A stretch of 39,701 nucleotides of DNA from Oscillospiraceae bacterium (GTDB lineage Bacteria > Bacillota > Clostridia > Christensenellales > Aristaeellaceae), in the NCBI GenBank assembly GCA_031286995.1, contig JAITTS010000094.1, positions 1 through 39,701 on the forward strand. The letters run 5' to 3'. The translations under genes and the position numbers were made by a program. Positions 1 through 39,701 of the stretch are shown one piece after another. Position 1 is the first letter of the stretch. Each line of letters begins with the position of its first letter. The notes under the pieces are model-generated. The model had not been told where the DNA came from and searched no databases. It saw nothing but the letters and a program-made list of their open reading frames with translations.

Positions 1-492
1 ACGGTGCTGTACATCGACTACGCCAGGCCGCCCGGCGGCAGTCAGGGCACGGATGGACACATGGATCATGTGGGGCTGTACGTAGGGGCGCGGGGTATCA
101 GGACGCCGGAGGGCAAGGCAGGCGATGTGGTGCACGCCAGCCAAAGCCGGGGCGGGGTGTACCCCTCCACCCTGGCCAACGGCTGGACGCACGCCGCGCA
201 CCTGCTGGGCGTGGACTACGGCGGCATCACCCACGTGCCGGAGGACACAGCGCCGCCCGCAGCAGACCTGCAACCTGACCAATGCCGGGTGCGCGGCGAC
301 GCGGCGCGCCTGCGCAAGGCCCCGGCACTGGGCGCGGGCGTCGTCGCGCTCGTGCCGCCCGGTACGGTGCTGACCCTGCTGGATTACGGCGGGGACTGGA
401 CGCGGGTGCGCTATGATGTGCGCAGGGGGTTGTACCATGAGGGGTACATCCGGGACGACCTGCTGCAATTTACAACGGAGGAGGATGGCTGA
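1..492 (+). CDS. Phage endolysin, NlpC/P60-like with C-terminal SH3 domain (5' end missing)
   Basis: The frame is open to the left edge, so only the C-terminal part is seen; the GTG at 4 need not be the true start. The segment HVGLYVGA followed by VVHASQSRGGV resembles the catalytic-histidine region of NlpC/P60-type peptidoglycan hydrolases. The catalytic cysteine would lie upstream of the window. From about residue 95 onward there is an SH3-like wall-binding domain (AARLRKAPALGAGVVALVPP, then WTRVRYD and GYIRDDLL). In the family, such enzymes cut cell-wall peptide cross-links for host lysis. The next gene starts 2 nt after the stop, and the shared ribosome binding site GGAGGAGG lies inside this gene's end, so the two are likely translationally coupled. 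The exact hydrolase class is uncertain because the N-terminus is absent. Confidence 0.75.
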   Translation, partial: TVLYIDYARPPGGSQGTDGHMDHVGLYVGARGIRTPEGKAGDVVHASQSRGGVYPSTLANGWTHAAHLLGVDYGGITHVPEDTAPPAADLQPDQCRVRGDAARLRKAPALGAGVVALVPPGTVLTLLDYGGDWTRVRYDVRRGLYHEGYIRDDLLQFTTEEDG

Positions 493-494
493 TT

Positions 495-803
495 GTGGTT
501 GACGTGACAATCGCGGAGGCGTTTGCGGGGATCGCCGCGCTGGGGGGTGTGTTCGCGGCGGTGAACAGCTGGCGCACGGCCAAGAAAAACATCATTGAGG
601 ACAGCCCCATCATCATCCACATCCAGAGCGATGTACAGGAGCTGTTGCGGGTGCTGGCGCGCAACGAGCAGCGCTTGCAGGGCATCGCGGACGTGATCGA
701 CGGGATCAAGGAGCGGCTCATCATCGCGGAGCAATCGACCAAGTCCGCGCACCGCCGCCTGGACGCTCTGGAGGGCGCGCGGGGGGCGCGAAACGAAGGG
801 TAG
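495..803 (+). CDS. Small phage lysis-module protein, XhlA-like
   Basis: A 102-residue protein with a GTG start. The start is set by GGAGGAGG at about 477-484; the nearby ATG at 485 opens a frame that stops after three codons. Residues 6-25 are hydrophobic (AFAGIAALGGVFAAV) and look like one membrane segment. The rest is a charged, heptad-like helix (DVQELLRVLARNEQRLQGIA and on to about residue 90), probably a coiled coil. One membrane segment plus a coiled coil, between an endolysin and a holin, recalls the XhlA/hemolysin family of phage lysis proteins. In those the membrane segment is usually C-terminal, so this assignment is by context and shape rather than by a diagnostic motif. It likely sits in the cytoplasmic membrane and assists lysis. 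Confidence 0.6.
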   Translation: MVDVTIAEAFAGIAALGGVFAAVNSWRTAKKNIIEDSPIIIHIQSDVQELLRVLARNEQRLQGIADVIDGIKERLIIAEQSTKSAHRRLDALEGARGARNEG

Positions 804-817
804 AGGAGGAAATCAAG

Positions 818-1258
818 GTGAAAAAGGTGTTGGTTATTCTGGCCCTCGTGGTTATGCTGGTGATCTGTACGGGCGCGGCGGCGCGGGCCGAAGACGCGGC
901 TGCCGTGGGCGCGCCCATCGACCTGACGCAGCTGGCTGCGGCTGTCGTAACGGTGGTGGTGCTGGTGCTGCAAAGGTGGCTGATCCCGTGGCTGCACAGC
1001 AAGCTACGGGGCGAGAAGGCTGCCCTGTATGACGGCATTGTACGCACGCTGGTGTACGGGGCGGAGCAGATGTACAAGACCGGCGCGGTGCAGGATCGGT
1101 TGGCGTGGGTGGAGGAACAGCTGTGTACACGCGGGTTTGCAATTGACAAGGCATGCATTGAAGCGATTGTCACGGAACTGCGGATTAACCAGGGGAAGGG
1201 TGTGCAGGCGCCGGCGGTCCAACTCCATGCCCAGGCGGAAGCAGAGGCGGCAGGGTAG
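818..1258 (+). CDS. Phage holin, LL-H family
   Basis: A 146-residue protein with a GTG start behind a strong GAGGAGG at 803-810. Residues 1-24 form a signal-like hydrophobic stretch ending in AARA, and residues 36-58 form a second membrane segment (LAAAVVTVVVLVLQRWLIPW). The segment YDGIVRTLVYGAEQMYKTGA, followed by a region ending in IEAIVTELR, matches the pattern of the Lactobacillus phage LL-H holin superfamily (AEQ-Y-TG then a C-terminal helix). Holins form membrane lesions that let the endolysin reach the wall. It is the last gene of the lysis module; a 19-bp hairpin starts 14 nt after the stop. The C-terminal tail from about residue 125 is low-complexity (Ala, Glu, Gln). Confidence 0.8.
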   Translation: MKKVLVILALVVMLVICTGAAARAEDAAAVGAPIDLTQLAAAVVTVVVLVLQRWLIPWLHSKLRGEKAALYDGIVRTLVYGAEQMYKTGAVQDRLAWVEEQLCTRGFAIDKACIEAIVTELRINQGKGVQAPAVQLHAQAEAEAAG

Positions 1259-1271
1259 ACCAAAAAGGCGC

Positions 1272-1316
1272 TCGCGTTTTGTCTGCTCGCATAAGGGGCA
1301 AGCAGACAAAGCGCGA
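1272..1316 (+). other. 19-bp hairpin after the holin gene
   Basis: Arms 1272-1290 and 1298-1316 pair at 18 of 19 positions (one C-A mismatch and one G-U pair) around a 7-nt loop. It starts 14 nt after the holin stop. There is no U-run after it, so it is not a standard intrinsic terminator. It could protect the 3' end of the lysis mRNA or act together with the U-tailed hairpin at 1472-1493. Confidence 0.6.
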
Positions 1317-1327
1317 ATCCGTAGTGT

Positions 1328-1567
1328 TCAGGGACATATTGCCTTCTTTCTGCCTATCTTTTTTACAATTTTATGCACTGCGTCGGCCATCTCCGGCGAT
1401 ATAATTGCCGGGTGAGGATCCATTGGAGCAATGGCCTCACCGTGCCACATATTGTAGCCCTGGTACGTCTTGCGCGTTAGTACGCGCTTTTTTGTGTTTT
1501 TTGCGTCACGTATATAATGTAGTTTTTTTGGGAGGATAGCTGCTAGATCAGCCGCTCCAGATCGATG
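1328..1567 (-). pseudogene. Small coding-like reading frame without a normal start (phage-like, possibly broken)
   Basis: On the minus strand a frame stays open for 79 codons and ends in TGA at 1328-1330. Its translation looks like real protein, for example KKLHYIRDAKNTKKRVLTRK and then MWHGEAIAPMDPHPAIISPE. The only ATG with reasonable length is at 1450, giving 40 residues, but no clear ribosome binding site precedes it and the protein-like sequence continues upstream of it. The frame begins inside the end of the XRE regulator gene, shifted by -1 from it. It may be a 5'-truncated gene, a C-terminal part separated from the XRE gene by a frameshift, or a gene with a non-standard start. I do not recognise the family. 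It is richer in A/T and lysine than its neighbours. Confidence 0.45.
1472..1493 (+). terminator. Intrinsic terminator of the phage lysis module
   Basis: GCGCGT (1472-1477) and ACGCGC (1482-1487) form a perfect 6-bp stem with loop TAGT, followed directly by six T and, after GTG, six more. It is oriented to stop plus-strand transcription coming from the holin gene. It lies inside the opposing small reading frame, where the same bases read as codons. Confidence 0.65.
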
Positions 1568-1986
1568 CTAACTATGCGCGCCACATCCGCCAGGGCCTTG
1601 CGCGGGATTGGGCGCACACCAGCCTCCCAGGATGACACATACACCTGGGAGGCAACCGGATTGTACCCCAGCGCATCCCCAAGGGCCTGCTGCGTCATGC
1701 CCCTGGCCTCCCACGCCTTGCGCAGGGCCTCCCCGGCACATTGCCTCCAATAGGCACCGGCCAAGCGTTTTGCGTCGCTCGTCGTGGCGCGACGGAACGC
1801 GAAATCTGCCAGATCACGAGGGAGTATCTCGTACAGGCCCGTACTTACAATGCGATTACACAACGCAACCGCCTGGCGATCATCTCCAGCATCCAAGGGA
1901 GGAACGGCGGTCAATGCCTCCTCAGACAGGCCCTCCCCGAGGTTGGAGGCGGAGGCCAAGGCAAGCAAAAAATCACGCATATCCAT
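1543..1986 (-). CDS. XRE-type helix-turn-helix regulator (phage-like)
   Basis: A 147-residue protein. AGGAGG lies 6 nt upstream of the ATG. The N-terminal half (about 1-80) is not recognised. Residues about 87-145 form a helix-turn-helix of the lambda-repressor/XRE type: ALRKAWEARGMTQQALGDAL is helix 1 and 2, SSWEAGVRPIPRKAL fits the recognition helix and following turn, and the end SIDLERLI fits the usual last helix. In phages such proteins repress or time lytic genes. It faces the lysis module. A near-consensus promoter lies just upstream and an inverted repeat sits at the predicted transcription start, which is compatible with autoregulation. The natural-looking end argues that the stop is genuine, but a protein-like frame continues downstream at -1 (1328-1567). 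Confidence 0.75.
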   Translation of the reverse strand: MDMRDFLLALASASNLGEGLSEEALTAVPPLDAGDDRQAVALCNRIVSTGLYEILPRDLADFAFRRATTSDAKRLAGAYWRQCAGEALRKAWEARGMTQQALGDALGYNPVASQVYVSSWEAGVRPIPRKALADVARIVSIDLERLI

Positions 1987-2004
1987 AAAAATCCTCCTAT
2001 ACTT

Positions 2005-2025
2005 ACGCCCGGATTCTGCGGGCGT
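2005..2025 (-). promoter_or_regulatory. Inverted repeat at the start of the XRE gene transcript (candidate operator)
   Basis: ACGCCCG (2005-2011) and CGGGCGT (2019-2025) are perfect 7-bp inverted arms with a 7-nt spacer. The predicted transcription start falls at about 2025, so the repeat lies at the very 5' end of the message, just ahead of the ribosome binding site. It could be an operator bound by the XRE dimer or an mRNA hairpin. Confidence 0.5.
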
Positions 2026-2031
2026 GTCTAT

Positions 2032-2060
2032 ATCATACCATGCTCTTATGTATATGCCAA
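2032..2060 (-). promoter_or_regulatory. Promoter of the XRE regulator gene
   Basis: Read on the minus strand: -35 TTGGCA (2055-2060), 17-nt spacer, -10 TATGAT (2032-2037). Both are one mismatch from the housekeeping sigma-factor consensus. The XRE gene starts about 40 nt downstream of the predicted start point. Confidence 0.7.
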
Positions 2061-2254
2061 TAGAATTTCGGCTTTTTGATTAAAAGATAATCGCAAACGC
2101 TTGGGATTTTTGGAATGATAGGTTTCGTCACGTGCAGGGGAGGGAGAGAATGAAACGTTATATTAAGGATGCCGAATAAAAAGGCACCCGAATGCTGCGT
2201 CATTAAGAAAAATAAAACGGGGAGGTTCGGATATCAGCGCGGTTGCTCCACCAC
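2061..2254. other. AT-rich stretch without a convincing gene
   Basis: This stretch is clearly more AT-rich than the rest of the window. It holds a ribosome-binding-site-like AGGGGAGGG and a 9-codon frame (ATG at 2151, ending TAA at 2178). It then runs into the strong terminator at 2255-2292. A short plus-strand transcript, coding or not, is possible, but I see no good promoter for it. Confidence 0.3.
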
Positions 2255-2292
2255 AATTTGTCTGAAAACGACAGTTTTCAGACAAATTTTTT
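2255..2292 (+). terminator. Strong intrinsic terminator with no clear upstream gene
   Basis: Arms 2255-2269 and 2274-2288 are a perfect 15-bp inverted repeat with loop GACA, followed by TTTT. It is oriented for the plus strand. The nearest convincing plus-strand gene is the phage holin, more than 900 nt upstream and with its own terminator, so this one either ends an unrecognised small transcript or insulates the prophage edge. Confidence 0.85.
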
Positions 2293-2605
2293 ATATTGAA
2301 CGTTTTTCTGGTTGCAAAACACATTTCAGGAAAGAAAAAGAGATTCTCCCTCTCTCATCACTCGTTTCTCTTGGTTTTTGGGCCGCAAGTACATAAGGAT
2401 GCCCGGGACCGCTGAACCTTCGCCCATAGTCAGTTGAATCGCCTTGCAGAAAAGCGGGGATTGTTGGCGGTGTGAGCGCGTGCGTTTTATACGAGAGCGC
2501 GGCGCCGCTGATGGCGCGCAATCGATGTAACAGAACCGCCCGAGGAGCCTTGGGATTCATCGTAACAAGCGGTATGCCTTGCGACCGGCCCGCAGGGCCT
2601 GCGCG
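2293..2605. other. Intergenic stretch, no gene seen
   Basis: A minus-strand frame of 89 codons exists at 2291-2560, but it overlaps the terminator, has no ribosome binding site and its translation looks unlike a protein. No tRNA-like T-loop, repeat or further terminator was found. The region may include the prophage/host border. Confidence 0.4.
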
Positions 2606-3181
2606 CTATCCTTCCGCGCCCGTGCGCACCTCGCCCGTATCAATGGATGTGATGATGCCGCCGATGATGGGGCGCATGGCATCCAAGTTTTGCTGGGGCA
2701 CGCTGATGGTGAGCACAGAGACCTCTTGCTGGGCTAAAAAGAAGACCACGTATTGCACCATGGGGGTGTCGCCCTCTTCCTCTATATAGGCGAAGGCCAG
2801 CATGGCGCTTGGCAGCGCCGGATCGGCCTGAAAACCCAGCGGCGCAAAGCCCGCTATGGCGGAAAAGGGCGCGGCCATCTGTTCCTGCGTCAAGTTTTCC
2901 AAGTAGGCGCGGGCATCCGCCTGCGGTTCCCCGCAGGCCAGCACGAGGGACGTGGCCCCATCCGGGGCCATGAACATGGCCTCATCCTCGCCGGGCTGTA
3001 CGGCCCCGTCATCCTCTTCATCGTCCTCGCCGAAGAGGGTGACCCAGTCACCCGGCACGGCCACCGTGTAGCCGGATTGACCGGTGTAGAGCCGCATCTG
3101 CGCGCCAGCCGCTAGGGCATGTGGGTGCAGAGAGACCCAGACCAGGGCGCACAGCAGCATCGCCATTTTACGCAAGCGCAT
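2606..3181 (-). CDS. Small secreted protein of unknown function
   Basis: A 191-residue protein. I chose the ATG at 3181 because GAGGAGG lies directly upstream; the in-frame ATG at 3253 falls inside the predicted -35 box and cannot be used. Residues 1-24 are a clear signal peptide (MRLRKMAMLLCALVW, cut near HALAAGA). The mature part starts with YTGQSGYTVAVPGDW, has an acidic stretch (GEDDEEDD), and ends with a region predicted as alternating strand and helix (VVFFLAQQEVSVLTISVP, then MRPIIGGIITSID). This overall pattern recalls the small PsbP/DUF1795-like fold of secreted proteins, but no diagnostic motif supports it. It has no lipobox cysteine. It lies downstream of ychF on the same strand and has its own promoter. 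Confidence 0.7.
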   Translation of the reverse strand: MRLRKMAMLLCALVWVSLHPHALAAGAQMRLYTGQSGYTVAVPGDWVTLFGEDDEEDDGAVQPGEDEAMFMAPDGATSLVLACGEPQADARAYLENLTQEQMAAPFSAIAGFAPLGFQADPALPSAMLAFAYIEEEGDTPMVQYVVFFLAQQEVSVLTISVPQQNLDAMRPIIGGIITSIDTGEVRTGAEG

Positions 3182-3225
3182 TCCTCCTCTGCCTGCCGCC
3201 GCGCACACGCAAAAGCGGCGACCCC

Positions 3226-3253
3226 AATATATAGACGCCGCAATCTGGTGCAA
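3226..3253 (-). promoter_or_regulatory. Promoter of the small secreted protein gene
   Basis: Minus strand: -35 TTGCAC (3248-3253), 16-nt spacer, -10 TATATT (3226-3231). It is placed about 40 nt upstream of the chosen start codon and supports the shorter start. Confidence 0.5.
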
Positions 3254-3285
3254 GCGGCGCCGGAGAGGGCTGCGGGCTCTGCCCG

Positions 3286-4383
3286 CTACACATTAAAACG
3301 GAACAAAACGATGTCCCCATCCTTCATCACGTAATCCTTGCCCTCGGATCGTACCAGTCCCTTGTCCTTGCAGGCGGCCATGCTGCCCAGGGCCGCGAGG
3401 GTTTCGTAGGATACAACTTCCGCGCGGATAAAGCCGCGCTCAAAATCCGTGTGTATCTTGCCCGCGGCCTGGGGCGCGCGGGTGCCGCGGGTGATTGTCC
3501 AGGCCCGGCACTCATCCGCCCCTGCGGTGAGAAAGCTGATCAGCCCCAGCAGTTCGTAGCAGGCTGCCACCAGCTTATCCAGGCCGGATTGACCGATGCC
3601 CAGCTCCAGCAAAAACTGGCGCTTTTCATCGGGGGGCAAGCCTGCTATCTCTTGCTCTATCTGGGCGCAGACGGCCAGGGCTTGCGCGCCTTCTGTTTGC
3701 GCCAAACGGGTCACCGCAGCCACGTAGGGCAGGTCTTCCGCGGCGGCCTCAATGCCGCTCTCCGCAATGTTGGCCACGTAGATGACCGGCTTAGCGGAAA
3801 GCAGAAACCAGTCGCGCACGATTTCGGCCTGATCCTGGCCCAGGGGGCAGGTGCGCGCGGGCTGCAGCTGATCCAGGTGCGCAAGCAGCAGCCCGGCGGT
3901 ATCCGCCTCCACGGCGTATTTCTTGTCGCCGCCCTTCATCATCTTTTGGGCGCGATCCTGCCGCCGGGCCACGGTCTCCCGATCCGCGGCGATCAGCTCA
4001 ATCTGTATGGTCTCAATATCCCGCACCGGGTCAACGCTGCCATCCACGTGGATGATGTTCTCATCCTCAAAGCAGCGCACCACGTGCACAATGGCATCCA
4101 CCTCGCGGATGTGGGCGAGAAACTTGTTGCCAAGGCCTTCCCCCCGGCTGGCGCCCTTGACCAGCCCGGCAATATCCACAAACTCGATGATGGCGAGGGT
4201 CTTTTTTTTAGGGCTGTACAGCGCGGCCAGATGATCCAGCCTGGGGTCGGGCACGGGCACAACGCCTGTATTGGGCTCAATGGTGCAAAAAGGGTAATTG
4301 GCGGCCTCTGCCCCGGCCTGGGTGATGGCGTTAAACAGGGTGCTCTTGCCCACATTGGGCAGGCCCACGACGCCCAGTTTCAT
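3286..4383 (-). CDS. ychF: Redox-regulated/ribosome-associated ATPase YchF (Obg-like)
   Basis: A 365-residue member of the Obg/YchF family. These bind ribosomes and hydrolyse ATP rather than GTP, with roles in translation and stress. P-loop GLPNVGKST is at residues 7-15; switch region and G3 are seen in [20 protein letters not shown]; the G4 position reads NIAE rather than NKxD, as expected for YchF, which explains its relaxed nucleotide specificity. A coiled-coil insertion lies in the middle ([20 protein letters not shown]) and a C-terminal TGS-like domain ends in [10 protein letters not shown]. Length is normal. I start at 4383 (MKLGVVGL): the ATG two codons upstream (4389) is only 1 nt from AAGGAG, while the second has the usual spacing. 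It is divergent from oppB. A GCGGGC/GCCCGC hairpin (3272-3286) overlaps the stop but lacks a U-run. Confidence 0.97.
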
Positions 4384-4424
4384 ACGCATGCTCCTTTTCC
4401 GGCAATGACCGGCGTAGTGTGTTC

Positions 4425-4453
4425 ATTATACCCGTGCGCCGGGACAAACGCAA
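4425..4453 (-). promoter_or_regulatory. Promoter of ychF
   Basis: Minus strand: perfect -10 TATAAT (4425-4430), 17-nt spacer, weak -35 TTGCGT (4448-4453). The start codon follows about 35 nt downstream. Confidence 0.6.
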
Positions 4454-4513
4454 GCCGCCTAGTATATTTTGCATATTTATAAAACAAATCTTGCATTTTG
4501 TGGGTTTGTGCCA

Positions 4514-4542
4514 TTGCAAAACAAGGCGAGAAGCTGTACAAT
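4514..4542 (+). promoter_or_regulatory. Promoter of the opp operon
   Basis: -35 TTGCAA (4514-4519), 17-nt spacer, -10 TACAAT (4537-4542). It starts a leader of about 37 nt before oppB. No CodY-like palindrome was recognised nearby. Confidence 0.7.
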
Positions 4543-4586
4543 AATCACCATATCCACCCGCGCCGCCGGGCAGAAAGGGGAACCCA

Positions 4587-5504
4587 ATGCGCGCATACAT
4601 CCTCAAACGCTTGCTGATGATGCTGGTGACGCTGCTGCTGGTGACACTGCTCACCTTTACGCTGATGCACGTGGTGCCGGGCGGCCCCTTTACGCGGGAT
4701 AAACAGTTGCCGCCATCCGTGCTGGAGGCGCTGGAGAAAAAGTATCACTTGGATGATCCCCTGCCCAAGCAATTTTTAGATTATTTATCCGGCCTGCTGC
4801 GCTTTGACCTGGGGCCGAGCTTTAAGTACACCGGCAAGACGGTAAACGATTTTATTGAGAGCGGGTTTCCCTATTCGGGCAAGCTGGGGCTGCTGACGCT
4901 GGTTTTTGTGCTGCTGGCCAGCATCCCCATGGGCATTTTGGCGGCACTGAAGAATGGGCGTTGGCAGGATATGCTGCTGATGGGCTTGGCCACGCTGGGG
5001 GTGACGATCCCCAGTTTTGTAATCGCCACAGGGCTGCTCTACGTGGCGGCCTTTCGCCTGGGCTGGGTGCCCACCTTTGGGGTGGAGAAGTGGCAGGGTT
5101 ACATACTGCCTGTGCTGGCGCTGGGCGGCTATTCCATCAGTTTTTTGGCGCGGCTGATGCGCTCAAGCCTGCTGGAGGTGATGGGGCAGGATTACATTCG
5201 CACTGCCCGGGCCAAGGGCCTGACCGAGACGCGGGTGATCGTGCGCCACGCCCTGCGCAACGCGCTCATCCCGGTGGTGACGGTGCTGGGGCCTACGGTG
5301 GCCGGCCTTTTGACGGGCAGCTTTGTGATCGAGAAGATATTCGCCATCCCCGGTATGGGCGCGCACTTTGTGAACAGCGTCACCCAGCGGGATTACACCA
5401 CCATCATGGGCATGACGGTGTTCTACGCGGCCTTCCTCATCAGCATGGTGTTCTTGGTGGATCTGTTCTATTGCCTGATAGACCCCAGGATACAGTACAA
5501 ATAG
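4587..5504 (+). CDS. oppB: Oligopeptide ABC transporter permease OppB
   Basis: A 305-residue inner-membrane permease of the dipeptide/oligopeptide importer family. It starts at ATG behind AAAGGGG. The N-terminus MRAYILKRLLMMLVTLLLVT is the typical first membrane segment of OppB/DppB, followed by the conserved external region (MHVVPGGPF, then KKYHLDDPLPKQFLDYLSGL). The coupling motif to the ATPases is visible near residues 205-225 (DYIRTARAKGLTETRVIVRH followed by ALRNALIPVVT). Length is normal. It is the first gene of the operon; oppC starts 34 nt downstream with its own AGG-rich ribosome binding site. Together with OppC it would form the channel for peptides delivered by OppA. Confidence 0.95.
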   Translation: MRAYILKRLLMMLVTLLLVTLLTFTLMHVVPGGPFTRDKQLPPSVLEALEKKYHLDDPLPKQFLDYLSGLLRFDLGPSFKYTGKTVNDFIESGFPYSGKLGLLTLVFVLLASIPMGILAALKNGRWQDMLLMGLATLGVTIPSFVIATGLLYVAAFRLGWVPTFGVEKWQGYILPVLALGGYSISFLARLMRSSLLEVMGQDYIRTARAKGLTETRVIVRHALRNALIPVVTVLGPTVAGLLTGSFVIEKIFAIPGMGAHFVNSVTQRDYTTIMGMTVFYAAFLISMVFLVDLFYCLIDPRIQYK

Positions 5505-5537
5505 CAATTCTTTTGCCGGGAAAGGGGGAGGAAGGGC

Positions 5538-6698
5538 ATGAGCCAGCCATGGGCGCGGGCCGCCGCCGCCGGCGCGGATAGGGAACGCATCGCCGCCACG
5601 CCGCACAGCTTTGGCGTGGATGTGTGGTTGCGCTTCGCCAAAAAGCCCACGGCCCTTGCGGGGCTGATCGCGGTGTTGCTGCTGCTGGCGTGCGCGCTGA
5701 TTGGGCCTTCGCTTTCCCCTTACAGCTACGATAAGCAGACCCTCAGCCTGGCGGGCGTTCCGCCCGTCTTCACGGCGGTGGTAGCTCCCGAGGCGGGGCG
5801 CTATTTCTACATTACCCCCAACCAAAAGATCATTGAGGTGGATGACCAAGGCCGTCTGCTGCGCCAGTTGCCCATGGCGCAGGATCTGTTTATGGAAAAG
5901 CGCGTCTCCTACCGCTGCGGGCCGCAGGATGAGGGGCTGGTGTACCTGGATTACAGCGCGGCCAAGCCCGCGCTGCTGGATGAGGCGGGCAACCCGCTGG
6001 CAGCCACGCGCGTGCTGTGGAATCGCACTTACCTGCTGGGCACGGATCACCTGGGGCGGGATATTTTAACCCGTCTGATGTACGGGGCGCAGATTTCGCT
6101 GATGGTGGCTTTTATTGCCGCGGCGGTCAACATGGTGATCGGTACGCTCTATGGCGGCATCGCCGGGTATCTTGGGGGCCGGGTGGATGCGATCATGATG
6201 CGCGTGGTGGATATCATCAGCACCATTCCCCTGACGCTCTATGTCATCCTCATCAAGGTGTGTCTGGCCGGTGGCCTGGTGGGCATCATTGTGGCGCTAT
6301 CCAGCGTCTATTGGGTGGATATGGCCCGGGTGGTGCGCGGCCAGGTGCTGAGTTTGAAGCAGCAAGAGTTTGTGCTGGCGGCGCGCACCATCGGCTCCGG
6401 CACGCGCCGCATCCTGCTCACCCACCTCATCCCCAACGCAATGGGCTCCATCCTGGTCACGGCCACCATGCTCATCCCCAGCGCTATCTTCATGGAGGCG
6501 TTTATGAGCTTTATCGGCATCGGCATCGCGCCGCCCATGGCCAGCCTGGGCACCATGTGCAACGACGCTACCGAAGCGCTGCGATCCAGCCCCTACCAGC
6601 TTTTCTTGCCCGCGCTGATCATCTGCCTGATCATGTTCGCCTTCAACTTTGTGGGGGACGGCCTGCGCGACAGCCTCGACCCTCAATTGAAACGTTAG
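5538..6698 (+). CDS. oppC: Oligopeptide ABC transporter permease OppC, with enlarged external loop
   Basis: The second permease of the peptide importer, 386 residues, about 80 more than the usual 300. Membrane segment 1 is at about 40-60. The family signature GTDHLGRDIL is at 168-177 and normally follows soon after segment 1. Here about 105 residues (60-165) lie between, with a beta-rich, soluble-looking sequence (GRYFYITPNQKIIEVDDQGR). This loop would be outside the cell, next to OppA. The remaining segments and the coupling motif (EFVLAARTIGSGTRRILLTH) are normal. Some Firmicute OppC proteins carry such a loop; its role is not known to me. It starts at ATG behind GGGGAGG. oppD begins 14 nt after its stop. 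Confidence 0.93.
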   Translation: MSQPWARAAAAGADRERIAATPHSFGVDVWLRFAKKPTALAGLIAVLLLLACALIGPSLSPYSYDKQTLSLAGVPPVFTAVVAPEAGRYFYITPNQKIIEVDDQGRLLRQLPMAQDLFMEKRVSYRCGPQDEGLVYLDYSAAKPALLDEAGNPLAATRVLWNRTYLLGTDHLGRDILTRLMYGAQISLMVAFIAAAVNMVIGTLYGGIAGYLGGRVDAIMMRVVDIISTIPLTLYVILIKVCLAGGLVGIIVALSSVYWVDMARVVRGQVLSLKQQEFVLAARTIGSGTRRILLTHLIPNAMGSILVTATMLIPSAIFMEAFMSFIGIGIAPPMASLGTMCNDATEALRSSPYQLFLPALIICLIMFAFNFVGDGLRDSLDPQLKR

Positions 6699-6712
6699 AG
6701 ATAGGAGCGCCC

Positions 6713-7744
6713 ATGCAGCACGTTCTGGATATCCGCAGCCTACACGTCACCTTCCACACCGGGGGGGGGGATATCCCCGCCGTGCGCGGGGTGAATCTGC
6801 ACGTGGCTAAAGGCGAGTGCTTGGGCGTGGTGGGCGAGAGCGGTAGCGGCAAAAGCGTCACCTTCCTCTCTGTGCTGCGGCTACTGGGGCCTACGGGTAA
6901 AATAGAGACGGGTCAGGTGGATTTTTTGGGCCGCGACCTCACGCGCATGAAACCGGCGCAACTGCGCCAGGTGCGCGGCGGGCGCATCGCCATGGTGTTT
7001 CAAGATCCCATGTCCAGCCTCAACCCGCTGCTGCCCGTGGGCGACCAGGTAGGCGAAATGCTGTGGGCGCACGATAAACGCCTATCCAAGGCCGACCGGG
7101 ATGCCCGCGTGCTCGAACTGCTGCGCATGGTGCGCATCCCAGAGGCGGAAAAGCGCCTGCGCGGTTACCCGCACGAATTTTCCGGCGGCATGCGCCAGCG
7201 GGTCATGATCGCCATGGCGCTGGCCTGTAAGCCGGATTTGCTGATAGCGGATGAACCCACCACTGCGCTTGATGTATCCATCCAGCACCAAATTCTAAAG
7301 CTGCTTCGCGCCTTGCAGGCGGAAATGGGCACGGGCATCGTGTTCATCACCCACGACCTGGGGGTGATCGCCCAGCTTTGCAGCCGGGTGATCGTGATGT
7401 ACGGGGGCCTGGTGATGGAGGAAGCGCCTATCGCCGAGCTGTTCGCCAGTCCCCTGCACCCGTATACCCAGGGGCTGCTGGCCAGCATCCCCAGCATACG
7501 GCAGGATAAGGCGCGCAGGCTCTGCCCCATCCCCGGTTCTCCACCGGATATGAGCCGCCCGCCGGCCGGCTGCCCCTTTGCGCCCCGCTGCCCGCACGTC
7601 CGGGTGATCTGTACCGAAAGGCAAGCCCCCTGTTTGGTGTTTAGCGGCGGTGCGCGGCGGTGCGCCTGCTGGCTGCACAGCCCCGATGCCCCGGCGGATG
7701 ACAACCCCTTCTATGGCCTGGCACAGGGGGGTGAGCGCCCGTGA
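6713..7744 (+). CDS. oppD: Oligopeptide ABC transporter ATPase OppD
   Basis: A 343-residue ATP-binding subunit of the peptide importer. Walker A GESGSGKS is near residues 43-50, the Q-loop [11 protein letters not shown] follows, the signature is [15 protein letters not shown], Walker B is [13 protein letters not shown], and the switch histidine is in ITHDLG. The C-terminus has the oligopeptide-type extension with the cysteine cluster ([19 protein letters not shown]) seen in OppD/DppD and often linked to an Fe-S site. The start is ATG at 6713 behind GGAG; the frame is open further upstream inside oppC, but those codons are a shadow. Codons 17-20 contain a run of ten G. The stop overlaps the oppF start by 4 nt (GTGA), implying coupled translation. 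Confidence 0.95.
6761..6770 (+). repeat. G10 homopolymer inside oppD
   Basis: Ten consecutive G encode Gly-Gly-Gly and the first base of Asp at codons 17-20 of oppD. The tract is near the start of the gene, so a one-base slip would abolish OppD and, through the GTGA overlap, would probably lower OppF. Confidence 0.9.
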
Positions 7745-8706
7745 GCGAGACGCCCTTGTTGCAAATAGAAAATTTGACCCAGCACTTCCCCGTGCGGGGC
7801 AGAGGGCACAAAGTGGTGCACGCGGTGGATGGCGTCAGTTTCGCCATCGGGCGCGGGCGCACGCTGGGCCTGGTGGGCGAGAGCGGATGCGGCAAATCCA
7901 CCTGCGCGCGCAGCATCATCCGCATCTACGAGCCCACATCGGGCCATGTGCGGCTGGATGGGCAGGATATCACCCGCCTGAGCCAGAAACAGCTTTTGCC
8001 TCTGCGCCGCAAGATGCAGATGATCTTTCAGGATCCCTACGCCTCGCTGAACGGCCGCATGACCGTGCGCGCGCTGATAGGCGAACCCTTGCGCGCCCAT
8101 GGCGCGGCCGAAAGCCGCCGCGACGAGGAGGATCGCATCCTGCGGATGCTCGAAAAAGTGGGTCTCACCCGCGAGCACGCGGGGCGCTACCCGCACGAGT
8201 TTTCTGGCGGCCAGCGCCAGCGCGTGGGCATCGCCCGGGCGCTCATTCTGCGGCCCGAGCTGGTGATTTGCGACGAGCCCATCAGCGCGCTGGATGTATC
8301 CATCCAGGCCCAAATCGTCAACATGCTGCGCGATTTTCAGCAGGAGCTTGGTCTCTCTTACCTCTTTATCGCGCACGACCTATCCATGGTGCGCTACATA
8401 TCCGACGAGGTAGGGGTGATGTACATGGGCCAGCTGGTAGAGCACAGCCCGGCCGAAGATATCTACGCCCATCCCCTGCACCCCTACACGCAGGGGCTGC
8501 TGGCCAGCATCCCCGTGCCCGACCCCAGCCTGGCCCGCCTGCAGGATGAAGAGGGATTGAGCGGCGACCTGCCCAGCCCCATCGACCCGCCGCCCGGTTG
8601 CCGCTTCCACACCCGCTGCCCCCACGCCACCGGCTGCTGCCGCGAGGAGGCCCCCGCTCTGCGGAATGTGGGCGGCGGCCACGCCGTGGCCTGCCACCTG
8701 GTTTAG
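7741..8706 (+). CDS. oppF: Oligopeptide ABC transporter ATPase OppF
   Basis: A 321-residue second ATPase of the importer, with a GTG start overlapping the oppD stop. Walker A is GESGCGKST, the Q-loop is MIFQDPYASLNGRMTV, the signature is FSGGQRQRVGIARAL, Walker B is LVICDEPISALDV and the switch is IAHDLS. The C-terminal oligopeptide extension keeps the cysteine pattern (PPGCRFHTRCPHATGCC). Length is normal. OppD and OppF form the heterodimeric motor on the cytoplasmic face. A hairpin and 57 nt separate it from oppA. Confidence 0.95.
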   Translation: MSETPLLQIENLTQHFPVRGRGHKVVHAVDGVSFAIGRGRTLGLVGESGCGKSTCARSIIRIYEPTSGHVRLDGQDITRLSQKQLLPLRRKMQMIFQDPYASLNGRMTVRALIGEPLRAHGAAESRRDEEDRILRMLEKVGLTREHAGRYPHEFSGGQRQRVGIARALILRPELVICDEPISALDVSIQAQIVNMLRDFQQELGLSYLFIAHDLSMVRYISDEVGVMYMGQLVEHSPAEDIYAHPLHPYTQGLLASIPVPDPSLARLQDEEGLSGDLPSPIDPPPGCRFHTRCPHATGCCREEAPALRNVGGGHAVACHLV

Positions 8707-8733
8707 GCTACACTGCCGCACCCGCGGCGTAGC
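8707..8733 (+). other. Hairpin between oppF and oppA
   Basis: GCTAC and GCCGC on the left pair with GCGGC and GTAGC on the right, with a 3-nt bulge (ACT) and loop ACCC. It starts at the base after the oppF stop codon. There is no U-run, so it is not a full terminator. Such hairpins next to binding-protein genes often stabilise their part of the mRNA so that it is made in excess over the permeases. Confidence 0.5.
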
Positions 8734-8763
8734 ATATACATCATCGCAAGGAGGTACCCCCAC

Positions 8764-10368
8764 ATGCGCAAGAGCTTGGTATGGTTGCTCATCATTGCGG
8801 CGCTGCTGGCGCTGCCCATGGCAAACGCCGCGGCGGAACCGACGCAGGAGCTGATCTTTGCCCTGCAAAACGAGCCGGATGGCATCGACCCCAGCGTCAC
8901 CAACAACAGCTTTGCCGCGCCCTTCCTGTTCAACGTGTTCGAGGGCCTGGTGACCTACGACACGGCGGACGGCAGCCTGATCCCCGGCAACGCGGAGTCG
9001 TGGACGGTCAGCGAGGATGGGCTGACCTACACCTTCACCCTGCGCGAAGGGCTGAAGTGGTCGGATGGCAGCGCCCTGACGGCCAAGGATTACCTGTACG
9101 CCTTTAAGCGCATCCTCACCCCCGCCACCGTCGCCCAGTACCTTGGGCTGGTGACCGACTATGTGGCGGGCGCGCAGGACTATTATGACGGCACCGGCAG
9201 TGAGGAGGCCCTGGGCGTGAAGGCCCCGGATGACCGCACGCTGGTGATCACCCTTACGGCCCCGGCGCCCTACTTCCTGGCCATACTGACCATGTGGACG
9301 TTTGACCCGGTGCAGCAGGCCACGGTGGAGGCAAACGGCGAGCGCTGGACGGCCAGCCCGGATACCTACGTGGTCAACGGCCCCTTCAAGGTTAGCGAGA
9401 TCAACCTAGGCGAAAGCGTGGTGCTCGTAAAGAACCCCGAGTATTACGACGCGGACAAGGTGAAGCTGGAGAAGATCACCTTCCGCTACATCACGGACAT
9501 GGGTACCGCGCTGATGGCCTACGAATCCGGCGAGGTGGATGGCAGCCGCAGCTTCCCGCCCACGGATTACGCGCGCCTGCGCAGTGGCGATAACGGCCTG
9601 GTGATCGTACCCGCCTACGCCACAACCTACTACGATATCAACAACGCCAAGGCCCCCTATGACAACGTGCTGGTGCGCAAGGCGCTCAACCTGGCCATTG
9701 ACCGCACATCCCTGATCGAGGATGTGATTCAGACCCCCGCCACCCCGGCCTACACCCTCATCGCCCCCGGCTACGTGGTGGATGGCAAGGATTTTGTGGA
9801 AGGCCGCTCCACCTTCGGCCTATCCCCCACGGCGGATGTGGAAGGCGCCCGGGCCGCCCTGGCCGAGGCCGGGTACCCGAACGGAGAGGGTTTCCCCGCC
9901 TTGCAGCTATCTTACTACACCAACGACACCACCAAGAAGACCGCCGAGGCCCTGGCGGCCATGCTCAGTGAGAATCTGAACATCACGGTCGAGATATCCA
10001 ACGAGGATTGGGCCGTGTACTACAACAACATTCAGGCCGGCAATTACGACATAGGCGCCATGGGCTGGGGCGCGGATTACCTGCATCCCATGACCTTCCT
10101 GCCCCTGCTGAAGACCGGCGATCCCAACAACCTGGTGGGCTACAGCAACCCCGCTTACGACGAACTGGTCACCAAGGCCCAGGGCGAAACCGACCCGGCG
10201 GCCGCCGTCAAGCTGATGCAGGATGCGGAGAACATCGCTTCTGCGGAGTACCCGCTGCTCAACCTGTTCTATCGATCCAACACCATGCTGCTGCGCCCCA
10301 AGGTGCAAGGCTACCTGTTCGATTACTCCGGCAACATTTACTTCAAGACCGCCCACATCACGGAGTAA
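8764..10368 (+). CDS. oppA: Oligopeptide-binding protein OppA (no lipobox cysteine)
   Basis: A 534-residue extracellular peptide-binding protein (SBP family 5). AAGGAGG lies 8 nt before the ATG. Residues 1-23 are a signal peptide (RKSLVWLLIIAALLALPM, then ANAAAE). The usual SBP_5 features follow: the N-terminal ALQNEPDGIDPS, then ESWTVSEDGLTYTFTLREGL and KWSDGSALTAKDYLYAFKRI, and near the end a typical IQAGNYDIGAMGWGADY. Gram-positive OppA proteins are nearly always lipoproteins with a cysteine after the signal peptide; none is present here, and an Ala-x-Ala cleavage site is seen instead. The protein may be released or held by another means. It is the last transporter gene. The cyclophilin ribosome binding site lies in its last codons. 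Confidence 0.94.
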   Translation: MRKSLVWLLIIAALLALPMANAAAEPTQELIFALQNEPDGIDPSVTNNSFAAPFLFNVFEGLVTYDTADGSLIPGNAESWTVSEDGLTYTFTLREGLKWSDGSALTAKDYLYAFKRILTPATVAQYLGLVTDYVAGAQDYYDGTGSEEALGVKAPDDRTLVITLTAPAPYFLAILTMWTFDPVQQATVEANGERWTASPDTYVVNGPFKVSEINLGESVVLVKNPEYYDADKVKLEKITFRYITDMGTALMAYESGEVDGSRSFPPTDYARLRSGDNGLVIVPAYATTYYDINNAKAPYDNVLVRKALNLAIDRTSLIEDVIQTPATPAYTLIAPGYVVDGKDFVEGRSTFGLSPTADVEGARAALAEAGYPNGEGFPALQLSYYTNDTTKKTAEALAAMLSENLNITVEISNEDWAVYYNNIQAGNYDIGAMGWGADYLHPMTFLPLLKTGDPNNLVGYSNPAYDELVTKAQGETDPAAAVKLMQDAENIASAEYPLLNLFYRSNTMLLRPKVQGYLFDYSGNIYFKTAHITE

Positions 10369-10372
10369 GACC

Positions 10373-10894
10373 GTGACAGAAGCGGTGATAACCCTGGCGG
10401 ACGGGCGGGAAATGGCCTTCGAGCTGTTTCCTGGCCCGGCCCCCATCACGGTGGCAAGCTTTGCCCAGGCGGCGAACGCTGGCTTTTACGATGGGCTGGC
10501 GTTCTGCCGGGTGGTCAAGGGTTACGTTATTCAGGGCGGCAGCCCGGATAACGACATCATGACCGACAGCCACTTTCACATCCGGGGCGAGTTTGCGCAG
10601 AACGGCGTGGATACGGGGCTCACCCACCTGCGCGGGGCCATCAGCATGGCCCGGGATGAGGGGCCGGATACCGCGGGCACCCAGTTCTTCATTGCGCACC
10701 AGGATGCGCGCAAGCTGGATGGCCGTTACGCGGCCTTCGGCGGCATGACGCGGGGCTTTGATGTGCTGGATGCCATTGCGGATGTGCCCACAACAGGCCC
10801 GGATACCTGGCACAAGCCCCTGGATATGCCGGTGATGCGCAGTGTGCGCGTCACCACGGATGAGGCGTTGCCTCCGGTGCAAAGGCTGCCGTAG
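10373..10894 (+). CDS. Peptidyl-prolyl cis-trans isomerase, cyclophilin type
   Basis: A 173-residue cyclophilin. The start is GTG at 10373: GGAG at 10362-10365 overlaps the end of oppA and gives 7-nt spacing, so translation is coupled to oppA. The frame upstream of this is only a shadow of oppA. Active-site segments are visible: FCRVVKGYVIQGG (arginine 46 is the expected catalytic residue), GAISMARDEGPDTAGTQFFI, and LDGRYAAFGGMTRGFDVLDA. It has no signal peptide, so it should act in the cytoplasm as a PpiB-like protein. Its place at the end of a peptide-transport operon is unusual; a role in folding OppA is unlikely unless it is exported. Confidence 0.93.
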   Translation: MTEAVITLADGREMAFELFPGPAPITVASFAQAANAGFYDGLAFCRVVKGYVIQGGSPDNDIMTDSHFHIRGEFAQNGVDTGLTHLRGAISMARDEGPDTAGTQFFIAHQDARKLDGRYAAFGGMTRGFDVLDAIADVPTTGPDTWHKPLDMPVMRSVRVTTDEALPPVQRLP

Positions 10895-10906
10895 GGATGT
10901 AGAACA

Positions 10907-10953
10907 AGGGGGCTGTCTGGCTGGCCTTTCGCTCGCCAAGACAGCCCTTTTTT
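10907..10953 (+). terminator. Intrinsic terminator of the opp-cyclophilin operon
   Basis: GGGCTGTCT (10910-10918) pairs with AGACAGCCC (10939-10947), with a smaller inner stem, followed by six T (10948-10953). It is oriented for the plus strand and lies 13 nt after the cyclophilin stop. Confidence 0.88.
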
Positions 10954-11032
10954 GTTGTACGCCGCGCCATACCCGTCGCATCCTGCGGTGCAGGGCTGTG
11001 TTTTCGCCGATGCTCCGCAGCGATGACCGCCG

Positions 11033-12292
11033 TCACTGGCGCCCGATATCCCGGCGGTAGAACATGCCCCCGAAGGCGATGTGCCCTGCGGCGCGATAGG
11101 CGGTATCCACCGCCGCGGAGAGGGTATCGCCCGTGGCGGTGACATCCAGCACCCGGCCCCCGGCGGTGACGATATCCGCACCTTGGCGGCGGGTGCCCGC
11201 GTGAAACACCAGCGCGCCCGCGGATTGCGCTTCCGCCAGGCCATGGATGGGCAAACCCACCTGATACTGCGCGGGATAACCGCCGGATGCCAGCACCACG
11301 CATGCGGCCGCGCCCGGATGCCAGCGCAGGTGGCCGGGGGTGAGACGGCCCTCGCTCGCGGCCAGCAGCGCCTCCAGCAGGTCGCTTTGCAGCAGGGGCA
11401 ATATGGCCTGAGCCTCCGGGTCACCAAAGCGCGCGTTAAACTCCAGCACGCGGGGGCCGGCTGGGGTGAGCATCAGGCCCACGTAGAGCACCCCCCGGAA
11501 GTCGATACCCTCGGCCAGCAGCGCGGCCTGGATGGGCACTAAAATTTGTTGCTGCACGGCATCTGCTATCTCCGGCGTGTACAGCGGGCTGGGCGCGAAA
11601 GCGCCCATGCCGCCGGTGTTGGGGCCCAAGTCGCCATCCAGGGCGCGCTTGTGATCTTGGCTGGGCAGCAGGGGCAGCAGCGTTCTGCCGTCGGCCAGGC
11701 ACAACAGCGTCACCTCGGCCCCGGTCATGCGCTCTTCTATGACCACGCGAGCTCCGGCGCGGCCGAAGCGCTCTTCCAGCATCATGGCGCGCACCGCTTG
11801 GATGGCCTGATCGGTTGTATCAGCCACCACCACGCCCTTGCCCAGCGCCAGGCCATCCGCCTTGACCACGATGGGGCCGGGGTGCGTTTCCAGATAGGCC
11901 AGGGCTGCGGCGCAGTCATCAAAGGCCGCGTAACCCGCCGTGGGAATATGGTGGCGGCGCATGAGCGCCTTGGCGAAAAGCTTGCTGCTCTCCAGCCTGG
12001 CGGCGGCCTGGGTGGGGCCGAAGGCCGGTATGCCCGCCTCAGCCAGGGCGTCACTTAGGCCCAGGGCCAGCGGGTCATCCGGGCCGATCACCACAAAATC
12101 CACAGCCTGTTGCCGTGCGAAAGCCAGTATGCCCTGGATATCCGTAGCCTTCACATCCGGCACGCAGTCGGCCAGCTGGGCAATGCCCGCGTTGCCCGGC
12201 GCGCACGATAGGCGGGTGACGCGAGGGGATTGCGCCAGCTTCCAGCACAGGGCATGCTCGCGTCCGCCGGAGCCTATGACGAGGATGTGCAT
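11033..12292 (-). CDS. purD: Phosphoribosylamine-glycine ligase PurD
   Basis: A 419-residue enzyme of step 2 of de novo purine synthesis: it joins glycine to phosphoribosylamine with ATP. The start is the ATG at 12292 (MHILVIGSGGREHAL) behind AAGGAG; the longer frame starts are not preceded by a site. ATP-grasp features are seen: IVVKADGLALGKGV, ARVVIEERMTGAEVTLLCLA, DHKRALDGDLGPNTGGMGAF, and the metal-binding RVLEFNARFGDPEAQ. Length is normal. It is the last gene of the minus-strand pur operon, 67 nt after purH. I see no clear terminator between its stop and the converging opp terminator. Confidence 0.97.
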   Translation of the reverse strand: MHILVIGSGGREHALCWKLAQSPRVTRLSCAPGNAGIAQLADCVPDVKATDIQGILAFARQQAVDFVVIGPDDPLALGLSDALAEAGIPAFGPTQAAARLESSKLFAKALMRRHHIPTAGYAAFDDCAAALAYLETHPGPIVVKADGLALGKGVVVADTTDQAIQAVRAMMLEERFGRAGARVVIEERMTGAEVTLLCLADGRTLLPLLPSQDHKRALDGDLGPNTGGMGAFAPSPLYTPEIADAVQQQILVPIQAALLAEGIDFRGVLYVGLMLTPAGPRVLEFNARFGDPEAQAILPLLQSDLLEALLAASEGRLTPGHLRWHPGAAACVVLASGGYPAQYQVGLPIHGLAEAQSAGALVFHAGTRRQGADIVTAGGRVLDVTATGDTLSAAVDTAYRAAGHIAFGGMFYRRDIGRQ

Positions 12293-12359
12293 GAAAAAAA
12301 TCTCCTTTTCCGCATGGATGGGCGGCGAGCGCATGCCCCCGGCCGCCAGGCGCTATCTG

Positions 12360-13904
12360 TTAGTGCTTGAAATGGCGCATGCCGGTAAAGACCATGGCGA
12401 TGTTGTGCGCATCGCATACATCGATGGATTTTTGGTCGGCCAAGGAGCCGCCGGGCTGGATGATGGCGGATATGCCCGCGCCCGCGGCAGCTTGGGCGCA
12501 ATCCTCAAAGGGGAAGAACGCGTCGGATGCCAGCGCCGCGCCGCGCGCCTTGTCGCCGCTACGGGCGATAGCGGCCTGCGCGGCCCAGATGCGGTTGACT
12601 TGCCCCGGCCCGATGCCCAGGGATTGGCCGCTCTTGGCGATGACGATGCCGTTGCTCTTGGTATGCTTAACAATGGCCCAGGCCAGCCGCAGGTTCTCTT
12701 CTTCCACAGGGGTGGGCGCACGGCGGGTGACCACCCGCCAGGGTTCCGCCGGCAGCAGCGTGTCGTTCTGCCGCTGCACCAGCAGGCCGCCCGCCACTTT
12801 TTTCATATCCAGCGCGCCCGCGGGGTAGACGCGGTGCGCGGTATCCATCTGCAGGAGGCGTATGTTTTTTTTGCGCGTCAACAGCGCCAGTGCCTGGGGG
12901 GTGAAGCCGGGGGCGAGGATAATCTCTAGAAAAATTTCGGCCATCAGGCTGGCGGCGGCTTCGTCTATGACCCCGTTGGCAGCCACAATGCCCCCGAATA
13001 TGGATATGGGATCGGCCTGGTAGGCCAGCCTGTAGGCATCTGCCACGCTGCCGGCCAAGCCTACGCCGCAAGGGTTGGCGTGCTTTACGGCCACAACGGC
13101 GGTGGTATCAAATTCTCTCAGCAAATCCAGCGCGCCATTGGCGTCGTTGATGTTGTTGTAGGATAGCGCCTTGCCGTGCAGCTGGCGGGCGGCGGATAGG
13201 CAGCCGGCCACATCGCCCAGCTCGCGGTAGAAGGCGGCGGGCTGGTGCGGGTTTTCACCATAGCGCATATCCTGCGTCTTTTCATAGGTCAAGGTCAGGC
13301 TGTCCGGGAAGGCCGCTTCCCGCGCCGGCAGGTTTTGCCACAGATAGTCGGCTATCAGCGCGTCGTACTGGGCGGTGTGGGCAAACACCTTGTAGCTCAA
13401 GCGCCGCCGGGTGGCGGGGCTGACGCCGCCCGCATCCATCTCCCGCAGCACAGCGGGGTAATCCGCCGGGTCTACGAGCACAGTGACATCCTGCCAGTTC
13501 TTGGCCGCGCTGCGCAGCATGGTGGGGCCGCCAATGTCAATGTTCTCTACGGCCTCGGCAAAATCCACGCCGGGCTTAGCGACGGTCTGGCGGAAGGGGT
13601 AGAGGTTGACGGCCACCAGGTCGATGGGCGCGATGCCCAGGGCCTGTATTTGCGCCATGTGATCTGCGTGGGCGCGCATGGCCAGCAGCCCGCCGTGTAT
13701 GGCGGGGTGCAGGGTCTTGACCCGGCCATCCAGGCACTCGGGGAAGCCGGTGATATCGCTGACCGGGGTGACCGGCACCCCAGCCTGGGCCAGCGCGGCC
13801 AGCGTGCCCCCGGTGGAAAGTATCTGCATGCCCCGGCAAACGAGTTCTTTCGCAAAATCCACAATGCCTGTCTTATCCGATACGCTGAGCAGCGCGCGCG
13901 CCAT
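12360..13904 (-). CDS. purH: Bifunctional AICAR transformylase/IMP cyclohydrolase PurH
   Basis: A 514-residue two-domain enzyme for the last two steps to IMP. The N-terminal MGS-like cyclohydrolase domain (about 1-195) begins MARALLSVSDKTGIVDFAKE and holds VKTLHPAIHGGLLAMR. The transformylase domain holds MRYGENPHQPAAFYR, LSYNNINDANGALDL, AVVAVKHANPCGVG and, near the end, KHTKSNGIVIAKSGQSLGIG. Length is normal. AAGGAGG lies 7 nt before the ATG. It follows the GNAT gene with a 12-nt gap and precedes purD in the operon. Confidence 0.97.
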   Translation of the reverse strand: MARALLSVSDKTGIVDFAKELVCRGMQILSTGGTLAALAQAGVPVTPVSDITGFPECLDGRVKTLHPAIHGGLLAMRAHADHMAQIQALGIAPIDLVAVNLYPFRQTVAKPGVDFAEAVENIDIGGPTMLRSAAKNWQDVTVLVDPADYPAVLREMDAGGVSPATRRRLSYKVFAHTAQYDALIADYLWQNLPAREAAFPDSLTLTYEKTQDMRYGENPHQPAAFYRELGDVAGCLSAARQLHGKALSYNNINDANGALDLLREFDTTAVVAVKHANPCGVGLAGSVADAYRLAYQADPISIFGGIVAANGVIDEAAASLMAEIFLEIILAPGFTPQALALLTRKKNIRLLQMDTAHRVYPAGALDMKKVAGGLLVQRQNDTLLPAEPWRVVTRRAPTPVEEENLRLAWAIVKHTKSNGIVIAKSGQSLGIGPGQVNRIWAAQAAIARSGDKARGAALASDAFFPFEDCAQAAAGAGISAIIQPGGSLADQKSIDVCDAHNIAMVFTGMRHFKH

Positions 13905-13916
13905 AGCACATCCTCC

Positions 13917-14726
13917 TTACGGTATATCCTTCGTGGGCCGTACCTCCAGCGTGCCCATCCACACAAAGCCCTGCAGCTGCATCATGGCTACGGCCGCCCG
14001 GTTGCTGCGCGGCTGTCGCACCCGCAGTACCCGGGCGCCCCGGCGAATGAGCTGCGCTTTTACGCCCAGCAGCAGCGCGGTAGCCACGTGGTGCCGCCGC
14101 CAGGCGGGCACGGTGTAGAGCATCTCCAGCGAGGCCTCCCCTTCCGCCCCTGTCACCAGCGCCTCACCCAGGCAATCTGTGCCGTTGTATACGCCGCAAG
14201 CCATAAAGTAGGGCAGATCCGCCGCTTCCAGCAGCCATTCGATCTCGTGAGGCTGATCGCTGTAACGGTTCACCCGTGCCAGCAGGGCGGCCATATCCTC
14301 GCGGCCGGAGAGCAGCGTGTCAACCATCTGCGTGCCGATGGGCGGAAAGAAGGGTTTCTCATCCGGGGCCAAATCCCATTGAAAGAGCTCTTCACCGTCG
14401 CTGGTATCAAAGCCCATCTGTTGGTAAAAGTACAGCAACTGGATATCGTTGGGGTGGCATCGGGCCGTCACGCAGCCCGGTGCGCGCCCGTAGAGCGCGT
14501 AGAGCTGGCCCGCGCGTGCCATCAGCGCGCCGTAGAGCGTATCCCGCGCAGCGGGGTGTGCATCCATGTACAGGGCCAGACGCAGGGGGCGATCCGGCCA
14601 ATTTTCGCGATCCACGACTGCTTGCAGCCAGCCCTGGCCCAACTCCACACCGGCCATATCTTGTACGATGTAGCTGTTTTCCCGCTCCGCGCCATGCAGG
14701 GGCATGGGGGGGTGATAGATTCTCAT
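13917..14726 (-). CDS. GNAT-family acetyltransferase-like protein inside the pur operon
   Basis: A 269-residue protein with two GNAT-like halves. The C-terminal half has the clearer pattern: ASLEMLYTVPAWRRHHVATA (a divergent acetyl-CoA pyrophosphate loop, where the usual R-x-x-G-x-G/A reads RRHHVA), followed by RSNRAAVAMMQLQGFVWMGT, the typical last helix and strand. The N-terminal half (about 40-125) has a second, weaker version ending in LLYFYQQMGFDTSDGEE. The substrate is unknown. AGGAGAG precedes the ATG. It lies between purN (28 nt upstream) and purH (12 nt downstream) on the same strand, so it is almost certainly co-transcribed with the purine genes, although no purine step requires it. 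Confidence 0.8.
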   Translation of the reverse strand: MRIYHPPMPLHGAERENSYIVQDMAGVELGQGWLQAVVDRENWPDRPLRLALYMDAHPAARDTLYGALMARAGQLYALYGRAPGCVTARCHPNDIQLLYFYQQMGFDTSDGEELFQWDLAPDEKPFFPPIGTQMVDTLLSGREDMAALLARVNRYSDQPHEIEWLLEAADLPYFMACGVYNGTDCLGEALVTGAEGEASLEMLYTVPAWRRHHVATALLLGVKAQLIRRGARVLRVRQPRSNRAAVAMMQLQGFVWMGTLEVRPTKDIP

Positions 14727-14754
14727 GGCGCTCTCCTGTCGGTGCGGTTTGCCT

Positions 14755-15375
14755 TTATTCTACCACGACCACGCGCCTTCCATCTACCCGCAATTTTCCG
14801 GCGCAGAACAGCGCCACGCTCTCGGGCAGCAACTGGTGCTCCACAGCCAGCACGCGCGCGGCCAGGCTCTGGGTGTCATCCCCCGGCAGCACGGGCACCG
14901 CGCGTTGGGCCACGATGGGGCCGTGGTCGGCCTGCTCATCCACAAAGTGCACGGTTGCGCCGGATAGCTTCACCCCGTAATCCAGCGCCGCCTGGTGCAC
15001 ATGGTGGCCGTACATGCCCTGCCCGCAGAAGGCGGGGATGAGCGCGGGATGGATGTTGAGGATGCGATGACGGTAGACGGATACGATATCCGGCCCCACC
15101 ATGGGCAGATACCCGGCCAACACCACCAGATCAATCTCCGCCTGCCGCAGCAGCGCCAGCATACGCGCGTTAAAGGCCGCCTCGCCGCCCGCTTCCTTGC
15201 GGCTGACAAAGACAGCGGAGATGCCGCGATCCCGCGCGCGCTGCAAGGCAAAAGCCCCGGATCGGTTGGCGAGCACCAGGCGCACCTGCCCATTCACGCG
15301 TCCCGCGTCTATGGCATCCAGCAGGGCCTGCAGGTTGCTGCCGCCCCCGCTGCACAGCACGGCGATGCGCGTCAC
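14755..15375 (-). CDS. purN: Phosphoribosylglycinamide formyltransferase PurN
   Basis: A 206-residue folate-dependent GAR transformylase. The start is GTG, overlapping the purM stop by 4 nt (GTGA). The N-terminal [14 protein letters not shown] binds the phosphate. [14 protein letters not shown], then [19 protein letters not shown] and [20 protein letters not shown] carry the catalytic Asn-His-Asp set. It supplies the formyl group in purine step 3 using 10-formyl-tetrahydrofolate. Length is normal. Confidence 0.96.
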
Positions 15376-16397
15376 GCCAGCACCAGCCCTTCGCCGCTGC
15401 GCGCCTGCACATCGCCGATGATGTAAGCCCGTTCACCCAACTCCACGGCCAGGCGCACGGCCTGTGCCGCGCAATCCTGCGGCACGGCCAGCACCAGGCC
15501 GATGCCCATGTTGAAGGTGTTGTACAGCGCCGCATCCGCCAACTCCCCCGCACGGCGCAGCAGGCCAAACACGGCTGGCACAGGCCAGGCGCCCCGGCGG
15601 ATACAGGCGGCCAGTCCATCCGGCAGCATGCGGGGGATGTTTTCGATAAACCCGCCGCCCGTGATGTGCGCTATGCCGTGCACGGGCAGCGCCGCCAGCA
15701 GCGCCAGCACCGCTTTGGCATAGATGCGGGTGGGGCGCAGCAGTTCCTCACCCAGCGCGCAGCCCAGTTCCGCCACCGGTGCGGCCAAGTCCACGCCGTC
15801 GGTGACCAGCAGCTTGCGCACCAGAGAAAAGCCATTGGCGTGCAGGCCGCTGGATGCCAGGCCGATCAGCGCGTCGCCGGGGCGCACGTGCTCGGGCCGC
15901 ACGCGCTTGTCCTTATCCACCATACCCACGGCAAAGCCTGCCAGGTCATACTCGCCATCCGGGTAAAACCCGGGCATTTCCGCGGTTTCACCGCCAATGA
16001 GCGCGCAGCCCGCCTGCACACAGCCCTCGGCCACGCCCGCCACCACGGCCTCCGCCTGGGCGGGCTGCAGGCACCCGGTGGCCAGGTAATCTAAGAAGAA
16101 CAGGGGCCTAGCCCCTTGGCACACCACGTCGTTGACACACATGGCCACGCAGTCAATGCCCACGGTGTCGTGTTTATCCAGCAGAAAGGCCAGCTTCAGC
16201 TTGGTGCCAACGCCATCCGCGCCCGCTACCAGCACGGGGCTCTCCATGCCGTGCCCCGCAATGCTGTAGAGGCCGCCAAAGCCGCCCAGGTCATCAAGCA
16301 CGTTCGCATCCCGCGTACGGGCCACATGGGCGCGCATGCGGCGCACTGCCTCGTAGCCCCGCTCCACATCCACCCCGGCATCCCGGTAGGTTGTCAT
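15372..16397 (-). CDS. purM: Phosphoribosylformylglycinamidine cyclo-ligase PurM
   Basis: A 341-residue AIR synthetase. It starts at ATG behind AAGGAGG. Conserved parts include [57 protein letters not shown], the glycine-rich [16 protein letters not shown] and [15 protein letters not shown]. It closes the imidazole ring of AIR using ATP. Length is normal. It lies 16 nt after purF and overlaps purN, which fits coupled translation. Confidence 0.97.
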
Positions 16398-16413
16398 GTA
16401 TCCTCCTTCCGGC

Positions 16414-17835
16414 CTACAGATCCAAATCCAGGCCTTCGTCGGTATCGGCGATATCCATGGGATACTTGCCGTTAAAACAGCCCGTGCAAAATCCGCAGCC
16501 GGATCCCTCCACCGTGCGCAACAGGTCGCACTGGCTTAAAAAACGCAGGCTGTCCGCACCGATGTAGGTACAAATCTCCTCTACGTTGCGGCCCGAGCCG
16601 ATCAACTCATCCGTAGACGGGGTGTCAATGCCCAGGTGGCAGGGGTACATCACCGTGGGGGAGGATATGCGCATATGTACCTCCCGCGCGCCCGCCAAGC
16701 GCAGCATATCCACAATCTTTCGGCTGGTGGTGCCGCGCACAATGGAGTCATCCACCATCACGATGCGCTTGCCGTGCACGTTGCGGGTCAGGGCATTGAG
16801 CTTGGTGCGCACGCTGTTTTCGCGCATGCCCTGCTCGGGTTGAATAAAGGTGCGGCCTACGTACCGGTTCTTGGCCAGCCCTTCGCCGTAGGGGATGCCG
16901 CTCTGCTCCGCGTAGCCAATGGCCGCCGGCAGGGCGCTATCCGGTACGCCGATCACCATGTCCGCGCGCACCTGGTCACCCATGGCCAGGCGTTGCCCGG
17001 CTGCCTTGCGCGCGGCGTACACCCCTACGCCGTCTATGACCGAATCCGTGCGGGCGAAGTAGACGAACTCGAATACGCACAAGCGGCTCTCCAGCGGCGT
17101 AGGCACCCGCAGGGAGTGCAGGCCGTCCTCATCAATGATGAGCACCTCGCCTGGGTACACATCCCGCACAAATTCCGCCCCGATGGCATCAAAAGCGCAG
17201 CTTTCACTGGCCAGCGCGTAACCCTGCCCAAGGCGCCCCAAGCACAGCGGGCGGATGCCGTATGGGTCGCGTATGCCCACCAGCCGCCCCTCACTCATCA
17301 GCACCAGGGCATAGCTACCGCGCACCGCGCGCATCATGCGCGGCACGGCTTCCTCCATCCCCGCGCCCCGGCACATGCGCGCCAGCAGGTTCAAAATGAC
17401 CTCCGTATCCACATTGGTCTGAAAGATAGCGCCGACGTCCTCCAGGCGGGCGCGCAGGCTGCCGGTGTTGGTCAGGTTACCGTTGTGCGCCAGAGCCAGG
17501 GTGCCACCCTTGTAGCGGGCCACCAAGGGCTGGGCGTTTATGGGGTCGCTGCCGCCGAATGTGGAATAGCGCACGTGCCCGATGGCGATGTGCCCGGTCA
17601 GCGTGGCCAGGATATCCTCATCAAACACCTCTGCCGCTAGGCCTTTGCCTCGGTAGTGGCGCACGTTCTGCCCATCGGCTACGGCGATGCCCGCGCTCTC
17701 TTGTCCGCGGTGCTGCAAGGCATACAGGGCATAGTAGGCGCTATCCGCCACATGCAGTTTCCGCGTGGGGTCGTAGATGCCGAATACGCCGCAGGCTTCC
17801 TCCATTTGGTCGCCGGGCATGCGCAGGTCGTTCAT
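16414..17835 (-). CDS. purF: Amidophosphoribosyltransferase PurF
   Basis: A 473-residue enzyme of the committed first step (PRPP plus glutamine to phosphoribosylamine). I start at ATG 17835, which overlaps the purE stop (ATGA) behind AAGGGGG; the longer open frame upstream is a shadow of purE. The catalytic N-terminal cysteine of the mature enzyme is Cys15 in [12 protein letters not shown], so a 14-residue propeptide is predicted, as in the Bacillus type. The PRPP loop is [18 protein letters not shown]. The four cysteines expected for the oxygen-sensitive 4Fe-4S cluster are present in [26 protein letters not shown] and [14 protein letters not shown]. Length is normal. Confidence 0.97.
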
Positions 17836-18347
17836 GTGGATCCCCCTTGTGCGCCGCCTTGCAGGCGGGTTTGCAGCGCGGCATCCGCGTCGGCTACGGC
17901 GCGCGCCAGCCGGCGGCGGTGTTCTTCCAGCGTGTCGGCCAGGCTTGCATCCGTCACAGCCAGTATTTGTGCGGCCAGCAGGGCTGCGTTTTCCGCGCCG
18001 CCCACGGCCACGGTGGCCACGGGTATGCCTGCGGGCATCTGTGCGGTGGATAGAAGCGCATCCAGCCCCCCCATCAGGGATGACTGCATCGGGATGCCGA
18101 TCACCGGCAGCGTGGTGCGTGCGGCCACGGCCCCCGCCAAGTGCGCGGCCTTGCCCGCGGCGGCAATCAGCACGCTGTAGCCTGCGGCGCGCGCACCCTG
18201 GGCAAAGACCGCCACATCCTGTGGCGTGCGGTGGGCGCTCATCACCCGCACATCCGCTGCGATGCCGAGACTGCGCAGCGTATCCACGCAGGGCCGCGCC
18301 GCATCCCAGTCGCTGGCACTGCCCAGTATCACGGCCACTTTGGGCAC
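17832..18347 (-). CDS. purE: N5-carboxyaminoimidazole ribonucleotide mutase PurE (class I)
   Basis: The first gene of the pur operon. Conserved segments: [49 protein letters not shown] and [11 protein letters not shown] place the start at GTG 18347 (VPKVAVIL, 171 residues) because the ATG at 18353 is only 1 nt from AGGAGG, while the GTG has 7-nt spacing; the ATG start (173 residues) remains possible. The enzyme carboxylates AIR by moving the carboxyl group of N5-CAIR, which normally needs PurK; purK is not in the window. The last 20 residues are Gly/Gln/Ala-rich and beyond the usual end. Its stop overlaps purF. Confidence 0.95.
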
Positions 18348-18362
18348 GCTCATTCCTCCTTA

Positions 18363-18377
18363 GCGGCATTTTGCCGC
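18363..18377 (-). promoter_or_regulatory. Hairpin in the purE leader next to the ribosome binding site
   Basis: GCGGCA and TGCCGC form a perfect 6-bp stem with a 3-nt loop. It lies between the predicted transcription start (about 18381) and AGGAGG (ending 18355), filling almost the whole leader. It may stabilise the mRNA 5' end or affect translation. Confidence 0.5.
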
Positions 18378-18388
18378 GATATAGCCAC

Positions 18389-18417
18389 ATCATAGCAGAC
18401 ATGGAGGAGGTTTTCAA
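18389..18417 (-). promoter_or_regulatory. Promoter of the purE operon
   Basis: Minus strand: -35 TTGAAA (18412-18417), 17-nt spacer, -10 TATGAT (18389-18394). The predicted start point is near 18381. The inner PurBox ends 4 nt upstream of the -35. Confidence 0.8.
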
Positions 18418-18421
18418 CGGT

Positions 18422-18465
18422 TTTTCTTAACAATAAGATTGTTTATTTTATGAATGTTCGTATTT
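18422..18465 (-). promoter_or_regulatory. PurR operator: paired inverted PurBoxes upstream of purE
   Basis: The Bacillus PurBox consensus is AWWWCCGAACWWT. On the minus strand, AAATACGAACATT (18453-18465) matches 12 of 13 positions. The inverted partner ATTGTTAAGAAAA (18422-18434) matches 10 of 13 of the reverse consensus. The gap is 18 nt. The upstream strong box lies about 72-84 nt before the predicted start, as in the Bacillus subtilis pur operon. PurR of this family represses at low PRPP. The purL operator in this window has the same layout. Confidence 0.85.
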
Positions 18466-18473
18466 TTAACCGC

Positions 18474-18502
18474 TTTACCTATCCTGTGTTCTCCTGTATA
18501 AT
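18474..18502 (+). promoter_or_regulatory. Promoter of the GH127-like gene
   Basis: -35 TTTACC (18474-18479), 17-nt spacer, perfect -10 TATAAT (18497-18502). It is divergent from the purE promoter. The strong PurBox lies just upstream of this -35, so PurR binding might also affect it. Confidence 0.65.
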
Positions 18503-18530
18503 AGAAATATAAATGTATTGGGAGGCACAC

Positions 18531-20477
18531 ATGCCCGCCAAACCTACTTTTCGACGTGCTCCGCTTATGCCAAACCGCTTTGCTCCGCTGCCGCTCAGCG
18601 CCCTGCGCCCTGCCGGCTGGTTGCAGGAGCAATTGACTTTGGCCGCCACCGCTCTGCGGGATCGCTGGCTCACGCTGGATCCCGGCAACCCGCATGCGCC
18701 CTCGCCCGCCCTGGCTTGGGCGTTGCTGCGCGTGGGGTTGCCCTTGGCCGCTCTGCTGGATGACGAACCCTGGCTGAGCGGGGTGCGCCGCCGCATGGAT
18801 CATCTGCTTACCCTGCAAGGGGAGGATGGTTGCCTGCTGCCCGACGCGCCTTGCGATTGGGCCGCGCAGGCCGTGTGCTTGCAAACACTGATCCCCGCGT
18901 ATGGGCTTTGGGCGGATAAGGAGATCCCCGTGCGCATGCTGCGTTTTTGCCGCTATCTGTGGGGGCAATTGCCAGAGCACCCGCTTACCCTGCCGCAAGC
19001 CGCTACGTGCGGCGAGTTGCTGAGCCCTGTTCTGTGGCTCTATGATCTGACGGGCAAGCGCTTTTTGCTGGAGTTGGCGCGGGCCCTGCAGGCGCAGGGT
19101 ACGGACTGGACCGCTTTTTGCCACACCATGCCCCTGCGCGCGCGCACCGAAAAGGCCGTGCCCTGGGATACCCTGCGCACCCAGGCCGAGGTGGAGGGAT
19201 GGGATGCGCGCCGCTACCACGCGGGGTTGTATCAGCACGCGCACGCCGCGCACATTGCCATGGGTCTTAAGACCCCGGCGCTCATCGCGCAGTGGACGGG
19301 GGGCATCAAGCACGAAGGGGCCTTTGATGTAGGCTTTGCTAAGCTGATGAAGCACCACGGCGTGGCCTGCGGGCTGTTCACCGGGGACGATTTGCTGGCT
19401 GGGGCATCCCCCAGCCGGGGCGTGCTGAGCGCGGCGGCAGCCGGTATGGTGGGCACGCTGTGCTCTCTATTGGCTACGCTGGGGCACGCCCCCCATGGGG
19501 ATCTGCTGGAAACCATCGCCTTTAATGCCCTGCCGGCCCTGTTCACCCCGGATATGCGCGGTCACCAGCGCCTGCAGCAGCCTAATCAGGTGCAAATCAC
19601 CCGGGCCGCACGCGATTGGTACAGCGCCGGGGAGGCGGATACCTTCTTTGCCCCGGATGCGGGGGATGCGGAGAGCGCCGCCCTGCACCAAGCCTGGCCT
19701 CTGCTGGCGGGCAGCCTGTGGATGGCATCCCGCGATGGCGGGCTGGGCGCTATGTGTTACGCGCCCTGCCAAGTGCGCTATCGCCTGGGCGGGCAGCCCG
19801 TGCGGCTGGATGTGCAGAGCGCTTACCCCTTTGATGGCACGGTGCGCATCCGCATATTGACCCCCGCGCCCGCCGCCTTTCCGCTGCACCTGCGCATACC
19901 CGACTGGGCCCAGGGCGCGACCCTGGCCGTGGCGGATGAGTTGATGGAGTGCGCGCCCGGGGCCTTCGCGTCCCTGGATCGCACCTGGCGGGATGGGGAC
20001 ATTCTGACGCTCACCCTGCCCATGCCCGTGACTGTCACCGGTTGGTATCATCAATCCGGGGCCGTCACCCGCGGCCCGCTGGTGTTCGCCCTGCCTCTGG
20101 ATGCCGCACCCGGCGAAAACCCGGGCGAATGGCTGCCAGCATCCCCTTGGGCTTACGCGCTGCTGCCGGATGCCGGGTTTTCCGTGGTGTGCGATCCGCA
20201 GCAGGCCGCGCCCTTCGGCATGGGCCAACCTGTTGCCATTGAGGCTATCTGCGTGCCCCTGCCGGATTGGGGTTTGAAGGACGACAGCGCGCTGCCCCCG
20301 CCCATCGCCCCCAGGGTAGACCGAGCCTTGGCCCGGCGCATCCGCCTGGTGCCCTATGGCGGTACTACCCTGCGCATATCCCAGTTTCCTGTCGCGCAGG
20401 CTGCGACGCATTCGGATGCTGCCGAGCAGGCAACGCCTGCCCCTGTCTGCGGCGGCGCGTTGGCAAATCTGCCCTAA
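18531..20477 (+). CDS. GH127/DUF1680-like protein lacking the catalytic Cys pair
   Basis: A 648-residue cytoplasmic protein (no signal peptide). It starts at ATG 18531 behind GGGAGG; the ATG at 18513 lies upstream of that site. The layout is that of DUF1680/GH127 (beta-L-arabinofuranosidase family): an all-helical toroid with VLWLYDLTGKRFLLEL, FNALPALFTPDMRGHQRLQQ, and LHQAWPLLAGSLWMASRDGG, then beta-sandwich modules with SAYPFDGTVRIRI, LHLRIPDWAQGATL and TRGPLVFALPL. In active members the segment before HQ-WP contains Cys-Cys, which holds the zinc and the nucleophile. Here the aligned residues are Ala380-Glu381 (GDAESAALHQAW). Family membership is fairly sure; activity is doubtful, and a changed mechanism is possible. 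The C-terminal 40 residues look like a nonconserved tail. Confidence 0.8.
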   Translation: MPAKPTFRRAPLMPNRFAPLPLSALRPAGWLQEQLTLAATALRDRWLTLDPGNPHAPSPALAWALLRVGLPLAALLDDEPWLSGVRRRMDHLLTLQGEDGCLLPDAPCDWAAQAVCLQTLIPAYGLWADKEIPVRMLRFCRYLWGQLPEHPLTLPQAATCGELLSPVLWLYDLTGKRFLLELARALQAQGTDWTAFCHTMPLRARTEKAVPWDTLRTQAEVEGWDARRYHAGLYQHAHAAHIAMGLKTPALIAQWTGGIKHEGAFDVGFAKLMKHHGVACGLFTGDDLLAGASPSRGVLSAAAAGMVGTLCSLLATLGHAPHGDLLETIAFNALPALFTPDMRGHQRLQQPNQVQITRAARDWYSAGEADTFFAPDAGDAESAALHQAWPLLAGSLWMASRDGGLGAMCYAPCQVRYRLGGQPVRLDVQSAYPFDGTVRIRILTPAPAAFPLHLRIPDWAQGATLAVADELMECAPGAFASLDRTWRDGDILTLTLPMPVTVTGWYHQSGAVTRGPLVFALPLDAAPGENPGEWLPASPWAYALLPDAGFSVVCDPQQAAPFGMGQPVAIEAICVPLPDWGLKDDSALPPPIAPRVDRALARRIRLVPYGGTTLRISQFPVAQAATHSDAAEQATPAPVCGGALANLP

Positions 20478-20526
20478 GAGCCGCAGGCGCCCTTTGCTCT
20501 GCCCGGCAATGAAAGGAAGTGATTCC

Positions 20527-20949
20527 ATGGCAAACGTCCACGGCAACCTGCCCGCTTTACCCGAAGGCTTGACGCCATCCGGCGAGAGCTACTTGGATGT
20601 GATCCACGAGCTTTCGCACCGGGATGAAATGGTGCGGTCTGTGGATGTGGCGGAGCGGCTGGGGGTATCCAAGGTCAGCGTCAACAAGGCCCTGAGTGTG
20701 CTCAAGCAGGCGGGCCTGGTGGAGCAACAACCCTACCAGAGCATCCGCCTGACCGAAGCGGGCGTGGCCATGGCTCACCGTGTCACCTGGCGGCACCAGG
20801 TGTGGTATGCCTTCTTTGCCAAGGCTTTGGGCATCCCCGAGACCGAGGCTGACGCCCAGGCCTGCTTGACGGAGCACGTGGTGGGCGACGAAACCGTGCG
20901 CAGGCTTGAGGCTTACCTGCTCGCGCAGGGCATGGATCCAAAGAGATGA
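20527..20949 (+). CDS. Metal-dependent transcriptional regulator, DtxR/MntR family
   Basis: A 140-residue protein starting at ATG 20527 behind AAAGGAAG. An N-terminal winged helix (about 13-75) contains VDVAERLGVSKVSVNKALSV and LVEQQPYQSIRLTEAG. The dimerisation/metal domain keeps a histidine (VTWRHQVWYAFF) and the set C-x-x-E-H (CLTEHVVGDETVRRL), which is the DtxR/IdeR ligand pattern. The N-terminal ligand region reads ESYLDVIHEL, so the MntR aspartate position is Ser. It is MntR-sized and lacks the DtxR SH3-like domain. Such proteins repress metal-uptake genes when Fe or Mn is bound. It lies 49 nt after the GH127-like gene, probably in the same transcript; no metal transporter is nearby. 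Confidence 0.88.
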   Translation: MANVHGNLPALPEGLTPSGESYLDVIHELSHRDEMVRSVDVAERLGVSKVSVNKALSVLKQAGLVEQQPYQSIRLTEAGVAMAHRVTWRHQVWYAFFAKALGIPETEADAQACLTEHVVGDETVRRLEAYLLAQGMDPKR

Positions 20950-21095
20950 CAGCTGCCCGCGCCCAGGCAGCGCTGATAAAAGCTGTAGCCCGGCTGGGGC
21001 ACCATGGATAAGCCGCGCGCTGCGCGCAAAATGTCATGCCCTTGCCATGCTGGCGCCATAATGATGCACTACAATTATTTTTGAGGTGATGCCTC

Positions 21096-21800
21096 TTGAA
21101 TAAGGCCCCCAATATACTCATTTGTGATGACGACCCGGTGGTGCATCAATCCCTGTCGTTTTACCTGGATGCCGAAAAGTTTGCCCACGCATCCGCCTAC
21201 GACGGGGAGCAAGCCCTGCAAATGGCTACCCAGGGCGGCTTTGATTTGATGGTGCTGGATTTGATGATGCCCCGCATGTCCGGCATTGAGGTGTGCCAGG
21301 CTCTGCGCAAGACATCCCGACTGCCGGTGATCATGCTGACCGCGCGCGGGGAAGAGATAGACCGCATCCTGGGGCTGGAGCTGGGCGCGGATGACTACAT
21401 CGTCAAACCCTTTAGCCCCCGTGAGGTCATATCCCGCATCAAGGCGGTGTTGCGCAGAACGGGCGATGCCGCCGCCTTACCCGAGGAGCCGTTCTCTACC
21501 CTGGCCTTTGGCAATCTGGAGATTCAGCCCGAGCGCTACCAGGTTAAGCTGAATGGCCAGGCTGTGGCCTGCACCCCGCGGGAGGTGGATTTACTGACCC
21601 TGCTGGCCGGCCACCCGGGCCGAGTGTTTGACCGCGAGCAGATTTTAAGCCGTGTATGGGGGTACGATTTTTTTGGCGACACGCGCACTGTCGATACGCA
21701 TATCAAGCGTCTGCGCCAAAAATTAGCTTGTGATCAGCCTTGCGGGTGGGAAATCGTGACGGTTTACGGCGTGGGCTATAAGTTTGAGGCCACAGCATGA
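21096..21800 (+). CDS. OmpR/PhoB-type response regulator
   Basis: A 234-residue regulator with a TTG start: GAGGTGA lies 6 nt before it, and the ATG just upstream opens a frame of four codons. The receiver domain (about 5-120) has the acidic pocket CDDD (11-13), phospho-acceptor Asp55 (LMVLDLMMPRMSG), Thr in MLTARG and Lys in IVKPFSPREV. The C-terminal winged helix (about 135-232) ends in TVDTHIKRLRQKL and VYGVGYKFEA. It forms a pair with the following sensor kinase, which overlaps by 4 nt (ATGA). A weak TACAAT lies just upstream of the ribosome binding site, but no -35 box was found. Confidence 0.95.
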   Translation: MNKAPNILICDDDPVVHQSLSFYLDAEKFAHASAYDGEQALQMATQGGFDLMVLDLMMPRMSGIEVCQALRKTSRLPVIMLTARGEEIDRILGLELGADDYIVKPFSPREVISRIKAVLRRTGDAAALPEEPFSTLAFGNLEIQPERYQVKLNGQAVACTPREVDLLTLLAGHPGRVFDREQILSRVWGYDFFGDTRTVDTHIKRLRQKLACDQPCGWEIVTVYGVGYKFEATA

Positions 21801-23710
21801 TAGGCCGCACGGTTTTCCGCCGCACCATGAGCTTGGTGCTATCCGCCGTGCTGCTGTGCGCGGGGCTGACATTGCTGATTTATAGTGCGCTTTCCCCTGG
21901 CGTGTTCGCCGCCAACCGGGGGGAGGAGCTGTTGCCCAAGGCGCGCATCATCGCCCAACTGGTGGAGAGCCGTCTGCGTGCGGAGATATCCCTCAATCGC
22001 TTGATGCAGTGGATAGGGGGCAGTACCTCGCAGTGGAACGCTTATGTGTGGGTGGTGAACACCGCGGGCGACACGGTGCTGCGCACCCGCACCCAGGGCG
22101 CAGGCAACCAGCCTGTGGGCACATTGCCCACATCCCTGGCGCCCATGGTGACCCAGGTGCTCACCGGGCAGGAAACCACGCACATTGGCAGACTGGATGC
22201 GCTGACAGCGCCGCGCAGCCCCCAGCCCACGGCCAACGCATCCACGCTCAGCGGCGCGCTGTTTGGCGATCTGGCCCCCGCGCAGGATGCGCAGCGCCCC
22301 ACCGAGCCCGAGGCCGCTACGTCTATGGTGGTGGTGGGCGTACCGGTAGCGTTTGGCGGCCAGGTAGTGGGCGCGGTGGTGATGGGCCAGACCATGGGCG
22401 AGGTGGTGGCGGGCATGCGCAGCCTGACCAACACGCTGATGCTGGGCCTGGTGGCCGCCACGCTCATTCTCATCCCGCTGTCGTACTTGGTGGCATCCCG
22501 CATGTCCCGCCCCATGCGCCAAATGCGCGATGCCGCCCTGGCCATGGCCGCAGGCGACTTTACCGTGCGGGCCGACACCCAGGCCCGGGGAGAGATAGGC
22601 GAGCTGGGCGGCGCGCTCAACGTGCTGTCCGGCGAGTTGGGGCGCACCATATCCGCCTTGGTGATGGAGCGAAACCGCCTGCGCCGCATACTCAACGGCC
22701 TGACAGAGGGCATTGTGGCCGTGGATGCGGATGGCCGTGTGACCCATGTGAACCCCGCCATGCGCACCCTGTTTCATGTGAACGTCGCGCCGGCTGCGGG
22801 TGAGGATCAACCCATGGCCCTGGCGCCCTATGCCCCGGTGTGGGCGGCCTACGATGCGGCCCGGGCCACCGGCACACCCCAAACCCTGGTTTTCGCCTAC
22901 GGCGAGGCCACGCTGCAGCTATCCGTATCCGCCCTGGAGGATGAAGACGGCGCTGTGGGCGGGGCTGTGGGCGTGTTTCGCGATATCACCCAAGCCCAGC
23001 GGTTGGAGCAGACGCGGCGCGACTATGTGGCCAACGTATCCCACGAGTTGCGCACCCCACTGACCGCCCTGCGCGCGCTGATAGAGCCCCTGCGTGACGG
23101 TCTGGTGCGGGATGAGGCCGAGCGCGACCGGCTCTACAACGTGATGCTGCGCGAGACCCTGCGCCTAAGCCGTTTGGTCAGCGACATGCTGGAGCTTTCC
23201 CGTTTGCAGACCGGCGCGGTCTCTCTGGAGCAGCAGGCCTTTGACCCCGCCCGTATGCTGCGGGATGTATACACCAAGTTTGCCCCTCACGCAGAGGATC
23301 ACGGGCAGGCGTTGATCCTTGACTTGCCGGATACCCCTTTGCCGCAGGTACGGAGCAACAGCGACCGCGCGGAGCAGGTACTGGTGGCGCTGCTGGATAA
23401 TGCCATCAAGTACACGCCTGAGGGTGGGCGCATTACCCTGCAGGCTGTGCCCCGCGCGGATGCCTTGGCGGTCACTGTGCGCGACGACGGGCCGGGCATC
23501 GCTCTTGTGGATTTGCCCCACGTGTTTGATCGCTTTTACAAGGCTGATCGTGCCCATCAGGGGCAAGGCACCGGCTTGGGGCTGGCCATTGCAAAAGAAA
23601 TCCTCACCCTGTTGGGCGAGAATATCACCGTGGAGAGCGCGCTCGGCCAGGGCGCGGCCTTTACCTTTACCCTGCACTATGGGGCCGGCGGCGGGTTTAC
23701 GCCGCCGTGA
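21797..23710 (+). CDS. Sensor histidine kinase (HAMP-PAS-HisKA-HATPase)
   Basis: A 637-residue membrane kinase, cognate to the response regulator upstream (ATGA overlap). Membrane segment 1 is at about 11-32 and segment 2 at about 212-235, enclosing an external sensor domain of about 180 residues with a Thr/Pro/Ala-rich part. HAMP follows (SRMSRPMRQMRDAALAMAAG), then a PAS domain (LRRILNGLTEGIVAVDADGR). His416 in NVSHELRTPLTAL is the phosphorylation site. ATPase boxes: DNAIKYTPEGGRI (N), DDGPGI (G1), VFDRFYKAD (F) and GTGLGLAIAKEI (G2). This is the PhoR/WalK architecture. The signal is not predictable. Confidence 0.95.
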   Translation: MIGRTVFRRTMSLVLSAVLLCAGLTLLIYSALSPGVFAANRGEELLPKARIIAQLVESRLRAEISLNRLMQWIGGSTSQWNAYVWVVNTAGDTVLRTRTQGAGNQPVGTLPTSLAPMVTQVLTGQETTHIGRLDALTAPRSPQPTANASTLSGALFGDLAPAQDAQRPTEPEAATSMVVVGVPVAFGGQVVGAVVMGQTMGEVVAGMRSLTNTLMLGLVAATLILIPLSYLVASRMSRPMRQMRDAALAMAAGDFTVRADTQARGEIGELGGALNVLSGELGRTISALVMERNRLRRILNGLTEGIVAVDADGRVTHVNPAMRTLFHVNVAPAAGEDQPMALAPYAPVWAAYDAARATGTPQTLVFAYGEATLQLSVSALEDEDGAVGGAVGVFRDITQAQRLEQTRRDYVANVSHELRTPLTALRALIEPLRDGLVRDEAERDRLYNVMLRETLRLSRLVSDMLELSRLQTGAVSLEQQAFDPARMLRDVYTKFAPHAEDHGQALILDLPDTPLPQVRSNSDRAEQVLVALLDNAIKYTPEGGRITLQAVPRADALAVTVRDDGPGIALVDLPHVFDRFYKADRAHQGQGTGLGLAIAKEILTLLGENITVESALGQGAAFTFTLHYGAGGGFTPP

Positions 23711-23738
23711 GCTGCCCTCAAAGTTTTGGCTGTTACGC

Positions 23739-24911
23739 TTAGGCTAAAATCCCTTCGGAGACAGCCGTCGCCATAGGCGGTTCGGGCTCGGATACAGTTC
23801 GCCCAAAGTACGTCTCAATGGCGTCGCAAATTTTTTGCGAGGCGGTGCCATCCCCGTAGGGGTTGACGGCGTGGGCCATGGCGGCGTAGGCTACGGGGTC
23901 GCACAGCAGGCGCTCGGTCTCGCGGTAGATATCCTGGGTGAGTACCCCGGCCAGGCGAGCGGTGCCCGCGCGCACCGCCTCGGGGCGCTCGGTTTCGGTG
24001 CGCAGCACCAGCACGGGCTTGCCCAGAGCCGGGGCTTCCTCTTGCAGACCGCCGGAATCGGTCAGCACCAGGGTGCAGCGGGCCATCAGGTTGTGCATGT
24101 CGCACACATCCAAGGGGGGCAGCAGGTGCACGCCGGGGATATTCCCCAGTGCCTCGCGGGCGGGTTCAGCCACGGCGGGGTTCATGTGCAGGGGATAGAC
24201 CACCTGCACATCCGGGTGAGCCAGGGCCAAATCGCGCACAGCCTGAAAAATCTGCCGCAGGGGTTGGCCCAGGTTTTCGCGCCGGTGGGCGGTGAGCAGC
24301 AGCGTGCGCCTGTTCGCCAAATCCAATGCGCGCAGAGCGGGGCTGTTAAAGGTATAATCGGGCCGCACAATGGCTTGCAGGGCATCGATCACTGTGTTGC
24401 CGGTGACGAACACGCCCTGGGCAATGCCTTCGGCGGTTAGGTTGCAGCGGTTCTCGCAGGTGGGGGCGAAGTGCAGCGAAGCGATGCGGCTGGTGAGGCG
24501 GCGGTTCATCTCCTCCGGATAAGGCGAGGAGGGATTGAAGGATCGCAACCCCGCCTCTACGTGGCCCACGGGCGCGCGGTGGTAAAAAGCCGCCAGCGCC
24601 GCAGCGAAGGATGTGGTGGTGTCCCCGTGCACCAACACCAGATCCGGGCGGGTTTTTTCCAGCACGCGGCCCATGGCAGACAGAATATCCGCCGTCAGCG
24701 TGGCCGGGGTTTGGCCAGGGCGCATCAGGCCCAGATCAAAATCCGGCGCGACGTTAAAAGCATCCAGCACCTGGTCGAGCATCTGCCGGTGCTGGGCTGT
24801 GACGCACACCAGCCCCTGCAGGCCGGGCCGCCGGGCGATTTCGCGCACCAGCGGGCACATTTTGACGGCCTCGGGCCGGGTGCCGAATACGCTGAGGATG
24901 ACCGGGATCAC
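23739..24911 (-). CDS. wecB: UDP-N-acetylglucosamine 2-epimerase (non-hydrolysing)
   Basis: A 390-residue cytoplasmic enzyme that interconverts UDP-GlcNAc and UDP-ManNAc for wall teichoic acid or surface polysaccharide. It starts at GTG with AAGGAGG 8 nt upstream. Family motifs: FGTRPEAVKMCPLV, LVLVHGDTTTSFAAAL, GHVEAGLRSFNPSSPYPEE, LLTAHRRENLGQPL, and the allosteric/active-site region TDSGGLQEEAPALGKPVLVL followed by ETERPEAV. Length is close to the usual 370-380; the last 20 residues are extra. It is also called MnaA. It lies 36 nt after the hybrid kinase on the same strand and is probably co-transcribed with it. Confidence 0.95.
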   Translation of the reverse strand: MIPVILSVFGTRPEAVKMCPLVREIARRPGLQGLVCVTAQHRQMLDQVLDAFNVAPDFDLGLMRPGQTPATLTADILSAMGRVLEKTRPDLVLVHGDTTTSFAAALAAFYHRAPVGHVEAGLRSFNPSSPYPEEMNRRLTSRIASLHFAPTCENRCNLTAEGIAQGVFVTGNTVIDALQAIVRPDYTFNSPALRALDLANRRTLLLTAHRRENLGQPLRQIFQAVRDLALAHPDVQVVYPLHMNPAVAEPAREALGNIPGVHLLPPLDVCDMHNLMARCTLVLTDSGGLQEEAPALGKPVLVLRTETERPEAVRAGTARLAGVLTQDIYRETERLLCDPVAYAAMAHAVNPYGDGTASQKICDAIETYFGRTVSEPEPPMATAVSEGILA

Positions 24912-24947
24912 CGCGTTCCCCTCCTTGCCTCTGCGGATGCGCCGGGA

Positions 24948-27900
24948 TCAAACCATGTACCGGCGCAATTTTTTGAGCATATCCTCAAAATTCAGTGGTT
25001 TACTCAGGTGATCATTCATGCCCGCATTCAGGCAGCGCTCCACATCCTCACGGAACACGTTGGCGGTCATGGCCACGACGGGGATGCTTTGGGCCTTGGG
25101 CGTGCCCAGGGCGCGAATGCGGCGGGTGGCCTCGTACCCATCCATCTCCGGCATCTGCACATCCATAAAGATCATATCGTAGCGGTTCGGATCGGCCTCA
25201 AACAGGGCCAGGGCTTGCGCGCCGTTCTCCGCACAGTCAATGGTCACGCGGGTGGTTTCCAGCAGCGTTAGCACAATTTCGCGGTTGATCTCAACATCCT
25301 CCGCCAACAGGATGCACTTGCCGGAAAAATCATCCGCCGGTGCGGGCTGCGGTGTAGGGGGCATTGCAGCATCCAAGCCCAGGCATTCGTTAATGCAGTC
25401 CGCCAGAGAGGAGGGGAAGAGCGGTTTGGGCAGGTACTTATCCACACCGGCTGCACGGGCTTCATCTTCAATGGTCACCCACTCCGCGGCGGTTATCATC
25501 ACCACCACGGCATCCTTGGCCTGCCGGGCTTTGATGGCCTGTGTCAGGGCTATGCCATCCATATCGGGCATGCGCCAATCAATAAAGTAGATGTTGTACG
25601 CGCCCTTCTCGCGCATTATGGTCAGCGCGGTCTCACCATCCGGGGCTGTATCACAGGCCACGCCCAGCCGGCGCATGATGTCGTCAAAGTAGGTCAGCAC
25701 ATCCGGGTCATCATCCACCGCCAACACGCGGATGCCGGCCCAGGCCGCGCCGGGGGTAGGTAGACCGGCTTGTTGATCCGCCGATCCGCAGGCCAGGCGC
25801 ACGGTGAAGGTGAACGTGGAGCCCTGCCCAAGCTGGGATTTTATCCAGATGCGCCCATCCATCATCTCCACAATGCGGCGGCTGATGGCCAGGCCCAGAC
25901 CCGTGCCACTAAACTTGCGCGCCGTGTTGCTCTCGGCCTGTTCAAAGGATGTGAACAGGCGGGCCTGCTGCTCGGGCGAGATGCCGATACCGGTATCCGC
26001 CACTTCAATTTGCAGGGTGCATAGGCCGTCTGTCTCGTCCAGCCAATCCGCGCGCAGGTGGATGTCGCCCCCTGCCGGGGTGAACTTGGTGGCGTTGGAG
26101 AGCAGGTTGACGATGACCTGGGATAGCCGCTGGTCGTCACCCACCAGCACGGCGGGGATGCGCCGGTCAATGTACACGCTAAAGCGCTGACGCTTTTCGT
26201 CGATGCGGAAGGTCAGCACATCCGCCACCCGGCGCAGCATTCGTTCAAAATGGAAGGAAATGGGGGATAACTCCAGCTTGTTGGCCTCTATCTTGGACAT
26301 ATCCAGAATGTCGTTGATCACCCCCAGCAGGTGGACGGAAGCATCCTCTATCTTGCCAAAGGCGTAATCCTTGCGCTGGGCATCCGGTGCGGATTTGCCG
26401 ATGGCGGTCATGCCGATGATGGCGTTCATGGGTGTGCGCATCTCGTGGCTCATGTTGGATAAAAAGGTGCCCTTGGCGTGGCTGGCCTGCATGGCTCTCT
26501 CCAGTGCGGCGGCCACCTCTTTTTCCATCAAATCCCGGGCCACCGCGCCTGCGATGGCGCTGGCCACCGTGCCCGCAAGCTGGGCGTCGCTCTTGCTCCA
26601 AGCGCGCCCGCGCTCGCAGTCCTCTATGCTCAGCAATCCCCAGTATACACCGTCCACATACAAAGGGGCCCAGAGGAAGGCACGCACACTGGCCTGGCGA
26701 TAAAACATCGCGTACATACCGCCGTAATCGGTTTGTGTGTCGCAGCAACGCATCGTGGGCACATATCCTTCATCGGGCATGTGCGAAGGGAAGGTGTTGA
26801 TGATGATGCTGTTAAAGCCCACTTGAGATGAATCAAGCTGCCGGGCCGGGCCGTGAAACCAAGTGTAGATCAAGCGGCTCTCATCCGTATCGCGATCCGT
26901 CACGACAATGAGCGTGCGGGAGGCGCCCAGAAATTCGCCTACCACGCGCAGGGCTCGGTTGATCATCCGATCCACAGGCTCTTTGGAAATAAAACTTTGG
27001 GATAGGTCGCTCATCAGTTCTTGCTGGGCGAGGCGATTGACCAGGGTGATGCCGTTGCTGTTGCGCACCATGGCGTTGGCCAGCAGCAGCCCGCCGGAGT
27101 GCAGTACGCTGATCTCCTCATCCCCAAAGACACGCTCGCGCTGGCAATCATCAAAACTGATAAAGCCCCAAAAGCGGTTTTGCAAAAACAGGGGCAATAC
27201 CAGTATAGACTGTATGCCGTAAGGCTTCAAGGCGGCGCGCGTGCGCTCGGACATTTGGGATACGGGGCCGTTCACCGTTTGGCGCTGGCTCAGGGACGCC
27301 TGCCATTCCGGCACGGTTTCACTGTAAACAAAACGCGCGCCATCGGGTTCTTCGGGCCAGGCATGCGCATCGGCGATCCAAGCAAAAGCGCGGGTGTAGT
27401 ACAGCGTGCCCTCCGCCTCTTCGTTGCAGTAGAGGCAGACGCGATCCGCTTGAATATACTGCGCCATTCGCTCCATGCTCGAGCGCATCGCCTGCTCAAA
27501 ACACTCCGACTGGGCGGTGAGCAGCTGTGAGGCCACCTGGTTGACCACTTGCAAAAGTTCGCCGTGGCGCGCGGCTTGCCGCGCGGCGTCTTGGGTGTGC
27601 TGACGCTCCGTCTCATAAATCAGAATTAAAAAGACGATAATCGCCCCGATGTAAATGCCTGTGACAAGGATGGATTGCAGGTGATCCACCGTGCGCTGAA
27701 AAGCATTGAGCGGCATGACAGCGATGGGCGTCGGCAAGAAAATCGTCAGGTAGTAACATGCGGTGATGACGATCAGGTTAACCCCCAGCAGCAGCGCCCG
27801 CGCGCGGCCTTTCAGCAGCAAAAAGTGCAGCACCAACGCCAGGGCAAAGTAGGCGGCCATGCCGCTGTCTATGCCGCCATTTGTCAAAAAGACAGCGGGG

Positions 27901-28172
27901 AAGAGCACGTCACACAAGCCAATCAGTACAAAGTACACGGCCGGCTGATGCTTATGCAGCACATTGACCAACACAAAAGTGATCACGATGAAGACCAGCA
28001 TGAGCACCATGGAGGCGATGGGGATAAAAGGCATGCCCTCTATCAGCCTGGCCGTGGCTGCGCACAGCACGGCCGGCATGCCGAAGATGCAAAGCAGGTT
28101 GATGGTGCGCTGCGTCAGGGGCAGGTCGCTTGAGAGGATGTACCTTCGCACAAATTGTCCAATCCTGCTCAT
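24948..28172 (-). CDS. Large hybrid sensor histidine kinase (TM-GAF-GAF-HisKA-HATPase-REC-REC)
   Basis: A 1074-residue protein. AAGGAGGTG lies 5 nt before the ATG. Six or so membrane segments fill about 23-195. Two GAF-like domains follow (about 215-370 and 395-545; each ends with similar text, WGFISFDDCQRERVF and WGLLSIEDCERGRAW). His576 in SNMSHEMRTPMNAIIGM is the phosphorylation site; ATPase boxes are NLLSNATKFTPAGG, VADTGIGISPEQ and FSGTGLGLAISRRI. Two receivers carry Asp865 (FIDWRMPDMDG) and Asp1004 (FMDVQMPEMDGYEATRRIR). There is no C-terminal HPt domain and no DNA-binding output, so a separate HPt protein would be needed for a phosphorelay. The two GAF domains look like a duplication. 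Confidence 0.95.
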   Translation of the reverse strand: MSRIGQFVRRYILSSDLPLTQRTINLLCIFGMPAVLCAATARLIEGMPFIPIASMVLMLVFIVITFVLVNVLHKHQPAVYFVLIGLCDVLFPAVFLTNGGIDSGMAAYFALALVLHFLLLKGRARALLLGVNLIVITACYYLTIFLPTPIAVMPLNAFQRTVDHLQSILVTGIYIGAIIVFLILIYETERQHTQDAARQAARHGELLQVVNQVASQLLTAQSECFEQAMRSSMERMAQYIQADRVCLYCNEEAEGTLYYTRAFAWIADAHAWPEEPDGARFVYSETVPEWQASLSQRQTVNGPVSQMSERTRAALKPYGIQSILVLPLFLQNRFWGFISFDDCQRERVFGDEEISVLHSGGLLLANAMVRNSNGITLVNRLAQQELMSDLSQSFISKEPVDRMINRALRVVGEFLGASRTLIVVTDRDTDESRLIYTWFHGPARQLDSSQVGFNSIIINTFPSHMPDEGYVPTMRCCDTQTDYGGMYAMFYRQASVRAFLWAPLYVDGVYWGLLSIEDCERGRAWSKSDAQLAGTVASAIAGAVARDLMEKEVAAALERAMQASHAKGTFLSNMSHEMRTPMNAIIGMTAIGKSAPDAQRKDYAFGKIEDASVHLLGVINDILDMSKIEANKLELSPISFHFERMLRRVADVLTFRIDEKRQRFSVYIDRRIPAVLVGDDQRLSQVIVNLLSNATKFTPAGGDIHLRADWLDETDGLCTLQIEVADTGIGISPEQQARLFTSFEQAESNTARKFSGTGLGLAISRRIVEMMDGRIWIKSQLGQGSTFTFTVRLACGSADQQAGLPTPGAAWAGIRVLAVDDDPDVLTYFDDIMRRLGVACDTAPDGETALTIMREKGAYNIYFIDWRMPDMDGIALTQAIKARQAKDAVVVMITAAEWVTIEDEARAAGVDKYLPKPLFPSSLADCINECLGLDAAMPPTPQPAPADDFSGKCILLAEDVEINREIVLTLLETTRVTIDCAENGAQALALFEADPNRYDMIFMDVQMPEMDGYEATRRIRALGTPKAQSIPVVAMTANVFREDVERCLNAGMNDHLSKPLNFEDMLKKLRRYMV

Positions 28173-28216
28173 TCGTGCACCTCCTTGCCGCAGTGTGTGA
28201 CGCTGATTCCATTAAA

Positions 28217-28245
28217 ATTATAACATGATTTTTACAGTGGCACAA
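28217..28245 (-). promoter_or_regulatory. Promoter of the hybrid kinase-wecB unit
   Basis: Minus strand: -10 TATAAT (28217-28222) with extended TGT just upstream, 17-nt spacer, weak -35 TTGTGC (28240-28245). The kinase start follows about 45 nt downstream. Confidence 0.65.
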
Positions 28246-28298
28246 CGTAGCCCCTGTTTTTTATGGTGGAGCGAAAATGAAAAATATATGAAAGAAGT

Positions 28299-28328
28299 AA
28301 AAACAGAGGCCGCGCGCGTGCGCGGTCC
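28299..28328 (-). terminator. Intrinsic terminator of the SH3b-repeat gene
   Basis: On the minus strand, GAGG-A-CCGCGC pairs with GCGCGG-CCTC (one bulged A; plus-strand 28306-28328), followed by CTGTTTTTA. It lies about 45 nt after the SH3b gene stop and separates it from the kinase promoter. Confidence 0.7.
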
Positions 28329-28373
28329 TCCCTGTCCTCTTCAAAGAAAATGCGTTTTTTTAGCGACCTGTTA

Positions 28374-29882
28374 TCATGTGCCCGCCAAGTTGACCAAAAA
28401 GCCGTTCAACATATACCCAGTCAGAAAACCGCCGCCGGGCTTGCGCACGGTTACGCGGCTCCAGCTCTGGCCCGGTATCACCACGCTGGCCGCGGCGCGA
28501 TCGGGTACCTGCATCAGCACGCTGTAGTTTTCGCCGGCGCCGCTGCGCAGGTTGACGTAACTGCTACTGGGGTTGCGCACAGTGGTGTGGGGGCTTACGC
28601 CTGTCTTGGTGTAGCGCAGGTAGCCGGTCATCATGTAGCCGGTCTTGCCATCAACCTTTACCCGGCACCACTCCGTGCCCGGCATCAACACGCGAACCGG
28701 TGTGCCGTTGTAGTAATAGCCCAGTACATCCGCGGTGGTTCTGGGTTCGACGCGCAGGTTCAGGTACTGGTTGGCGTTGGGGTTGCTTACCACTGCGTTG
28801 GCCCCGGGCGTGGCGATGCCAGAACTGCCTCCGCCCCCGGCGTTGCCGCCGCCAGAGCCCCCTGCGCCAAAGGCGAGGTAGCGCGTCATCATGTAGCCCC
28901 AGCGCCCCAATACTTCCACGTAGCACCACTCGTTGCTCAGGGTATGCACGCGCACCGGGGTGCCGTTGCTGTATTGGCCCAAGCTGGCGCTGGCCGTAGT
29001 GGGCGAGGCGCGCAGGTTGAGCACCTGGGTAGCGCGGGGGTTGTTTACCGTGGCCTGGATCACCTGGCCGCCGCCCCCACCGGAGCCGCCACCGCCGGTT
29101 ATGCTGCCGTCATCTATGTAGGGCACGTTGGGGGAGAGGTAGGCGGTGTACATGTACCCCGCATCGTAGGCGGCTTGCACGTAGCTCCAATCCCCGCCCC
29201 GGTTGACCACCTTCACCAGGGATCCGTTGGCGTAGGTGGCTATCACAGCCCCGGCGCTGTTGCCCATGGCGCGCAGGGTGAGGTTGGCGCCGGTGGAGGT
29301 GCGTATCATCGCGTTGGCGCCGTCGGCAATGCTGGGCAGCGCTGTGTTGGGCGCGGGCGGCAGCGTGTTTTGCACCCGCAGGTATCGGCTGACCACGTAG
29401 CCTTCTCTGCCACCCCAGCGCACCTTGCTCCAGGCGTCGTCAAAGATCAGGATAGTCACCGAGCCATTGTTGGGGATAGAGGTCATGGAGCGCGCGCCGG
29501 TGGAAGGGGCAACCCGCAGGTTCAGCGGCCCGTACACCGTGGCCGTGGAGCCACTGCCGATGCCGTAACGGGGGGATATGGTCAAAAATTCGATATAGAT
29601 GTAGCCTTCGGGCGCGCCTGTACCGGGGAGCTGGCTGATATCCACCGCATACCAGTCGCCCTCTGTGCGCAGGATGGGCAATTCTGTGCCCGGCAGGGCC
29701 CGGGCCACCACGGCGGCGTTTGTATCCGCCGCCTGGCGCACGTTCACAGCTTGATCGCTGTTGGGGTTTTGCACCCGTCCGTAGCGGCTGCCGCTGGCGG
29801 CGTAACCGGGCGGCGCGGCGGCGATCAGCAAACACAGGGATAGCAGCAGGCATAGGGTGCGAAGACTGTGTCTGTTTTTCAT
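28374..29882 (-). CDS. Secreted protein with six bacterial SH3 (SH3b) domains
   Basis: A 502-residue secreted protein. I start at ATG 29882 (MKNRHSLRTL) because AGGAGG lies about 11 nt upstream and the signal peptide (1-28, ending PPGYA) begins there. Six SH3b domains at about 35-100, 114-168, 191-249, 276-336, 363-422 and 432-497 each show the N-LR start and G-V/Y-M/I-end (for example VLNLRASPTT with WGYMMTRYL, and YLNLRVEPRT with TGYMMTGYL). Domains 4 and 5 are the most alike. Gly-rich linkers (GGGGSGGGGG at 263-272 and GAGGSGGGNAGGGG at 339-352) join domains 3-4 and 4-5. No catalytic domain, sortase signal or membrane anchor is present. SH3b domains usually bind peptidoglycan, so it probably coats or cross-bridges the wall. 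Confidence 0.9.
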   Translation of the reverse strand: MKNRHSLRTLCLLLSLCLLIAAAPPGYAASGSRYGRVQNPNSDQAVNVRQAADTNAAVVARALPGTELPILRTEGDWYAVDISQLPGTGAPEGYIYIEFLTISPRYGIGSGSTATVYGPLNLRVAPSTGARSMTSIPNNGSVTILIFDDAWSKVRWGGREGYVVSRYLRVQNTLPPAPNTALPSIADGANAMIRTSTGANLTLRAMGNSAGAVIATYANGSLVKVVNRGGDWSYVQAAYDAGYMYTAYLSPNVPYIDDGSITGGGGSGGGGGQVIQATVNNPRATQVLNLRASPTTASASLGQYSNGTPVRVHTLSNEWCYVEVLGRWGYMMTRYLAFGAGGSGGGNAGGGGSSGIATPGANAVVSNPNANQYLNLRVEPRTTADVLGYYYNGTPVRVLMPGTEWCRVKVDGKTGYMMTGYLRYTKTGVSPHTTVRNPSSSYVNLRSGAGENYSVLMQVPDRAAASVVIPGQSWSRVTVRKPGGGFLTGYMLNGFLVNLAGT

Positions 29883-29983
29883 AAAGAGTGTACCTCCTCT
29901 AGGCATCCCCGGTGCAGAGGCCCGTATCGTATTGATTTAACGAACAGGAGGCGTTTGTTGTTCCCGAAACGGTATATTTAAGC

Positions 29984-30027
29984 AAAGACGAACGTTTTTT
30001 ATATTTTGTTTTACAAAGTTTGTATTT
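29984..30027 (+). promoter_or_regulatory. PurR operator: paired inverted PurBoxes upstream of purL
   Basis: AAAGACGAACGTT (29984-29996) matches 10 of 13 PurBox positions with the CGAAC core intact. The inverted partner AAAGTTTGTATTT (30015-30027) matches 11 of 13 of the reverse consensus. The gap is 18 nt and the inner box ends 4 nt before the -35, both exactly as at purE. The outer box is about 70-82 nt before the predicted start. Confidence 0.8.
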
Positions 30028-30031
30028 TCTC

Positions 30032-30059
30032 TTGCTTTCCTGTTTGCGGGTGCTATAAT
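30032..30059 (+). promoter_or_regulatory. Promoter of purL
   Basis: -35 TTGCTT (30032-30037), 16-nt spacer, perfect -10 TATAAT (30054-30059). The predicted start is near 30066, leaving a leader of about 29 nt with GGGAGG. Confidence 0.75.
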
Positions 30060-30094
30060 TAAGCATGTATATTTCGTTATTTTGGGAGGATATC

Positions 30095-33000
30095 ATGGCC
30101 GTTACGCGCTTTTTTGCGGAAAAGAAGCCGGGTTTTGATGTAGAGGCTGTCCACCTCTTGGCGCACCTGCGCCAGGTGGTGGGCGCGCAGGGCTTGCGCC
30201 GGGTGCGCATTTTTCAGCGCTACGATGTGGAGGGCGCGACCCCACAGGCGCTCGCGCAGGCCCGGCGCATTATTTTTTCGGAGCCGAACGCGGATGCGCT
30301 CTACGTGGATGTACTGCCGCCGCTGCCCGGCCGCGTGTTCGCCGTGGCGCTGCTGCCCGGCCAGTACGACCAGCGGGCGGATAGCGCGGCCCAGTGCCTG
30401 CAGCTGCTTACCCAACAGGAGAGGCCCGCCGTGGCATGCGCCAAGGTCTATGCTCTGGATGGGGATGTGGATGAAGCCCAGTTTGCCGCCATCCGGGCGG
30501 AAATGATCAACCCCGTGGAGGCGGGCGAAGTATCCCTGGCGAAGCCGGATACCTTGGCGATGCCTTTTGATCCGCCGCCCCCGGTGCCAGTACTGGCAGG
30601 CTTTATCACCCAAAATGAGCAAGGGCTCGCCGCTGTGGCCGAGGAGATGGGTCTGGCCATGACCGTGGAAGATCTGGTCTTTTGCCAGGCTTACTTCCGC
30701 GGCGAGGCCCGGCGCGAGCCCACCCTGACGGAAATACGCGCCATTGATACGTATTGGTCGGATCACTGCCGCCACACCACCTTCCAGACTGAGCTGACCG
30801 GGGTAGATGTGGCACCGGGCCTTCTGGCGGAGCCCATCGCCGAAGCGTGGGCACGCTACCAGCGCGCACGCGGGGCCACGGAACAGACAGAAAAGCCCGT
30901 TACCCTGATGGATATGGCGACCCTGGGCATGCGGCTACTGCGCGCGGCGGGCAAGCTGGAAGACCTGGACGCATCCGAAGAGATCAACGCCTGCTCCATT
31001 CAGATTGAGGCGGCGGTGGACGGCAAACCAGAACCTTGGTTGGTGATGTTTAAGAACGAGACGCACAATCACCCTACGGAGATAGAGGGTTTTGGCGGCG
31101 CGGCTACCTGCCTGGGCGGCGCCATACGCGATCCGCTCGCGGGCAGGGCCTATGTGTACCAGGCCATGCGCATCAGCGGCAGCGGCGATCCCCGCGCGCC
31201 CGTGGCCGAGACCCGGCCCGGCAAGTTACCCCAACGGCGCATCACCACTGCTGCGGCTCAGGGTTTCTCCAGCTACGGCAACCAAATCGGCCTGGCGGCG
31301 GGCAAGGTGCAAGAGGTGTACCACCCCGGCTTCGTGGCCAAACGGTTGGAATTGGGCGCGGTGATCGCCGCCACCCCGGCCGATCACGTGCGGCGGCAGC
31401 GCCCCGCCCCCGGGGATGTGGTGTTGCTGCTGGGCGGGCGCACAGGCAGGGATGGCTGCGGCGGGGCTACGGGTTCATCCAAGGCCCACGACAGCACGTC
31501 GCTGACCACCTGCGGCGCGCAGGTGCAAAAAGGGAATCCACCCACAGAGCGCTGCCTGCAGCGGCTGTTCAGCAACCCTGACTTCGCCCGTAAAATCAAG
31601 CGTTGCAACGACTTTGGCGCGGGTGGCGTGTGTGTGGCCGTGGGCGAGCTTGCCCCCGGTTTGACCATTGATCTGGATGCCGTGCCGCGCAAGTATGAGG
31701 GGCTGGATGGCACGGAGCTGGCCATCTCAGAATCTCAGGAGCGCATGGCCTGTGTGGCCGCGCCCGAGGACGTGGCTGTACTGGCCGCCCTGGCCCTGGC
31801 CGAAAACTTAGAAGCCACGCCCGTGGCTGTGGTGACGGTGGAACCTGTGCTGCGCATGACTTGGCGCGGGCAGGATGTGGTGACCATAGACCGTGCCTTT
31901 TTGGATACAAACGGGGTGAGGCAGCGGGCGCGGGCAGCCATCCCCGCGCCGGATGAAAAGAATCCCTACCCGCTGCGCCTGCCGGCGCCCTTGAGCGAGA
32001 GCGCCTCTTTGGCGTGGAACTGGCTGACCTTGATGGGTGATTTGAATGTGTGCAGCCAGAAGGGCCTGGTGGAGCGTTTTGATGCGACCATCGGCGCGGG
32101 CACGGTTATCGCGCCCTACGGGGGCAGCCATCGGCTCACCCCTAACCAGGCCATGGTGGCCCTGCTGCCCGCTTCGGGCCGCACCGCCACCGCCACCTGG
32201 ATGGCGCACGGTTTTGATCCTTACTTGGCCAGCTGGAGCCCGTACCATGGGGCGGCCTGGGCGGTGGTGGAGGCCTTGGCCAAGGTGACCGCCGCGGGGG
32301 GCGATGCCGCCGCCTGCCGCCTGACGCTGCAAGAGTATTTCCCCCGTGCCTGCGATGGGGAAAGCTGGGGCGCGCCCACGGCTGCGCTGCTGGGCGCGCT
32401 GGATGCGCAGCTGGGCATGGAAACCCCGGCCATCGGCGGCAAGGACAGCATGAGCGGCACCTTCGAGGAGCTGCGTGTGCCGCCCACCCTGGTGGCCTTT
32501 GCCGTGGCCGCGGGGGCTGTGGATCAGGTCATCACGCCGGAGCTGAAAGGCCACGGCCACACCCTGGCCCTCTACAGCGCGCCCCGCACGCCTGCGCTCT
32601 CACCGGATTACGCGGCAGTTCGGGCGGGTTACGCGGCCATCCGGGCGTTGATGGCATCCGGCAGGGTGCTGGCCGCTTACGCGCTGGGGCACGGCGGATT
32701 GGCCGCAGCGCTGACCCACATGGCCCTAGGCAACCAGGTAGGCGTGGCGCTGACAGAAACGTGCCCCAAGCAGCTTTTTTTACCCCAATGGGGCAGCCTG
32801 GTGCTGGAGTTGAGCGCGGGGGACATGCCGCCATTTTTGGTTTCCGTCGGCCAAACCATCGAAGAGCCCGCCATCCGCTGGCCGGGCGGGCGGCTCTCCT
32901 TGGCGGAAGTGGGCCGCGCGTGGGCCGCGCCCCTGGAGGATGTGTTCCCCACTCGCGCGGAGGGGAGCGCCCAGCCCCCGCCTTACGCCCCGTGGGCTAA

Positions 33001-33832
33001 GCGTCCCGCGCCTCGCCCGCACGCATCCATCGCCAAGCCGCAGGTGTGCATCCCCTGCTTCCCGGGCACCAACTGCGAGCTGGACAGTGCCCGCGCCTTC
33101 CGCCGCGCCGGTGCGGATGCGCGGATCATCCGGTTTCGCAATGTGAACCCCGCCGCGCTGGAAGAATCCGTCGCCGCGCTGGTCCGGGCCATTGATCAGG
33201 CGCAGATCGTCATGCTCCCCGGTGGCTTTTCCGCCGGGGATGAGCCGGAAGGCTCGGGCAAGTTTATCGCCACGGCCCTGCGCAATCCCAAGGTAGCCGA
33301 GGCGCTGCACCGCCTGCTTGTGGCGCGCGACGGGCTGATGCTGGGCATCTGCAACGGCTTTCAGGCGCTTATCAAGCTGGGGCTGCTGCCCTACGGCGAG
33401 ATCCGCGTGCTGGGGGAGAGCGATCCCACCCTCACCTTTAACAGCCTGGGGCGCCATGTGGCCACGCACGTGCACACGGTGGTCAGTTCCGTCAAATCTC
33501 CCTGGTTGGCCAGCGCAGAGGCAGGCAGCGTGTACGCCATGGCCGTATCCCACGGCGAAGGGCGTTTTGTCTGCGGGGATGCCCAGTTGCACAGGCTGCT
33601 GGCCAATGGCCAGATCGTCACCCAATACTGCACCCCGGATGGCGTGCCTGCCGCCAGCCTGCCGCATAACCCCAACGGTTCGGTCTGGGCGGTGGAGGGC
33701 CTTTGCTCCCCGGATGGCCGCATTCTGGGCAAGATGGGGCACAGCGAGCGCATCGGCCCCGGTGTGGCGCGCAACATCCCCGGCGCGCAGGATCAGGGGA
33801 TATTCGAGGCCGGGGTGAGGTACTTTCGGTAA
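30095..33832 (+). CDS. purL: Phosphoribosylformylglycinamidine synthase PurL, single-chain with fused glutaminase
   Basis: A 1245-residue FGAM synthase, the one-chain form found in Proteobacteria and many Clostridia, not the PurS/PurL/PurQ set of Bacillus. The start is ATG 30095 behind GGGAGG; the in-frame ATG at 30065 is at the predicted transcription start. The synthase part shows ATYWSDHCRHTTF-like TYWSDHCRHTTFQTEL, MFKNETHNHPTEIEGFGGAA, GGRTGRDGCGGATGSS, ATPase repeats, and CNDFGAGGVCVAVGEL. The glutaminase begins near 985 (CIPCFPGTNCELDSARAFRR), with nucleophile Cys1086 in LGICNGFQALIKLGLL and the histidine in SHGEGRFVCG. It makes FGAM from FGAR, ATP and glutamine. It is monocistronic or leads the weakly linked GT-C genes, which have their own promoter. 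Confidence 0.97.
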   Translation: MAVTRFFAEKKPGFDVEAVHLLAHLRQVVGAQGLRRVRIFQRYDVEGATPQALAQARRIIFSEPNADALYVDVLPPLPGRVFAVALLPGQYDQRADSAAQCLQLLTQQERPAVACAKVYALDGDVDEAQFAAIRAEMINPVEAGEVSLAKPDTLAMPFDPPPPVPVLAGFITQNEQGLAAVAEEMGLAMTVEDLVFCQAYFRGEARREPTLTEIRAIDTYWSDHCRHTTFQTELTGVDVAPGLLAEPIAEAWARYQRARGATEQTEKPVTLMDMATLGMRLLRAAGKLEDLDASEEINACSIQIEAAVDGKPEPWLVMFKNETHNHPTEIEGFGGAATCLGGAIRDPLAGRAYVYQAMRISGSGDPRAPVAETRPGKLPQRRITTAAAQGFSSYGNQIGLAAGKVQEVYHPGFVAKRLELGAVIAATPADHVRRQRPAPGDVVLLLGGRTGRDGCGGATGSSKAHDSTSLTTCGAQVQKGNPPTERCLQRLFSNPDFARKIKRCNDFGAGGVCVAVGELAPGLTIDLDAVPRKYEGLDGTELAISESQERMACVAAPEDVAVLAALALAENLEATPVAVVTVEPVLRMTWRGQDVVTIDRAFLDTNGVRQRARAAIPAPDEKNPYPLRLPAPLSESASLAWNWLTLMGDLNVCSQKGLVERFDATIGAGTVIAPYGGSHRLTPNQAMVALLPASGRTATATWMAHGFDPYLASWSPYHGAAWAVVEALAKVTAAGGDAAACRLTLQEYFPRACDGESWGAPTAALLGALDAQLGMETPAIGGKDSMSGTFEELRVPPTLVAFAVAAGAVDQVITPELKGHGHTLALYSAPRTPALSPDYAAVRAGYAAIRALMASGRVLAAYALGHGGLAAALTHMALGNQVGVALTETCPKQLFLPQWGSLVLELSAGDMPPFLVSVGQTIEEPAIRWPGGRLSLAEVGRAWAAPLEDVFPTRAEGSAQPPPYAPWAKRPAPRPHASIAKPQVCIPCFPGTNCELDSARAFRRAGADARIIRFRNVNPAALEESVAALVRAIDQAQIVMLPGGFSAGDEPEGSGKFIATALRNPKVAEALHRLLVARDGLMLGICNGFQALIKLGLLPYGEIRVLGESDPTLTFNSLGRHVATHVHTVVSSVKSPWLASAEAGSVYAMAVSHGEGRFVCGDAQLHRLLANGQIVTQYCTPDGVPAASLPHNPNGSVWAVEGLCSPDGRILGKMGHSERIGPGVARNIPGAQDQGIFEAGVRYFR

Positions 33833-33836
33833 GCGG

Positions 33837-33865
33837 TTGAAAAAGGCCGGGCTGTTTGTTATACT
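33837..33865 (+). promoter_or_regulatory. Promoter of the GT-C gene pair
   Basis: -35 TTGAAA (33837-33842), 17-nt spacer, -10 TATACT (33860-33865). It lies 4 nt after the purL stop and separates the membrane proteins from purL. Confidence 0.75.
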
Positions 33866-33897
33866 TTTGCCACCAAAGCAGAAGATGAGGTGCGGGT

Positions 33898-35664
33898 ATG
33901 ACCACCATTGACGCCTGGGTCTTTGCGCTGGTGCTCTGCGCCTGCCTGGCGCTGGCCTTTCATCCCCGCGCGCGGGCGTATCTAAACGGCATATCTTGGC
34001 TGCGTTGCCTTGGGGATGGATGCGTGCGGATTTTGGATCGCGCCTATTGGCCGCTGTTCGCTCTTGCCATGGCGGCGGGTGTGCTGTTGCGGGTGTGGCG
34101 CTTCCCCGAACTGCCCCAGGGGCTCTACCACGACGAGGCCATGACAGCCGCCCAGGCCATATCCCTGCTGCGCAACGGCACGGATATGTACGGCGCCTCC
34201 TGGCCGCTGCACCTGGAGACCTGGAAGTACGGCCAGCAGAGCGCGCTGCTGGCCTACATGCAGGTGCCGGTGTTCGCGTTGTTTGGCGTATCGCGCCTTA
34301 CGTTGCGTCTGCCCATTCTCGTGCTCAGCGTGATCGCGCTGCCCGTGCTGTGGCATCTGGCCCGCCGCGTGCTGGGCCGGGGCTACGCCCTGCTGGCGCT
34401 GTGGATGCTGGCCATATGTCCTTGGCAGGTGGTGCAGAGCCGTTGGGCGCTGGATTGCAATACCATGCCCCACATGCTGCTGTTTTCCGTATACTTTCTG
34501 CACCTGGGCCTGGATAAGCGGCCCTTTCTCTACCTATCCATGGTTTTTTTCGGCTTGACGCTCTACGCCTACGGTGTGGCGCTGTTCGCCGTACCGGTGC
34601 TGTTGCTGTGCGCCTGCGCATACTTGCTGCGCAGGCGCTTGGTGCGCTGGGGCGAGGTATGTATTTGCCTGGCGGTGTTTTTGGCTGTGGGCGGACCCTT
34701 TTTGCTCACCATGGCCATCAATGCCTTCGGCTGGCCCACCGTGCACCTTGGGCCCTTTACGCTACAAAATTTCCCCAAGACCCAGCGCGCCAACGACATG
34801 CTGCTCTACAGCCCGGATTTTTACAAGCAGTTTGTGTGGAATCTGTACTACTGGTTGATGAGCACCCTGGGCCAGAACGAGGGCGATACCATCGCCGCCT
34901 ACTTTGCCAGCCGCACGCTCTACCCCTTCTCCGTACCGGTCATCCTGGCGGGGGTGTACATGCTGTGGCGGCAAAAAAGGCGGATTGACACCTGCGCCCA
35001 TCTCCGGGAGAGCATCGGTAAAAACGGATCTCCTGCGCCCGGGGGGGAAGCCCTCATCCTGTTCTGGATTGGCGCCATGGCCTTCTGCGGCATTTTGACC
35101 AACTACACCACCAGCCAGCGCTCCAACGCCATCTTCTATCCTTTGCTGCTGGCCATGTGCTATGCGCTGTACCAAGCGGTGCGGCGGGTGCGCGCCGCCA
35201 TCCCAGTGGTGGCGCTGGTGTATGCCCTGGGCCTGACGGTGTTTGTTCACGGCTACTTTGCCGATGCCAGCTACATCGCCCGCACCGGTGCGGTGATGAA
35301 CGCGGATCTGTACGGCGCGCTGGCGGATGTAAGGGATATGGATTGTGACCGCTACTATATCTACACCAGCAATACAGACCCGGAGGTGACCTTGGGCGTA
35401 GAGGTGGTGGCCATGGTAGCCCACGAACTGGATGGCCGCCAGTGGGCGGATGAGACGATGGTACAGAATCACCTGGGGGAGGATGTGGATTACTACACCA
35501 ACCGGTACGAGTACACCGCCTTTCAGGATTTCGAGCCTGATCCCATGGAGCCCGCGGCCTACGTGATCCGGCAAGAGGACAAGCGCCTGTTTGACCCGGA
35601 AGAATACATCGTGCGCGATTTCGGGCTATACGCTTCGGCGTACCCCCGTTATTGGGCTGAGTAA
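33898..35664 (+). CDS. Membrane glycosyltransferase-like protein, GT-C/ArnT-PMT type
   Basis: A 588-residue polytopic membrane protein with about 10-12 segments. GAGGTG precedes the ATG. After the first segments, GLYHDEAMTAAQAISLLRNG contains the acidic motif (His-Asp79-Glu80) that in ArnT/PMT-type GT-C enzymes sits in the first external loop and acts at the active site. LLAYMQVPVFALFGVSRLTL and then RLPILVLSVIALPVLWHLAR are also typical. The C-terminal ~170 residues form an external soluble domain with many Tyr and acidic residues (DRYYIYTSNTDPEVTLGVEV). It probably moves a lipid-linked sugar to a surface acceptor; donor and acceptor are unknown. The next gene is a second, related protein with a 12-nt gap. 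Confidence 0.82.
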   Translation: MTTIDAWVFALVLCACLALAFHPRARAYLNGISWLRCLGDGCVRILDRAYWPLFALAMAAGVLLRVWRFPELPQGLYHDEAMTAAQAISLLRNGTDMYGASWPLHLETWKYGQQSALLAYMQVPVFALFGVSRLTLRLPILVLSVIALPVLWHLARRVLGRGYALLALWMLAICPWQVVQSRWALDCNTMPHMLLFSVYFLHLGLDKRPFLYLSMVFFGLTLYAYGVALFAVPVLLLCACAYLLRRRLVRWGEVCICLAVFLAVGGPFLLTMAINAFGWPTVHLGPFTLQNFPKTQRANDMLLYSPDFYKQFVWNLYYWLMSTLGQNEGDTIAAYFASRTLYPFSVPVILAGVYMLWRQKRRIDTCAHLRESIGKNGSPAPGGEALILFWIGAMAFCGILTNYTTSQRSNAIFYPLLLAMCYALYQAVRRVRAAIPVVALVYALGLTVFVHGYFADASYIARTGAVMNADLYGALADVRDMDCDRYYIYTSNTDPEVTLGVEVVAMVAHELDGRQWADETMVQNHLGEDVDYYTNRYEYTAFQDFEPDPMEPAAYVIRQEDKRLFDPEEYIVRDFGLYASAYPRYWAE

Positions 35665-35676
35665 GGAGGGGCGCGC

Positions 35677-37491
35677 GTGTTGACGGCGTGGGGCTGGGCG
35701 GGCATGGCGCTGACAGCGGCGTTGTGTTGGTGGGCGGGCGCGCGCGGAGCCTGCCGCGGTATACCGGCAAAAATGGGCGGAGGGCTATCCTCGCCCAGGG
35801 AGCATCGAGAACCGCGCAACCTTTTGGGGGCACATGCCCGGCGCTTCGCTACGCGCACAGACATCATCCTGCTCGCGCTGGGTGCGCTGCTCATCCTGGC
35901 CCAGTGGGCGTATAGCTGGGGAGATGCGCTGCCCGAGGAGCTGTACACGGGCATGCAGGCGCGATCTCTGTGGCAAACCGGCAAGACGCTGGAGGGCACG
36001 GTTTGGCCTGCCCTGCTGCCGGGCTGGATAGGTGAAGGCGAAGGTTCGCTGCTGGCCGCGCTGGCCGCGCCGCTTGTGGGCCTGTTCGGCCTGCATACCT
36101 GGGCGGTGCGCCTGCCCTTGATGGCGCTGCAAATCGTCTGTGTGTTGGCCCTGTGGCATCTGCTGCGCGGGGCCTTCTCCCTGTGCGCTGCCCGCTGGGG
36201 CGCGCTGTTGTTGGCCGCCTGTCCCTGGACGCTGCTGCAGGCCCGCTGGGCGCTGAGCTGGTACCTTCTGCCCCACTTGCTGCTGCTGGCCACTTGGATG
36301 CTGTGCAAGCGCAGGCCTGGCTGGCTGCTGGGGGGTATGGTCACCCTGGGCCTGGCCCTGTACACGGGGGATGCGGCCTGGTATATCGTGCCGCTCTACG
36401 CGCTGTGGGCGCTGGCCGTGCCGGGTTGCCGCCGGGGCGTAAAGCCGCGCTGGCTGCTGGCCGGGGCCGCGGTATTTCTATTGCTGGCGCTGCCTGTGCT
36501 GGGCAGCCTCGGCCAAGACGCCCACGCCGGGGATTGGGTGGGCCTGCGCCCCAAACCCGTGACGAGCAATTACGGCCCCAGGGTGCCCGCCCAAGCAGGA
36601 TACGGTCTGCAAATGCTGCCCTTTTTGCGCGGCGACGCGCATGTAGCCACCCTGCACACAGATATCCTGAGCGCAGTGGATGGGCTGATCCGCCGCTCGG
36701 TGCTGCAGTATGCCGAAGACCCCGGCTACACCATGGCATACCTGCTGCCCGCCTATGGCACGATGCAGCTGTTTTCCGTGCCTCTGTTGCTGCTGGGGGC
36801 CTTGTGGGGGTTGGTACGGTTGCGCAAACGGATTGCCGCGGGCAAGGTGTCATGCGTCTGCGCAGAAGCGGCAGGTCAGGATGAAACCGAAACAAGAGAG
36901 GGTGCGCGCGGGGCGGTCTGCTGGCTGCTTGCGGGGTGGGGCATCGCCGCGCTGGTCTTTTTGCTGACCCATGTAGGCCTGCCCTTTAGCCACTATGCGG
37001 CGCTGTTCTATCCGGCCCTGATCCTCACGACGGGGGGTATCCTGTACGTGACGCGCCGGGTACGCTTCTCCCCCGTGCTGCTGGCGGCTCTGTACTTGGC
37101 GGGATTGGGCGCCTTTTTGGTCACAGCCTATGACCCCGCGCCCACGTTCCCCGGTTTGGATGAGGCGCTGGTCTGCGCAGCGCAATCCGGCATGCGCCGG
37201 GTGGCCGTCACCACACGCCTCTACCCCAATGACAACCCTGGCCTGGTAGCGGCGCTGAACGCCATGTGGGCCTTTGACCTGTCCCCGGCCTACGTGCGCG
37301 GCGAGGCGGCGTCGGCCGGCAGCCTGCCGTACGCGCAGCGCTTCGCCTGCCTCAGCTTTGCGGATACCCCTCCGCAGCCGTGGACGGATACGGCCTATGT
37401 GCTCTATGGCCCCGAGGCGGATCTGGCTGACCCGGATGCGTTTGCCTTTACTTATGCCGGAGATTTTGTGACCCTTTTGCCCCTGCCGTAA
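35677..37491 (+). CDS. Second membrane glycosyltransferase-like protein, GT-C type
   Basis: A 604-residue polytopic membrane protein, a divergent relative of the previous gene. AAGGAGG overlaps the preceding stop; the start is GTG 35677 (TTG 35680 is also possible). The region matching the His-Asp-Glu motif reads ALPEELYTGMQARSLWQTGK (Glu87-Glu88), so one acidic pair is kept but the His-Asp is not. LAAPLVGLFGLHTWAVRLPL and LLAACPWTLLQARWALSWYL parallel the partner. The first 60 residues hold an unusual positively charged stretch (SSPREHREPRNLLGAHARRF). It may pair with the partner or work on a different sugar. No convincing terminator was found after it. Confidence 0.75.
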   Translation: MLTAWGWAGMALTAALCWWAGARGACRGIPAKMGGGLSSPREHREPRNLLGAHARRFATRTDIILLALGALLILAQWAYSWGDALPEELYTGMQARSLWQTGKTLEGTVWPALLPGWIGEGEGSLLAALAAPLVGLFGLHTWAVRLPLMALQIVCVLALWHLLRGAFSLCAARWGALLLAACPWTLLQARWALSWYLLPHLLLLATWMLCKRRPGWLLGGMVTLGLALYTGDAAWYIVPLYALWALAVPGCRRGVKPRWLLAGAAVFLLLALPVLGSLGQDAHAGDWVGLRPKPVTSNYGPRVPAQAGYGLQMLPFLRGDAHVATLHTDILSAVDGLIRRSVLQYAEDPGYTMAYLLPAYGTMQLFSVPLLLLGALWGLVRLRKRIAAGKVSCVCAEAAGQDETETREGARGAVCWLLAGWGIAALVFLLTHVGLPFSHYAALFYPALILTTGGILYVTRRVRFSPVLLAALYLAGLGAFLVTAYDPAPTFPGLDEALVCAAQSGMRRVAVTTRLYPNDNPGLVAALNAMWAFDLSPAYVRGEAASAGSLPYAQRFACLSFADTPPQPWTDTAYVLYGPEADLADPDAFAFTYAGDFVTLLPLP

Positions 37492-37593
37492 TCACGCTTT
37501 GACGGGCATAAAAATGCAAAAAGACAAAACCGACCGCGGAGGCTTTGATTTTGCCTGTGTTCACGATGCACATAAAATTTTTAAGTGAATAGA

Positions 37594-39701
37594 ATGTATT
37601 GTTATGTGGATATCAATACGTGGGCTTGTAAGGCGGCAAATGGCGTGCATCATTCCATTTACAGGCAGTTCTCTTCCAGTGGAGGCGTTGCGGGCAACGC
37701 AATTACATACAGCGCCGCTGCGGTAGCAAACATCAGTTTGGCGGCCGCTTCTTATCTGGATACCTTTACCTACTTCCCGACAAAATATGTGGGCAATGGA
37801 CCGGGCTTCAACGGCAACATCAACAACATCCCCATCCCTGATGTCCCTATTGAGGTGGCGCAGATCAATCATCCCAGAGGTCTTTCCGCCGATTATCTCG
37901 GCAACTTGTACTTTGCTGATGAGTATAATGGTTCTGTGCGGGTCATCACCCCAAATGCGGCGGGGCAACTGGTGGTTCGCACCATTGTGGGTACCGGGGT
38001 AGAGGCGGGATCTGCCGAGCCCCCCAACGGCGTGCTGGCACAGGGGATTGAGCTTTATGAACCGATGGCGATTGATACTTCCGCCTTCTGCCGCTATGTT
38101 GTTTTTTTAAACACGGATAGCCACCTTGTGCAACTGCTGGATATGGAACACCCGGCAGGTTTTTATGAGCAGGATGTGTTTTACAGAGGTGCGCTGATCC
38201 ATGCGGCCGGCGACCCATACCTCGCCGGCCCTTGGCTGACCACGATCGCGGGCCAGTATGTGCTTGGATCCGCCGGCGCTTACTACGAACCGCCGGATCA
38301 TGATGCGCTGAAGGCGCGGTTCAATAACCCCCAGGGTGTCGCCATAACGGATGACGCCAACACCATCTATGTCGCTGATACGGAAAACAATGTCATACGC
38401 AAGCTCACAAGGAACGCGAACGGGCTATGGTCAATTGAGCGGCTTGCGGGCAGCCCTTCCGCCACGGCGGGATACGGCGGCAACGGCGGGCCCGCGCTGA
38501 ACGCGCTGCTGAACAATCCGGTTGGCATTGACCTGGATGCATCGGAGCGGAATTTGTACATCGCGGATATGAACAACCAGAGGATTCGCAAGATTGATCT
38601 GCAAACGGGCATTATCACGACGGTTGCCGGAAACGGCGGGATCGCGCCCAACCAGTTTACCAATGTGAACGACGGCACCACGGCGACGCTCGGCGCGCCT
38701 TTGAACCAGGTAGCCCTGTTCAAATTTCCAAGCGACGTCGCGCTGGATGTCAATGGCAACCTCTATGTGGCTGACATGGGCAACAACCGTATCCGCAAAA
38801 TCAGGGCTGATTTGGGTGAGATAGAGACCATCTACGGCAACGGAACGCCCGCGTTGATCCAGGCCCCCAGAGGCGTCGCTGTCAATTGGGCCGGCGAGGT
38901 GTTTGCGAGCGACACGGAGGGCGCGAAGATCTGGAGGCTTACACCCGACGGCCTCACGCCGGAAAACTATCCGCCGGCCCCGCCGTGCCGCGGAACGACG
39001 TCTGCCGAAACATCCGTGACGCTCCAAGCTGAAAAAACTGCCACCGGAAGGCCCTTGATGGCCGATCAATTCGTGTTTGGCGTGTTCGACATGAGCGGCA
39101 ATCTCATTGCAATTGCCTCTAATGATGGCTCTGGTAAGATCGTCTTCCCCGAGATTGTTTTTATGCAGCCGGGAACATTCGCCTACACCGTACGGGAAAT
39201 CTCACAGGAAGGGAATGGCTGGATAACGGATCCCACGGCTTACACAGCGATTGTCACGGTGACCCCAAACGGCGCAGGACAGTTGTCGGCAGATGTGCAG
39301 TACCAGGGCGGCGCGCCAATCTTTACAAACACGTACAAAGCGACCCCGACGGAGGTATCGCTGGCGGCCTCAAAGGCTGCCGTCGGCGCGCCCCTTCCGG
39401 GCGGGCGTTTCAGCTTTGGTTTGTTTGACGACAACGGCAATCTGCTTGCCAGCGCGGAAAACGATGCCAACGGCAATATCAGCTTTCCGCCGCTGTTCTT
39501 CACCGAGCCCGGTATGCATTCTTACACTGTCCGCGAGCTTTCGCCTTCCGGAGGAGGCTGGACGACGGACAGCACCGTATACCCCGTTACCATCACCGTG
39601 CTGGATAACGGTCTGGGACAGTTGGAGGCAACCGTCAACTATCCCGCCGGCAACCCCAGCTTCACGGATAACTTCAATTCCACCCCCACTTCCGATGTCA
39701 T
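37594..39701 (+). CDS. Partial NHL-repeat protein with pilin-type isopeptide domains (runs off the right edge; 5' end doubtful)
   Basis: The frame is open from after the stop at 37582-37584 to the edge; the first ATG is 37594, giving 702 visible residues. No ribosome binding site and no signal peptide are seen, unlike other secreted proteins here. About five to six NHL-type beta-propeller repeats occupy about 90-455 (for example LNNPVGIDLDASERNLYIAD and FPSDVALDVNGNLYVADMGN). Then come two domains like the Streptococcus Spy0128/FctA pilin isopeptide domain: domain 1 has Lys481, Glu535 (YTVREI) and Asn579 (FTNTY); domain 2 has Lys594, Glu648 (YTVREL) and Asp692 where Asn is usual (FTDNF). These suggest an extracellular, perhaps wall-anchored protein whose anchor lies outside the window. 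The true start may be lost or frameshifted. Confidence 0.75.
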   Translation, partial: MYCYVDINTWACKAANGVHHSIYRQFSSSGGVAGNAITYSAAAVANISLAAASYLDTFTYFPTKYVGNGPGFNGNINNIPIPDVPIEVAQINHPRGLSADYLGNLYFADEYNGSVRVITPNAAGQLVVRTIVGTGVEAGSAEPPNGVLAQGIELYEPMAIDTSAFCRYVVFLNTDSHLVQLLDMEHPAGFYEQDVFYRGALIHAAGDPYLAGPWLTTIAGQYVLGSAGAYYEPPDHDALKARFNNPQGVAITDDANTIYVADTENNVIRKLTRNANGLWSIERLAGSPSATAGYGGNGGPALNALLNNPVGIDLDASERNLYIADMNNQRIRKIDLQTGIITTVAGNGGIAPNQFTNVNDGTTATLGAPLNQVALFKFPSDVALDVNGNLYVADMGNNRIRKIRADLGEIETIYGNGTPALIQAPRGVAVNWAGEVFASDTEGAKIWRLTPDGLTPENYPPAPPCRGTTSAETSVTLQAEKTATGRPLMADQFVFGVFDMSGNLIAIASNDGSGKIVFPEIVFMQPGTFAYTVREISQEGNGWITDPTAYTAIVTVTPNGAGQLSADVQYQGGAPIFTNTYKATPTEVSLAASKAAVGAPLPGGRFSFGLFDDNGNLLASAENDANGNISFPPLFFTEPGMHSYTVRELSPSGGGWTTDSTVYPVTITVLDNGLGQLEATVNYPAGNPSFTDNFNSTPTSDV

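Follow-up and report, generated by a model that had tools for sequence, protein, structure and literature searches.

A leaderless NHL propeller and FctA stalk gene in Clostridia, probably of a spore-surface class with split isopeptide domains in relatives

Streptococcal FctA, FctB and T-antigen pilins (Spy0128 type, PF12892) share the domain family, the Lys-Glu-Asn/Asp triad and the stalk role of the proteins described here. They possess signal peptides and are built by sortase, whereas the leaderless class contains neither a leader nor LPxTG, has sigma-K-type promoters and Cys-rich ends, and is split in relatives. The spore appendage proteins P29a/b, GP85 and CRD of C. taeniosporum, also a member of the Clostridia, contain beta-sandwich (DUF11) repeats and have sigma-K promoters, and the consensus a/cACa/c-N16-CATA-N3-TA was applied to their genes (PMC5749712). 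DUF11 is common to these appendages and one relative in our study (L138), but their head and stalk domains are otherwise different and an isopeptide split is unreported there. Sporesilk, as cited in PMC12617251, has an autocatalytic intermolecular isopeptide bond in endospore fibres; its fold is given by that citing paper as an alpha-helical hairpin, whereas FctA is a beta-sandwich. The Sulfolobus thread Saci_0406 (PMC9715654) combines strand complementation with a proposed intermolecular isopeptide bond, but it is archaeal and Sec-secreted, with a type-I-pilin-like fold and an Asp-Asn bond. In SpyTag/SpyCatcher and related pairs, an isopeptide domain is split so that Lys and Asn/Asp lie on different chains. 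Those pairs are engineered, whereas the split in the relatives is natural, falls mid-domain (Pfam position about 52) and leaves Lys on the N-half. The appendages, sporesilk (in the account of the citing paper) and Sulfolobus threads are neighbours in mechanism, but are not described as a split FctA domain. Our literature search, with most subscription journals outside its coverage, found no report of NHL repeats in spore coats or of split FctA.

Domain architecture of the window gene

The window, i.e., the whole stretch of DNA analysed (39,701 nt), is the entire contig C71 of a 2.33-Mb MAG (191 contigs, 92% complete). The gene was found as an open reading frame of 705 codons at 37585–39699 (+), open at the contig end. 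Pfam assigned NHL repeats (6.8e-28) and two FctA/Spy0128-like domains (4.8e-32) to it; the PF12892 score was 111.7 bits against a curated cut-off of 22.1, both domains exceeded the cut-off, and the NCBIfam match was TIGR03786, the streptococcal pilin isopeptide repeat. The NHL beta-propeller head at 37750–38970 (+) was delimited by Pfam, AlphaFold, Foldseek and homologs that start here (YLDTF...), followed by FctA/Spy0128 isopeptide domain 1 at 39022–39339 (+) and domain 2 at 39367–39675 (+), both from Pfam. By alignment, the bond positions contained Lys484, Glu538 and Asn582 in domain 1 and Lys597, Glu651 and Asp695 in domain 2, the bonds themselves being predicted. Positions 39676–39701 (+) form the open 3' end at the contig edge, with no anchor or tail visible. 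The AlphaFold model (mean pLDDT 75) was ordered from residue 55–57 (YLDTF) and contained a propeller, then two beta-sandwich domains; its Foldseek matches were teneurin-like, NHLRC2, Thin and Pizza6 propellers. The original prediction of an NHL propeller with pilin isopeptide domains was borne out by Pfam, AlphaFold and Foldseek, and the domains, homologs and models support the proposed layout, in which self-crosslinked domains form a stalk that bears a head. A class-wide search found no NHL members other than the window gene. Directly 5' of the propeller gene, and in the same orientation, are two adjacent genes for PMT_2-type glycosyltransferase-like membrane proteins (33898–37491).

Leaderless relatives and the 5' end of the window copy

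The nearest homologs, L037, L038 and L039, were found in three other Clostridia MAGs with an identity of 59–70%. The best-segment identity to the window protein was 70% for L037 and 67% for L038 (both titled Oscillospiraceae), followed by 59% for L039 (titled Clostridiales). L037 and L038 contained GGAGG and ATG at the propeller with no leader, their starts reading GGAGGAACTACTT-ATG-CAC-GAC-TAT-CTC (MHDYLDTF) and GGAGGATAAAATC-ATG-AAC-GAT-TAT-CTT (MNDYLDTF), respectively. The start region of L039 read GGAGGCGATTCTC-ATC-AAC-AAC-TAC-CTC, with the same boundary at the propeller. No signal peptide was found in L037, L038 or L039. A signal peptide had been expected for the window protein; since the nearest homologs start at the propeller without one, the missing leader is a family trait and not decay, and a lost signal peptide was rejected. 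In L039 (5982–6006), ATC stands in place of the homologs' ATG. It follows a strong GGAGG by eight bases, has a sigma-K-type box upstream, and may be a non-standard start codon or an error in the sequence. A cluster of small secreted paralogs is located 3' of the NHL gene in L037 (7308–12344, −), with a signal peptide and a C-terminal anchor (...VVAAGAVMVSRRRK) and, in several paralogs, Thr-rich stretches.

In the genome of the window (G000), seven FctA domains were found, all in three leaderless genes: the window gene and its paralogs on contigs C98 (L035) and C30 (L036). L035 and L036 start with MTYLVNDQ/MTYNVHDQ behind a good Shine-Dalgarno (SD) sequence. Both contain a repeat-rich head resembling a beta-helix, without a Pfam match, and their C-terminal ends are ...FINRYCPPRGSR and ...FTNTYCQPCPPMRCHPCPPARHFR.

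Searches of relatives and regional retrieval showed that the FctA proteins of related bacteria fall into two classes. Classic signal peptides were typical of class A, in which LPxTG or C-terminal membrane anchors were frequent and the Cys content was 0.49 per 100 residues. Class B proteins lacked both a hydrophobic leader and an anchor, and their Cys content was 1.48 per 100 residues; L135b, a class B protein of 84 residues, contained 12 Cys. None of the leaderless relatives with a visible end had LPxTG, as first expected for sortase anchoring, or a C-terminal membrane anchor, and these chains terminated in Cys-rich tails or half domains. The absence of a signal peptide from the window protein, its homologs and both paralogs does not agree with a sortase pilin. 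It is very improbable that the window gene encodes an ordinary FctA stalk adhesin of growing cells, anchored by sortase, whose signal peptide was lost. Such stalks occur in the same bacterial family, but neither the nearest homologs nor the two paralogs have a leader or an anchor, and the promoter class differs. The window gene is instead a member of the leaderless FctA class, probably for the spore surface.

The 5' end of the window copy was found to be anomalous. An AT-rich gap at 37492–37584 (+), 3' of the glycosyltransferase-like gene, contained GGAGG at 37538 and CATAAAATT at 37571, neither suitably arranged for the propeller frame. The short frame after GGAGG 37538 (ending MHIKFLSE*) was rejected, as it is out of frame and not signal-like. 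The gap was followed by an in-frame extension of 55 codons at 37585–37749 (+), and no homolog was found for the first ~54–55 codons of the frame. The homologs' start position read GCC/GCT, no match to the sigma-K consensus was found upstream, and a strong SD was absent. Among the standard starts in the frame of the window gene, GTG 37645 was the best candidate and the only one to show notable SD pairing (weak SD AAGGCGG at 37630, eight bases 5' of the start, −6.6 kcal/mol). Among the family ATG start sites, six of the seven scored gave −8.9 to −12.6 kcal/mol, and only the downstream cistron L135b fell outside this range (−5.2 kcal/mol); the ATC site of L039 gave −14.4 kcal/mol. The codon signal was about nil in the extension (0.01 vs. 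0.27 at the propeller start), and AlphaFold gave no structure for it (pLDDT 27–37 across the first 50 residues). GC content fell from 63% (1–37491) to 47% (37492–37749) and then rose to 57%, the low-GC part being the intergenic gap and the orphan extension. The absence of a signal peptide and of a strong SD was as first described, and the change of base use after 37.49 kb, noted at the same time, is real but mild.

Decay, recombination or an assembly join had been proposed for this gene. The proposal does not apply to the missing leader, which is a family trait, but it stands for the 5' flank of the window copy, which may have been rearranged, may have decayed, or may reflect an assembly join or an unusual start. 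A rearranged, decayed or chimeric 5' end, with a non-coding open frame before 37750, fits the main family reading and falls a little short of even odds. The loss of the homologs' start codon, SD and promoter favours it, together with the GC dip and an extension that has no homolog, codon signal or structure, but the body is intact along 650 codons with a good codon signal, and neither a breakpoint signature nor a repeated segment was found; a repeat or insertion at 37480–37770 was rejected, as the genome contains no second copy. Translation of the extension from GTG 37645 or another weak start, giving an N-terminus unlike that of the homologs, seems rather unlikely. In its favour, no stop interrupts the frame as far back as 37585, coding is least unlikely in frame 0 and AAGGCGG precedes the GTG, but the weak pairing, the lack of a homolog and the low pLDDT speak against it.

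Sigma-K-type promoters of the leaderless class

Spore coat proteins normally lack a signal peptide, since the mother cell that surrounds the forespore makes them. Mother-cell production of the same kind would most simply explain why a surface-type protein has no leader. The upstream regions of the class B genes were scored against the consensus from PMC5749712, with a maximum score of 10. The paralog L036 (C30) contained the box CACG-N16-CATAGCGTA, followed by AACA-N16-CATATACTG in L038, AACC-N15-CATATAATA in L039, AACA-N16-CATAAAATA in L136, AACA-N16-CATATTATA in L137a and AACG-N15-CATATAATG in L131. The sigma-K-type boxes of class B genes were located 30–69 bases 5' of the start. Of the class B genes, 7 of 11 scored at least 9; among the 143 other genes of these contigs, 1 did so (P 7e-9). 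The CATANNNT[AG] box, whose T[AG] relaxation was post hoc, was found in 10 of 11 class B genes (10 of 12 once L130 was added) against 1 of 143 neighbouring genes, and in none of 11 class A genes, which encode signal-peptide FctA proteins. Six genes lay outside the set that prompted the relaxation, and five of them contained the box (P 6e-8). It was also present in all three class B genes that were later identified in other families (L217, L219 and L221), where the box of L221 is AACA-N16-CATATCATA; in this later set the class A gene L222, whose start is uncertain, matched as well.

The genome of the window contained SpoIIGA, SigE and SigG genes in order, plus SigK (300.9 bits, cut-off 298.65), and SigE was above the cut-off in all three homolog genomes. 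SpoIVA, present in 41 of 60 relatives, was not found in this 92% complete genome, which reflects either MAG incompleteness or a real gap. The best reading of the class B FctA proteins, judged from sequence, is that they are probably spore-surface proteins. The window copy itself counts against the spore reading, as it lacks a sigma-K box, a strong SD and a start codon. Phage or tailocin fibre proteins are also leaderless, and an integrase gene was found near L038. No phage structural genes were present at the inspected loci, however, and scans of IMG/VR yielded a single distant NHL relative (30%) and nothing related to split FctA; with sigma-K-type promoters indicating sporulation, a phage or tailocin origin is the least probable of the alternatives considered.

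Split FctA domains in relatives

The split isopeptide domain of the relatives is the most interesting part of the analysis. In these proteins the chain ends mid-FctA, just past a strand ending in ATN (Pfam position about 52): 1–9 residues past it in L037, L038, L135a, L136, L137a, L138 and L139, and after a tail of 50–57 residues in L132 and L133. The N-half carries the bond-forming Lys and the C-half carries Glu and Asn/Asp. L037 and L038 contained an N-half only, at the chain end, whereas L132, L133, L135a, L136, L137a, L138 and L139 contained the order C-half ... N-half, and L135b (MKCKCSKAPICFPPLCF...FVNCYCPKPCCKCK) and L137b contained a C-half only, with Cys-rich ends. The triad residues were conserved in the halves, the one exception seen being Gln in place of Lys in L133. 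Within one genome (G060), L037 and L136 end in an N-half and L135b is a C-half only, as separate proteins; in G062 the halves are on the separate proteins L137a and L137b. No half domains were found in G000, where all FctA domains found were whole and the end of the window gene is missing. L138 (4525–6693) is leaderless and contains SdrD_B and DUF11 domains with the same split FctA ending, recalling the DUF11 proteins of the C. taeniosporum appendages. The contig end at L136 (10100–10219) consists of long A-rich runs resembling assembly debris.

L135a ends with TAA TGA TAG and a separate ATG of L135b follows. No C-half was found downstream in any frame at L132, L037 or L139 (3 kb) or at L038 (1.2 kb), nor at L136, L133 or L138, where 170–690 bases were available. 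Sequencing errors or frameshifts were rejected as the source of the half domains for L135a/b, given the triple stop and separate ATG, and at the loci without a downstream C-half. In L137 (−), around 6583–6587, the N-half stop overlaps the C-half start (AAATGAGTAG; ATG AGT AGG), so translational coupling of the halves and their joining through a +1 shift are both possible.

The stand-alone C-half proteins aligned to the last C-half and Cys tail of the unsplit L217, L035, L036, L218 and L219. This relation by fusion or fission suggests that separate chains pair. Alternatively, the C-half/N-half arrangements could be circular permutants that close in cis, with no inter-chain assembly. Many linkers contain equal numbers of N-halves and C-halves, and in the AlphaFold model of L135a alone (pLDDT 86) the first domain is complete and strands B and C of the N-half are packed onto the C-half in cis. 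The Lys strand is unformed in that model, however; the N-only (L037, L038) and C-only (L135b, L137b) proteins have no cis partner, and the C-only proteins correspond to the tails of fused ones. Closure in cis appears to be a minority possibility, and the L135a model is neutral towards trans pairing. The arrangement in the relatives suggests a natural assembly in the style of tag and catcher. Whether it amounts to a tag/catcher spore kit in Clostridia is evenly balanced; such a kit would comprise exchangeable heads (NHL propeller, beta-helix) with a Lys half, locked covalently and without sortase onto linkers or Cys-rich bases with the Glu/Asn half.

Our preferred explanation, to which we give a probability of about 0.68, is an NHL head on an FctA stalk of a leaderless mother-cell spore class, which would be self-crosslinked and Cys-anchored and, in several relatives, joined in trans from halves. 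Class B genes would be expressed in the mother cell during sporulation under sigma-K, and the protein would be laid onto the developing spore from the mother-cell cytoplasm, so that no signal peptide is needed. Self-crosslinking of the FctA domains, from Lys to Asn/Asp with the participation of Glu, would make the stalk tough, and disulfides from a Cys-rich C-terminus, as in the C30 and C98 paralogs, may hold the base on the spore surface. In the split versions, head proteins ending in the Lys N-half would join in trans with Cys-rich bases or linkers bearing the Glu/Asn C-half, forming an intermolecular isopeptide bond. The lack of SpoIVA and of half domains in G000 and the cis packing in the L135a model count against this explanation.

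The window gene is not a broken adhesin in the sense first proposed, and an adhesin without a signal peptide need not mean a broken gene. If our explanation is true, a sortase-pilus domain of growing cells has been taken over, in leaderless form, for spore surfaces, and the split-isopeptide trick of SpyTag/SpyCatcher engineering exists in nature. The relatives would then be a source of new tag/catcher pairs, and uncultured Clostridia would possess a directly testable mechanism of covalent spore-surface assembly.
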